Below, piece after piece: positions 1-64,000 of a DNA stretch of 64,000 nt (its first letter is position 1; every line of letters begins with the position of its first letter). The DNA comes from Panorpa germanica. Its lineage: Eukaryota; Arthropoda; Insecta; Mecoptera; Panorpidae. A program made the position numbers and the translations under genes. Below the pieces are notes generated by a model. The model was not told the DNA's origin. It saw only the letters and a program-made list of their open reading frames with translations, and made no database searches. The stretch is from positions 12,211,782-12,275,781 of the forward strand of contig OY783208.1 in NCBI GenBank assembly GCA_963678705.1, written 5' to 3'.

Positions 1-678
1 GTATTTAAATACATACATACAATCAAATATAACACAATAGAATCCCCTGATTTGCTATTGTTAAAAATTCTATAGAGTCACGATACACACCCTACAATCA
101 ATTTCTCTAAATCTTGTCCGAATATAATACGATTCTAATGCGATTCGGTTCAATCCGTTCGAATCTAATACGAATCCTATACGAATCTTGTCTACATTGT
201 TTGTAAGGTGGCTCGACATGGCTCGTGCTCGTTTGAATTCGTTCGTTTTGTGCGAATGTGATTACAACTGTTGTTAGTGAGAGATCGAACTTGTATGCGA
301 GTGAGATAAAACACGAGGAAAGGCACACGAGTCGGCTGATTGCAAACTAAACGAGAAACGAAGTTTTCAACGAAAACTACCACGAGTCAGTCTGGTCTGC
401 TCATACTGTTCGGTCCGATCCAAGCTCCGCCTCCTTTGCGATTCCACTGTCAAATTTTTAGTGTTCATTTTAGTGAATCGGAATCATATGTCACAGTGTA
501 ACTGGCCGCATGTAACACGTAACACATTTCATATATGTAAAACACAGATTCAAGTAACATCAACTTTTCTATGAACAGACTATTTATCGGAAGCGGAACT
601 GATAGTGTAAAACCACTTTAAAAAAAGTATTAGACAAGAAAGAATGTTTAAATTATATTAGATATGATATTAATAAAT
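1..678. other. intergenic, no gene recognised
   Basis: I recognise no gene here. Around 120-195 there is a short degenerate repetition of a GAATC-containing motif (variants of CGATTCTAATGCGATTC and GAATCCTATACGAATC). The small reading frames over it are products of that repetition. The rest is AT-rich sequence without a coding pattern. Confidence 0.4.
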
Positions 679-897
679 TTAAAAATAAAATAAATATAAA
701 TAAACAGATAATAAAAATATATATAACATATAATTAAATAATTCAGGCATCCTAAAATGTTTTCTAGGTTGCTCTTTGTTTTCTAACGCAAGTTCCTTTA
801 TTAATATTTCGGATGCACCTAATTTATGTCTTCTCAAAATCCCTCCCTGAACCCAATAACGGCGCTTGTTACGTTTCTTCCCCATATTCAACAACAT
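679..897 (-). pseudogene. PIF/Harbinger transposase N-terminal fragment
   Basis: A 72-residue minus-strand frame contains RRYWVQ, then RRHKLGASEILIKEL and FRMPELFNYML. This matches the N-terminal part of PIF/Harbinger (ALP1-like) nucleases, where RRYWV is followed by a helical segment and an FRM motif before the catalytic DDE core. The fragment starts with a plausible ATG but ends in a hydrophobic tail and stops where the family would continue into the nuclease domain. It is therefore a truncated copy or a single exon. I see no partner exon in the neighbouring sequence. The family assignment rests on these motifs only. Confidence 0.6.
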
Positions 898-1055
898 TGC
901 TTTTAACTCTTATTTTAGTTGAAGTGCTATTAAATGTCATTTAATAGACATTTTGAAATTGTAATCTCTCAAATGTTTTGATATTAATTTATGCATGACT
1001 ATATTTCGCTCTAATTATTATCTGACGTTTGTAGCAAAAACATAAATTAATTCTT

Positions 1056-1640
1056 CAATGGGCTTGTATCCTATGTCTTAATTTCTATAAAAGTGTACTA
1101 TATATTGATAAAGTGGGTTACTAGAACCTCAAATGTCCAATTATTTTTTAACAACTCCTTATATGTTAGGAGATATTAATAATTAAAAATGTCACTTTTT
1201 TGCTTTAATTATTAAAGGGATTCTACGTTGTAGAACATTCCAAGACATGTGACCTCACGTCCGCAATGTAGCTTTCTTTTATACAACAGAGCATAAAACA
1301 GGTAACATATTCATGATATGGACAAGTTTAAAGGTTACCAACCTTATAGCTCATAATCTCTGCTATATGTATATTTATATATCAATAACTAAATTCAATA
1401 ACAAATTTCAATATTATATCAGCCATAACAGGGTTAAATAACATGAAAACTTATTATTTTTGCAAAGTAACGCTTACGTACTAGATACTCAGGACTACAA
1501 ACAGCTACAAAACATTACCCCGGCACGAACCTATGCTACCACATGGTTACGTCATCTGTACCGACATCTCTAGCGCTAAAACTACAATTCAAATGTTTAA
1601 TTGCTATATCTCCGTCAACATTTAGACATTTAATAAAATA
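1056..1640 (+). repeat. left arm of long inverted repeat
   Basis: Pairs with 2965-3529. The outermost matching bases are CAATGGGCTTG, and the inner match fades after the ATATCTCCGTCAA segment near 1605-1625. Confidence 0.7.
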
Positions 1641-1911
1641 GACACGCCAATACACATTTATTAACATCAAGCTCAGTCAACAATTAGAAAGTCAACCCAT
1701 AAGAAATGACTCCACCCACATTGCTCATTCGCACAATTTTGTTATGAAGGACCTTTTAGCTATTTAGTAATTAATAGCAATTTTATATTTATATCAAAAG
1801 ACACAGCAAAACATCAAAACTTTCTTAGATTACATTTATTTTAAAACTACACTATTGAATTACATATAAATTGATTAAATACTTTAGTTAATAAGAATAC
1901 TAAATACAACA

Positions 1912-2258
1912 CTAAGTAAATGTAACTCGCGGTTTAAGTAATAAATAAAAATATGTGTAATTATTATTTTATGTTTATGCACCAAAAAGGTTAAGCATGC
2001 TGTAGGTTTGAGTGTTGAAGCGAAAAGAACGAATTAGGACCAAATGCGTAGTGTCGAACCCTAGAGAAGTGAATCGTAAAACAAAGAATGTTTACATAAG
2101 AAATGTTATCGTTTTCTCACAGAGGGCAGTGTATATAAAACAACTAGGCATAAAATATAAATGAATTGAGACAAAGAAATCTTAATTATAACATTAATTA
2201 AAAATAAAAGCAAGTTATTGATATACAAATATGAATATTGCATGCATTTATTAACAAC
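1912..2258 (-). repeat. dispersed repeat, copy 1 (other copy 14866-15211)
   Basis: This segment is the reverse complement of 14866-15211. Shared landmarks include the GCATGCAATATTCATATTTG stretch, the GGTCCTAATTCGTTCTTATC stretch, and the AAACCGCGAGTTACATTTAC stretch. It lies in the centre of the foldback element. No coding potential is visible. The match shows that the centre of the foldback element is, or contains, a separately dispersed sequence. Confidence 0.7.
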
Positions 2259-2964
2259 TACAATATATCCAAATCCAAAAGGTTACAAATAGTTCTATAT
2301 AATAGCTAGTTTTGTTTTTAGACACACTTAGATGATACATGATTATTTGCGTTTCTGTTTTATTTATTCTTGTTACCTACAGTTATATCGTTTAATCAAA
2401 AACAACTTCAGCATGTCGTAATTAAGTAATTAGACTTTCTAATTCAATCATTTATCCCATCCCACTTCTGACGACAAATGTTACAAATTTGTAGGTGCGT
2501 GTGGGGCAAATAGAAGGGTATCTAGCCTGGACTCGAGCATGTTAGGTTTTGCCGAACAGACTTAATGAATTTTCTTGAAGTTTTGCATGTCGTTTAGAGT
2601 TTTGTAATTTATTTTACCTTTTTTAATTAAAGGATAATAAAACAAATATTATTAATACACTTTAACTTTATTGATATCTAAATATTTCTACTAGGATTAG
2701 TGATTCATATTAAGATGAAACGATACTTGGCCATTTTTTCTCGCGAAATATAGATGGCGATACTATACAGCAGGTTAAATATTATCAAAAAAAACATGTT
2801 TTTTATGTTTAAATCGTTTTATGTAAGTAACTATAAACGCGAATCAAAATCTAAAAACGCAATTAGTTAGATGAATAACGTATCTTGATTTTAAGCTTTC
2901 TTCCACTGAATTTTAATGAGTTGGAACCGCAAAAATAAGTTTTAAAAATGAATATTGCTATATT

Positions 2965-3529
2965 TTCTAGTTACTCATCTAAATATTGACGGAGATATAG
3001 CAATTAAAAATTTGAATTGTAGTTTTAGCGCTAGAAATGGTCGGCCATATTTGTATGACGTGAAATGCATTTTAACGGCAGTTTTTTTGTTGAGTAGGTC
3101 AGTGCTATGGTAATGTTTTGTAGCTGTTGGTAGTCAAATAATCAAGTCAAATTAAAGAATAATAAGTTTTTATTTTATTTAACCCTGCTAAGGCAGACAT
3201 CATTGTGAAATTTTATTATTCCTTGAAATAGCTGTAAATAATATTTGATATTTTGATATATAAATACATATAGCAGAGATTTATGAACTGTAAGGTTGGT
3301 AACCTTACACAAGGATTGTGATGTCACATGCACTTGGAATGTGTACAGCGTTGAATCTCTTTAATAATTAAAGAGACAAAAGAGACAAAATGACTTTTTT
3401 AATTGTTAATATCTCCTAACATATAAGGAGGTATTAAAAAATAATTGAACAGTTGAGGTTCTGGTAACCCACTTTATCATTATATAGTACACTTTTATAG
3501 AAATTAAGACATAGGTCACAAGCCCATTG
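2965..3529 (-). repeat. right arm of long inverted repeat
   Basis: Reverse-complement partner of 1056-1640. Positions 3031-3060 of this arm are also found, in the other orientation, at 54103-54133 in front of a gypsy derivative. Confidence 0.7.
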
Positions 3530-3812
3530 CAAAATATGAATAAAAAGGTTGTACTGGTAGAAATAGTTAAAAGAAACATGCGATGATTAAACTTTTTAAA
3601 ATTGACGCTAAAATACTTAAAATATATTTTATCTTTCTAGTTATATTTTTATAGGTGTATTTTTTATAATTTAATTATTTATGTATTTAATTACAATATT
3701 TTTTTTATTCATATGTTTATAATATTTATTTTATATTTAAACTCTTTCTTATTTGCGTTATTTAAATACTATTTTAATAAATTTGTGTTTGTGCGGTTTC
3801 GTTTTACGCTGA

Positions 3813-6769
3813 TCATTTCCTTCTGATCAACATCCGCGCTGTTTTTAAGGCGTACGCGCCGAAGTTGTAACCCCAGTGCATTGTTTTCGCACCCCGCACA
3901 TCCGTATCGTGGTACGGACCGTTCAAACTGCTGCAAGTAAAACACAACGTTAGAATAGTACCAACACAAAAACAGAGGGTGAACATAAATGGATCAGGGT
4001 TACCAACTGACAACAACTGAATGTTGCCATGAACTCTGCACTGAAATATAGTTTAGTCAATTCACTGAAAATCATAAATTACAAAAATCTAAATCCGCAA
4101 CAAAGCGATCGGAGTTTCATTGGGTAGTTGCATATTTTCTATTTCGTCTGATAAAACTGCTTTTAATCACCCGATGAACAAAAAACGTAAATTTATGTCA
4201 AACGAATTTTTTTCTTAATGTAATCTGACATAATACTAACGTAAAAAAGATAACCTAAATATAGAACGTGTATTAGAAAGAGTAGGACAGCTATTGAAGT
4301 TAGTGTCGCGGCACAACTACCTTAATTAAAGTAAAAGTACTAAAATATTTTACTAGTTTAAGTATAATTTCTTATTTTTAGTTTAATAAATTTGTTGAAA
4401 TTTGATAAAAGTTTGAATATTTAACGGATTCATATTCCTGAACTACCGCGGAGAAAATGTTGTAACATGGAAGCAAATAATTGTGTGTTTTGTGACAGAC
4501 CTCGCAGACCCGGAGTAGGAATAAGTGGCTTGGAGATAATGTATCTATGCTCGAGCATCCGATGAGGTGGCAACCCTACACTCTATAGGACCGTCACATC
4601 ACGTGTCACGTGACACAGACGCAGGTGGAGATAGTTACCTGTACGAACAATTATTGTGCCACCAGGCTCCTTCAACGTACTCAGCACAGTTATGCAACCA
4701 CGACTCGTCCTGATCCTTATCGAACGTAGTGAACTTCATTCCGTTGTGGTAGGTCATTGAGTCGCCTGAAACAATAACAAGTACACTGCGGTACAAACAA
4801 ACCAACAACTGGGCACACACAACACCATCCATCCGTTGTTAACACGCTCACGACGGGACGGGGCGACGGAGAGGGGGATTATTTTACAACCAATGGACAA
4901 CGGGGAATGAAAACATATAATTTCCTGTTGTTTTCAACGTCAAATAATTTAAATTTTATACAAAAGTAAAACACAACGTGTTCCGTACTCCGTGCTCCGT
5001 CCTCAACGTGTTAACCATATTACTTAATCAATAATTTATCATTCACGATCTCGGAATTTCGGGATTTGAAAGAGTCAATCCCGGGATTAGTTGTATAGCA
5101 TTTCAGCAGTTAAGTTTAATGTTTTTTTTGCGTTACTGCATATAATAATTATATCCACAGAAGATCATATTTTGAAGAGTATAAAACTATATGATTTTTA
5201 AAATCGCCCGCAATCGCAATCGCACGACCTGATTCAACTCTAGTACGTGGGACGATACATAAAATAGCCAACAAATATCGATATCATAATGATAGCTACA
5301 GTTTTTGATCTAGAAACTTCTAATTTTGAACGAAATTGATTAATTTCTGCCGATACGACTAATCACCGACATCAGGCTCCGCCCACCAAATGTCAAAAGT
5401 TTTTGATCTCACTTCAACCGTAGTTTCAACATGAAATTCAATTACAAAGCTGTTGTCAACCAAGTTATGGGGCCCATTAGTTTTGTATTTGCATAACATA
5501 ATTGACACGCCACTAATACCATGGCGGCCGACAGTTGGGCCGACAGTTGGGCCGACATTTTCAATTCGATTCTAAAATAAAATCAAATTTAAAGCAAATA
5601 AATTGTGCCGTTCGCTTCGTTCACATTGTCCTTTCTTTATTTCTCGAGTTACCATTTGTTTATTTGCAACAAATGTGTGACAACAACTAAATGCAACCGC
5701 ACAAAGTAATATTAATTGATCAAACATTGGGCTTTGTGTCTAATTGAGAACCACTAGATTTTATAGTCCGGCAGAATTGACTTGGCATCCAAATAAACGG
5801 ATTGTATCTAGTGTGAAAGGAAGGCATTGAAGTCTACTCACAGAAACTGAGAGAAATATTCAAAATGGCGCCAATAATGTCACTAATATGCTCATGTCCT
5901 GTATGGTAATTCATCTGTTGATCCTTAAGAAGAAGAAACTTTATTTCGCGTAAAACTCAGGGCAGGACTGGTGTTAGAGTAGAACACAAAACTAACTGCA
6001 CTTCATTGGAAGTTTAGAAAGGACAAAAGTATCAAATCTTACCCGCAGTTCCGCTGTAACCGCTAATTGTCAGCTGGAATCCAGTACTGGAAGAGCCGAC
6101 GATAAAGGTCTCGTAACTGGCGTACGCCTTGGTCCCGTTATGCGTCTCCAGCTCAACGTACAGCTGATGGTTTCCTCCTTTTGTGATCTGCAATGAATTC
6201 AGGTCATTATAAATTCCATTTTTCTGAATGTTGACAGCAAAAGACTGCTAACTTCCACGCTAATTGATGACGTTGAAATGTTGTTAACAAATGTGAACTG
6301 ATCTACCTCATGGATGTGTTCCAGTCCAAGCCAGTGACTGGCTATCTTCGTACCGAATCCGTCACTGTATTCTGCGTAACTCATATTGAAGTCTACTTCT
6401 CCATTCAGTCTCTGTTGTATCGCCTGAAATAATAAAACAAATAGTTTTCTCCTGAAGATTCATTTAATCCTTGAGGTTTGCTTAATATTTTAGTAATCTG
6501 TTGGTGGAAAGAAAGATTTCTCTTTGATTCTAATAGAAATAAAATAAGTCACAGAATGTAATACGTTACGCAATTTTTTTACGTAGAAGGTAACTTCTAA
6601 AGAAATCTTAGATATGTAATTTTATTTATACATATAAGACTTACAGTCCATTTTTGTCCGGCTAATGTCAGGTCACAATAAACGTCAAATGATTCAGTGT
6701 TCGAGTTTGGTTGGATGAGGTACACACCGGATGTGTTCCCTAAAATATCTCCACAGTCTGAAGGCGGAG
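3813..6769 (-). CDS. FReD (fibrinogen C-terminal) exons
   Basis: Five exons rebuild a full FReD. 6645-6769 encodes DCGDIL then [19 protein letters not shown]. 6307-6423 encodes [12 protein letters not shown] and WLGLEHIHE. 6043-6187 encodes the NHQLYVELE strand. 4639-4765 encodes [12 protein letters not shown] and the calcium-site-like DKDQDES, then [15 protein letters not shown]. 3813-3930 encodes SLNGPYHDT and [19 protein letters not shown] and stops at TGA 3813-3815. Every splice junction carries GT/AG and the phases agree. Conserved cysteines (DCGD, YCDL, NCAE, NNC) and the WW pair are present. There is no stop inside the domain, so the FReD half looks intact. Confidence 0.85.
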
Positions 6770-9207
6770 CTGTAATGAAGTCACCTTGGTTATTGTAGGC
6801 GTTCGGCTGGATTAACAATATTTTAAACTTTCAAATTGTCATGATTGCCGTGGCGTGAAATTCATGGAAATTTTTTATTTAATAAATTGACATTGATGCA
6901 GATAAAGCAGATGTCCTGACTAATCAACGGAACAGACGAACTGCGATCAGGAAATTTAAGTAGAAGTCTTTCCAACTCACCGCATTCCACGACACCCGGC
7001 AGCCATTTTCCATCAGAGCAGACAATGAACTGGTGTGTGGGGCCTCTGTACTTTGTTGTGCAGTTGTAGCGCAAGGTTTTGTTTTCTGCAATGGCAGCAC
7101 CAGGTACTGGAGCTTCGCGGATCCAACTATCGAGTAGCTGCCCGTTACAGGAAGATCCGGTAAAATACAGCTAGTACTTCCTGTCAGAAGCACTCAAAGT
7201 TATTGATGCCCGGCGTAATTATTTAATCTAACATTAACTAAACGTGATTAACAAGAAGTTCAGTAGGTTAACTGAGGGTTAACTTTGGAGAAAACTTACT
7301 CTGACACTGAGGAGGCTCTGATGACCATGAACCATCGAGGCAGGTGATTTTGTCAGTTCCGGTTAGTTCAAACGTTGCGTCGCACGAATATTCAACACCA
7401 GATAAACTAAGAACTTGAATTCCCGGAATTAAATGATCCACATCCTCAACAACGTTGATTCTAGCATTAACTAGCAGTGGTGGCAAAGTGCAGGGTTTGT
7501 TAACTGAAAAATAAAGAGACAATGTCTGTAAACTTTCAGTAGAATTTCATTATTAACATTTTAAGCAGCCTGCTTGTTAGAAACGAATTATAACAAATTT
7601 AACTTGTCTTTCACTCACCCAAGCAGCTGGGAATCTCTGGCAGCCAATTTCCGTTTTCACAGTAGATGAGAGGTAGCCCTTGCAAGATATTTGGTGCAGA
7701 GCAGTCGTACTTCAATACTTTAAATTCCTTAACCGTTGATCCTGCAACTGGAGCATCCTGAGAGCCAAGGATCGAGTAGCTGCCATTTGCTGGTGCATCC
7801 GGAACAACGCAAGCGGTAGTTTCTGTTAAAAACATTCTTTCTTATTAAAAGTGTAAAGAAGTAGAGTTCATTCACGTCGCAAGCGGCGACTGACTTTAGT
7901 GTGTGAATTGACTTTCATTGCAAATTTTAATTTCATTTTTAAATTTAAATATTTAACTCGTTCTATATTTATTTTACTTATAACAACAAATAATTTTTCA
8001 TATAAACTGACTAAAAAAATATATTTTTTTCAACAAAATATTTTCAATTTATTTGTTTTTTGACCAACTTTTTTCAAAATTTGGAATTTTTTTTTGATTT
8101 GTAAATTAGGTACCAAAGTTAGCCCATATAAAAAATTTCAACTTTCAAATTTTTTTAAGACTTTTGACGTCCTCGGATTTTCGCTTGAATTTTCTGGAAA
8201 CCCATAATTTTGGAAAAACAAAAATATTTTTTTTTTACTTTTTGCTCTATAATTTTAATGCGTAATAGATTATATAACGTAATACTTTAAATTCCTCAAC
8301 CGTTGATCCTGCAACTAGAGCATCCTGTGAGCCGGCGATTGAGTAGCTGCCCTTTGTAGGTGCCTCCGGAACAATGCAGGCGGTAGTTTCTGTTGAATAC
8401 ATTCGTTTTTATTAAAAGTATAAAGAATTGGTTAACTGCCTGCACTAGGTAGTTAGGTGAGATTTGCATGTTGAAAAGTTTAACACGAGGCCAGGACAGA
8501 ATCTCGGGAGTTACTTACTTTGACACTGAGGAGGCTCTGTGGTCCATAATCCGTTATAACAGAGAGCTGTTCTATTTCCTACGATCTCAAAAGTTGCGTC
8601 GCAGGAATAAATGGCTATGGTCCAATTAGGAACTTCCGTGCCCTGTACCAAAGGGCAACCTGAACCTGAGAGCATATAGCTTCCATGCGCTGGATTTGTC
8701 GGCAAGGGACAAGTTACCTTTTCTGGAAAATACAAAAATAAACTAGATTTAGTCCCAACAACATTTGTTATTTTCCTTTTAGGGCATTATCTTACTCTGG
8801 CATTTTGTAAATTGCGTGTCCCATATGCCACCAATGCAAACAGCCGTGGAATGTGAATATAGTACGTAGCCGACGTCACAGTTGTACTGAATTACAGTTG
8901 AATTGGGTACAACTGCTCCAAGATGTGTGTCAGCGGGGGCCCCCAGAACTGCGTAACGTCCGTTCCCTGGGAATTCTGGCAAAGTACAGCTTCTGCCAGT
9001 TAAATGAATTTTTCTGGATTAAAGTTAGTTGCAGTGCAGCAAGAAGTTTAATTTGTTTCGATCCTCGATGCTTGTCTGGTGCAAATAATCAATTTGGAAA
9101 CACAAAATACTACTGGACAAGTAGTTAATGAAATAATAAATTGAGTGCGAGTTTTGCCCCACTTCATGGTACTTACGAATAAGACTGAGGAAAAGAGCCA
9201 GAGTCAT
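3813..9207 (-). CDS. secreted CCP (sushi) repeat / fibrinogen-related domain protein, damaged
   Basis: The gene reads on the minus strand as a signal-type exon (9177-9207), at least five CCP exons (8796-8992, 8519-8722, 7619-7822, 7300-7503, 6981-7180), then five FReD exons (6645-6769, 6307-6423, 6043-6187, 4639-4765, 3813-3930). CCP exons are symmetrical phase 1-1 modules, and the junction into FReD is phase-consistent if the acceptor is at 6770. Proteins of this type are secreted lectin-like recognition molecules. CCP modules mediate protein contacts and FReD domains bind carbohydrate or acetylated ligands, so an immune or hemolymph role is a fair inference. Damage: a one-base loss in the 6981-7180 module, a truncated extra CCP exon at 8281-8389 next to a Helitron-derived insertion, and an unresolved phase between 9177 and 8992. 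It may be a pseudogene, or these may be assembly errors. Confidence 0.75.
6981..7180 (-). CDS. CCP module exon with one-base frameshift
   Basis: The start reads [19 protein letters not shown] and the end reads [11 protein letters not shown] through [10 protein letters not shown], but they lie in different frames. The change falls near 7115-7120. By comparison with the neighbouring module ([12 protein letters not shown]), one base appears to be missing between the GSA and the APVPG equivalents. Donor GTGAGT follows at 6980. This breaks the protein unless it is a sequencing error. Confidence 0.65.
7300..7503 (-). CDS. CCP module exon
   Basis: Encodes [16 protein letters not shown], then [28 protein letters not shown]. 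The four CCP cysteines and the tryptophan before the last cysteine are present. Acceptor TTTCAG precedes it and donor GTAAGT follows. Entry and exit phase are both 1, as in the other modules. Confidence 0.75.
7619..7822 (-). CDS. CCP module exon
   Basis: Encodes [20 protein letters not shown], then [26 protein letters not shown] with the CCP cysteine and tryptophan spacing. The partial exon at 8281-8389 is a close duplicate of its first half, so the two modules come from an exon duplication. Confidence 0.75.
7870..8280 (-). mobile_element. non-autonomous Helitron fragment inside the CCP/FReD gene
   Basis: The sequence starts with the GTCGC/GCGAC hairpin-like end (ACGTCGCAAGCGGCGAC) and continues through the same AT-rich body as the copies at 16.2-20.2 kb and 46.8-48.4 kb (ACCAACTTTTTTCAAAATTT, then CTGGAAACCCATAATTTTGG). 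About half of the body is missing. The CTAG terminus and the 5-prime end are not preserved. It lies between a complete CCP exon and one that has lost its distal half. Confidence 0.7.
8281..8389 (-). pseudogene. truncated CCP exon (duplicate of 7619-7822)
   Basis: Reads [19 protein letters not shown] and continues to the point matching EEFKVL, then stops against the Helitron-derived sequence at 8280. The second half of the module with its last two cysteines and donor site is missing. The acceptor at 8390 is preserved and similar to that of 7822. Splicing it in would break the protein. Confidence 0.7.
8519..8722 (-). CDS. CCP module exon
   Basis: Encodes [20 protein letters not shown], then [13 protein letters not shown] and [15 protein letters not shown]. 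All four CCP cysteines and the tryptophan are present. Acceptor TTTTCCAG and donor A/GTAAGT fit phase 1-1. Confidence 0.75.
8796..8992 (-). CDS. CCP module exon, most N-terminal
   Basis: Encodes [48 protein letters not shown]. It is a complete CCP module with donor A/GTAAG at 8795. All acceptors visible upstream require an incoming phase of 2. The strong donor of the signal-type exon (C/GTAAGT at 9176) would deliver phase 1. Either the weaker donor four bases further on is used or a base is missing. Confidence 0.7.
9177..9207 (-). CDS. signal-type exon [10 protein letters not shown]
   Basis: ATG at 9207-9205 begins [10 protein letters not shown], a short hydrophobic stretch ending in the strong donor C/GTAAGT. 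An acceptor-like TTTCTTGCAG lies just upstream at about 9216-9225. This could therefore be the second exon, joined in frame (phase 1) to the hydrophobic first exon at 10960-11137. It gives the CCP/FReD protein an N-terminal signal sequence. The start is tentative. Confidence 0.45.
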
Positions 9208-9540
9208 GTTGGTCGCTGCAAGAAACTGAAAAAGAAAATGCAACTTGCACACACAGAAGTAGAATACAACGACCAGTTTTTTAAAAAAATAAAAAATAGA
9301 TTTTAAACAAAAAAGTGCATAAGTAGTCGAATCCATCATACAGCGAGACCAGAAAACAGAGACCATAGAATCTATATCAATGACACTTGTAATATAACTG
9401 TAAGTAGTAAATATTTCTGAAATTCCTTTTCTCAAATTCCAAATGTCTAATTATTAAATGTTCAAAAAAAATTAGAATTATGAAACAATGAACTAAACTC
9501 TGTATTAAAAGAAATTGAACTTTGAAATAACATTGAAAAA

Positions 9541-10600
9541 GTTTAAAAATGGAAAATCTATTGATCAAATGCAAGAACAATTACAAGAGCAGAAAAGAGA
9601 GAGAGAGCTAAATCACACCGACAAAATGAAGACACTTATAGCAATTCTTATTTTCAAACTGTTAAAACATTTTACGGAGAACCAACAAAATTAAATGCTT
9701 TTATAAAACAGGTAGACAATATAGTGAACATGTTTAGAAATGCAGGTAATGAAATCAAAACGTGTACAGTTGAAGTAATTTTATCTAAGTTGGAGGGTTC
9801 TGCTAAAAGGGTGACCTGAAAAAAGTACTAATCAATAACTTCTCAGACCAAAGAGCTGACGGTACGCGTACACGGTCAGCTCTATTAGCCTACAGTAGCC
9901 AAAATGATTGTAATCTTGTGTTCAATGAAAATTTAAACCATATACAAAGGTATTACAAATTAAAGGTATTACAAAGGTATTAAAATCTTTTACTGGAGGT
10001 TTGAGAGGAAAATTGGGAAATAGTATAAGAGCAAGAATGCCAAGTTCTGTGGAACAGGCATGGTCATATGTGTTAGAAAAGGAAAACATACAACGCATGC
10101 AGTGCATATACTACTCATCTCATATACCAGATAGACCAATGAAAAATTTAGACTCATCTCACTTTACACCGCAAAATATATCCTTTCAATAAAACAATCA
10201 TTTATACCTTATCAACAAAATTTCAAACCAAAACCAACATTAGCGCCATTCACATAATCATTTGAACCTATTCCATCCCAAACCTAGTTCAGCTATTCCA
10301 AAAGCACAAATTTCACCTGACACAAAAATCAACTATTGAAAATGAAAATAGACCAGAACATGAAAATGCAATATATTTTGAAGTAGAACTGAAAACTGAA
10401 AACGAAAATACACCTGATGAGCATTACAAATATTTTCAACAAGAACCTGAAGAATATTATAAACACATAAAACAACAACCAGAAATAAAATATGTTTTAG
10501 AAAATAAGAAATTAATAAATAATAATTTAATAATTGTTACGTCAAAGAAGCCTTACTTTTTATTAAGAATGAAGTTAAATGACTTAAAATGGAAAAACAA
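9541..10600 (+). pseudogene. decayed gag region of an LTR retrotransposon
   Basis: Plus-strand translation in shifting frames gives a gag-like pattern: TVKTFYGEPTKLNAFIKQVD and MFRNAG at about 9655-9745, then LEGSAKRVT. This is followed by GGLRGKLGNSIRARMPSS and EQAWSYVLEKENIQRMQ at 9990-10100, where many gags have their late capsid helices. A Q/E-rich tail follows at 10330-10520. Several stops and frame changes interrupt it. No protease, reverse transcriptase or LTR was found next to it. It lies inside a putative intron or upstream region of the CCP/FReD gene. Confidence 0.5.
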
Positions 10601-10607
10601 AATTTAG

Positions 10608-10665
10608 AATTTACCTGACAGCAGCTCTGTCTGGCACAACACTAATATTATCATAAAATGTACGT
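10608..10665 (-). pseudogene. degenerate duplicate of the hydrophobic first exon
   Basis: The minus strand here resembles 10960-11010, including the shared GCTGCTGTCAG/GTAA donor region. A short leader-like sequence precedes the donor. The copy at 10960 has the better reading frame and GTAAGT donor. This looks like a duplicated first exon that decayed. Confidence 0.4.
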
Positions 10666-10956
10666 TAATATAAAATCATAAAATGACATTTTGTGCCTTT
10701 ACAATTATAAAAATAAACTGAAATATTACCAAGTTTCGTTTAAGTAAAATGTTATCTATATTTAAGCTAATATAGACATTTTGTGCTTAGCGGAATTGAT
10801 TAAATAACTTTTATTTCTAAATTGTGTACTAGGGGTTATTCTTCCTCTTTTTGGCTATTTATTATACTTAAAATTGCGCTGAAGAAATATAATCCACAGA
10901 ATCACTGGTGTTTAAGAATATCGATTGTGAAAATAAAAACAAAAATTAGAACTTAC

Positions 10957-11137
10957 CTGACAGCAGCCTTAATTGGCACCACACAAACATTATAAAAATT
11001 TTCAACATTTTGGTTATTTTGTGTTTCACTCTATCGCGTTCACTTGTAATTGTCGTTAGGCCAGTTGGTCCAGGCATCTTATAGTCGAATTGTCGAATGA
11101 TAAACTGGTTCAAACTGCCAAATATTCGCGTAAACAA
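10957..11137 (-). CDS. putative first exon with signal peptide
   Basis: A minus-strand frame contains MLKIFIMFVWCQLRLLS starting at about 11009, followed by donor G/GTAAGT. It is a classic hydrophobic leader. An upstream in-frame ATG at 11076 (MPGPTGLTT...) would put the leader inside a longer N-terminus and is less likely. The exon ends in phase 1, which joins in frame to the exon at 9207. It may be the true start of the CCP/FReD gene. That it belongs to this gene is inferred from orientation and phase only. Confidence 0.45.
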
Positions 11138-12497
11138 GGTGAGAGGTCACGCGGATAACGTCAGAGTGATAAGAACGGGATGTTTGTTAGCGTAGAAATC
11201 CCAAATTAAGCAATAAATGATTATAGAATTGAGCACGAGTTACCAGAATTGAGATCATCGCCAAATCACGTGATCAGTGGACGGTCAATTTGTTGTCAAC
11301 GGCACAGCAGCGTTTCTTGTGGGGCGCCATGTCTAACTCATGTACCCGATTCTTGGCGATTATATTATTTACTTTCACAACCCCATTAGACAACCCATTA
11401 TTTAGCAGTATAAGATTTCGCGCTTATATTTCGTAAACTATAAATGATAAGTTCATAGGGGAGACAGTTTGTGTCTTTATTTTAAGGGGGCGGCAAAATC
11501 AAATCAATACAAACAAAGCATATTTTCGATAATGTTTTTTGACGACACAATTAATATATAATTATTTCTATAATTACTACTATATAAATTTTCATAAATA
11601 AATATCAAGAAATGAGCCATTGACAGCGAATCTTCGCTGACGTCACAAAAAATAGTTTTATTGCGGTGTCCCTCATAACTCATCACTGGATCATTTGAAA
11701 TCGAAAAACCAAAATGATTTCATTAGTTGATAAGTTTCTGTAAGTCACACTGTCAAATTTTTTTCTTTTATTGATTTTTCAATTTTTAACAGCACTTAGA
11801 AGTCAAAATACCGATCAGAAACTTTGTTATTTTAACATACGTTAAAATTCAAAACTAAAACAAAAAACTGGACAGCGTCACCTCGGCATTTATGTAAAGA
11901 AAGAGTGTGCAAAATTTCAAAAAGATCGGTGCAGTAGATTTTTAGCTAGAGAGGACCCCGACTCTGTAAAAGCTAAGTGTGAGAAAAACACGTTTAAAAG
12001 TATCAAAGAAAGACGAAACCAGACCAGAGAGGTGAAGACTTAACGCTCTATATCTCCGACAGTTTTACTCCAATCAACTTCTAATTTTCACACAATAAAC
12101 TTAATATGTTGTACATTCATATAAATAAATAAAAGAAAATTGAAACTTAGTTTTCCACTAATAAGAGAGAGAGAGAGAGAGAGGCATGATTAGGTTATTT
12201 TAAAATATTATTCAAAATAATAACATAAAATTACTTTAATTAGAAACATATACAAGAATATAGTTCCTGATATATATGTTACAATTCTTACATATATAAA
12301 TGGTTTATGTCTTTGCTAAATAAATAATTAGTTAAACAAGAAAAATAATTGAATATACAACAGTAGTAAGCAGTAAAAGAGAGAGAGTAGATCTTTCACG
12401 GTTTTAAATAAATTAAAACCTTTTAAATTTTTATAATTAATTTATAATATTTAAAACTTAAAAAGAAATAATTAAAAGAGTCGTCGTCTTTCGCTGA
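11138..12497. other. AT-rich intergenic stretch, short GA microsatellite
   Basis: No gene recognised. An AG dinucleotide run lies at about 12165-12182, with a shorter one near 12378. The minus-strand region just above 11137 would be the promoter side of the CCP/FReD gene, but I see no convincing core element. Confidence 0.35.
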
Positions 12498-12612
12498 TCA
12501 TTTCCTTCTGACCAACATTCGAGCAGTTTTAAGGGCGTAGTCGCCAAACTTGTTAAACCAGCGCATTGTATCATAACCAAACACAGCCGCACACAGCCGT
12601 GTCGTGGTACAC
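12498..12612 (-). pseudogene. second copy of the FReD last exon
   Basis: Minus-strand translation gives [19 protein letters not shown] followed by LVRRK and TGA at 12498-12500. It is paralogous to the last exon at 3813-3930 ([19 protein letters not shown]). A YHDT-like segment precedes it in another frame. Sequence shared with the intron of the first gene (GATCAGGGTTACCAACTGAC) follows at once, so exon and intron were copied together. It may be the tail of a neighbouring paralogue, but no other FReD exons are visible. Confidence 0.65.
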
Positions 12613-12984
12613 GGCGAAGATAAATGGATCAGGGTTACCAACTGACAACAACTGAATGTTACCTTATGGTGCGCGAGCTAGCAAGGTCGGGAAAACAAGA
12701 ATTTTAAGAAAGCTGAACTTTTTATATATATTTTCTTATGCTCTCTCGAATAACATGCGGGCCACATGGCAGCTGGGAGACGTTGCGTTAACTTCTGCGC
12801 ATGACACTTGTACAAGTAAAAATACGAAATTTTAAATCATTTCAAGAAGAAAGTTTTTTATGGATTTATTATTGCCATGCAGTTTGGTTGTTGCTATAAC
12901 ATACCAAAACTCTTTTTTATAACCAAATATACATTTTTTTAACCTATTTCAAGATGGCTGTAATTTTGATATTATATTATCTTA

Positions 12985-13375
12985 ATATATAAAAGAAAGA
13001 CGGGTTTGTTACAACACTTATAACTCGAGATCTGCTGAACCAATATTCATGGTTATTGATTCGTTGGATTTGTCTCCGCCCCGAATAGCATAATACATCT
13101 TAAAAACAATGAAAATATATAAAACAAAGACGGGTTTGTTACAACAATTATAACTCGAGATCTGCTGAACCAATATTGATGGTTATTGATTCGTTGGATT
13201 TGTCTCCGCCCCAAATAGCATAATACATCTTAAAAACAATGAAAATATATAAAACAAAGACGGGTTTGTTACAACAATTATAACTCGAGATCTGCTGAAC
13301 CAATATTCATGGTTATTGATTCGTTGGATTTGTCTCCGCCCCGAATAGCATAATACATCTTAAAAACAATGAAAA
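12985..13375 (+). repeat. three tandem 130 bp units of the Helitron 5-prime end
   Basis: The motif CGGGTTTGTTACAAC starts at 13001, 13131 and 13261, a period of 130 bp. Each unit includes the ATATATAAAA(A/G) terminus-like sequence and ends CATCTTAAAAACAATGAAAA. The units differ at only a few positions. Two imperfect units occur at the same place in the large Helitron. Confidence 0.85.
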
Positions 13376-13784
13376 CTCGATATGTGTAATGAATACTTAA
13401 TCATTTCAATAAATGCTGATTTCATGTCAAACATTTGTTGTCCAATCCTGTCAAATACTGTAACAACTATTCATGTGTGCGTTCAGAAATTTATTTTTTG
13501 TAAAATGTCTCGAAAGTTCAGACACTGTTATATTTGTTTGTTTTAGACATTAATTTGTGTAAATTATTTATTAATTATATAATTTTTAATTTCAGAAAAT
13601 AATACCTAAGATTTATTGTACAGGTTAACAAAAGTGTAAATGTCTTTTTATAGGTTATCTGTAATTTTTCTTGATAAGCTATTCATATGTAGTGGTTATA
13701 TACTCTTTGAGCTATTGTCTATGTCTCGAAAGTGGTTTTTTGTGGTTTTATGCGAGTGCACATTCAGTATTAATATTAATAACA

Positions 13785-14567
13785 ATGCCGCGTCCTAGAA
13801 GATCTAATCTTTCCCAGCGGAGCCGTAATGCAATTAGGCAACGGAATATCGCGAGTCAATTATCTGATGAAGAACGAGAAATTGCACGAGAAGAGCGCCG
13901 CGTTAGTATGGAGCAAAGAAGGGCCTTAATTCGTGCTTCTCAAACACAAGAGCAAAGAGAGGTAGCCCGTGAAACGGCTAGGTTAGAAACGAGAAATCGT
14001 CGAGCTTATCGTACAGATGAACAGAGGAATAATCTTCGAAGTGCAAGAAGAAATGGTTCAAGTATTGATTTGAATCGAGCAGCGTTTCTATATGATTACA
14101 CCATCGACTACAGCTTCTCCTTGGATGTGCCTGGTTTACCACCGCACAATTTAAAACTTAAGGTTGGCTCGGTAGTTATCATGCTTAGAAATTTAAACCA
14201 ACCAAAACTGTGCAATGGAATGCGTTTGGTGATAAAAAAACTGATGAGCAATGTGATTCACGCGTCGATACTTAAAGGAAAATTTAAAGATGAGGAAGTT
14301 CTTATTCCAAGGATTCCGATGATCCCAACGGATATGCCATTTGAGTTTAAACGAATTCAATTCCCGATTCGTCTTGCCTTCGCCATGACGATCAACAAAT
14401 CACAGGGCCAATCCTTGACTATTTGTGGCCTCAATCTAGAAAATGCATGTTTTTCTCATGGTCAATTGTACGTGGCATGCTCACGTGTCGGCAAACCATC
14501 CGCTTTATTTGTTCTTGCGCCTGACCAAAAAACAAAGAATGTCGTTTACCACAAGGTGCTTGAATGA
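13785..14567 (+). CDS. fused Helitron ORF (N-terminal region + C-terminal helicase)
   Basis: An uninterrupted 260-residue ORF from ATG 13785 begins MPRPRRSNLSQRSRN, a basic, arginine/glutamate-rich N-terminus predicted to be helical. At about residue 110 it jumps from NRAAFLYDYTIDYS directly to SLDVPGLPPHNLKLKVGS, which in the full element lies near the C-terminus of the helicase. It keeps the Pif1-type late motif AFAMTINKSQGQSL and the HGQLYVACSR end. Rep (HUH, YxxxY) and the Walker motifs are absent, so it cannot transpose itself. It lacks the lesions found in the large copy. An in-frame extension upstream to 13671 has no ATG. Confidence 0.75.
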   Translation: MPRPRRSNLSQRSRNAIRQRNIASQLSDEEREIAREERRVSMEQRRALIRASQTQEQREVARETARLETRNRRAYRTDEQRNNLRSARRNGSSIDLNRAAFLYDYTIDYSFSLDVPGLPPHNLKLKVGSVVIMLRNLNQPKLCNGMRLVIKKLMSNVIHASILKGKFKDEEVLIPRIPMIPTDMPFEFKRIQFPIRLAFAMTINKSQGQSLTICGLNLENACFSHGQLYVACSRVGKPSALFVLAPDQKTKNVVYHKVLE

Positions 14568-14865
14568 AAATCCCATTAATGAATTAATCCGAGTGTATTC
14601 CAATCTGCACAACATAGTTTTCAATCATTTTTTTCTGACATGAGTTTGAATTACTTAATTATTATTATTTTTTTAATTTTTATTCTCATTCTGTATGTTT
14701 TCATCATCATTCATCATAATAAAATACTTTTATGTTTCTATCTATATTAATAAATATTATTTTGTATCATTGTATTACGTTCATCAAAGCCTAAATTAGT
14801 TCAGCTAAAAGGTAACACGACATTCATTGACTGGCGGTACGAAGTTCGCCGGGTCAGCTAGTTTG

Positions 14866-15211
14866 TTAATAAATGCATGCAATATTCATATTTGAATATC
14901 AATATCTTGCTTTTATTTTTAATTAATGTTAGATTTAAGATTTCTTTGTCTTAATTCATTTATATTTTATACCAAGTTGTTCTATATACACTGCTCTCTG
15001 TGGGCAAACGACAATATTTCTTATATAAACATCTTTTGATTATAGGATTCACTTCTACTAGGGTTCGACACTACGAATTTGGTCCTAATTCGTTCTTATC
15101 GCTTCAGCTCTCAAACCTACAGCACGATTTAACCTTTTAGTGCATAAACATAAAATAATAATTACACATATAATTATTTATAACTTAAACCGCGAGTTAC
15201 ATTTACTTAGT
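14866..15211 (+). repeat. dispersed repeat, copy 2
   Basis: Reverse-complement relative of 1912-2258. It begins just after the 3-prime end of the short Helitron. No ORF is visible. Confidence 0.7.
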
Positions 15212-15472
15212 GCAGGTTTTATAGTTTTTTATTTACTACGGGGATTATGAAACCCAGAGTTAGTTTAGTTCGGTACTTATTTTTGTAGCGGGTTTTATCA
15301 TTCAAATTTAATTCCGTGTTAGTTAATACTGAAACAAATAAATGAACCATAACGTAAACCATTAATTCTAAGGCAAGTGGTACGTAGTTTTAAATATTTA
15401 TGAAATTCGAATATTTGTTTACATTAGTAAACCCAAGATAATGCCAGATTCAGTTCAATTATTGTTTTAAAA

Positions 15473-16095
15473 ATGTCTGACAAGAGAGCACGTACGTTTA
15501 ATTTTACTATTGAGGATTGCCAAGCCCTAATAGATGCGATGGAAAGTTTCAAGGCAATTGTTTTAAACACGAAGACGGATGAAGTCACTTCCAGAATTAA
15601 GGTATGTACTAATTGTCTAATATTATTGCAAGTATTTCATATAAATAATGAAAAATAAGTACTAGGAGAAGGCTTGGGATTACATTACGGTTATGTTTAA
15701 TAGCAGAAGCGTCTTGCAGAGGTCTAAAGAAAACCTTAAACTTAAATTTAAGGCAATGAAAAGGGATGCCAGAAAATTATCAGCAGCGGATAGAAAATCT
15801 ATATTAGGTACAGGAGGTGGACCGGCAAGAAGTCCGCAAATGAACGATGTCCTGTACAGAGTTAAAGATTTAATTAATCTATCGGCTGAGGGTGAAGAAA
15901 GCTTATTCGATTCGGATACTATAAATTTACCAGGTATGTAATTTAACTCATGTACTCAATACATTTATTCTCGAAATGATATTTCTATGCATATACTTAT
16001 AATTTAACGTTACGTACCAAATACTCATGAGTCTCCTATGGCAATAGATGAGGTTGCATATGTCATAGAAGTAATGCAAGAAGAGGATACTGAAG
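15473..16095 (+). CDS. Myb/SANT-like DNA-binding protein of transposon origin, copy 1
   Basis: Exon 1 (15473-15601) encodes MSDKRARTFNFTIEDCQAL then IDAMESFKAIV and ends IK/GTATGT. Exon 2 (15666-15933) continues in phase 0 with EKAWDYITVMFNSRSVLQRS, the KENLKLKFKAMKRDARK helix, and GGGPARSPQMNDVLYRVKDL, ending phase 1 at GTATGT. A third segment (16030-16095) reads SPMAIDEVAYVIE. This trihelix order is that of zeste/Myb_DNA-bind_5 proteins, which often accompany PIF/Harbinger nucleases. The third-exon acceptor is ATGAG here but AAGAG in the second copy at 46.4 kb, so splicing may be impaired. The gene is cut by the Helitron array at 16166. Confidence 0.65.
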
Positions 16096-16165
16096 GTAAA
16101 GTAAAAATATTATGTGGTTTTGAAAATGTTTACTTAAAATTATGAAGAGGAATAAATAATTATTA

Positions 16166-19100
16166 TCCTATATTATAATGTTCCAAGTGTTTATTTATCA
16201 TCCTATATTATAATGTCCCAGGTGTATATTTATATTCTTATATTCTTATTTTCTTATATGTTTATATGTTTGGTTCAAATTTTGTATGGCATCTCGAAAA
16301 CGGCTCCAGGGAAGTTTTTGAAAATTGCCTATTTCGTAGAGAAAAAAATTCTAAGACTTTTGGCGTCCCCGGATTTTTCCCTGAATTTCCTGGAAACCCA
16401 TAATTTTGGAAAAACTGGAAAAAAAGTGAGCTCTTTTTTGCTGTATTACTTTTAATTCGTAAAAGATAGGCAGTTGAAATTTTGCATGTTGCGTTGACGA
16501 AATTCGGGGGCCCGGTAGGGAACTTTGGAGAAAGTTTATATTCTGGATTCTAGAATAATTAAGTATATTATTAATAAAAAAAAATTCAAAATTTCCAAAT
16601 TTTATTGGGGGGCACGGGGGCAGTATTTGCCGAGAGTAAAAATTGTGCTAGAAAGTTGAAATTTTGTATATAGGCTAACCTTGGTAACTTATTTACGAAT
16701 CGAAAAAAAAAATTCCAAATTTTGAAAAAAAGTTGGTCAAATAACGCATAAATTGAAAATATTTTTTATTTTGATAAAAAAAATATATTTTTTTAGTCAA
16801 TTTATATGTGTTAATGTATATGTTCGCGAGTTTATTTATTATTTCAATTTAAAAATAGAACAGTTAAATATGAAATTTAATTACGAATTATTTTATTGGA
16901 TACAAATGATACACGCCAAAAAGACGTCGCTTTGCGACGGGGGTAAACTATAGTAGAGTTAAATATGAATTGTAATTACGAATTATTTTATTGGATTCAA
17001 ATATACACGCCAAAAAGACGCTTTACGACGGGGGTAAACTCTGGTGGAATTAAAATTTTTACATGAAGTTCAAGCCACACACAAAAGACAGACGTCGCTT
17101 GCGACGGGGGTAAAAGCTAGTATATTATAATGTCCCAGGTGTATATTTATATTCTTATGATCTTATCTTATATTATAATGTCCCAGGTGTATATTTGTTT
17201 TCTTATATTCTTATATGTTTGGTTCGAATTTTGTATGGCATCTCGAAAACGGCTCCAGGGAAGTTTTTGAAAATTTCCTATTTCGTAGAGAAAAAAATTC
17301 TAAGACTTTTGGCGTCCCCGAATTTTTCCCTGAATTTCCTGGAAACCCGTAATTTTGGAAAAACGAAAAAAAAAAATTTTACTTTTTCCTCTGTAACTTT
17401 TAATTCGTAAAAGATAGAAAGTTGAAATTTTGCATGTGTATTAAGCTATTTAATGCTGACATTTCTCAAAAATTAGAAATTCAAAAATTAAAAAAGGGGG
17501 GGTTGAAGAAATTCGGGGGCCCGGTATGAAACTTTAGAGAAAGTTCATATTCTGAATTCTAGAATAATTAAGTATATTATTAATAAAAAAAAATTCAAAA
17601 TTTCAAAATTTTATTTGGGGGCACGGGGGCAGTATTTTCCGAGAGTAAAAATTGTGCTAGAAAGTTGAAATTTTGTATATAGGCTAACCTTGGTAACTTA
17701 TTTACGAATCAAAAAAAAAAATCCCAAATTTTGAAAAAAAGTTGGTCAAATAACGCATAAATTGAAAATATTTTTTATTTTGATAAAAAAAAAATATTTT
17801 TTTAATCAATTTATATGTGTGTATATGTGCGCGAGTTTATTTATTATTTCAATTTAAAAATAGAATAGTTAAGTATGAAATGTAAGTACGAATTATTTTA
17901 TTGGATTCAAACGATACACGCCTAAAAGACGTCGTTTTGCGACGGGGGTAAACTCAGTCTTATTTATAATGTTCCAAATGCATATTTATGATCTTATGAT
18001 TTTATATGTTTGGTAGTAAACTTTGTATGGCAGCGCGAAGACGGCTCCGTCAATGTTTTTGAAAATTGCCTATTTCGTAGAGAAAAAAATTCTAAGACTT
18101 TTGGCGTCCCCGGATTTATCCCTGAATTTCCTGAAAACCCGTGATTTTGAAAAAACTGGAAAAACAGTGAGCCCTTTTTTGCTGTATTACTTTTAATTCG
18201 TAAAAGATAGAAAGTTGATTTTTTGCATGTGTATTAAGCTATTTAAGGCTGATATTTCTCAAAAATTAGAAATTCAAAAATTGAAAAAGGGGGGGGTTAA
18301 AGAAATTCGGGAGCCCGGTAGGAAACTTTGGAGAAAGTTCATCTTCTGAATTTTGGAGTAATTAAGTATATTATTAATGAAAAAAAATTCAAAATTTCAA
18401 AATTTTATTTGGGGGCACGGGGGCAGTATTTTCCGAGAGTAGAAATTGTGCGAGAAAGTTGAAATTTTGTATATAGGCTAACCTTGGTAACTTATTTACG
18501 AATCGAAAAAAAAAATTCCAAATTTTGAAAAAAAGTTGGTCAAATAACGCATAAATTGAAAATATTCTTTATTTTGATAAAAAAAAAATATTTTTTTTAG
18601 TCAATTTATTATTGAGCGAGTTTATTATTTATTTCAATTTAAAAATAGAGTTAAATATGAAATGTAATTACGAATTATTTTATTGAATTCAAATCATACA
18701 CGCCAAAAAGTCATCGCTTTGCGACGGTGGTAAACTCAAGTGGAATTTAAATTTTTACATGAAGTTCAAACTACACACAAACGACAGACGTCGCTTGCGA
18801 CGGGGGTAAAAGCTAGCATTCTTATATGTTTGGTTCGAATTTTGTATGGCATCTCGAAAACGGCTCCAGGGAAGTTTTTAAAAATTTCCTATTCCGTAGA
18901 GAATAAAATTCTAAGACTTTTGGCGTCCCCGGATTTTTCCCTGAATTTCCTGGAAACCCGTAATTTTGGAAAAACTGGAAAAAAAGTGATCCCTTTTTTG
19001 CTGTATTACTTTTAATTTGAAAAAGATAGAAAGTTGAAATTTTGCATGTGTATTAAGCTATTTAATGCTGACATTTCTCAACAATTAGAATTTTAAAAAT

Positions 19101-20215
19101 AGAAAAAGGGGGGGTTGAAGAAATTCGGGGGCCCGGTAGGGAACTTTGGAGAAAGTTTATATTCTGGATTCTAGAATAATTAAGTATATTATTAATAAAA
19201 AAAAATTCAAAATTTCAAAATTTTATTTGGGGGCACGGGGGCAGTATTTTTCGAGAGTAAAAATTGTGCTAGAAAGTTGAAATTTTGTATATAGGCTAAC
19301 CTTGGTAACTTATTTACGAATCGAAAAAAAAAATTCCAAATTTTGAAAAAAAGTTGGTCAAATAACGCATAAATTGAAAATATTTTTTATTTTGATAAAA
19401 AAATAATATTTTTTAAGTCAATTTATATGTGTGGTATATGTGCGCGAGTTTATTTATTATTTCAATTTAAAAATAGAACAGTTAAATATGAAATTTAATT
19501 ACGAATTATTTTATTGGATTTAAATGATACACGCCAAAAAGATGTCGCATTTCGACGGGGGTAAACTCAAGTATATTATAATGTCCCAGGTGTATATTTA
19601 TACTCTTATATCCTTATATGTTTGGTTCGAATTTTGTATGGCATCTCGAAAACGGCTCCAGGGAAGTTTTTAAAAATTTCCTATTTCGTAGAGAAAAAAA
19701 TTCTAAGACTTTTGGCGTCTTTGGATTTTTCCCTGATCTTCCTGGAAACCCGTAATTTTGGAAAAACTGGAAAGATAGTGAACCCTTTTTTGCTGTATTA
19801 CTTTTAATTCGTAAAAGATGGAAAGTTGAAATTTTGCATGTGTATTAAGGTATTCAATGCTGACATTTCTCAAAGATTAGAAATTCAAAAAGTGAAAAAG
19901 GGGGGGGGTTGAAGAAATTCGGGGGCCCGGTAGGGAACTTTGGAGAAAGTTCATATTCTGGATTCTAGAATAATTAACTATATTATTAATAAAAAAAAAT
20001 TCAAAATTCTAAAATTTTATTTGGGGGTAGTATTTGCCGAGAGGTAAAATTGTGCCAGAAAGTTGAAATTTTGTATATAGGCTAATCTTGGTAACTTATT
20101 TACGAATCGAAAAAAAAATCCCAAATTTTGAAAAAAGTTGGTCAAATACCGCATAAATTGAAAATATTTTTTATTTTGTTAAAAAAATATTTCTTTTTAG
20201 TCAATTTATATGTCA
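16166..20215 (+). mobile_element. tandem array of non-autonomous Helitrons (five units)
   Basis: Units of about 650-950 bp follow head to tail: 16166-17120, 17121-17957, 17958-18816, 18817-19571, 19572-20215. Each begins near TATATTATAATGTCCCAGG and shares an AT-rich body with landmarks such as AAAACGGCTCCAGGG. Each complete unit ends with GTCGC(TT)GCGAC, a perfect hairpin, then GGGGGTAAA and CTAG, CTCAG or CTCAAG. Hairpin plus about 10 bases plus CTAG is the Helitron 3-prime signature. The left edge (A/TC at 16165-16166) is confirmed by the uninterrupted paralogue near 46590. Small reading frames in the array are repeated by chance and are not genes. Confidence 0.8.
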
Positions 20216-20535
20216 CTAGCTGACCCGGCGAACTTCGTACCGCCTAACAGTCAATGAATGTCGTGTTACCTTTTAGCTGAACTAATTTAGGCTTTGATGA
20301 ACGTAATACAATGATACAAAATAATATTTATTAATATAGATAGAAACATAAAAGTATTTTATTATGAAAACATACAGAATGAGAATAAAAATTAAAAAAA
20401 TAATAATAATTAAGTAATTCAAACTCATGTCAGAAAAAAATGATTGAAAACTATGTTGTGCAGATTGGAATACACTCGGATTAATTCATTAATGGGATTT
20501 TCATTCAAGCACCTTGTGGTAAACGACATTCTTTG

Positions 20536-22549
20536 TTATTTGGTCAGGCGCAAGAACAAATAAAGTGGATAAAGTGAGCATGCCACGTACAATTGACCAT
20601 GAGAAAAACATGCATTTTCTAGATTGAGGCCACAAATAGTCAAGGATTGGCCCTGTGATTTGTTAATCGTCATGGCGAAGGCAAGACGAATCGGGAATTG
20701 AATTCGTTTAAACTCAAATGGCATATCCGTTGGGATCATCGGAATCCTTGGAATAAGAACTTCCTCATCTTTAAATTTTCCTTTAAGTATCGACGCGTGA
20801 ATCACATTGCTCATCAGTTTTTTTTATCACCAAACGCGTTCCATTGCACAATTTTGGTTGGTTTAAATTTCTAAGCATGATGACTACCGAGCCAACCTTA
20901 AGTTTTAAATTGTGCGGTGGTAAACCAGGCACATCCAAGGAGTTTAAAAATTCACTTAGATAATTAGTGGCTTCTTCTTCGTTTGTTACACAGTCGATAG
21001 ATTTGAATGAATACAGAGTACCTACGATTTGATTTTGAATTATAAAATTGAGGTCATCTACATCTTTATTTTTAGCGGCCAAAATTGCTCGCTCACTTAA
21101 CCATTTAGTATTTTTGTGGTTAGCAATGATATTCGGGAATACTTTGTTGATAAGCTCGTCTTTTGATGATACAAAATTGCAAATATTTGGAGGAAATGAA
21201 ATCAAACCGCTCGATTTGTCAACAGGAACACGGCCATTACCGATAGTCAGCAATTGCTTCGAGAAATCATCAGCAGATAGATCGTTCAACAATGCAACTC
21301 TCATATTTACAGACAGTTGAAGTTTCTTTACATATCACCACAGATTTGATGCTTTGAGGCAAGCGTTTATTTCGTCGGCAGCAGTAGATCTTGGAATGAC
21401 TGGTAGTGTTTGTCGGAAATCGCCAGATAATAAAATCATTGCACCACCAAAACATCTCGAGTCATTGCGCAGATCTTTTAATGTTCGGTCTAGTGCTTCC
21501 AATGCGCGTTTGTGCGCCATTGTGCATTCGTCCCATATGATGATTTTTGATGCTACTAAAACTTTGGCCATTGCGGAGTGTTTCGAAATGTTACATGTCG
21601 GTTGTTCAGTAGTTTGAAGGTTTAATGGCAATTTTAACGCTGAGTGAGCCGTACGGCATCCGTCTAACAATGTGGCCGCTATTCCAGAAGAAGCAATTGC
21701 TACCGCAATTTCGGATCTCGCACGTACAGTGGCCAAAATCAATGACATGAGGAATGTCTTCCCAGTTCCACCGGGGCATCCAAAAAAAATTAACTTAGGT
21801 TTCAACAGAGGTACATTCGTTTGGACTGATTGGATTAGTTCATGTGGATCATATTCACGTTCACGTTCCAATTCTCTATTAAATGCGTCATTCATTCGGC
21901 GATCTGGCACTGGCATTCCTAACCTAACTAACAAACTGCCGCACATGAGGTAACACATATCTTCGATCAAGAGCAAAGTCTGGTTATGCATCTCCTCATT
22001 TACCTCAAGATCGGAATTTCTTGAGCTGACGCGAATTCGATGTAAAATATCTTCAGACATGTTATCTTTGTATTTGTTCCATAGGTAACGTGGGTTCGAT
22101 GGGAAGCATGTAGAAATGATGATAGCAAATAATGTGCGTATCTGACTTGGAGATGCAGAAATAATTGCTTCAACGATTGTCGTGTCCCAATGAGTATCGT
22201 TTTCAAGCAAATTCAGCTCTTGACATGCTGCACGAAATGTGGGGCACACTATACCATTTACAGTTTGTAGTGATTTAAATGATGTTGGCCCTCGAACATG
22301 TACCAGCAACAACCGCAAATTGAAGCATTCATCATTCTTCGGATGAACTGTGTAAATACGACAAAGAGCATCAGTAGAACGCATATCTGGATAATTATTA
22401 ACTGCATCGCGTTGCTTCCGACGTTGAAATTTCTTCGATGTAGCGTTCCAAGTGTAATAACGTAGCATTTCTGAGTAAAGCAAAGTTCGTGCGAACGGAT
22501 CGCTTTGACAAATCGCAAAGAAACTGGTCAGTGTTGTCGCTGGAGGTGT
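20536..22549 (-). pseudogene. Helitron Pif1-type helicase, broken
   Basis: It continues in the Rep frame. FFGCPGGTGKTF is Walker A, IIIWDECTMAHK is Walker B, ILLSGDFRQTLPVIPR is motif III, and AFAMTINKSQGQSL is the late motif V/VI region. Lesions: TGA at about 21335 after SNLW (one base from CGA, as expected for CpG decay), an extra A in the A-run near 20820 compared with the short copy, and loss of several residues near 20560 after YVACS. The enzyme would unwind DNA during rolling-circle transposition but cannot be made from this copy. Confidence 0.85.
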
Positions 22550-23740
22550 TTAGGCACGTTGAGCAGCATTCGACGCTGTGAAATATACTCTCTGACCGTT
22601 CTCTAGATGCACCCCCAAATGTACAACAGTGGGATGACGTTCGTGAATAGGGAATGAAAATATACGCCAAATTGCTTCATTGCAGTTCACATATCTACCG
22701 ACTTGATAGCGCGTGATTTCATCGTTGATATTGGATGTTTGGATACCAAAAACCGCCATGTCGCTCATTTTCGTGACATATTTGCAAATGTATTTAATTG
22801 ACTTGACCGAATTGCAATACTCAACATTACAATGTGCCTTGATTGTTTCGGAAAGAAGTGGCGAATATGGAACAATCCAACTGTTGTCAACTACGAAATC
22901 GTTTCCTTTCACTTTAGTTGTGATAGTTCTACCATTATCATCGGGCGATCGACGCCGATACAATGGATAACCATCGTTGCCTGTTATGGTCTCTGCCGTC
23001 AATTTTCGTGGATACCGTTTGGAACACTTGCCGTCGACCATGCACGGTGATTGGCGGTTGATAGTGCCACACGGTCCATGAATCATATTCGTGATTACAA
23101 CATCATGTAGGTCTGGATCGGTTTCAGGAGCAGGAATCTCCGCACATATGATGTCATCTATTTGATCTGGCCGAATTCTTTCGACTAACCAAATTAGAAT
23201 GTGAGCATGCGGTAGGCCTCGTTTTTGCCATTCGATTGAATGCATCCAGCATCGAGTATTCCCAAAGACGTGTTGCTTAACAATGTAATTCATTAGTGAC
23301 CGAATTTTTTGCCTGAAAACACGTGCGGTGATGTCGTGTCGATCACTTGATGTTTGTCCGGGAAGCAGCAATTGAATAATTTCTATCCATTTCGGATTAC
23401 ATGTAAATGTAATGAATAGATCTGGCCGACCATAATGACGAACATATGTCATTGCATCTTGCGCATATTCATGCAAATGACGCGGGCTACCTGTGTATGT
23501 CGCCGGTAAAATAGTCAATCGACCAACATTTTCTGAATCTCCTTCTGTGCTAATTGCATCGCGTAAATGAATATACTCTTCTGAACGCAATTTAACTTGA
23601 TTCAACCGAATGAAAGTCAGGCGCTCCGTTTCGATTTTAACGTACATGTCAACGCAATATTGTTGAAGCAGTCGATGAAATCGAAACAAATAATTGTCAG
23701 AATTTTCACGAATTATCAAACGATATGCGTAATAATTCAT
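22550..23740 (-). pseudogene. Helitron Rep (HUH-Y2) endonuclease
   Basis: A 396-residue frame. FITFTCNPKW is Rep motif 1, GLPHAHILIWL is the HUH metal-binding motif, and IKYICKYVTK gives the two tyrosines of motif 3 spaced YxxxY. These residues cut and join single-stranded DNA at the Helitron ends. The frame ends QRA followed by TAA at 22550-22552. The same frame continues at once with TPPATTLTSFF into the helicase, so the stop looks like a single C-to-T nonsense change in a formerly fused Rep-Hel protein. Confidence 0.85.
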
Positions 23741-23845
23741 TGAACTAACCTTCTTTGTAGTTTCCTCACCTGGAACAAATGCAGTAAAAATTGTATTTTA
23801 GAACCCCTAATAGGTTAACGACTCTTACAGCTACTCTCTACTAAA

Positions 23846-24457
23846 TTAGAAATTACAACTTTTTTTGGGTACTAAAAGCAAACAGAATAAAATGATCTTA
23901 CCATTAAATGGATTAATCATTTTGATATGAAAGTGATATCCATCGTCTCCTTGCCAAAACATCAGCGGGTATTGTAACGCGTCATATGAACGGTGTGTTT
24001 CATATATTCTTTGTAGTTGCCCAGTATTGCGTCGTGTAAGTACAATATCACGTGTTTCCAAGTTTTCACCAACAATCAGGATTGCCACTTCATCGATTGT
24101 TGGAGCATTAAATGTGCGTTCATGTGTTCCAGCTGGTCTTTTATCTGCTCTGATCACAACTTTATAGTCATCACTTGGCATGCGCTCTAAAGCAGTCTTG
24201 AACAGCCTGACCAATGCATGATGTTCATGAAGCATTTGCTGCAGATCTTGGAGAATTGCTCTTTTCGTAGCTGTGTTGATCCCTTGACGCCGGTCAAGTT
24301 GTTCTTCCATATTGCCGGTGAAGTATATTTGCAAGAATTTATGCTGTGCATCTTCTATAGGTTGCAATGATCCAATGCGATGGCAAATCTGGCCTTGAAT
24401 CTGTAAAGTCAAAGCCATAGTTATAGTTAGATTGACAAACACTTTTTTTACAAACAC
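23846..24457 (-). pseudogene. Helitron N-terminal domain segment
   Basis: Contains IQGQICHRIGSLQPIEDAQH and KFLQIYFTGNMEEQ, then DYKVVIRADKRPAGTHERTF and TIDEVAILIVGE, ending with DALQYPLMFWQGDDGYH. This is the Helitron_like_N domain that precedes Rep. Probable exon limits are about 24400 and 23903, with an intron of roughly 0.15 kb before the Rep segment. Confidence 0.8.
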
Positions 24458-24544
24458 TTTTTTTTTTCAAATAATAACATGCCATTCTTATTTCAGAGAC
24501 AAATACAGAAATCTAACAAACTACATTCCAGATTTTTTTTACAA

Positions 24545-24898
24545 TCAGAAAATATAGTTTTTAACGTAAATTACCTTAAATGTCGGATTATATCCGTGTT
24601 CTTCGATAATTTCCGCCCCAAATGAAGTCATTTGGAAACAGACATTGTATTTTTGAGTGTTCGCTAGAAAATGTCGTGATTCTAGTGTTTCGCCATAAAG
24701 CAGGGAGCACAATGGCTCTGGTGGCGGGACCAATGATGGCAATTTCACTTTACCACTAAGGCAGCACAAACCAGGCGTTTCACCAGCAAACCACAATGCT
24801 CCACAATGCTGGCAAACAACGTCCATTGGACCAATGCAAACTAAACGATGCAAGCTGTAGTCGATGGTGCAATCATATAGAAACGCTGCTCGATTCAA
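24545..24898 (-). pseudogene. Helitron cysteine-rich N-terminal segment
   Basis: Continues from NRAAFLYDCTIDYS into VCQHCGALWFAGETPG and LCCLSGKVKLP, a CxxC...CC pattern common near the N-terminus of animal Helitron proteins, then PPPEPLCSLL. It ends where an intron probably leads to the segment at 24400-23900. Confidence 0.7.
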
Positions 24899-25155
24899 AT
24901 CAATACTTGAACCATTTCTTCTTGCACTTCGAAGATTATTCCTCTGTTCATCTGTACGATAGCCGTTTCACGGGCTACCTCTCTTTGCTCTTGTGTTTGA
25001 GAAGCACGAATTAAGGCCCTTCTTTGCTCCATACTGACGCGGTGCTCTTCTCGTGCAATTTCTCGTTCTTCATCAGATAATTGACTCGCGATATTCCGTT
25101 GCCTAATTGCATTACGGCTTTGCTGGGAAAGATTAGATCTTCTAGGACGCGGCAT
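24895..25155 (-). pseudogene. Helitron basic N-terminal segment, frameshifted
   Basis: Starts MPRPRRSNLSQQSRN and matches the short copy up to REVARETA. Then 28 bp present in the short copy (in the LETRNRRAYR region) are missing, which shifts the frame. The reading resumes in another frame at 24898 with NRAAFLYDCTIDYS. Confidence 0.75.
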
Positions 25156-25539
25156 AGTTATTAATATTAATACTGAATGTGCACTCGCATAAAACCACAA
25201 AAAACCACTTTCGAGACATAGACAATAGCTCAAAGAGTATATAAGCACTACATATGAATAGCTTATCAAGAAAAATTATAGTTATAGATAACCTATAAAA
25301 AGACATTTACACTTTTGTTAACCTGTACAATAAATCTTAGGTATTATTTTCTGAAATTAAAAATTAAATAATTAATAAATAATTTACACAAATTAATGTC
25401 TAAAACAAACAAATATAACAGTACCTGAACTTTCGAGACATTTTACAAAAAATAAATTTCTGAACATGAATAGTTGTTACAACATGTTGTCATGACAACA
25501 AATGTTTGACATGAAATAAACATATCAGCATTTATTGAA

Positions 25540-25789
25540 ATGATTAAGTATCGAGTTTTCATTGTCGAGTTTTTTAAATTTCGAATTTTCATTGTTTTTA
25601 AGATGTATTATGCTATTGTAAGTGTTGTAACAAACCCGTCTTTGTTTTATATATTTTCATTGTTTTTAAGATGTATTATGCTATTCGGGGCGAAGACAAA
25701 TCCAACGAATCAATAACCATGAATATTGGTTCAGCAGATCTCGAGTTATAAGTGTTGCAACAAACCCGTCTTTCTTTTATATATTAAGA
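25540..25789 (-). repeat. two imperfect 5-prime units of the large Helitron
   Basis: CAAACCCGTCTTTGTTTTAT and CAAACCCGTCTTTCTTTTAT mark two successive 5-prime-like units. One has lost its middle. They correspond to the three 130 bp units of the short copy. Confidence 0.75.
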
Positions 25790-25802
25790 TGTATCAGGTG
25801 TA

Positions 25803-26736
25803 CGAGGTCTGTTCAAAAAATAAGGTGAGGCAAAAATTTCGTGGGCTACGTACATTCGATTATCGATTTTTTTATTTTGTTATGTTGGTACACTCGTCTC
25901 GAACATATGTTCACAGTTTTAGCTATATAGCACATTTAGTTTGTTTGTGAGAGACATAAAAGTTAGAAATGTTTTGCGTGTTCGGCGATTTTCTCCTGTC
26001 GAAAAACATGAATCAAAGAGTTTGCATTACATTTTGTGTGAATAATGGAATCAAGTGCACCAAAACACTTGAAATGTTGAAAGTGGCATACGGTGAGTCT
26101 ACTTTAAGCCAAAAAAATGTTTACAAGTGGTACAAGCTGTTCACAGAAGGTCGAGAAGATGTGAATGACGACGCTCGCCCTGGACGCCCCAGCACATCAA
26201 CAACCGATGAAAATGTTGAGGAAATGAAAAAAATTGTTATGGAGAATCGTCGAATCACTATTAGAGAAGTTGCTGAGGATGTCGACATATCGGTTGGCTC
26301 ATTCCATGCAATTTTTTTGGAAATTTTGGGCATGAAGCGTGTGGCACCGATTTTGACCAAAAAAGAACGTCGCATGAGCATCACTCAGGAATTGTTGAAT
26401 GACGTCAACGGCCAAAAACAACACCGTAATCATGCCTCAGCCACCGTATTCACCAATTTTGGCCCCCTGCGACTTTTTCCTATTCCCAAGATTGAAGAGA
26501 CCCATGAAAGGGCGGCGTTTTGAGTCGATTGAGGAGATACAAACCGAATCGCTGAGAGAGCTCAAGAGCATACCAAAAAGTGCATATCAGAACTGCTTCG
26601 AGGATTGGAAAAAACGCTGGCACAAGTGTATTATATCTGGGGGGATTACTTTGAAGGGGACAAAATAGAAATTCATGAATAAATAAATATTTTTTGAGAA
26701 AAATGAAAATTCTCCTTATTTTTTGAACGGACAGCG
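25803..26736 (+). mobile_element. mariner element, internally deleted
   Basis: The left end CGAGGTCTGTTCAAAAAATA and the right end TATTTTTTGAACGGACAGCG are inverted repeats differing at a few positions. Both are flanked by TA (25801-25802 and 26737-26738). At 934 bp it is shorter than a typical 1.3 kb mariner. It interrupts another unit of the non-autonomous Helitron array, exactly at the TA of the CAGGTGTA landmark. Confidence 0.9.
26008..26668 (+). pseudogene. mariner transposase, catalytic centre deleted
   Basis: The first part (from ATG 26008) encodes the paired-type helix-turn-helix DNA-binding region: NVYKWYKLFTEGREDV, DDARPGRPSTSTTDEN, ITIREVAEDVDISVGS. Near 26400 it jumps to the C-terminal end of the catalytic domain, read in another frame up to 26668: YSPILAPCDFFLFPRLK, which contains the third catalytic aspartate. 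The first two catalytic aspartates and about 400 bp are missing and the frame is broken at the junction, so it encodes no active transposase. Confidence 0.85.
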
Positions 26737-27000
26737 TATGTTTATGATCTTATGTTCTTATATATTTGATACTGAATTTTGTATCGTGATTCGAAAACGG
26801 CTTCAGGAATTTTTTTAAATTTCCTATTTCGTACGGAAAAAAAATCAAAGCCTATTGGCGTCCTCTGATTTTTCCACGATTCCTAGAAACTCGTAGTTTT
26901 GGAAAAACTGAAAAAAAAAATGGGCATCTTTTGTTGTATAACTGTTAATCCGTATAAAATAGAAAGATGAAATTTTGCGTGTGTATTACGATATATTAGT
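26737..27000 (+). repeat. partial non-autonomous Helitron unit (array continuation)
   Basis: After the mariner the sequence resumes with CTTATATATTTGATACTGAA, AAAACGGCTTCAGG and TTTTTCCACGATTCCTAGAAAC, all diverged versions of array landmarks. It stops matching near 27000. Together with 25790-25802 it shows that the array extended across both later insertions. Confidence 0.7.
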
Positions 27001-27949
27001 GTCACGGATTAGTTCAACGACAGAGTGACGAAAGGAACTTTTCCAAATTTCAAATATTTAGAAACCGGAAAAGAGAACCGGACATGCAAAGAGAAGGATT
27101 AATTTCTTTCTACTAAATACACTTAATCTTATCATAGGTAATCCATATAATTTTAACTTAACTTTTGCCGCGGCCGTAGTTTCACTGGGTCATTCTTGGA
27201 TGTCAAATCTGTCGGCAACTAGAGCAGTGTTATGAAAAGGCTGATAAAACTGGGAAAACACAGGAAAACTCAGAAAATTCAATTTTAAACCATTTATTTA
27301 TTTATACGGCATACAAATGTATCCCAAAGGATTTTACACAAGTAAGAAACAATAATTTTACATTGGAAACTTAGCTATAATATAATGAGTACAATGATTT
27401 GATTAGGTAGCCTTAATTTAGAATTGAAACAACTTAGGAGATGTCTTAGGAGAAGCAGATCAGAACGGTGAAAAACAGCATGAAAAGAACTTTGTGAAAT
27501 GAAAAAAATCAATGTTGAAAAGTGTTACTATTAGAGTTTTGAAGTGTTTAAAAAAAATACCATTCAGCGTTCCTAGATTTCTTCATACAGTTGTTTCAAA
27601 TCTCGCCCTGATAGCGTTAGCTGAACCAAGAACTTTTGAAAATATTGAACAGAGATTAAAATCCAACTTACAGAAATTAACTAACCAAACATTCCTTAAG
27701 AATTAAATACAATGATGAAAATAATTGTTTCCATTTCTCATTTTGTAATAATCAATTAGTCTTTTATTAAAATTTCTGCTGTTATACTTGGAACAACTAA
27801 ACTTAATGTTTTGTAATGAAAATATTGTTATTTATTATATTCTCAAGTAGACTTTGACCAGTTACGATTTAATATTTCGACAAAACTCAAAATATTAATT
27901 GTAATCCTAAAACATAGAACTAATTACTTATTTCCACATCTTTACATGG
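27001..27949. other. unassigned stretch with one short ORF
   Basis: No recognised gene. A 64-residue frame at 27512-27706 (MLKSVTIRVLKCLKKIP...) starts with TTG and is basic in its first half. I recognise no family. The rest is AT-rich. Confidence 0.3.
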
Positions 27950-28806
27950 AACTTAAGGAAATTCCGAAATTGGCTATGTTAAATTAAATCGAGAGGGCAG
28001 TATAAGAACTGTAAAGGCTCAAATATGCCCTGAACAACGCATAACTAAAAAAGACTATTTGGTAGAAGTTTCTATTGATAAAGAAGAAGACATTGTAAAA
28101 TATATAGTTTCGCAGTTGTACTGCTGTATTAGGTAAGGTTATTTACTTATGTATCGTATAATAAATTAGCTTTGATATTTACTTATTTTTTCTTATGTTT
28201 ATCAAATCATTTAATTTTACATTTTATTTAAGGTGGATGTAAGCATGTTCTCGCATTTCTTTGATAGATACATCGGAAAAGCGAAGAACCATCCACTACA
28301 GATATTGTATGTTACTGGCGAGCGCCACGCCTCGCTTCTATGGGTGTCAAGCTTTGAGATTCTCTAGAAAAAGCGAAGATGGAGAAGAGGAAGTAGTTAC
28401 CAGGACATGTTTAATTAATTTTTCTAGAGAATTAAGGACCTATATTAAAAAGGAAGGTATACTAAATACCACATACTTCCATACTGCTGAAAATCGTAGT
28501 GACTCTTTTAAATTGCCACTGCACCAATTATTGGCAGCATTTGCAAAAACTAATAACATAGATGTGGATAATTTCCTAAAGTATGCAACAAACAATATGC
28601 ATGTTCAGTCATGTATTCTTGCAGAGAAAAGCACAAATGAATAAAATAAATGGCCATTTTGGATAGAATTGCGGTATGGACGCATAACGGCTTTGAAAAT
28701 CTATGAAGCTGCACAATGCAAAACTCCAGATGGTGATTTAGTGAACGAAATTATAGGTATATTAAGGTTCTACACTGCTGATAATCGTAGTGACTTCTTT
28801 AAATTG
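27950..28806 (+). pseudogene. SWIM zinc finger / YqaJ-type protein of transposon origin, copy A (5-prime part)
   Basis: An exon at about 27955-28130 reads SEIGYVKLNREGSIRTVKAQ and KKDYLVEVSID, ending YIVSQLYCCI at a donor. After an intron of about 100 bp it resumes as GGCKHVLAFL, the C-x-H half of a SWIM zinc finger, then RKSEEPSTTDIV. Further on, CLINFSRELRTYIKKEG, LLAAFAKTNNIDVDNFLKY and WIELRYGRITASKIYEAAQC appear. The last resembles the start of YqaJ-type nuclease domains in insect multi-copy proteins. Stops (for example after the SWIM half and after STNE) show it is dead. The gypsy element interrupts it after AAATTG at 28801-28806, and it continues at 35912. Confidence 0.6.
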
Positions 28807-29998
28807 TGTAACAGTCCCATATAGATTCATTAATTATTAATATATTTTAACTAACTATTTAGGAACCATTGTAAAGGGTCATATACAAAGTAAAACGTAG
28901 ATTTTTAATAGTTTTAAGTCGCCTAACTGTCGGAAACATTATTTAGATTAAGTATTGCTTTATCAATAACCAACGCATATTATTATTATTATATTCAAAA
29001 CTGACGTTGTAGTATTTACAATAACTTTTTAAAAGAAATATTAATTAACTTCCTTTGTTTAAAGCACGTAATATTGTTTATAGTAGAACCAAATACAAAG
29101 TCCAAAGAAGTGATGACGTCTGACGTTCAAATGAGGTTATATATTGAAACAAAGACTTTTTAAGCTATATAAACCTAGTTTAAGAGGGGAGTGGGGATCA
29201 TTCCATCAGATCAGCCCCAGTGAGTCGGTCGGGTTTAAGTCAGTCGCCTCAATATAAAGATTATAAAGTTACTAAGAATTGTATTAAATAATTGTTTGAA
29301 TAATAAAGAAAATAGTGTTAATGAATACATTGTTTTAATTTGTAAAGTACTTAGAGTTAACGGTCGCGTCGCGTTAAAAAGAAGTGATTGTTCAACAGCA
29401 GAACTAGCAGCCTGCAGAAAGCACAAAAAGTAAGTAAAACCTAATATATTTATGTAATATGATTAGATGAAATACTAAGTCCTGATAAATAAATAAGCAT
29501 CCACAATTAGCTTGGTCATCCGACTCAAGGAGATCCAGATCTCTAAAAGAACTCTCGTTTGAGGGGATTGTAGAATCGCCCTCATAAAATAAGTAACTAC
29601 CACCATATATAGATAGTAGTATATAAGGGGTAGGGTTACATTTTGGTTTAAAATAGTTTATTTTATTTTATTTAACTAATAATTAAAAATAATTTTATCA
29701 ATTTACAATTCGTTAATATACTTTTGTCATAAATATTGTTTGTCATAATTTTTATTTGAGTTTTTATTGTTCTAACTCAGCTATATTAAATATACTAGCA
29801 TTTTGTTTGACCTACTTAAAAATAATTTGTTTGTTTATTTTTATGTATATAAACAAGTAGACGTTCCATTTCGTTTCAAAAAGTAAATCACAATAGTACA
29901 GATTTGTTAAAATAACTTAGGCCGTGTAAGGTATTGTTTACTTTTAAAAAATAGATTTGATTTTTCTCTCTTTCCTTTAACATCCAAGATTTTAAAAT
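28807..29998 (+). promoter_or_regulatory. gypsy 5-prime leader, probable LTR/promoter region
   Basis: No ORF. A TATA-like CTATATAAAC lies at 29165-29174, followed about 45 bp downstream by CAGCCCCAGTGAGTCGG, which could hold an initiator. AATAAAG-like signals occur further on at about 29302. A GC-richer hairpin (GAGGG...CCCTC) lies at about 29560-29584. These suggest a 5-prime LTR plus leader, but no primer-binding site or LTR end was identified. Confidence 0.35.
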
Positions 29999-30067
29999 AT
30001 GTGTAGTGGTTTATTGAAGCTTACTAAAGGTTTTTATTTGATTGAAAGTTTATTCCAAATAGTTAAA

Positions 30068-30742
30068 ATGACAACTAATGAACCAAACGTAGATAATGCC
30101 CCAGAAATTCCTAAATTAAAAGGATTAAATTATATACCATTCTTTGACGGTACAGGTAGCATAGCAACATTTTTAAATGCGGTGTATCAAATGGCAGAAT
30201 TGTTGGATTGGACCGATAAGGTGCAATCAGTTACCGTATTTGCGAAAGTGTCGCCTGATGTAGCTGAATATCTTTTGTCTAATTCGGAGATTCAAAGCGA
30301 GAACCGTAGTTATAGGAGTATTCGTAATGCATTATTGTCTAGATATAGCAGAAAAGGGCCATCTGCTCTGAGACAAGCAGAAATTGAGTTCGGGGGTTGT
30401 AAACAAAGACATGGCGAGACTGTTTATGAATTTTCACAAAGGTTATGGGCAGTAGGGTCAAAATGTGTACCAGAAGCAACTGATAAAGAGCAAGAAAAGA
30501 AGCTTACAGTTGAGTTACAAGTAGCCGTTTTAAAAAGATTTAAAGAAGGGATATCGCCGAGATATTCTAAGTTTATTTGGGCCGCGGATCCCAAGAGTTT
30601 TAATAATGCCGTTGAAATTGCGGAAAGGGTAGAAACCGATGATTTAATCTCATCGAAGCAAGGCTACGTAGCAGAGATTGCTACAGGTGGTACAAACCGA
30701 ATAAATAGACCACTATTATGTAAATCGCACATCTCAAAATAA
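30068..30742 (+). CDS. gypsy Gag, matrix/capsid part
   Basis: ATG 30068 starts MTTNEPNVDNAPEIP. An in-frame ATG at 29999 would add a hydrophobic, less gag-like leader. Capsid-like features: IPFFDGTGSIATFLNAV, LLSRYSRKGPSALRQAE, HGETVYEFSQRLWAVG, and SFNNAVEIAERVETDDL. This is the usual order of Ty3/gypsy gags, which assemble the particle and package RNA. A one-base shift near 30715 separates it from the zinc-knuckle part and ends this frame early at TAA 30740. Confidence 0.75.
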   Translation: MTTNEPNVDNAPEIPKLKGLNYIPFFDGTGSIATFLNAVYQMAELLDWTDKVQSVTVFAKVSPDVAEYLLSNSEIQSENRSYRSIRNALLSRYSRKGPSALRQAEIEFGGCKQRHGETVYEFSQRLWAVGSKCVPEATDKEQEKKLTVELQVAVLKRFKEGISPRYSKFIWAADPKSFNNAVEIAERVETDDLISSKQGYVAEIATGGTNRINRPLLCKSHISK

Positions 30743-31184
30743 TCAATCGTCTATGCGACCTAGCAACTCGCGTAGCGGTTCACAAAGCCGAAGGTTAAAT
30801 AATAGGCAAAGAGATGGTGTAAGGTGTTACAATTGTAACAGAGTAGGACATTTTCAGAGAGATTGTCGTAGTCGTCCTCAACGGGAGATAAGGGACGTAA
30901 GAGATCGCTTTCAAAGAAATCGCAGTTCAAATAGGTATGAAAACCGTAATCAAAGTAATGACCGATTAGGGAGAGTTAGAGTCCTGCAAGAGTATAATGA
31001 TAGCCGTAGTCCTGCGAGAAATCAGAGACAGGTGACTTTCCAAAGTAACAGAAATATTCGCAGCATCGAAAATAAGCCAAGCGAAGTTGAAGAAAGAAAT
31101 TTACGCGCGTCCAATAATTATGAAGGTAATTTAAACGGATTGATGGCTTCACTCACTACCCGAGACGTAGAAGCCATTCAATAA
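30717..31184 (+). CDS. gypsy Gag, nucleocapsid zinc knuckle
   Basis: Continues Gag in the next frame and is open at least from 30717. It is very rich in arginine, serine and asparagine. One CCHC zinc knuckle, CYNCNRVGHFQRDC, begins at 30825 with standard C-x2-C-x4-H-x4-C spacing and would bind genomic RNA. It ends with VEAIQ and TAA, just before the protease frame. Confidence 0.75.
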   Translation, partial: YVNRTSQNNQSSMRPSNSRSGSQSRRLNNRQRDGVRCYNCNRVGHFQRDCRSRPQREIRDVRDRFQRNRSSNRYENRNQSNDRLGRVRVLQEYNDSRSPARNQRQVTFQSNRNIRSIENKPSEVEERNLRASNNYEGNLNGLMASLTTRDVEAIQ

Positions 31185-31207
31185 GTAAAAAGGGTAATCT
31201 TACGGAG

Positions 31208-31837
31208 TTGTATGTACCGGCATTTCATGATAATCAATGGTTTCTTAATTTAGTAATTAATGGTCAAAATTGCAACGTTCTTATAGATAGTGGTGCAGGC
31301 GCCAGCCTACTAACTAGAGAATGTTTAAAAACGGAAAAAATTACAGAATCGCAAAATATTTTGCGAGATGCACAAAATAATAAAATACATACACTTGGTA
31401 AAAGCAAATTAAAGTTAGATTTATTTGGGGATAATGTGACTTTTGATTTTGAAATTGTAGAAAATATGGAAAATTGGACAGGGATAATTGGGTTAGACTT
31501 TCTTCGTAAATTTGGCATAATTGTAGATTTTGGAAAGGGTATTTTAATATATAGAAACGTTATTTACGACATTAATCGTAATACTGTACATGATTTTCAG
31601 AGAGATAATTTAAATATTAATAATATGATTAGAGAAAATGTAAATGGTATCATTAGAAAGCAAAAGCGTATTATATCAAAGTCAGGGAAAATCGTAGAAA
31701 AGAATAGAAAAGGTAGAAATATAGGTTGTACTGAAACGGAAAATATTGACGTAAAAAGAGAAATAAATAATCAGCGAATTGATAAGATAGGGCATGACTA
31801 TAAAAGTTTTGATGATTTTCTAAAATGGAAAAATTAG
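31208..31837 (+). CDS. gypsy aspartic protease
   Basis: The active-site motif LIDSGAGASLL (catalytic Asp about residue 27 of this frame) and the later IIGLDFLRKFG are the two hallmarks of retropepsin-like proteases, which cut the polyprotein. The frame has no ATG at its beginning (it opens with TTG), so it is probably made by frameshift or fusion from Gag. Its C-terminal 80 residues are basic and low in complexity. It ends at TAG 31835-31837, overlapping the next frame by about 14 bases. Confidence 0.75.
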   Translation: MYVPAFHDNQWFLNLVINGQNCNVLIDSGAGASLLTRECLKTEKITESQNILRDAQNNKIHTLGKSKLKLDLFGDNVTFDFEIVENMENWTGIIGLDFLRKFGIIVDFGKGILIYRNVIYDINRNTVHDFQRDNLNINNMIRENVNGIIRKQKRIISKSGKIVEKNRKGRNIGCTETENIDVKREINNQRIDKIGHDYKSFDDFLKWKN

Positions 31838-31859
31838 TAGATTTCCAACGATAGAGACG

Positions 31860-33695
31860 TTGTGCAAAATAAATTTTAATAAGGGAGATTTGTTTAATGC
31901 ATCTAGCAAGTATGCATTGGGTCATTGTGTAGCCTCAGATTTACGTATGTCACAAGGAATAGCAGTTGAATTTAAAGAAAGATTTGGTAGAGTTGAGCAG
32001 CTTTTGAAACAGAAACAGAAAAAGGGTGGATTAGCTATATTAAAAGATGAAAATCGTTTTATATATTATTTAGTAACCAAGAAGAGTAGTAACGAGAAAC
32101 CTCTCTACGCAGATTTATATTCGTCAATAATTAAATTAAGGGATCATATGTTAGAAAATAAAGTGAAATTTATTGCATTACCATACATAGCATGTGGGCT
32201 AGATAAATTAGATTTAACAATAGTGAGTAAAATGATTGAATATATATTTTCGGAATGTAAAATAAAGATAGCATTCTATGATGGCGAATCGGAAAAAGAT
32301 GAAAAAAGGTATATGAACTGTTTAATAAATAAAAATGATAATGATTTAAAAGGTAACATTGACGGAAAGTATATAAAAGCCCAAGAACAAGTGAAGAAAT
32401 GGAAGAATTTACAAACAAAGTGGTTAAAAAGAATAAACACAGCTGAGGGAGTTGAAAAAATAAAAATAAATATGAATGAGAAATCTGAAACCACTCGAAA
32501 GCGAACAGACGCACACACGTGTAGTAGTAATCGGTATAGTGTTAGGTTATTAAAGCCAGTAACGCTTTCGCCCCGATGTATAATAAATGTTCATGCGTTT
32601 CAAAAAGACATTAAGGAAGGTCATGGGATTTTTAACCCAGAATTGAGCATAGATGGATTAGTAGCAAGAAGTGTAAATTCAATATGTAAGGGTAGGTTAA
32701 TATGTAGAATAACCAATGTTAGGCAAAAGAATATAAATATACCAATAAATACTAAGATAGGTATAATAGAGCCATATGATAACGAATATACTGAAACAGT
32801 TGAATTATTAAGAGAACACGTCCGACAAAGAAATAAAAATATTTTAATTAGTGCTGTACGATCAGCAGAAGTAAACACAGGGTTTGAAAATATACAATTA
32901 TTTGATGAAATAGGTTATAATAATTTAACAGCTAAAGAAGATAAAATTATACATGAAGTTACCAATCAGTGGAAGCAAAGAAGTCATAAGAATGATGATA
33001 TAAATAAAACACAGAGAATAACGGAACTTTTTAGTAAAGCGAGGGAAAACAAGGTTAGAGTTTGCATAGATTACAGGGGTCTTAACGCAATAACAAAAAG
33101 AGATTACTTTCCATTACCACACTTAGTAGACACTCTTGATAAATTAGGCAAAGCAAGTTTATTTACCAAATTAGATTTAGCATCCGGATTTTGGCAAATT
33201 GAAATGGATGAAAAATCTAAAGAATTAACAGCATTTTCAACACCAGATTTACACCTTCAATTTAATGTTATGCCGTTTGGGTTAGTATCAGCTCCTGCTA
33301 CATTTCAGAGACTTATGTATGCAGTGTTAGCAGGTTTAACCGGAGTACATTGTTTAGTTTACCTAGATGATATTATAATATTTAGTAACGATGATGTAGA
33401 TTCGCATATCCAGAGAATTAAAGAGGTTTTCGATCGCTTGAGAGAAGCAAGTTTGACATTGAAGCCTAGCAAATGTGAATTTATGAATAAAGAAACGCAA
33501 TATCTTGGTCATATTATTTCTAGTGATGGTGTAAAGGCAGATCCAGAAAAAACAGAAGCAATTAGAAACTATCCGCGTCCGAAAACAGTTAAACAAATCC
33601 GATCTTTTATAGGGTTAGCTTCATTTTATAGACGATTTATAAAGAATTTTTCAGAATTATCATCAAGCCTAACAAAACTAACTTGTAAAAAATGA
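31860..33695 (+). CDS. gypsy Pol: TARG1/OARD1-like macrodomain fused to reverse transcriptase
   Basis: A 611-residue frame opening at TTG 31860 (open upstream to 31824). Residues 1-142 form a macrodomain of the TARG1/OARD1 type: KGDLFNASSKYALGHCVASD (first ADP-ribose loop), RMSQGIAVEFKERFG, GGLAILKDENRFIYYLVTKK, and LPYIACGLDKL. Human OARD1 uses Lys84 and Asp125 to remove ADP-ribose; the equivalents K74 (VTKK) and D115 (GLDK) are present. Residues about 220-310 look like the usual linker between protease and RT. RT follows: VRVCIDYRGLNAITKRDYFP, FTKLDLASGFWQI, MPFGLVSAPATFQRLM, and catalytic YLDD at 501-504 (33360-33371). The stretch normally just before VRVCIDYRG is missing. The frame ends at TGA after one extra A in the A-run at 33687-33692. 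Confidence 0.85.
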   Translation: MCKINFNKGDLFNASSKYALGHCVASDLRMSQGIAVEFKERFGRVEQLLKQKQKKGGLAILKDENRFIYYLVTKKSSNEKPLYADLYSSIIKLRDHMLENKVKFIALPYIACGLDKLDLTIVSKMIEYIFSECKIKIAFYDGESEKDEKRYMNCLINKNDNDLKGNIDGKYIKAQEQVKKWKNLQTKWLKRINTAEGVEKIKINMNEKSETTRKRTDAHTCSSNRYSVRLLKPVTLSPRCIINVHAFQKDIKEGHGIFNPELSIDGLVARSVNSICKGRLICRITNVRQKNINIPINTKIGIIEPYDNEYTETVELLREHVRQRNKNILISAVRSAEVNTGFENIQLFDEIGYNNLTAKEDKIIHEVTNQWKQRSHKNDDINKTQRITELFSKARENKVRVCIDYRGLNAITKRDYFPLPHLVDTLDKLGKASLFTKLDLASGFWQIEMDEKSKELTAFSTPDLHLQFNVMPFGLVSAPATFQRLMYAVLAGLTGVHCLVYLDDIIIFSNDDVDSHIQRIKEVFDRLREASLTLKPSKCEFMNKETQYLGHIISSDGVKADPEKTEAIRNYPRPKTVKQIRSFIGLASFYRRFIKNFSELSSSLTKLTCKK

Positions 33696-35751
33696 GACAT
33701 TTATTTGGGGACCTGAACAAGAGAAAAGTTTTGAAGCATTAAAAAACGCGTTATGTTCTGAGCCAGTCTTAGCTTACCCAGATTTTAGTCAAGAATTTAT
33801 ATTAGGTACAGATGCATCAGGAATAGCATTAGGCGCAATTCTAAGCCAAGTTCAGGATGGAGTAGAACGTCCTGTCGCATACGCTTCTCGTAAATTAAAT
33901 AAATGTGAGAAAAATTACTCAACCACAGAAAGGGAATGTTTAGCGATTTTATGGAGTTTATCACATTTTCGTACGTATTTATATGGTAAGAAATTTAAGA
34001 TTCAAACAGATCACCGATCATTACGTTGGTTAATGACTATGAAAGATCCAATGAAAAGTAGATTAGCACGGTGGGCTTTAACTTTAGCAGATTACGATTT
34101 TGAAATTATTTATAGACCAGGGGTAAAACACAGTAATGTCGATGCATTAAGTAGAATAGAAACAGAAAGTATTGCAGCCGTAGCAGCTGAAGAAGTTCCA
34201 TATTGGGATTGGTGTCAAATTAAAAATGAACAAGCTAGTGATTCCCATATTAATCAATTAATAACGCAAACTAAGTATGGAGAGAAAAATGATTATTATT
34301 TAGATGACAGGGGTATACTGTATAAGAAAAGTAATGAAAAAACAGATAGAAATGACTGTGTAGTAGCACCAACACGAATGGTACCGAATATATTATATAT
34401 GTTTCACAATACGCCTTCAGCAGGGCATAGGGCATTTGAAGGGACACTACAGATAATAAAGAAACATTTTGTATGGCCAGCAATGAGACAAGACATAAAA
34501 AGATACTGTGAAGAATGTTTAAGCTGTCAAATGAGAAAAACTTCACCTCATTTAAAACGAGCACCGTTACAGAAATTTAAACCGCTTACTTATCCATTTG
34601 AAAGAATTTCACTAGATATTGTAGGACCATTAGTACTCAGTAATTCAGGAATGAAGTACATTTTAACAGTTCAATGTGCATTCTCAAAATACTTGCAAGC
34701 GTTTGCAATACCTGATCAGTCTGCAGAAACAGTAGCAAAGGTATTTTGTGAACAAGTCATAGCACGTTATGGTACTCCTAAAGCTTTATTGACAGATAGA
34801 GGAACTAATTTTTTGTCCGAATTATTTAGAAACGTTTGTAAGAGACTAGACATTACGCAACTTTCAACATCAGCGTATTCTCCTTCGACAAACGGAAGTT
34901 TAGAACGTTGTCATCGTATATTAAAAGACTATTTGTCACATTTCGTGGATTCTGATCAAAGGAATTGGGATTCCTGTTTAAACTACGCTGTCATGGCATA
35001 CAATGCAGCTATACATAGTTCGACACAAGAAACACCATTTTTTCTAATGCATGGTCGTGATATGGTATTACCATATGGTGAAGTATTAAAACCTGAAAGA
35101 GTTAGATACGACCTCGATGATAATTATGCCGCTGAACTAATTTTAAGATTAAAGAACGCTTTTAAGTTATGTACAGAAAGGTTAGAAACCGCAAAAGATA
35201 GACAAGCTAAACAATATAATAAAAAGTCGGAACCGGTCAAATTTAAAATAGGTGATCATGTGCTATTGAAACATATGACGCACACACCAGGATTAAGTAG
35301 AAAACTTGGAAAAGTATGGCGAGGTCCTTATAGAATTATTGATAGAACCAGCGAAGTAAATTTTTTAATAAAAGAAATTTATGGAAAACGAGAAGAACGA
35401 GTGCATGTTAATCGCCTCAAGAAATTTAAAGGTAATACAGCTGAGGTATTCTCAGGAAATAATGAAGTTCATTCAGAAGGTGAATCTGAAGATGAAGAAA
35501 ATGGTATAAATCTAAATACAGGTTTCGGTAATTTATTCAATTTTGGTTATACTAATGATACGAATAATGAGATATCAGATGAGATAGAAGAAATAATCGA
35601 GATAGACACGAATATTGATAATAATGACAATATAGAGAATATTGATATTGAGATAGAAAATCCAGTTGAAGATACAATTGGGCATAGTTACTCTTTGCGC
35701 AGCCGATGCGTTGCACCAAAACAACCGTGGATATCGAATAGTAGAATATAA
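33691..35751 (+). CDS. gypsy Pol: RNase H and integrase
   Basis: The frame shifts by one base from RT and is open from 33691. RNase H motifs: ILGTDASGIALGAILSQ, TTERECLAILWSL, IQTDHRSLRWLM. Integrase: an HHCC zinc-binding region ending CEECLSCQ, catalytic core ISLDIVGPL, LLTDRGTNFLSELF, and NGSLERCHRILKDYL with the D, D and E residues. A GPY/F-type module follows (WRGPYRIIDR...VHVNRLKKF). The C-terminus is acidic and asparagine-rich and ends with a YSLRSR motif. The integrase is intact as read. An ATG at 34033 lies inside RNase H and is not a real start. Confidence 0.85.
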   Translation, partial: NETFIWGPEQEKSFEALKNALCSEPVLAYPDFSQEFILGTDASGIALGAILSQVQDGVERPVAYASRKLNKCEKNYSTTERECLAILWSLSHFRTYLYGKKFKIQTDHRSLRWLMTMKDPMKSRLARWALTLADYDFEIIYRPGVKHSNVDALSRIETESIAAVAAEEVPYWDWCQIKNEQASDSHINQLITQTKYGEKNDYYLDDRGILYKKSNEKTDRNDCVVAPTRMVPNILYMFHNTPSAGHRAFEGTLQIIKKHFVWPAMRQDIKRYCEECLSCQMRKTSPHLKRAPLQKFKPLTYPFERISLDIVGPLVLSNSGMKYILTVQCAFSKYLQAFAIPDQSAETVAKVFCEQVIARYGTPKALLTDRGTNFLSELFRNVCKRLDITQLSTSAYSPSTNGSLERCHRILKDYLSHFVDSDQRNWDSCLNYAVMAYNAAIHSSTQETPFFLMHGRDMVLPYGEVLKPERVRYDLDDNYAAELILRLKNAFKLCTERLETAKDRQAKQYNKKSEPVKFKIGDHVLLKHMTHTPGLSRKLGKVWRGPYRIIDRTSEVNFLIKEIYGKREERVHVNRLKKFKGNTAEVFSGNNEVHSEGESEDEENGINLNTGFGNLFNFGYTNDTNNEISDEIEEIIEIDTNIDNNDNIENIDIEIENPVEDTIGHSYSLRSRCVAPKQPWISNSRI

Positions 35752-35911
35752 CTAATTATAACTGTCAGAGTTTCAATAGGATATAAATTAGTTAAGGTCA
35801 ATTTAAAAAAGGGATTATTTTATCGTTAAATTAGTTGTAAATGGGACTAATATTGTACTTTAATATTTTACGAGTAAAATAAACATAAAAACAGAAAGGT
35901 CACGAGTTAAG

Positions 35912-36170
35912 AAATTGTCACACCAACTATTGGCAGAATTTGGAAAAAAAAAATCACATAGATGTGGATAATTTTCTAAATTATGCAATTAGCAATTTCC
36001 TAAACTACGCAACACGAAGTATACATGTTTCGACATGTATACTTGCGGAAAAAGAACTAACGACCAGAGCAAAAGTGCTCATTATGGGTAGAAAGGTGTC
36101 ATGACCGATAACTGCCTCTAAAATGTATGAAATAGCACATTATAACATTTCTGATGTTATATTTAGTTAC
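35912..36170 (+). pseudogene. SWIM/YqaJ-type gene copy A, 3-prime continuation
   Basis: Resumes after the gypsy element with CCAACTATTGGCAGAATTTG, ACATAGATGTGGATAATTTT and a diverged ILAEK-like segment. It matches 43400-43500 and 43680-43700. It is heavily decayed, and further matches fade after about 36170. Confidence 0.6.
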
Positions 36171-37480
36171 TAAAGCTCTTGTAACCATCACATGCCACTG
36201 TAACATGTAACCATTCAAAGACGTTGAGTCTAAAGATGAGTGGACTTAGGGTAATACTCTACATTAAAAAATTAGGAGTAGATTATGCAGTCATGGAGCA
36301 TCAGAGTCTACTTGGAAGAAACTAGCGGATGTTATAGAAGTTTCGGAATAATGGCATAAGTTATTACCTTCAATTGCAAGAGAAATTGAGGCAGATGTCT
36401 TACCAAAAAAAAAAGCTGGATAGGGTGAAAAAGTCAGTACAGAAAAAAGATGCTGATCTAAACATTTATCGGAATGCATGAGGGAAAAAGAATTGACAAA
36501 TTTACAGAAATAATTTTTAAAAGGAAGATACCCGCTTATCATAAAAAACGGCGAGGTAAAAACAAATACCAGGAAGTGGACGGTAGACGACAAACTCCTG
36601 GCATTAACCATTTACAAAAGGGGACCGAGATGCCATCGCTATTTGTCCACAAACGTTGATTTAGGGGAAGATATCAGTGATGATGAACTAGTTTCACCAT
36701 GCATTAGATTTCAAGGTGAAAAGTTTATTTGAAAATTGGAAACAGCTAGTTGCTTAATATTTTACAAAAACTTCTACTCCGGTAAGGACATAAAGGAACT
36801 TGCTATTATTGTCATAAAAGAAATACAAGAGGTAGACCTTAATGTTGGAATACCACCATACTGCTCGATACTAACAACACTCTATCTTTCTCCATTTGTT
36901 ATTATGAATAAATAACAATAAATCCATCGTGAAATTGTGGTTTCTATTGTGACAGTTGATTTTTTGGTTTAGGAAGAGTCATTTTAGTCAGAAAAGGAAA
37001 ACAAGAAAGAAAATTTGTCAAGCAAGAAAGTGGTGCAATTAGTAGCGGAAAGTATAAAGAAAAATACTTATTATTACTTAAAAAATTACGTAAGCAATAT
37101 TATTAATTTATCAATTATCAAATATGAGACCTGTAATATGATGTATAAAGCCTACAAAACCCTTTTAATGAACAACTTATCTTGACCCAGGGCTTTTAGT
37201 AGGAATTCTGAAGACGCTTTTGACATAAATCTTGGAAAGTTATTGAATTTTATTAATAAATCAAATACTATCTTATAGAAGGTAATTCGCAAGCAATAAA
37301 GAATCTTCATTATGAGGTTTGTCTTTGTGGGGCTTTTTTAGAGTTTTCGTTGCAGGAAATTAGAAGTTATTAGAATAAACGGATGCAAAAATGAATAAAA
37401 TAATTAACCAAAGGAAATGCGATAGCAGCAACCCGATGGAACCCAATGGCAAAACGTTTTAGAAAATAAGAAGTAGAATT
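36171..37480. other. unassigned AT-rich stretch with coding-like scraps
   Basis: Short frames appear, for example at 36474-36659 (basic) and around 36660-36910 (CIRFQGEKFI, IFYKNFYSGKDIKELAIIVI), but stops and frame changes interrupt them and I recognise no family. These scraps look like decayed transposon genes. Confidence 0.3.
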
Positions 37481-37642
37481 AGTTACTAGAGTTTCGCTCA
37501 TAGAAGCAGTGCCTATTGAGAATTATAGTGGGATAGTGTGTATATGTATACATTGATCTTATCACATTTTCAATAAAAGTGTTTTAACAAGAAGAAGAAA
37601 ACTTTGCTTTATAGACTAGTCTTTGATTTTATCAAAATCAAA

Positions 37643-37795
37643 ATGTGCGGCTTAACGATAAGCAAATTTATTGTATTTCTTCTAAGTGTGAATGTTCAGA
37701 CAATCTTTGTTAACCCATTTCTTTATTTGGATGATGAAAACGTATTAAAATCTACATTGCCGGTCAAAACCCGGAAGACCTACCCCTCCGGATAA
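37643..37795 (+). CDS. small secreted-peptide ORF, copy 1
   Basis: ATG 37643 encodes MCGLTISKFIVFLLSVNVQT, a signal-peptide-like leader, then FVNPFLYLDDENVLKS and a divergent basic tail to TAA 37793. Two related ORFs lie at 48720 and 59964. All three share the upstream block GACATTTTCAATAAAA(T/G)TG or a variant. This copy has lost the SKRHSEQ segment seen in the others. The function is unknown. Confidence 0.45.
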   Translation: MCGLTISKFIVFLLSVNVQTIFVNPFLYLDDENVLKSTLPVKTRKTYPSG

Positions 37796-37961
37796 TTATT
37801 AGTTGGCTCCTCATAGATACTCTTGCCCTACTTAAAAATATTATAAACAGATGCCTTCAGCTTAGATATCGTATGAACTCGTAGAGAAAAGATTGGAATT
37901 TGATAATATTTTATTATTTAAGCAAATGGAGGAGTATTAACCATGAAGGTGAAATGCCGCC

Positions 37962-38263
37962 TGTTCAGTACAAAACATAAGATATGTCTCTGCTGACATT
38001 CCAATATTATAATGTATTGTTGTCTCTGGTAGAAGTTACACGCAGGGCAATATTACTGTGGTTTGGTGTGTACGGCGGAGCCATATGGCAAGGCAAGTGA
38101 GTCGTGTTCTGGCCTTTGCACTGGCAAGCATCATGATTCGCAACCATTTTGCATTATAAGAATTTTGGTTAAAGTTATTTAATAAAAGTGTAAATTAATT
38201 TTATCGTTGAATATTTAAATAAATTATTCAATCTATCTTACTCGCATGGTTTTATTTCGTACA
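37962..38263 (+). repeat. BEL 5-prime LTR
   Basis: 302 bp, TG...CA ended, near-identical to 40833-41134. It contains AATAAAAGTG and AATAAATTATTC, which may serve as polyadenylation signals. Confidence 0.95.
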
Positions 38264-38271
38264 TGCGAAGC

Positions 38272-38660
38272 TGGTCCTTCGAGTTTATTAACCGCGTGTG
38301 TTTTCGTTGTGTTTTGAGGCGTTTTTTTACATTTACCCCTTGGCGACTCTAGAAGTCACAATTGCCATTGATTGGGTAATGCTACGCTCTATTTTAACGG
38401 ATTCACAGAGGATTTGGATATTACAATTACATTTCAAGAAGGTTTTAATTCCTACAAACGAAACTGGTCTTACAAGCCATTGGTAACCGCGTGTGATCTC
38501 GTTGTGTTTTGAGGTTACATCTGTATAATACCCGACACGTGTACAAGCTATTTTTTACATTTACCCTATGGCGGCCCGGCAAGTCATCAATTGCCATTGA
38601 TTGGGTAATGCAACGCTTGATTTAGACGGATTCACAGACGATTTGGTTACTACACATTTA
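38272..38660 (+). repeat. BEL primer site and imperfectly duplicated leader
   Basis: After the primer-binding site, the leader segment at about 38290-38430 is repeated with changes at about 38487-38650. Both contain AACCGCGTGTG, GTTGTGTTTTGAGG, ATTGCCATTGATTGGGTAAT and ACGGATTCACAGA. The second copy carries an extra 40 bases or so in the middle. Neither copy has an obvious ORF. Confidence 0.75.
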
Positions 38661-38882
38661 TATTTCACGAAAAATTATTCAAGAAAGTTATCATTACGGA
38701 AAAGGATACATGGATGCTGGAAGAGAGTAAAATACTTTTTTACTCATGAAGGTACAAAGCTATTATTACTATCTACAATTACCAATTTATTAAAAACTTC
38801 TTAAGTTGCTGGATTAACCTGGATTCGTTTTGTCATCCACGTTTCGTATATCGTAAAAGTACGATTTTATCACCTAAGCAAT

Positions 38883-40535
38883 ATGGAGGGATTGAAAAGG
38901 CTTAGAACGGCGCGGACGACTGCAAAAAGTTCAATATCAAGGATGGACAATTACGTCAGCGACCCAAGGGCTCTCGACTCCGCTACAGTGGAGTTGCTGG
39001 AGGTGAAAAAAGAAAAGTTGATGACTACATTTCAATCGTACGAGCTCACGCAGTACAGCATTTTAGAGATTGATGATCAGGATGATGAAGACATAGAAGA
39101 AGTTGAAGAAAAGTATTTTAATATTCTAGCAAAATTAAATGCTAGCATCAATAGATTAAAAGAAGTTAATAGGCCTAACTTAGTTCCATCGAAGCTTCCA
39201 GCGGTGGAAATTCCAAACTTCGATGGCAAGGATATAACCAGGTTTAAGCCCTTTTATGAGCTCTTCCAAGCAGTTGTTCATAATAATACCTCATTGTCCG
39301 ATGTACAAAGACTTTTTTATTTGAGAAAGTATCTCCTTCATGAGGCTCTCTCAATAATCATAAATCTGCCGCTTGTGAACAGCTCATATAAAGAGGCTCT
39401 TGATTTATTGTTAGCGCGGTATGAAAATAAGGCGAGATTAATCTCTAATCATATTAGTATACTACTTAATATTCCAAACATGCAGAAAGGTACTGCAGTC
39501 GCTATAAGGGCTTTTTTATGTCAAGTCAAACAGCAATTACAAGCGTTAAAAAATCTTGATGAGCCTGTAGACAAATGGGATATGATTTTAATCTCAACCT
39601 TAAGTAGAAAATTAGATATCTTTACTAACCGCACTTTCCACATGGAAAGAAATTTAGAAAAACTGCCTACTATGGCAGAATTTATTTCATTTTTAGAAAG
39701 ACGTGCAATTGCACTTGAGTATAGTTCAAATTATAAAAATATGTCACATGACAATAATTATAAAGAAAAATTTATTGATCAACAAAACACATTTGGAAAT
39801 GTGGTTCCAAGAAAATTGCATAATCAAAATAAGTATTCACATAATAATATTGTATGTAATCTTGCTATTTATGACCATACAAACCTTGAGAATGTTATGG
39901 AACAATCTTGGACGACTGAGAAAGTCCCAGAGGAATCAGATAAGTTTTCTGAGGAATACTTAAAGGCTGAACATAATTTTCAAAATTCAGTAGCACTTAA
40001 AAATAATACTTTAACTGTTGATTTGCCATTGCTCAGCCCAGTAAATAAACTAGAATTGGGGGATTCTTTGTCAGTCGCCCTGCAAAGATTTAATGTGTTA
40101 GAAAAAAGATTAAGACGCAATCCTTCACTATTGGAGGTCTATAAAACATTATTAAACAAATCAACCATTATTATGACATTAGGTTTAAAACACAATATTA
40201 TTTTGGACACATTTACCTTTAAGTGTCCTAACTCAAATAGCAAGATAAAAACAAATTTAATTTGCTGCAAGTCTAGTGTGGCTCCATCAAGTAAGGTACT
40301 TACAATACCCCAACTTGAGCTTATTAGCGCAGTCTTGCTGGCGCAAATAAAACAAGCAACAGATAAAATTTCTGATTCAAATACAATACTTCCATCAGAA
40401 GGTGAAGATACTAAAAGCAATGCTTACAACATTGAAGTAGAACAAGCACCTTTACTGTTGGATTTGTTTAAAGAATTTTCTAACATCATTAAACTGAAAC
40501 ATTTTTGGCTCGTTATTATTATTGTAACTAATTGA
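38883..40535 (+). CDS. BEL Gag (DUF1759-type) fused to Pol remnants
   Basis: A 550-residue ORF. Residues 1-300 are BEL Gag: MEGLKRLRTARTTAKSSISR, LPAVEIPNFDGKDITRFKPF, FYLRKYLLHEALSIIINLP, LARYENKARLISNH, then the MAEFISFLERRAIALE region. Instead of zinc knuckles and protease it passes to a Pol piece (ENVMEQSWTTEKVPEESDKF, then LSVALQRFNVLEKRLRRNPS), then to a piece of the RT/RNase H region (SSKVLTIPQLELISAVLLAQ). The RT YxDD and integrase are absent. The reading frame survives two internal deletions, so a chimeric protein could be made. It would need an autonomous relative to move. Confidence 0.85.
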   Translation: MEGLKRLRTARTTAKSSISRMDNYVSDPRALDSATVELLEVKKEKLMTTFQSYELTQYSILEIDDQDDEDIEEVEEKYFNILAKLNASINRLKEVNRPNLVPSKLPAVEIPNFDGKDITRFKPFYELFQAVVHNNTSLSDVQRLFYLRKYLLHEALSIIINLPLVNSSYKEALDLLLARYENKARLISNHISILLNIPNMQKGTAVAIRAFLCQVKQQLQALKNLDEPVDKWDMILISTLSRKLDIFTNRTFHMERNLEKLPTMAEFISFLERRAIALEYSSNYKNMSHDNNYKEKFIDQQNTFGNVVPRKLHNQNKYSHNNIVCNLAIYDHTNLENVMEQSWTTEKVPEESDKFSEEYLKAEHNFQNSVALKNNTLTVDLPLLSPVNKLELGDSLSVALQRFNVLEKRLRRNPSLLEVYKTLLNKSTIIMTLGLKHNIILDTFTFKCPNSNSKIKTNLICCKSSVAPSSKVLTIPQLELISAVLLAQIKQATDKISDSNTILPSEGEDTKSNAYNIEVEQAPLLLDLFKEFSNIIKLKHFWLVIIIVTN

Positions 40536-40659
40536 TGATTGTTGTGCCAGTTATGTTGATGATATTGTATGCTATATTGATAATTACGGTTTCTGTTATA
40601 TTTAGGATAGTTATTAATTTGTTTTATATTATTTTCACAAAATTATGTAGACTACCATA

Positions 40660-40790
40660 GAATTAAGAAGTTTATATTATTTTGTGTAATTTTGTTTATA
40701 ATAATTTTAAGAAGAATTAGAATTAAGAAGTTTACATTATTTTGTGTAATTTTGTTTATAATAATTTTATGTAATATTGTATAATTTGAT
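40660..40790 (+). repeat. tandem duplication of about 60 bp before the BEL 3-prime LTR
   Basis: AATTAAGAAGTTTA(T/C)ATTATT followed by TTGTGTAATTTTGTTTATAA occurs twice with a period of about 60 bp. No coding content. Confidence 0.8.
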
Positions 40791-40832
40791 ATTGGTTGTG
40801 AGCTCATCTATTTTTCCTGGGCCCGCAATTTA

Positions 40833-41134
40833 TGTTCAGTACAAAACATAAGATATGTCTCTGCTGACATTCCAATATTATAATGTATTGTTGTCTCTGG
40901 TAGAAGTTACACGCAGGGCAATATTACTGTGGTTTGGTGTGTACGGCGGAGCCATATGGCAAGGCAAGGGAGTCGTGTTCTGGCCTTTGCACTGGCAAGC
41001 ATCATGATTCGCAACCATTTTGCATTATAAGAATTTTGGTTAAAGTTAATTAATAAAAGTGTAATTTAATTTTATCGTTGAATATTTGAATAAATTATTC
41101 AATCTATTTTACTCGCATGGTTTTATTTCGTACA
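40833..41134 (+). repeat. BEL 3-prime LTR
   Basis: 302 bp and near-identical to the 5-prime LTR, followed by the target duplication CCGCC. Confidence 0.95.
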
Positions 41135-41139
41135 CCGCC

Positions 41140-41640
41140 TTAACTACAAATAATGCAGTTGCTGCCACGGATTATAAAGCTTTGAGAATATAAATCATAA
41201 AAGAAGTTTAGTTAGTAAGTGAAGAGCAATCCATCGATGGGGTTCGAGGCAGAAGTACTTGTATGCGACTAAGGGTCAAGCAATATGCCGCCATTAAATA
41301 TATCCCCCCCTCTCTCCTACGAGAACATAAAATGAAAATTTGAAGCGAAGCAATAAGAAGAATGAGCAAAACGCTAAGAATATCTACTCACGATCGACAA
41401 CCTCCTGGTCGATTAGGGAAATCACGCAGGCTGCTAACTTAGTAACAATTTGGAATAGCAGTTTGGAATAGATAGTGTTCAAATAAACAAATCTAAAAGC
41501 AAAAACGCAACTGGTGGAATTTGTCAAGACACCCCTTCACAAATTACGCGCGAGGAGTGTACGCAAGGAAAATACCAATTATTTTATCTTCTCATAAATT
41601 GTTACTTGAAAATAATATGTTATTATGTTACTTCTGTTTC
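41140..41640. other. unassigned stretch
   Basis: No recognised gene. This sequence was continuous with 37861-37961 before the BEL insertion. Confidence 0.3.
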
Positions 41641-41649
41641 CTACTTACC

Positions 41650-42980
41650 GCGCCGTGATGGAAGTTTTAGACGTCGCTTACAGGAGTGCCGCGATTACAT
41701 TTAGATGGTGTAATTTTTAAAAAATAAGTCCCATTTAATAAGGAGTACTACAAAATAAAACTTTTTTCATAATGTAATCAATTTTTTTTAAATTGTTTTT
41801 TAACATTTCAAATGACTTATGGCCACCCGGTATGTCAGACCAACTGATATATTTTGGCATAAGCTAACAATTTAGCTAAGTTTGCATTGAATGTAATTTC
41901 GCTTCCTCATTTAAAAGCTGAACGTGAACATAATTTTAGTGCAACAAAATAAACAATGGAAACAAAAAATTGGATTATTTTGTCATAAAATTTGTAGTGA
42001 AAGGAAATGCGAAATGAATTCCGACAAAAATGCCTTAATCGATATTATAAATTACAGTAAGGAATTCGAATCGTATTGGAACAAAAGAAATAAGTGTAAA
42101 TATGGCGTAATGGCGTAAATAACGACCATATCGATAAGAATGAGGTTATTTTTTTTACGGAGCATTAGTAGTGTAACAACGCAAGTTCTTGGTAGAGATG
42201 GTAAACTTTTAATTTGAGCCCTTTAAATAGAGTTGTTGAGATGTAATTGAAAAGTAGAGTTCTCTTAGCTTAAACTTAGAATACTTTGGACGTGACATGG
42301 TTATCGGCATCTGAAGATACACGTGTGGGTATAGACAGCGATGCTAACTGTTATGTGCAGGAAATAACACAAGTTATTGATATAGATGATTGAGATCCAG
42401 ATTGTATGACTGATAAGAACAGCATTCAAGGAATTAACAGGATATACATGCTTATGAAATTATTATAGGTCATGAAGAAATTGATATACAGGAGTGATTA
42501 CAAATCCTTTTCTATAATTCTGATTCTTATTTAAAAATTTAGACAATTAAAAAATGCTACAACGTAAGTAATACTATTAATTTATACATTTTAAGTAGAT
42601 TATCCTATTTTTGAAATAGGCAGAATGGTTGAAATGGTATTGCAGTACTTTCTGGACAGGCCCACATAAAATATAATACATTATATATCGTACCGTACAA
42701 ATTTATTTTCATATCCCGTCACATTCGCCAGTTTTCATTTATGGTTTAATGATAATGTGGTTTACATTATACGGGTGAAATTAGAAGTTTCGAGAACGCG
42801 ATCTCTTACAAAATGCTAGATTTACAATTCAATATGAATCAATATAATACGTTTCATGGTAGTTCATACCATTGTCGAAATGTATTTCAAGAAGGCGTGC
42901 ATTAATGTAAAGGATAATGCAGTGTTTTTATGGGTCATTTTCCCATAAAAGTAAAGAAGTAAAATTAGTTACTAGAAATT
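41650..42980 (+). repeat. segmental duplication, copy A
   Basis: Nearly collinear with 58549-59860. It starts in the tail of a DUF4817-type transposase (GACGTCGCTTACAGGAGTGC), passes the TIR-like GGCCACCCGG/TA at 41822-41833, then a 64-residue frame (41924-42118, ending NSDKNALIDIINYSKEFE...), and runs to about 42980. The two copies differ by scattered substitutions and short indels. Because the flanking sequence beyond the transposon end is shared, this is one duplicated block and not two insertions. The small frame is conserved in both copies but I recognise no family. Confidence 0.75.
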
Positions 42981-42989
42981 CGCTCATCG

Positions 42990-43796
42990 CATTAGGTAAG
43001 GTTATTTACTTATGTATCGTATAATAAATAAGCTTTGATATTTACTTATTTTTTCTTATGTTTATCAAATCATTTAATTTTACATTTTATTTAAGGTGGA
43101 TGTAAACAGGTTCTCGCATTTCTTTGTTGGATACATCGGAAAAGCGAAGAACCATCCACTACAGATATTGTCTGTTACTGGCGAGTGCCACGTCTCGCTT
43201 CTATGGGTGTCAAGCTTTAAGATTCTCTAGGAAAAGTAAGCGAAGGTGGAGAAGAGAAAGTAGTTACCAGCACATGTTTGATTAATTTTTCTAGAACATT
43301 AAGGACCAATATTAAAGTGGAAGGTATACTAAATACAGCATACTTCCATACTGCTGATAATCGTAGTGACTCTTTTAAATTGCCACTACACCAATTATTG
43401 GCAGCATTTGCAAAAACTAATAACATAGATGTGGATAATTTCCTAAAGTATGCAACAAACAATTTGCCTGTTCAGTCATGTATTCTTGCGGAGAAAAGCA
43501 CAAATGAATAAAATAAATGGCCATTTTGGATAGAATTGCGGTATGGACGCATAACGGCTTCGAAAATCTATGAAGCTGCACAATGCAAAACTCCAGATGG
43601 TGATTTAGTGAACGAAATTATAGGTATATTAAGGTTCTACACTGCTGATAATCGTAGTGACGTTTTTAAATTGTCACTACTACGCCAACTATTGGCAGAC
43701 TTGATATACGAAAAAACTGCAGAATATTATTCTAGTGCTTCGTCCCCAGAAGATGTTCGTAAGCAGTTTGAAATTAATCTTTAGTTTGAAATTAAA
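42990..43796 (+). pseudogene. SWIM/YqaJ-type gene, copy B
   Basis: It begins at the intron shared with copy A (TTAGGTAAGGTTATTTACTT), then GGCKQVLAFLCWIHRKSEEP, CLINFSRTLRTNIKVEG, FHTADNRSDSFKLPLHQLLA, LRYGRITASKIYEAAQC and DLIYEKTAEYYSSASSPEDV. The SWIM residue corresponding to His of copy A (CKH) is Gln here. One stop (after STNE) and frame changes interrupt it. It is truncated 5-prime compared with copy A. Confidence 0.6.
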
Positions 43797-44402
43797 GCTT
43801 TAAGATTCTCTAGGAAAAGTAAGCGAAGGTGGAGAAGAGAAAGTAGTTACCAGCACATGTTTGATTAATTTTTCTAGAACATTAAGGACCAATATTAAAG
43901 TGGAAGGTATACTAAATACAGCATACTTCCATACTGCTGATAATCGTAGTGACTCTTTTAAATTGCCACTACACCAATTATTGGCAGCATTTGCAAAAAC
44001 TAATAACATAGATGTGGATAATTTCCTAAAGTATGCAACAAACAATTTGCCTGTTCAGTCATGTATTCTTGCGGAGAAAAGCACAAATGAATAAAATAAA
44101 TGGCCATTTTGGATAGAATTGCGGTATGGACGCATAACGGCTTCGAAAATCTATAAAGCTGCACAATGCAAAACTCCAGATGGTGATTTAGTGAACGAAA
44201 TTATAGGTATATTAAGGTTCTACACTGCTGATAATCGTAGTGACTCTTTTAAATTGTCACTACTACGCCAACTATTGGCAGACTTGATATACGAAAAAAC
44301 TGCAGAATATTATTCTAGTGCTTCGTCCCCAGAAGATGTTCGTAAGCAGTTTGAAATTAATCGCAAATATGTGCGTAGGAAATTAAAAAAGCGAGGAAGA
44401 TA
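43797..44402 (+). pseudogene. SWIM/YqaJ-type gene, tandem duplicate C
   Basis: Almost identical to 43214-43790, offset by 583 bp. The join lies at AGCTTTAAGATTCTCTAGG. It differs at a few bases and continues further 3-prime (EINRKYVRRKLKKRGR, TAG at 44401). It lacks the SWIM part. The near identity points to a recent duplication or to an assembly repeat. Confidence 0.75.
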
Positions 44403-44700
44403 GCGATCAACTAATTAGTCAATATGTATCGCAACCTGGTAATTTATCACGAGAAACTGTTACACAAATAAAAGAAATGTTATAAAGGAAATGAAAGAAA
44501 TGTAACTATAAAAGAAAGTAACTAGAAAGAAAATGTGAACTATATTCTGTTTTATTCATTTCTACCTTTCAGCCTGTGTACAAAATGCAGACAAAGTCAC
44601 AAAGGTAATGCGATTCTCGGCCCCTTACCTAAGATCTAAATAAGCATTTATACGAATGGAAACGGAGATTGCTGATGCTGTTCAATAAATAGGACCAGTA
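44403..44700 (+). repeat. SWIM/YqaJ 3-prime tail repeat, copy 1
   Basis: Matches 55870-56105, including CGCAACCTGGTAATTTAT, TTCATTTCTACCTTTCAGCC and AATGCGATTCTCGGCC. An insertion of about 25 bp distinguishes the copies. It is non-coding as read. Confidence 0.7.
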
Positions 44701-45485
44701 ATTTCTTTTTATTTTACGGTTTTTACATTGGGAAACCAATGCTAGATTTTGATTGTCGAACAAATAGTAAGTGTTAAATTTTTGATTATTGGGTACGGTG
44801 TTATACTAGGAGTCATGGAAGTGTACGTATACGGAGCTCAATCGACTGCTGCGATAAGGGACCATTTCACTGAGACCTAAAGTAATTATACTTATTATTA
44901 CTTAAAAATTCAGATAATTAAAAATATGCTACAACGTAAGTGGACAAAAACATGCATGAAAATGAAGTTATAATATAACATAATGTTTAAAATATATATT
45001 CATGTTTTTAAAAGCAAAAGTGTAAATGTACTTTAGTGAGTGTCGCCTAAACATTTTGATGTGTAAAACCAGCCTTACTTTTCTTGTTGCTCCCAACATT
45101 TATTATTAAAGACTCAAACTATTTATAAAACTATTTTTCTAAAGAGTTTGGTACATCTACTAGACGTTAGGTGTAAAAAAACGTGTGAAAAAAAAGTGTT
45201 CGATTTTTCGAACAATGGTAAGTATTAATCATTTTTTTATTTTTTGACAACTGTATACAACGAACTTTTCTTAATATGTATACACCATTTATACACGTTC
45301 TTTCGTCAAGGAAATTGCTTACATTAAAAACTTTGAAATATTTTAGAGTTTTTTTTTAAATTAGCTATTGTTTATTATTACATATAAATACTACAGGTAA
45401 ATTATTTGAGTTATATTTTTATTAAATAACATAGGAAATCGTTACACATGTTTTATATTAGTTAAGAATTTCAGTTATATTTGCA
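44701..45485. other. unassigned stretch upstream of the piggyBac-like gene
   Basis: No gene recognised. A scrap near 44925 (ATGCTACAACGTAAGT) is shared with 42553 and 59423. The right part (about 45160-45485) may be the 5-prime region of the piggyBac-like element, but I could not find its inverted ends. Confidence 0.3.
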
Positions 45486-46418
45486 ATGGCTGGTTGTCAA
45501 GCTTTATCTATGAAAGAGATTGAGACAATTATTGATAATTGGAGTGATAGTGAGGACGAAATTAATACCGTAATTGTCCTTCCACCTGCTCAAGTAGATG
45601 ATGTAACTGATGAAGAAATACTGGACGATGATTGTATTCCAATGAGTGACGAGGTAGGTATAAATACATACATTGAATTGTACATATACAACGTATTTAA
45701 TAAATATATTCTTCGTTTTATAGGTTACTGTTTTAAATGAGGTAATTGGTTCTCTTGAATATGCAACAACACGACATCTTAGAGGTGAAAATGATGTGGA
45801 AAGCATTGCACAGGCAGGTGCTGCAGACATTAAAGCAACTGGTACTGTTGATCATACAGAATATTTTCAACCATCTACATCTGCTTTACGTAAACGAAAA
45901 AGACGACATGTAGACAACACAATAGTTTCAGAGCGACCATCAAGTGTTTCTTTTAAACCTTTGCGTGAATTTGGAGAACCAACATGGGCCACAAAAACCA
46001 ATAAAACAACTCAATTTGAGTATAATATTCATAAAATAGAGCCCCTTAATAGTGTTCAAAAAGAGTTGTATGAACATCAAAGGACTTGGACATCAATGCT
46101 GTCCAAAATTACCGCATTAACATTCGTGCGAAGAAGTGGTATTGGCCATTATGGTTATCTGTATTAAATTCTTCAATGGATAATGCTTGGAAACTACACT
46201 GCTTTGTTGCATGTTCTGACAAAGAAGAAAAATTTACGAAAGAAGTAGCTTTGAAATTCTCAACAAAGGATAGGGATGAACTCCTCAGGAACATAGTTCT
46301 TGTTGTCATCACTTGTTGGCAAAAGGCAAAGGGCAAAGGAAAGGAATATACCTCTACAGATATGAAGCCAAAAATTTTAATGTACCTAATTCAAGTAGCT
46401 TCTGGTAAACATACCTGA
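45486..46418 (+). pseudogene. piggyBac-like transposase, internally deleted
   Basis: Exon 1 (45486-45653) encodes MAGCQALSMKEIETIIDNWS then DSEDE and an acidic VLPPAQVDDVTDEEILDDD segment, typical of piggyBac-type N-termini. It ends DE/GTAGGT. Exon 2 starts at 45724 after TTTATAG. It reads to about 46090, then jumps in another frame to QNYRINIRAKKWYWPLWLS and MDNAWKLHCFVAC. The latter is the late part of the piggyBac DDE domain, around the last conserved Trp/Pro block. The catalytic aspartates and the C-terminal cysteine-rich finger are missing. Terminal repeats and TTAA sites were not identified. Confidence 0.7.
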
Positions 46419-46443
46419 ATATTGTCCGATATAGTCCGTAAGG

Positions 46444-48660
46444 TCCGATACTAAATACCCAAGAGTCTCCTATGGCAATAGATGAGGTAGCATATGTCAT
46501 AGAAGCAAGAGGATACTGAAGGTAAAGTAAAAATATTATGTGGTTTTGAAAATGTTTACTTAAAATTATGAAGACGAATAAATAATTATTATACTTCATT
46601 ATTAAGCCTGTACAGCAACATATCTGGCATGATTACACACCAGCTATGTTGTCCATGAAGGTGAATCCTTTTTTAAAAGAACCCAGCAACGAAAATAATG
46701 TGCTGAGTCAAACTCCAATAAACGTAGAAGCGTCAACGTGTAATAATAATTACATTGATAATAATAAGTATTACAACAATAACAGAAACTATAATAAATA
46801 TATTATTTACTAGCTTTTACCCCCGTCGCAAGCGACGTTTGTTTTTTGAGAGTGGCTTGAATTTTAAGTCAAAATTTAATTCCATTTTTAAATTGAAATA
46901 ATAAACTCGTCCTATATTGATTTAACATTTAATAACAATTAATTTTTCATACAAACTGACTAAAAAAATACATTTTTTATATCAAAATAAAAACTATTTT
47001 GAATTTATGCGATATTTGAACAACTTTTTTTCAAAATTTGGGATTTTTTTTTCGATTCGTAAATAAGTTGCCAAGGTTAGCCTATATACAAAATTTCAAC
47101 TTTCTAGCACAATTTTTACTCTCGGCAAATACTGCCCCCGTGACCCCCAATACAATTTTAAAATTTTGAATTTTTTTTTCATTAATAATATACTTAATTA
47201 TTCTAGAATCCAGAAAATGAATTTTCTCCAAAGTTCCCTGCCGGGCCCCCGAATTTCTTTAATCCCCTCTTTTTCAATTTTTGAATTTCTAATTTTTGAG
47301 AAATGTCAGCATTGAATACCTTAATACACATGCAAAATTTTAACTTTCTATCTTATACGAATTAAAAGTAATACAGCAAAAAAGGGATCACTTTTTTTCC
47401 AGTTTTTCCAAAATTACGGGTTTCCAGGAAATTCAGGGAAAAATCCGGGGACGCCAAAAGTCTTAGAATTTTTTTCTCTACGAAATAGACAATTTTCAAA
47501 AACTTTGACGGAGCCGTCTTCGCGCTGCCATACAAAGTATACTACCAAACATATAAAATCATAAGATCATAAATATACATTTGGAACATTATAAATAAGA
47601 CTGAGTTTACCCCCGTCGCAAAACGACGTCTTTTAGGCGTGTATCGTTTGAATCCAATAAAATAATTCGTAATTACATTTCATATTTAACTGTTCTATTT
47701 TTAAATTGAAATAATAAATAAACTCGCGCACATATACACACATATAAATTGATTAAAAAAATATTTTTTTTTTATCAAAATAAAAAATATTTTCAATTTA
47801 TGCGTTATTTGACCAATTTTTTTTCAAAATTTTGGATTTTTTTTTCGATTCGTAAATAAGTTACCAAGGTTAGCCTATATACAAAATTTCAACTTTCTAG
47901 CACAATTTTTACTCTCGGAAAATACTGCCCCCGTGCCCCCAAATAAAATTTTGAAATTTTGAATTTTTTTTTATTAATAATATACTTAATTATTCTACAA
48001 TCCAGAATATGAACTTTCTATAAAGTTCCCTACTGGGCCCCCGAATTTCTTCAACCCCCCCTTTTTCAATTTTTAAAATTCTAATTTTTGAGAAATGTCA
48101 ACATTAAATAGCCTAATACACATGCAAAATTTCAACTTTCTATCTTTTCCAAATTAAAAGTAATACAGCAAAAAAGAGATCACTTTTTTTCCAGTTTTTC
48201 CAAAATTACGGGTTTCCAGGAAATTCAGGGAAAAATCCGGGGACGCCAAAAGTCTTAGAATTTTTTTTTCTACGAAATAGGAAATTTTTAAAAACTTCCC
48301 TGGAGCCGTTTTCGCGCTGCCATACAAAACTCACTACCAAACATATAAGAATATAAGATCATAAATATACACCTGGGACATTATAATATATGATAGCAAA
48401 AGTGATCATCGAAGATGCAGCAACAGCGAAGAAGGCTGCTCAACTAAAAGGAAGACTTCCTAGTTTGCCCATGATATTAATTAAGCAGTCAAAGAAGAAG
48501 CAAAAAATTTGACGCAAAACGAGACAAAGTGTAGCAGAAACGCAAATACATCTTATCGAAAAGGACCACAGTGAAAATGAGAAAAGGAAAAATGAACTAC
48601 ATGAATTACAAAAAAAAAAATATAAATTCAATGTGAAAACATTGATCAACTGTGATCTTA
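46444..48660 (+). pseudogene. Myb/SANT-like transposon gene, copy 2, split by Helitrons
   Basis: 46465-46560 matches the third exon and following intron of copy 1 (SPMAIDEVAYVIE). A further exon from about 46606 reads PVQQHIWHDYTPAMLSMKVN, then an asparagine-rich stretch, and is cut at 46809 by the Helitron pair. After 48394 the gene continues with AKVIIEDAATAKKAAQLKG and a coiled-coil-like QSVAETQIHLIEKDHSENEK in shifting frames, the usual C-terminus of zeste/Myb-like transposon proteins. The exons with the DNA-binding domain are missing, so this is a dead copy. Confidence 0.6.
46810..48393 (-). mobile_element. two tandem non-autonomous Helitron units
   Basis: Minus-strand copies of the family in the 16-20 kb array. 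Units are 46810-47600 (791 bp) and 47601-48393 (793 bp). The pair ends GTCGCTTGCGAC, GGGGGTAAAAG, CTAG before T at 46809. It starts TCATATATTATAATG after A at 48394. The inner boundary carries the variant end CTCAG. The flanks rejoin within the Myb/SANT gene. Confidence 0.85.
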
Positions 48661-48719
48661 TGTAACGGAGCGGACATTTTCAATAAAATTGTTTTTAACA
48701 AGAAAAAATCAGAATCGAA

Positions 48720-48893
48720 ATGTGCGACTTAACAACAAGCCTAGTTATTGTAATTGTTATAAGTGTGAACGCTCAGACAAGCTCTGTTAACCCATCTCTT
48801 TATTTGGATGATGAACAAGTGTCAAAAAGACACAGCGAGCAAGGTACAAAACTACTAAGTGTTAATCCACTAAATATTACTTTTGGCTCCTAG
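48720..48893 (+). CDS. small secreted-peptide ORF, copy 2
   Basis: 57 residues from ATG 48720: MCDLTTSLVIVIVISVNAQT, a good signal peptide, then SSVNPSLYLDDEQVSKR and HSEQGTKLLSVN. A KR dibasic pair follows the acidic segment. GAGCAAG/GTACAA could be a splice donor, in which case this is a first exon. It lies just after the Myb/SANT 3-prime end, with an AATAAAATTG between them. The family is unknown to me. Confidence 0.5.
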   Translation: MCDLTTSLVIVIVISVNAQTSSVNPSLYLDDEQVSKRHSEQGTKLLSVNPLNITFGS

Positions 48894-49135
48894 AAACTAG
48901 AAAGTAGTAGTACATTAACTCTCGTATATTAAATAAAATATAAGACTTCTGAGTAATATGAATTTCATGATTAGTGTGATATTAGTTAATATGAAATAAA
49001 AATGAAAATAGAAAAATATACCGAAGCAGGCATCAGCCTCATTTCCCAACATTTGGTGGGCACGCGAGCCCTAAACAATTCACAATTAGTAATACGGATT
49101 GCGATATACAACTGGCACGCCAGTTAAATCTGTTC
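48894..49135 (+). repeat. conserved block ending in ACTGGCACGCCAGT, copy 1
   Basis: Collinear with 60120-60374. Both copies follow the secreted-peptide ORF and both lose similarity directly after ACTGGCACGCCAGT, which is an inverted repeat in itself. This may be the end of a duplicated or mobile unit. Confidence 0.6.
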
Positions 49136-49721
49136 ATTGATAGTGCGTTATTATTGAATAATATTTTAACTTGTTTTCAGGACTTAAACGAAATAAATAG
49201 ATTATGAAAGAGAGGTGATTCTGTTTCAATTAAATTTCGTTTATTGCTATAAAACAATGGCAAATATAGTAATTTTGAGCCGAATTGACTAATTGATTTA
49301 CAAATGTGAAGAATGACCGTGCAAATTGTGGAACGGTGGTCGATGTGTTTCTTGCACGAGCAATAGCATTGGACTATCGCAAAACTGCATCAAAAATAGA
49401 CAAGAAAAACGAATCAAACAAGAGTCTGTGAACACACATCCTTAACTTATTAAGGATCTAAGAAATTAAGAAGATTTTAAAACAACTTCATTAAGTTCAA
49501 GGGCAATATTAATTTGTAGGTTTTCACCTAGTTACAGGGGTAATATGGGGACCACCCCTTCTCAGTGACCCTTTATTAAGAAAGTTGTGCAACGGCCATC
49601 CGTTTGAGGCAAATTGGATTATTTTTTCTATTAGAAAGCATGTCCTAGATTCCGTTAATTTGTAATTTGTCCGTTAAATAATGTTTGTGATTTTTAAACA
49701 ATAACTAAAAACTTTCCGAGG
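49136..49721. other. unassigned stretch
   Basis: No recognised gene. It ends in an acceptor-like TTTCCGAG before the LRR exon. Confidence 0.3.
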
Positions 49722-50187
49722 TTGGCATCTCGAATCGTTCACCATGGACATTGCGTTGATATTTGTCTGCCAAATATAATGGCTGAACTCCCACCATTAA
49801 GACACCTGGAAATAAAGTGCTGTAAATATCATTTCTGGCCTTCCTTAGGCTCCTTAGAGAAACTAAAATACTTACAAAGTCTCAGGATGTCAGAATTAAG
49901 ATACAATCATAATGCTGGACTTATGAAGCTATTTCGCAGCTGCGTAAACGTGGCATCGCTGGATATTGATGGAAAAGCGATTTAACGCAGCTTTGTTTAA
50001 AACAATTGCGAAAATGCCAAATCTAAAGGAAATTAAAATTGCGCATGACAGGAGAGATTCCGGTTACACGGCGTTGATGCGTTGGCTATCGACTAGTAAG
50101 AGTTTGACGACCGTAAATTTTAGATCGTTCCAAGGTTTGAAGAGCAAAGATATCTTAATGCTGATCCAGGGTTCTAACATTTTACAG
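49722..50187 (+). pseudogene. leucine-rich repeat exon (F-box/LRR-like), frameshifted
   Basis: Repeating LRR strands: LPPLRHLEIKCCKYHF, LEKLKYLQSLRMSEL, CVNVASLDIDGK, MPNLKEIKIAHDRRD, SKSLTTVNFRSFQGL. The spacing resembles F-box/LRR proteins, which select substrates for ubiquitin ligases. The frame changes by one base near 49970 (after DIDGK), which breaks it. It ends at donor CAG/GTGAG (50187). No F-box and no other exon is visible, so it is a fragment of a host gene or a retained exon. Confidence 0.5.
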
Positions 50188-50557
50188 GTGAGTTTTAAAA
50201 CTATCATTTTAATTATTTCCTATAGATTAAAAGTGTGTCCAAAATGTGTGCGAGAGAGAAAGGTATATGTTCATATTTGTTCTCTATGCGCATGCGTCAC
50301 AAGTGACAGCTGTCTAGATATAATAAGTATTAATATTCTATTAAGATATAATAAATATTACAGTTTAGAGCGAGACTCCTTGGTGAGCGCACGTGTTTAT
50401 AATAAACAAAACAATAAAATAAATAGTGATCTTTTTTTGCAAATTATAATATTTTTTCGTGATTTTTTGTATTTAAATTATAATTTAGATTATTATTAAG
50501 TGACATTACAAAGAAGTGAAGTAACTTCTATTTAATTATCACTGGGTAATTAACAAA

Positions 50558-51305
50558 ATGGATATGGAGACTGAACCTCCCGATAAAAATCCGAACAATA
50601 AAAACAACTCTGTGACTAACAAATCATTTCCTACAGAAAAATCATCCAGTGCTATGGCAGAAAACTTAAATAACAATAGTGACAATGTTAATAAAATATA
50701 TAATGATTTATACAACACAGAAACAAAATATGATTCGTATAAAGTAATGATTGTTAAAAATAATAGTGATGGAAATACATTTTTTAGTTCTCTTAAATTA
50801 GCAGAAATAATTTGTAAAATCAGCAATAAATCTAATATAATAGAAATTAAAAAAGTGGGAAGAAATAAAGCAATCGTTCAATGTGCTAATGCAATACTAG
50901 CTAATGAAATTACCAAATCAACATTGCTGAAAAACAATGGATATGAAGCGTTTATCCCATTTTACTGGTGCACAAAAGTAGCTATTATAAAAGGTGTAGA
51001 TATAGAATATACGGAAGATATAATTTTAAATAATATAGAGTGTCCACCTTTTAAAGTAACGAGAGTGCAAAGGCTAAATCGAAAAATAAGAGTTGACGGA
51101 GATATAAAATATGAACCCAGTACAACAGTGAAACTATTCTTTGAAGGACTTGCAATTCCTGCTTATGTTTACATGTGAAGAGTGAGACGAGTATGCGAAC
51201 CATTTGTACAACAGACGATACAATGTTATAATTGTTTTAAATTTGGACACGCAGCCACAAAATGCAGAGCAAAAGTAGCAAAATGTAATTTCTGCGGAAG
51301 TGAAG
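50558..51305 (+). pseudogene. LINE ORF1 (Gag-like) with zinc knuckles
   Basis: Starts MDMETEPPDKNPNNKNN. A conserved domain (FSSLKLAEIICKISNKSN, FIPFYWCTKVAIIKGVDIEY, LFFEGLAIPAYVYM) precedes a TGA at 51176-51178. The same frame then continues as RVRRVCEPFVQQTIQCYNCF and CRAKVAKCNFCG zinc knuckles. The related ORF1 at 57 kb has Trp at the stop position (YIYIWNAKLPCEPF), so TGA is probably a Trp codon mutation. ORF1 proteins bind LINE RNA. Confidence 0.8.
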
Positions 51306-52319
51306 ATCATTTACGTACTGTATTTACGTACTATATTTAATCTATCATTCAGAACTGCTTGTATACCATTAGATTGGAAGAAACATATTGTTGTTCCGAT
51401 TTTAAAACCAGGGAAGGATCCAAACAAACAAGAATCATATAGACCAATCACTTTGTTATCATGTATGGGCAAAACCATGGAAGCAGTTATCAAAAACAGA
51501 ATAGAATGCTTTCTAGAACATCATAAAAGATTACCGAATCTACAATTTGCTTTTAGAAAAACAAGAAGTACGCAGCACAATTTGAATATATTGAATATCG
51601 ATATTCAAAAAACATATAGTAAGAACCACTATATGATAGCTGCTTTCATAGACATAGAAGCTGCATATGACAATGTCAATCTGAATACTTTAAAAGAGAA
51701 ATTAGAAAAGATAGGTATATCCTCTAAAATGTGCAACTGGATTACTAATTACTTTCAAAATAGAGAGATAATAGTTAGATACAATAACAAGACAAACGAC
51801 CCTATTATTTGTTATCATGGAATTCCACAAGGCTCCATAATATCTCCATTGCTATTCACTATATATACAGAAAACATAGCATCATTATTAGATAATAATA
51901 CAACAGTTATGATGTACGCAGACGATATAGTTATTTACAGTGTGGGTCATACGCTAGACATAGCTCAAAATAGACTACAAACAAAACTAAGAAAACTAGA
52001 AGATCTTTTAAAAGAAATCAAATTAAACATATCTTCAGAAAAAAACAAAATTGTAATCTTTACAAGACATAGAATTATCTCTAGTCCAAAAATAACCATT
52101 AGAAATAAGAACATAACGGTTAGATCAAACATCAAATTTCTGGGTATATTCTTTGACACAAAGAGTACTTGGGCGAAAGAAGTTTCACATATCATTTCCA
52201 AATGTCAAAAAGGATTTAATTTGATGAGATGTATAGCTGGTTATAAATGGGGCGCACATCCAACAACATTAATACAAATATATAAAGCGGTAGTTAGACC
52301 TCATACTCTAGCACCATGA
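51300..52319 (+). pseudogene. LINE reverse transcriptase
   Basis: RT motifs: WKKHIVVPILKPGKDP, SYRPITLLSCMGKTMEAVI, LQFAFRKTRSTQHNL, AAFIDIEAAYDNV (first catalytic Asp), GIPQGSIISPLLFTIY, and MMYADDIVIYS with the YADD centre. The N-terminal endonuclease is absent and the beginning of the frame is fused to the zinc-knuckle region in another frame. The end is frayed after 52319. Confidence 0.85.
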
Positions 52320-52696
52320 TCTGCACCGCAAATAACTCCAGATTAAAAAAAATCGAAATCATGCAAAATAAATGTTTAAGGATAATATTAGGGGCAATGA
52401 TTTCAACACCATGTCAAATTCTTAAATACTTAACTAATCCCTCCAGTCAGCGTCAGAATACAACAAATCGCAGATAATTTTTATTGTAAAAATATACATA
52501 ATTCATGTATTCCCTTAAATACAAAAATAGGAAAATTACGTGTTCTTTTTAACAGTTCCTACTGGATAAATAAGAAAAAAACCGGCACTCCTAAATAGTT
52601 TCGACAGATATGGAAAATTAAACATAGACAAAAATTGATACAGAAGTAAATTACTTTAATAAGAAAGAAAGTAATGAAAAAGTTTATCAAAAATAT

Positions 52697-53593
52697 ATGG
52701 AATACATAACAAAAGATAATATAAACTGGAGTATATGGTTTACTGATGGATCTTTGAACAATAATTATAAAACTGGAGGAATAGGTATTTATAACCATAA
52801 TACAGAACAACAATACAAATATAAACTCAAGAACACCTCAAATTCTTATAATACAGAATTGACCGCTATTATGAAACTTTTAGATTTAATACAAAACACT
52901 GATAATAAGAATATATTAATCGTCACAGACTCTCGTAGTGTTTGTTTATCTATAAATAACAATACATTCAAAAACAATAACAATTACAAAATATGCTCAG
53001 TTAAGGATTATCTTTTAAAAATGAAGGAAAAGAATATGAATTTAAAAGTTAAATTTTTATGGATTCCCGATCATGCAGGTATAAAAGGAAATGAAATGAC
53101 TGATAGATTGGCTAGAGAAGCTTGTTTAAATGGAGAAGAGTTTGATGTGAGGTGGACGATGGGCGAAGTTAAATCCCTTATCAATCAAAATTGTTTGGTA
53201 GATTGGCAAAACATCTATAACGAAAGAAGTATTCTCACCGGAAAACAATTTTATAAGCATAATCCAAAAATATCAACAAATGTATGGTTCAACAAATCAA
53301 ACTCTAGGAAATTTATTTCAACTATTACTAGAATAAAATCAGGCCACTGTAGAAGTCCATATCATCTACATAAAATAAAATTGTTAAGATCTCCAAACTG
53401 TCGTTGTGGAGAGGAAGGCACAATAAATCATATGATTTTAGAATGTAAACTTATTAAAAATCAAATAGACAAATTAATGCGAGAACTAAAAAGTGAAGTG
53501 TTATTTCCAGTAAATGTGTTGTATTTATTAGCATCAGAAAAAAGTACCAAAAGAGTCATCGAGTTTGTAACAGAAAACAAAATTGATATTTAA
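52697..53593 (+). pseudogene. LINE RNase H and C-terminal domain
   Basis: RNase H motifs: WFTDGSLNNN, NTELTAIMKLLDLIQ, LIVTDSRSVCLSI and LWIPDHAGIKGNEMTDRLAR give the D, E, D and HxGxxxND-like residues. A C-terminal cysteine/histidine region (CRCGEEGTINHMILEC) follows, as in I- and jockey-type ORF2. The frame is intact, but it is separated from RT by 52320-52696, which contains stops. Confidence 0.8.
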
Positions 53594-53820
53594 CATAGTA
53601 AGAATAAATGTAATGCATTAAATGTAAATAACATGTAAGATCTAAAAGAAATTATATAATTTCCATATGTGTTAGGGACATCAACATTATATATTTTTAA
53701 AGTAAAATTTTATATATTATGTATTTGTAATATCTATGTATTTTAAATCGGCAAGAAGGTTGAATAAGCCAAAGCCAAATAAAATAAAAAAAAAAAAAAT
53801 AATAATAATAATAAATATTA

Positions 53821-54190
53821 AATATGTAAAGAAATTAGTTGCTCACAAAGCTCGTCTGTCGATAAAACAGTGACCGTTCAGTGAAAACATATACTCATTT
53901 TTAGTTATAGTTATATTTATATACAGTTTATTTATATTAATACACATCTACATTATTCTAGATCAATGTAATGTCATATTTAACAACTGTCACGTATTAT
54001 ATCTCTGCTCTATAGCTCTGACTTGACAACTGTCACTTTTGACGCATGCGCGTAGAAAACAAATAGAAACGTATACCTTTATCTCGCTATATGCCTACAT
54101 ATTACGTCATACAAATATGGCCGACCATTTCTAACGGTTACAATAAATTGGTGACAGCTAAAAGTGGGATAAATCAAGGAAACTAAGCCG
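53821..54190 (+). promoter_or_regulatory. probable 5-prime LTR end and primer site of the second gypsy derivative
   Basis: No ORF. The sequence ends TTACAATAAA followed by TTGGTGACAGCTAAAAGTGG at 54147, which looks like a gypsy primer-binding region. An ACGTCATACAAATATGGCCG stretch (54103 onward) is shared with the right arm of the foldback element. A matching downstream LTR was not found. Confidence 0.4.
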
Positions 54191-54284
54191 GCAAAATGCC
54201 AAACGGAGAAATGAAACTACGGGAGGTGCAGGTGGGAGCACAAGACTAACTACAACTGCGACGACGCCACTGTCAGTACCAAGA

Positions 54285-55337
54285 TTGGTAGAAGGAATGC
54301 ACCTGATTCCAAAATACAATGTAACGACAAACCCAAAGAAGTTCCTAAAGCAACTAGAGGTTGTAGCGAGCATGTACGGCTGGGATAGCCACATAAAAGC
54401 CTTCGTGTGCAGACAGAACCTGACAGGTGAAGCAGAAGCTACCGTAGAACAGGATGACCTCCTGAATGAAACAGATGACTACGAGCTACTGATAAGAGGA
54501 TTAACAGAACGTTATTCTCTAACGGTAAGATGCCAGCACCAGCGCATAGAAGCAGAATTTGACAACTGCTCACAAAAACCAGGAGAGAGTGTCCTAGAAT
54601 ACAGCACCAGACTAGCAGCACTAGGCCCACGCTTAAAAGACCACTACGCGCAGAATCTCAAGATAGCAGATGAAGCTAGGCCACAATAGCAACAGATGAT
54701 GCTACTGTCGAGATTCAGAAACGGACTAAGACCGGACTTAGCAGAGGTGGTGTACGTACACGATTGTCCAGACTTCAACAGCGCCGTAGATTACGCAATA
54801 AGAGTGGAAACCGCAAAAAAAAAGAATAAACCCAACAAGACATGTACTAGCAGGGACCACCACTACAGCAGAGAGCTACAGCATGCCGCCAAAAGCTCCA
54901 ATGACCACCCCTACACCCCGCGTAGACCGGTACTATGCTCAACCGACGCTAGCACCAAGAAGAGATGTAACTACAAGCTTACCCCCTTCCGCACCACCGC
55001 TAGTACAATTGCACGAGTATTAGTAGAAGAAATTATTTCTAGACATGGATGCCCAGAACAACTATTAACAGATCGAGGCGCAAATTTCCTATCAGAATTA
55101 TTTCAAAACATATGCAAACAATTAGGAATAAAACGATTGCAAACCGTCGCTTATCATCCCCAAACGAATGGACAAGTAGAAAGATACAATCGAACCCTAA
55201 AGTCATATTTACGAAATTTTATAGACGAAAATCAAACTAATTGGGACGAGATCTTGCCATTAGCATTACTAGCCTATCGTAGCACCGTGAATACAACAAC
55301 ATCAAAAACGCCTTATTTTCTTATACACGGCAGATGA
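54285..55337 (+). pseudogene. Ty3/gypsy deletion derivative: Gag fused to integrase core
   Basis: One frame from 54285, open upstream to about 54247 with no clear ATG. Gag part: NPKKFLKQLEVVASMYGW, CQHQRIEAEFDNCSQKPG, ESVLEYSTRLAALGPRL. TAG at 54687-54689 interrupts it, then Gag continues with MMLLSRFRNGLRPDLAEV. Near 54980 it passes straight into integrase: ISRHGCPEQLLTDRGANFL, VAYHPQTNGQVERYNRTLK, ending PYFLIHGR. The protease, RT, RNase H and first integrase aspartate are missing. Confidence 0.8.
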
Positions 55338-55683
55338 CAGAAAACCTACCCCGGAAGAGATGGAGTGCGAGCAAAAGTTGAAGGAGGACCAGGCCGAGGA
55401 GGCACTGATGGAGGTGGACGGGGAGAATAACGTAGTGGAGTTACTTCCACCAGAGGATTTGGCGGACCGAACCGGGTACTGGGGAAGATTCGGATATATT
55501 CCACGGCCACCGAAATTCTTCGAAGGTCAAGAAGTGGAATATATGGGCTATATCCGGTATGGCCAGTACGACGCGAAGCTCCACCGGGAATTAGGCAGAG
55601 ATGAGGGCCCCGACAGCGACTCCGACGACGCTGAGGAACCCCCAATCCAACCGGAGAAGAAACAGCGAACCAGCGGCTGTTAA
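55334..55683 (+). CDS. acidic ORF following the gag-integrase fusion
   Basis: This frame directly follows the integrase remnant in another phase (ADDRKPTPEEMECEQKLKED) and continues as EVDGENNVVELLPPEDLADR, GYWGRFGYIPRPPKFFEGQE and an acidic DSDSDDAEEPP tail to TAA. It is clearly more GC-rich than its surroundings. It might be the far C-terminal region of the gypsy element, joined by deletion, or a captured coding piece. I do not recognise the family. Confidence 0.45.
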
Positions 55684-55869
55684 GAACCAGGTACTAAAAA
55701 TGTTTTAAAACTGGAAGTTTGAACAAAGAGAGAGTGAAGTGAAAGGTGTAACCGAACGTTACGCATAAAACAAAAGCAAAAGTTCAAATTGTAATAACAG
55801 TGTGGAAATCTGAATGAGAACCGTTATATTTTAAAATAATTCAATCAAATTTAACTTAATTTATAGCGT

Positions 55870-56105
55870 GGTAATATCGCAACCTGGTAATTTATTACGA
55901 GAAACTGTTACACAAATAAAAGAAATGTTATAAAGGAAATGAAAGAAATGTTATGAACTATATTCTGTTTTATTCATTTCTACCTTTCAGCCTGTGTACA
56001 AAAGGCAGACAAAGTCCCAAGTGTAATGCGATTCTCGGCCTCTCACCTAAGATCTAAATAAGGCATTTATACAGATAGAAACGGAGTTGCTGATCCTCTT
56101 CAGTA
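55870..56105 (+). repeat. SWIM/YqaJ 3-prime tail repeat, copy 2
   Basis: Matches 44415-44700. The SWIM/YqaJ coding part is absent here, and a DUF4817-type transposase remnant follows at once. Confidence 0.7.
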
Positions 56106-56146
56106 AATAGGACCCATTAAAAAGAGGTATTATAAAGAGTGCAAAA

Positions 56147-56760
56147 TTGGTGCAGGAATTAAAAGACACTGGCACTATCCACAGACTTAATTCCGCAAAT
56201 GAAATGTTGAATCACTTTACTTCGTTTAATGACGCGTTATTCTCTGATGAGGCACACTTCCACATCAACGGCAATGTAAATAAGCAAAATTGCCGCTACT
56301 ATAGTGAAACTTTGGGCGGCTATGTCAGCGCATGTCATCATAGACAATTACTTTTTTGAGGACGGTAGAAGTCGCGCGGTTACTGTTACTTCGCAGCGCT
56401 ATATGGAATGATCGACGACATTTTTACACCAGAGTTGCAAAATTGTCCAGGCTTTAATATGTAGACCTGGTTTCAACAGGATGGAACCACTGCCCCTTTG
56501 TCCGTCAACTTGACCCTAACAAAGTGATCTCTCGCAGAAGACACATTTGCTGGCCACTACTTAGTCCGGATCTGACCCCAATAGACATTTTTCTGGGGCT
56601 ATCATAAGAATGAATTATACGAAACCAACCCGCGGTCAATTGATCTCCTGAAAGAAAATATCCGACGAGAAACGGCAAGCATTACAGAACTTACTTGCCG
56701 CGCCATGATGGATAATTTTAGACGTCGCTTACAGGAGTGCCGTTATTACATTTAGATGGT
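56147..56760 (+). pseudogene. DUF4817-type Tc1/mariner-superfamily transposase, 3-prime half
   Basis: ALFSDEAHFHINGNVNKQNC is the hallmark segment with a catalytic Asp (SDEAHF). Further on in changing frames come a PDLTPIDIFLWGYH-like segment with the next catalytic Asp, then LKENIRRETASITELTCRA and MMDNFRRRLQECRYYI at 56650-56755. Many stops interrupt it. The DNA-binding N-terminus is missing. The same C-terminus occurs at 41650 and 58500. Confidence 0.7.
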
Positions 56761-57025
56761 GTCATTTTCAAAAAATAATTATTTATTTTTTATTTTTATT
56801 CACTTATTTGCCTTGACTTTCTTTCGTCATAGCCACCAACAATCTTTTTTTTAAATACATCTTTTATAATTTATAATTTAATTTTACAAATTTATAAATA
56901 TTTCAATATTTCACTAATTAATTTCCGTCCGTTCCACTGTATAATATCAATTTCTAGAAACCTTATTTACGAATAGACGCTATTTAATAATTATAATTTT
57001 ATATGTTACTCTAATATGTATGCTC

Positions 57026-57973
57026 TTATATTATATTATTTTTATAATTTCGCTCATTTTTTCTGTAATTGTTCCTTGTGTTATAAGTTCTAGGTGTAGA
57101 ATTTGTAATATAATTAATGAAACTTTGTTCTTTCTCATTCTGTTTAGTTTCAATTTTATTATCATTTATATTATTTTGTTTTTTAATATTTTCCTTTTTA
57201 CAGTTTCTATCTAAATATGTTCTTTTTCTAATGGGTGCTGGCTTATATGATGGTATACTATTTTCACAACTTGTTAAATTTTGAGGAAAGTCCTTTTCAT
57301 AATTAGATAATATATCAAATCTATTTTTTGTAGTTACAGCATACGAATTTTTGTCTTTCCAAATTTGAGGTATTTCAATAGCGGCTTCTTGATAACTAAG
57401 ATTTCTGTTTCCCATTGAAATTTTTATTTCTTGTTGCCTTTTTCTTTCTTTGCAATTTTTATCAGTCGCATCATGTTCTTCATCACAATTTACACATTTT
57501 ATAATTTCATTTTTACATAAATTTAGCGTATGTTCATTTGAACCACATTTGCTACATCTACTCTTTCCTTTACATTGATTGGCCGTATGGTTATATCTTA
57601 AACATTTATAACATTGTCTCGTATTTTTAATAAATGGTTCACAGGGTAATTTAGCATTCCAAATATAAATATATTGAGGTAAATTTTGGCCTTCAAAGAA
57701 AATGATAATATTTCTAGAGTCCTCATATTTAATTTCATCTTCAACTTTCACTCTCCTTTTTAATCTCCTTATGGAGTGGATTTTATACGGGTCACTATAT
57801 ATGTTTTCTTTCAATTCTTCCTCCGAAAATTCAATATCTACATTTTTGACAATTCCAATTCTTGTAATCCAAAACATTGGTATAAACATATCAACTTCTG
57901 ATGTTTGATCTAAGCAGTTCTTTATTTTAAAGGGTCTCCTTTTATGTTTTTTTATTAAATTTTTATCTGACAT
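57026..57973 (-). pseudogene. second LINE ORF1 (Gag-like), partial
   Basis: A 315-residue minus-strand frame related to the ORF1 at 50558: FIPMFWITRIGIVKNVDIEF, IIFFEGQNLPQYIYIWNAKL, then zinc knuckles CYKCLRYNHTANQC, CSKCGSNEHTLNLC and CVNCDEEHDATDKNC. The C-terminus is asparagine-rich. The N-terminal part of ORF1 is missing and no RT follows. The frame itself has no internal stop. Confidence 0.75.
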
Positions 57974-58144
57974 TAAATGAAGAATCCGTGTGCCTGTTTC
58001 AGATATTCATAATGAAGAAAAAAACAGACAATTCTGTTCAGGGCAGGTTCTGTGAATTAGGGCAGGCTTAATTATATCTTTGTGTTACTAATTGCTAAAT
58101 ATAAATATTCTTTGGTTTCAGAAAATTGTTAATTTCTGCATAAA

Positions 58145-58470
58145 ATGGCACAGCAAATAAAATCAGAACTAAATGCAACACTGGAAATAGAAAACTTGAA
58201 AGTAGAACCAGAAGAGGAATGCATTGTTCAATTAGAACCACAAGTCAAAGAGTAGGTCGACGTCGCTTCCGATAGAGAAGCAGTTTGGCCAGGGGTTTAT
58301 ATTAAATATGAACCTAACTATAGTTCACCTGTTGTCCTGTGTAAATATTGCGGAGGCGTGTTTCAAGATTCCTGTAATTTGCAGGAGCACCTGGAGGCAG
58401 CGTCGGACTGCCGAGGTACCGAAAGGGCAAAAGAACCGGTGGATGATGATGATAATAGAAGATTCTCGGA
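58145..58470 (+). pseudogene. C2HC-finger protein fragment
   Basis: ATG 58145 begins MAQQIKSELNATLEIENLK with KVEPEEE acidic motifs. In-frame TAG at about 58253, then EAVWPGVYIKYEPNYSSPVV and LCKYCGGVFQDSCNLQEHLE with a C-x2-C...H...C zinc-finger pattern. An acceptor-like TTTGGTTTCAG precedes the ATG. The end of the frame passes near 58485 into DUF4817 transposase tail sequence read in the wrong frame, so the C-terminus is artificial. Confidence 0.45.
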
Positions 58471-58479
58471 ACCACAAGG

Positions 58480-58710
58480 CAGTGGACAATCGGGATCTCC
58501 TGAAAGAAAATATCCGACGAGAAACGGCAAGCATTACAGAACTTACTTGCCGCGCCATGATGGATAATTTTAGACGTCTCCTGTTAAGCTGCCGTGATTA
58601 CATTTAAATGGTGTCATTTTCAAAAAATAATTTCCATTTAATAAGGATTACTACAAAATAAAAACGTTTTTCATAATGTAATTAGTTTTTTTTAAATTTT
58701 ATGGCCACCC
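58480..58710 (+). pseudogene. DUF4817-type transposase tail and terminal repeat
   Basis: LKENIRRETASITELTCRA and MMDNFRRLLLSC match 56650-56755, followed by the 3-prime untranslated part and the TIR-like GGCCACCCGG/TA at about 58703-58714. Confidence 0.7.
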
Positions 58711-59860
58711 GGTATGTCAGACCAACTGATATATTTTGGCATAAGCTATCAATTTAGCTAAATTTGCATTAAATGTACTTTCGCTTCCTCATTTAAAAGC
58801 TGAATGTGAACATAATTTTAGAGCAACAAAATAAACATTGGAAACAAAAAATTGGATTATTTTGTCATAAAATTTGTAGTGAAAGGAAATCCGAAATGGA
58901 TTCCGACAAAAATGCCTTAATCGATATTATAAATTACAGTAAGGAATTCGAATCGTATTGGAACAAAAGAAATAATTGTAAATATGGCGTAATGGCGTAA
59001 ATAACGGCCCTTTCGATAAGAATGAGTTTATTTTTTTACGGAGCATTAGTAGTGTAACAACGCAAGTTCTTGGTAGAGATGGTAAACTTTTAATTTGAGC
59101 CCTTTAAATAGAGTTGTTGAGATGTAATTGAAAAGTAGTGTTCTCTTAGCTTAAACTTAGAATATTTTGGACGTGACATCTGAAGATACACGTGTGGGTA
59201 TAGACAGCGATGCTAACTGTTATGGGCAGGATATAACAGAAGTTATTGATATAGATGATTGAGATCCAGATTGTATGACTGATTAGAACAGCATTCAAGG
59301 AATTAACAGGATATACATGCTTATGAAATTATTATAGGTCATGAAGAAATTGAAATACAGGAGTGATTATAAATCCATTTCTATAATACTTATTCTTATT
59401 TAAAAATTCAGCCAATTAAAAAAATGCTACAACGTAAATAATATTATTACTTTATATATATTAAGTTTATTATCCTATTTTTGGAAATAGACAGAATGGT
59501 TGAAATGGTATTGCAGTACTTTCTGGCCAGGCCCACATAAAATATAATACATTATATATCGTACCGTACAAACTTATTTTCATATCCCGTCACATTCGCC
59601 AGTTTTCATTTGTGGTTTAATGATAATGTGATTTACATTATACGGGTGAAATTAGAAGTTTCGAGAACGCGATCTCTTACAAAATGCTACATTTACAATT
59701 CAATATGAATCCATAGAATCCGGTTCATGGTAGTTCATACCATTGTCGAAATGTATTTCAAGAAGGCGTGCATTATTGTAAAGGATAATGCAGTGTTTTT
59801 ATTGGTCATTTTCCCATAAAAGTAAAAAAGTAAAATAAGTTACTAGAGCCTCGTTCATCC
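58549..59860 (+). repeat. segmental duplication, copy B
   Basis: Collinear with 41650-42980, including the 64-residue frame at 58806-59000 (MDSDKNALIDIINYSKEFE). Beyond 59830 it continues into the secreted-peptide block. Copy A instead joins the SWIM/YqaJ copy B near 42985. Confidence 0.75.
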
Positions 59861-59963
59861 AAGCAGTGTCGATTAAGAATTACAGTGTGTGTAGAGTGAT
59901 CTTATGTGACGGTGCTGACATTTTCAATAAAATTGTTTTTAACAGGAAAAATTCGGAATCGAA

Positions 59964-60119
59964 ATGTGCGACTTAACAACAATCCTAGTTATTGTAATTG
60001 TTATAAGTGTGAACGCTCCGACAAGCTCTGTTAACCCATCCCTTTATTTGGATGATGAACAAGTGTCAAAAAGACACAGCGAGCAAGGTACAAAACTACT
60101 AAAAGTGTTAATCCACTAA
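59964..60119 (+). CDS. small secreted-peptide ORF, copy 3
   Basis: 51 residues: MCDLTTILVIVIVISVNAPT, then SSVNPSLYLDDEQVSKR and HSEQGTKLLKVLIH. It is nearly identical to copy 2 (48720) up to the putative donor GAGCAAG/GTACAA, after which the frame differs because of a 2 bp length difference. That pattern fits a first exon whose sequence after the donor is not coding. Confidence 0.5.
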   Translation: MCDLTTILVIVIVISVNAPTSSVNPSLYLDDEQVSKRHSEQGTKLLKVLIH

Positions 60120-60374
60120 ATATTACTTTCGGCTCCTAGAAACTAGAAAGTAGTAGTTCATTAACTCTCGTATATGAAATAAAATATAAGACTTCTGAGT
60201 GAAGTAATATGAATTTCATGATTAGTGTGGTATTAGTTAATATGAAATAATAATGAAAATAGAAAAATATATCGAAGCAGGCATCAGCCTCATTTCCCAA
60301 CATTTAGTGGGCACACGAGCCCTAAACAATTCACAATTAGTAATACGGATTGCGATATACAACTGGCACGCCAG
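60120..60374 (+). repeat. conserved block ending in ACTGGCACGCCAGT, copy 2
   Basis: Collinear with 48894-49135. Similarity ends exactly after the palindromic ACTGGCACGCCAGT. Confidence 0.6.
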
Positions 60375-62547
60375 TATTAAATAAATTCCTCAAATTCCAT
60401 TCTTTGCTAACACAGGAATAGCACTATTCTATTTACTCCGTTTTATTTATACCCTTCACACAGTTACAAGTTTTAATAATACAAACAGTGCTACTGCATA
60501 CAGTTTACGTTATGACACGAAATACAAAAAGTGTCATAATTAAATATTAAAATTGTTAAAATTAAAATTAAAAAGTTTAAACTCAATATTACATATGGGT
60601 AATTATAAAAAAAATCTTAAAAAGGCTGCAAGTGTTTATAAAAAGAAGTGTAAAAATATTAAATTATATAACGAACGTAGAAGAGCTCAGACTGCAGGCG
60701 GTATTTTGAAAGAAGTTACAAGGTAACTGCTGATATGAATTTCATACAATAACGTTTGTATAAGTTAGTTCTAAGTTATAGCCTAATGTACCGTACACAT
60801 ACGTGCGACTTAAACATGCGACATCCAACAATTGTTGCAAGAAGTTGTACAACACATCCACACCAGTGCGACATGCAAATGTCGGAAGCTTTCATATTTC
60901 GAACGAATTACTTCAAGACCATACATTTATTTTATTACAAATGTAATAAAACCCAGTCCTTTATGAATACACCCTTGTTGACAACGGTTGACAAAGGGTA
61001 ATGGGTAAGCAGAAAACCCATTGCAAGCGTATACAGCGGTATCTCCTTTTACAAGTGTGAATACTTTATTTGTTTTATTGTTTTTGATATTGATATAGAA
61101 TCTTGCCATGTTGGAAGGCTCAGTTTCATATACCATGTGCGATAATAAAGACGTTATGTTGACAACGGCTGCTTGTGTGATAATAGGTAGAACAGACTAC
61201 AAAGAAGAAAGGATTATGATGAATAATCTATTAACTGATTTAATAAAGAACGATCTTCTCGATGGAGAACTACTTTGTAGACTTCGTTTTGAAACATTTT
61301 TCTTTCATAAAAATAATACATAGAATGTTTTAAAATAGCATAAGTAAGGGTTTGATTAGTGCCGCATGTTTATGTCGCACCTATCTGTACCAAGCATAAG
61401 AATTAGCGACCGATAGAATAAAATCTGTATATTTTAAAACGGTTCTCTTTACATTCAGGCCTGAAACCTTAGATCAATCTTCCACCAGCTATGCAGAAAG
61501 GAGTGATACTTCCGATAATTTCAGTTTTGTTGTGCTTATTTTGCCTACTACTATTTGTAGTGAATAATTACACAGTAGTACATAATTTGGATTTATTCGT
61601 AACACGGAATTCCTATTGTAGATCTCTCAATATTCGAGAAGTAGTAGAATCTGACAGTCCAGAAAGCAATGAAGTGTGGGTACAGTTCATTGTACTATTT
61701 TCTATTGTAGAAGTCAATTACTATCAGGATCTTAACAATATGAAATCTTGAAGCAAAATACAAAGCGACGCCATTATTTACTGCACAAAGCAATCGTTAC
61801 CAAAATCCACAAATCACTGAATAGACTGCCAATTGTGAGCAAATCATTCGATCCTTTTTGAGGGGTATGAACGTCCTGAGATGTAAGACGAGAAACACGA
61901 AATAGATATACTTTTATCTCTTTCAACCCAAACAACCATTTTGATGCCGAATTATAACCTAAAAGTATTACTATTTTACATGAGTATATCTCTGGAGTAT
62001 ATGTGTACAGTTTGTGTATTTAATTGTTTGTGATTTATTTTGATATATTTTTATAAACATACGTTTCTATAAATCTTCTTCCGATTTGCATCTTATATTA
62101 ACAAAGCAGTTAATAATATATAAGCACGGTATGTAGCAAAGATAATATGTTAACTGCATTTGTATGCAGATAAAATCTATTTCTAATATGTAGGTGCCAT
62201 AATCATGGGCTGATACCTTAGTATAAAGCAGTTGGTTTACTGACTAACGCCAAAATCAGTCACATTGGCGCCACTGGTATGCTCTGAAATCTGCTGAAAT
62301 ATCCGAAATAATAATAAGAAGAGTTTTTGACTGTTTTTATGTTTGACTGTACTACACTGTACTAGTTTATATTGTTTACAAGTTGTTTGAATTGAAAAAG
62401 TACATGTACTCTTGTATCAGTTTCTTAGGAAAGAAAAATCAGTGTATCAATTTTGTTGTTTGTTGTCAGCAAGCATTTTATTTAATATATTATTCTTACA
62501 GACTTTTTTTTTCATAATAATAATAATTGTTATTAATATTATTTAAA
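60375..62547. other. unassigned stretch with four short ORFs
   Basis: Short plus-strand frames with ATG starts: 60595-60726 (43 residues, very basic, MGNYKKNLKKAASVYKKKC, followed by a donor-like CAAG/GTAACT); 61108-61323 (71 residues, with LLTDLIKNDLLDGELLCRLR, faintly like the N-terminus of Harbinger-type nucleases); 61491-61751 (86 residues, with one strongly hydrophobic segment near the N-terminus); and 60786-61001, which looks spurious. None can be assigned with confidence. Confidence 0.3.
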
Positions 62548-63600
62548 ATGGTTTTAAAGTGCTGTGTACCAAATTGCAAGTCGTCTAATAAAGCATATGC
62601 TTTTCACAGATTTCCAATTGATAATGATGTAAGTAACTTTTATTAATAATTTTATCTAATATTGTGCACTACAATTTATTTTATTGTATGTATTTACAGG
62701 TATATGAAGCATGGTTAAAACGCCTGAAGATTCAAAGTCTTTTTGAAATGGATAAGGAAAGGGTATATGCACTTCGACGATTATGTACTATTCATTTTAA
62801 TGCCCATTGCAGATTTCCTGAAAATAATAACAGGACTTCACTTAAACAAAGAAGCTTGCTAACACTGTTTTTGCCAAGTGAGTAATAATCGCAACGACAC
62901 ACTTTATTTATAGAACGTGAAAGAGTATTAACAATATGATAATTTTTTAGATTTTCATGCCTTAAATAATTTAAGAGAATTTATAGAAGATGGTGACGAA
63001 ATAGCCGTGAAGCAACAAATGGTAGATGACACATTGGAACTGCATCCAACTATCCACACATTTGCTCCGCCAAATAAAATTACTGAACAAATTAATGCTT
63101 ACATAGCGGGATATTTAGCGAAGGTACTATTAAAAAAAATTAAATGTTGCGAATGTCGCGATAATTTGATATCAACAAACTAATCGCGGCACATCCTAAT
63201 TCAGGAGAAAGTATATGGGCCTAAATGCTTAATTAATCCAAATCCTGTTTGTACATATTTTTACAAAGTGTTGCACACATTACTACTTACCATCATTATC
63301 AAATAAGGCAAACATATTGCAAAAACTATGCGATGAAATGATGAAAGTGCTTGTTAATAATAATGTTTTTACATGGAAGCAACATGATCTACAAGTAGAG
63401 TTTGTAAAATTATTTAGCAAACATTACCTACAAACGTGGGATAAAATGTAAATAAAGCCCTAAGAGGTGAAAAAAAAAACTCAAAAGATGAAATAAGTAA
63501 TGCAGCTTATAAATATTATGAAAAATTTAAAAACAAAGCATCTAAAATAAAATGCATGAAACAATTAAAATAAAAGTTTATTGTAAATGTAATAAATATT
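62548..63600 (+). pseudogene. P-element/THAP-domain transposase, decayed and internally deleted
   Basis: Exon 1 (62548-62628) encodes MVLKCCVPNCKSSNKAYAF then HRFPIDND with donor GTAAGT. Exon 2 (62700-62877) encodes VYEAWLKRLKIQSLFEMD, RLCTIHFNAHCRFPENN and LLTLFLP. Together they form a C2CH THAP zinc finger (C, C, C, H and the final AVPTIF-like box). Exon 3 from 62951 jumps to the C-terminal region of P-type transposases: INAYIAGYLAKVLLKKIKCC, then KCLINPNPVCTYFYKV, with stops after CRDNLISTN. The central RNase H-like catalytic domain and GTP-binding region are missing, and the last part is decayed. Confidence 0.7.
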
Positions 63601-64000
63601 GTTATGAAATAAATGTGTTGTACTAAAAATTGTGTAATTTATATCTTTATAATATATGTTTATGAGGACCAATATTTATTTAAAAAAAGCGGTTGTAAAC
63701 CAGGGTAAAATAGTAGCGCAGTAGCGGCGCCTTGCGACTGGTTTATCGTTAAAAAAAGTTCCCAAAATATAGCTGAGTTTCCATTCTATATATACTTTCT
63801 TTTCTATGGCCATAACTATAATTCTTAACATAGTTATCAAGTGACCCTAATATCATGTTTAAAGAAGATAATAAATATATTATTATCAAAGTAACCAGAT
63901 AATTTATAAAATCACATTTACTAAAATCAATTTTGTTTCACTAATTGAGTAATTTTTTTGTTCAAATATATTAGTTACTCTCCATCGAGGAGGTAATCTT
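63601..64000. other. intergenic, nothing recognised
   Basis: AT-rich sequence with no coding pattern or recognised repeat. Confidence 0.35.

What the first reader, a model, noticed from the sequence alone, without database searches (positions are those of the whole stretch)
31824..32290. TARG1/OARD1-like macrodomain inside a Ty3/gypsy pol gene
The region between protease and RT encodes a complete macrodomain very like OARD1/TARG1, including the first ADP-ribose loop (KGDLF...HCVASD) and both residues known to be catalytic in the human enzyme (K74 and D115 here, for Lys84 and Asp125). It is in frame with RT. Viruses of several groups use macrodomains to reverse host ADP-ribosylation. A retrotransposon might use one against PARP-type defence, or to repair ADP-ribosylated DNA at integration. 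I recall no described gypsy lineage with this domain in this position, but I cannot check that here.
Basis: partly seen in the sequence, partly recalled or inferred. Interest (0 to 1): 0.92.

Follow-up and report, generated by a model that had tools for sequence, protein, structure and literature searches.

The report
Macrodomain carried inside gypsy retrotransposons
Several families of jumping genes in this genome carry, inside their replication polyprotein, a relative of a cellular enzyme domain (TARG1) that removes ADP-ribose tags, which suggests that they use it to undo or read a host modification of their own proteins or DNA.

Summary
Confirmed. Window 31863-32282 encodes a TARG1/OARD1 macrodomain (46% identity to human TARG1 over 138 residues, no gaps; E 8e-37) between protease and reverse transcriptase of a Ty3/gypsy element. 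The window copy is dead (frames shifted, about 98 RT codons missing, 3' end lost), but its family is not: the genome holds 59 matches (57 places) at 60% identity or more, 8 of them in uninterrupted 1636-1638-codon pol frames, and two dated copies have identical LTRs. Lys84 is kept in 30 of the 30 best-scoring copies, Asp125 in 29. Six further gypsy families, read from representatives, carry a related domain: one also between PR and RT, five between RNase H and integrase, one of these with a Baculo_F envelope gene. One database protein shows the second position too. The RT tree rejects one RH-IN clade (p 5e-7): the domain was gained or exchanged repeatedly, or lost many times. pN/pS is about 0.3 in the two largest families; two families have a broken catalytic dyad. 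Best reading: an ADP-ribosylhydrolase (in some families a reader) acting in cis on pol, cDNA or integration sites. Activity is untested. My searches of open papers found no description of it.

The parts
28807..29640 (+). 5' LTR of the element (starts TGTAACAGTCC, ends GGTAGGGTTACA); 800-870 nt of leader just behind it, present in four relatives, are missing in this copy
   Evidence: LTR ends seen in two relatives, placed on the window and the sequence; flanking repeat ends at 28807
30068..30742 (+). gag, N-terminal part (frame broken in this copy)
   Evidence: ORF; no Pfam hit; 33% identical to the gag frame of family D
30753..31184 (+). nucleocapsid part with CCHC knuckle
   Evidence: Pfam zf-CCHC E 6e-7
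31208..31837 (+). aspartic protease plus basic linker
   Evidence: Pfam gag-asp_proteas E 8e-7, RVP E 3e-5; in frame with the macrodomain in 5 of 5 intact-frame relatives tested
31863..32282 (+). TARG1/OARD1-type macrodomain; K84 and D125 equivalents present
32283..33041 (+). linker and pre-RT region; about 98 codons of RT fingers are missing near its 3' end in this copy
33042..33695 (+). reverse transcriptase core
   Evidence: Pfam RVT_1 E 2e-38; Ty3 RT best PDB hit E 2e-51
33697..34041 (+). RNase H, in another frame than RT in this copy
   Evidence: translation; Pfam RT_RNaseH_2 E 2e-41
34033..35751 (+). end of RNase H and integrase (H2C2, core, C-terminal domain)
   Evidence: Pfam Integrase_H2C2 2e-18, rve 2e-12, Integrase_p58_C 5e-8
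35752..35914 (+). remaining 3' untranslated part; the element ends here without a 3' LTR
   Evidence: match to four relatives stops at 35909-35914

Best explanation
A TARG1/OARD1-type macrodomain is built into the pol polyprotein of several Ty3/gypsy families, some of them very recently active, and is kept there by selection. Shown: the domain, its two positions (PR-RT and RNase H-integrase), high copy number with intact frames, very recent copies of family A, purifying selection in families A and B, and retention of Lys84 and Asp125 in families A, B, C, E and F. Inferred: the element's protease releases it, or it stays next to RT or integrase in the particle; there it hydrolyses mono-ADP-ribose that host ADP-ribosyltransferases place on Glu/Asp of element proteins, or on phosphate ends or thymidines of element RNA/cDNA and integration gaps, so that reverse transcription or integration is not blocked. 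In families D and G, whose dyad is broken, the domain would be a reader or a structural spacer.
For: Identity and fold. Family A: 59 of 150 scored matches at 60% identity or more (two overlapping pairs, so 57 places, window included), 8 in 1636-1638-codon frames and one in 1571; K84 in 30 of 30 and D125 in 29 of 30 of the best-scoring loci; LTR pairs of 982 and 970 nt without a difference, 4-bp target duplications ATAT and CCAA, 2 of 2 copies examined with both LTRs. Family B: 76 of 150 matches at 39-53% identity (at least 2 of these are pieces of A copies), 18 in exact 1389-codon frames; K84 and D125 in 11 of 11 loci read. Architectures. Spacing: PR-RT motif distance 595 codon equivalents in the window against 227-346 in the 16 of 120 relatives that show both motifs; RH-IN distance 304 in P0081 against 116-209 in 18 others. 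Selection: pN/pS 0.33 (0.17-0.59; 26 of 29 A loci, 3 with stops dropped, window left out), 0.29 (0.15-0.47; 11 B loci). RT tree: A+D 98/95; C, E, F, G and P0081 inside a 100/98 clade; B in a separate 99/98 clade; one RH-IN clade rejected, p 5e-7. Known chemistry: TARG1 cleaves Glu/Asp-ADP-ribose and phosphate-end ADP-ribose of nucleic acids, and reverses thymidine ADP-ribosylation (passages in PMC9411070, PMC11833690 and PMC8501950).
Against: No activity measured. TARG1 Gly41 is Ser in 30 of 30 A loci and non-glycine or deleted in every family read, while it is Gly in 57 of 57 other homologs (50 viral-contig loci with 37 distinct segments, 7 cellular); Gly121 is Ala in 30 of 30 A loci, as in 5 of 57 others. 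Family D has lost loop 1, K84 and D125 in 7 of 7 loci; the single G locus lacks D125. Those families have many copies, so hydrolysis is not needed by all. pN/pS for D is inconclusive (0.50, 0.17-2.8), and for 8 intact A copies alone the interval reaches 1.06. The 30 A loci are the best-scoring ones, which favours conserved residues.
Confidence: 0.58

Rival explanations
1. The domain is a non-catalytic reader or spacer in all families: it binds ADP-ribose on chromatin or on the preintegration complex and helps targeting or assembly, and the dyad is a relic.
For: Loop-1 glycine changed in all families read; D, G and P0081 have clearly degenerate pockets; five families have the domain directly before integrase.
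Against: K84 and D125 are kept together in A, B, C, E and F across very different sequences.
Confidence: 0.28
2. Passenger: fragments of host mRNA were captured during reverse transcription and are tolerated at domain boundaries, with no benefit.
For: Both positions lie between enzymes of the polyprotein (inference). Of the 120 nearest database proteins only P0081 shows the domain; but most are partial, and only 16 span PR-RT and 19 span RH-IN by motif.
Against: pN/pS about 0.3 in A and B; one RH-IN clade rejected on the RT tree; several high-copy families in one genome.
Confidence: 0.1
3. One-off insertion of an OARD1 retrocopy into a dead element, or an assembly chimera.
For: The window copy itself is broken.
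Against: 59 same-family matches, intact frames through PR, macrodomain and beyond, two identical LTR pairs; no start or stop codon and no lysine run from a poly(A) at the domain edges.
Confidence: 0.01

Closest known systems
Human TARG1/OARD1/C6orf130
   Same: Fold, 46% identity, catalytic Lys84 and Asp125
   Different: Stand-alone cellular protein; here an internal polyprotein domain with Gly41, Ala42 and Gly121 replaced
Teleost epsilon-like endogenous retroviruses with macro-domain ORFs (Basta et al. 2009, seen only as a sentence in PMC4977317; the paper itself was not opened)
   Same: A retroelement that took up a macrodomain gene
   Different: Described there as additional open reading frames in vertebrate retroviruses; here an in-frame pol domain at two sites in Ty3/gypsy. 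Whether those are TARG1-type is not known to me
Orchid Ty3/gypsy elements with an AlkB m6A demethylase (PMC9289625, abstract and passages)
   Same: gypsy element with a captured eraser of a nucleic-acid mark, shown active in vitro
   Different: Other enzyme, separate ORF2, plants
Alphavirus nsP3 macrodomains (and coronavirus Nsp3, recalled)
   Same: Macrodomain inside a viral polyprotein
   Different: Alphavirus structures match only at 10-15% identity
DarG macrodomain
   Same: TARG1-like fold, next best structural match
   Different: Bacterial antitoxin; lacks the full Lys/Asp dyad (PMC9411070 passage)

Membership tests
Ty3/gypsy LTR retrotransposons | PR-RT-RH-IN order and Ty3-type RT | tested here: met
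Ty3/gypsy LTR retrotransposons | paired LTRs, short target-site duplication | tested here: met
   met in two relatives of the same family; the window copy has only the 5' LTR
TARG1/OARD1 macrodomains | closest in sequence and fold to TARG1 | tested here: met
TARG1/OARD1 macrodomains | Lys84 / Asp125 dyad | tested here: met
   window and family A: 30/30 and 29/30; B 11/11 and 11/11; single C, E and F loci both kept. Not met in D (0/7 for both) and G (only Lys84)
TARG1/OARD1 macrodomains | Gly-rich phosphate loop 1 (MGAG in human) | tested here: not met
   MSQG in 30 of 30 A loci; Gly41 is Gly in 57 of 57 other homologs. So: a TARG1 relative with an altered loop, activity open
TARG1/OARD1 macrodomains | ADP-ribosylhydrolase activity | not testable with these tools
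   needs a biochemical assay
Errantiviruses (env-bearing insect gypsy) | env gene behind pol | tested here: not met
   family A, two copies, pieces scanned apart: between pol and 3' LTR the only + strand frame of 60 codons or more is one of 61. Met in family E (Baculo_F E 7e-61)
Fish retroviruses with macro-domain ORFs | macrodomain as an additional ORF of a vertebrate retrovirus | tested here: not met
   here in frame inside pol

The most novel reading that the evidence does not exclude
ADP-ribosylation is a general barrier to gypsy replication in this host lineage, and gypsy elements have repeatedly acquired or exchanged a TARG1 eraser, placing it beside RT or beside integrase: a retroelement counter-defence parallel to viral macrodomains, including an env-bearing errantivirus-like family.
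Probability: 0.4. Interest if true: 0.93.

Novelty: new variant of a known kind. Interest (0 to 1): 0.87.

Why it matters
Macrodomains are known counter-defence enzymes of RNA viruses. TARG1-type domains inside the pol of several gypsy families, at two sites, point to ADP-ribosylation as a selective pressure on LTR elements in animals and make that testable with a purified domain. The series from dyad-bearing families (A, B, C, E, F) to families with a broken dyad (D, G) is a natural experiment on eraser against reader.

Tried and rejected
Rejected: chance similarity; a recent OARD1 pseudogene inside a dead element; one RH-IN clade on the RT tree. Not resolved: whether all retroelement macrodomains are one clade (p-AU 0.44 with 35 rows; support 42/28 in the 31-row tree; p-AU 0.48 with 13 rows), whether B's domain is sister to A's (90/81) or groups with C, E and F (not rejected, p 0.26), repeated gain against repeated loss, and a host OARD1 gene (none recognised among the 150 scored of 572 candidates; two short stand-alone-looking frames, L085 and L086, proved to lie between RT and integrase pieces; exons of a split gene may have been crowded out).

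Led nowhere: scans of viral contigs with P0001, RT and the P0081 domain found no relative; the scan of prokaryote genome contigs with P0001 likewise. The scan with alignment A2 found 50 OARD1-like loci in viral contigs, used for residue counts and trees. The protein search with the macrodomain end of the pol frame found 2 proteins, neither a retroelement by what was seen; the search with P0001 found 5 OARD1-like proteins. The third protein search listed only the best 120 of 5052 hits, so P0081 is 1 of 120 seen. LTR comparison failed at first because the pieces were too short; settled it. The first flank pN/pS (downstream line) is void because minus-strand loci were not turned; one search replaces it, with 8 of the 9 long-frame copies (L055 dropped, out of register). 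An early note reads the P0081 Lys84 column as unclear; the alignment shows Lys kept.

Full report
WHAT IS THERE. The 155-residue frame at 31824-32290 is a TARG1/OARD1 macrodomain. phmmer against the PDB gives only TARG1 entries at E 0.1 or better (5 sequences, best E 8e-37, gapless over 138 residues); the AlphaFold model (pLDDT 83.6) has TARG1 as best structural match (TM 0.85) and DarG next. Pfam's Macro model scores it at E 1e-3, under its cut-off. It lies between a retroviral-type protease (31208-31837) and a Ty3-type RT (33042-33695; Ty3 RT is the best PDB hit), followed by RNase H and integrase.

STATE OF THE WINDOW COPY. It is dead. Gag, PR, macrodomain-RT and RH-IN are in different frames; about 98 codons of RT fingers are gone (260 against 358 codons from domain to DYRG); 800-870 nt of leader, present in four relatives, and everything beyond about 35914, with the 3' LTR, are missing.

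THE FAMILY IS ALIVE OR WAS VERY RECENTLY. The window lies in a 464-Mb genome (organism not named; arthropod is inference only). Of 150 scored matches to the domain (592 candidates, so counts are lower bounds), 59 are at least 60% identical (family A; two overlapping pairs make 57 places, window included). Eight of these lie in uninterrupted frames of 1636-1638 codons and one in 1571. In the 5 of these 9 copies examined PR is in the same frame as the macrodomain. Two copies were dated: LTR pairs of 982 and 970 nt are identical and flanked by 4-bp duplications ATAT and CCAA. With a recalled insect rate near 3e-9 per site per year this means well under a million years.

OTHER FAMILIES. In the same genome 76 of the 150 matches are 39-53% identical (family B by identity; at least two are pieces of A copies), 18 of them in 1389-codon frames; two are 35% (C) and 13 are 29-31% (D and E). 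A second search with an OARD1-like protein, P0004, added two more types, F and G. One representative of each of B to G was read for its architecture. A and D carry the domain between PR and RT; B, C, E, F and G carry it between the end of RNase H and integrase. Family E also has a 626-residue Baculo_F-type envelope frame directly behind pol. F has a 284-nt repeat pair, 99.3% identical, flanking pol. Among the 120 nearest RT proteins listed from the public database one, P0081, has a diverged TARG1 domain in the second position (best PDB match TARG1, E 5e-8). Spacing agrees: PR-RT motif distance 595 codon equivalents in the window against 227-346 in the 16 of 120 relatives that show both motifs; RH-IN distance 304 in P0081 against 116-209 in 18 others.

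ORIGINS. In the RT tree (63 rows) A+D form one clade (98/95); C, E, F, G and P0081 fall in an 11-row clade (100/98) that also holds P0030, P0090 and P0123, whose RH-IN distance leaves no room for the domain; B sits with spider 297-like elements (99/98), of which P0072 has about 97 residues between RNase H and integrase core and no macrodomain hit. Four changes of the RH-IN trait are needed on 20 scored rows, and holding all RH-IN bearers together is rejected (p 5e-7). So the domain was gained repeatedly, passed between elements, or lost many times; the counts cannot tell gain from loss, and I favour gain or exchange. The domain tree supports C+E+F (100/99) and weakly A+B (90/81), and neither shows nor rejects one retroelement clade. 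Every family read has lost TARG1 Gly41, which is Gly in 57 of 57 other homologs (7 cellular, 50 viral-contig loci with 37 distinct segments). This may be a shared trait of one source or convergence.

SELECTION AND ACTIVE SITE. pN/pS of the domain is 0.33 (0.17-0.59; 26 of 29 A loci, 3 with stops dropped) and 0.29 (0.15-0.47; 11 B loci). In 8 intact A copies it is 0.28 (0.07-1.06), against 0.31 (0.19-0.54) for the 500 codons behind it, that is, about the constraint of the neighbouring pol, but for those 8 alone neutrality is not excluded. D is inconclusive (0.50, 0.17-2.8). Lys84 is kept in 30 of 30 A loci (the best-scoring 30 of 59) and 11 of 11 B loci, Asp125 in 29 of 30 and 11 of 11; single C, E and F loci keep both; D has lost both in 7 of 7 and lacks loop 1; G keeps only Lys84. 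P0081 keeps both but not loop 1. Gly41 to Ser, Ala42 to Gln and Gly121 to Ala are in 30 of 30 A loci; Trp129 is Phe in 29 of 30 and Leu only in the window copy.

MECHANISM. TARG1 removes ADP-ribose from Glu/Asp of proteins and from phosphate ends of nucleic acids (PMC9411070, passages), acting on RNA 5' ends better than DNA in vitro (PMC11833690, passages), and from thymidine in DNA, where K84A abolishes rescue (PMC8501950, passages). A pol-borne copy would sit where cDNA ends and integration gaps are made. I therefore favour an eraser in cis on the element's proteins or nucleic acid in A, B, C, E and F, and a reader or structural role in D and G. Steps shown: domain, frames, positions, recency, constraint, dyad. 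Steps inferred: release or retention in the particle, substrate, benefit.

KNOWN OR NEW. Ten searches of the open PMC library (several listings were capped, at 20 of 9,028) listed no paper that I recognised as describing a gypsy pol with a macrodomain. PMC6338049 (passages) names chromodomains and DnaQ-like exonuclease as known LTR accessory domains, with no hit for ADP-ribose. The nearest statement is that epsilon-like fish retroviruses sometimes have macro-domain ORFs (one passage in PMC4977317; the cited paper was not opened). Subscription papers and preprints were not searchable, so novelty is provisional.

Noticed in passing
window 28128-28807, 42991-43674, 43795-44257: A repeat, 94-95% identical between copies, into which the gypsy copy is inserted; at 35912 the element passes into a different paralog of that repeat (82%), so the right side is rearranged.
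   Followed up: partly
window 54285-55337: Remnant of a second gypsy element: gag 26% and integrase 53% identical to this one, lying next to each other with the rest of pol missing between.
   Followed up: no
P0002 (protein of a marine protist transcript collection): One protein with a NADAR domain (PF08719, as listed by the database) and two TARG1-like domains, that is, two kinds of ADP-ribose erasers fused together.
   Followed up: no
L084 945-2822 (-): A macrodomain-bearing gypsy family with a Baculo_F-type envelope frame directly behind pol, that is, an errantivirus-like element.
   Followed up: partly
L001-L050: OARD1-like genes in 50 viral contigs (37 distinct segments), mostly with Leu instead of Met at human position 40 (36 of 50) and Asn at position 80 (49 of 50).
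   Followed up: no
L098 854-2800: The family G frame begins with a DUF1759 stretch (E 3e-31) before the protease, presumably its gag-like part.
   Followed up: no
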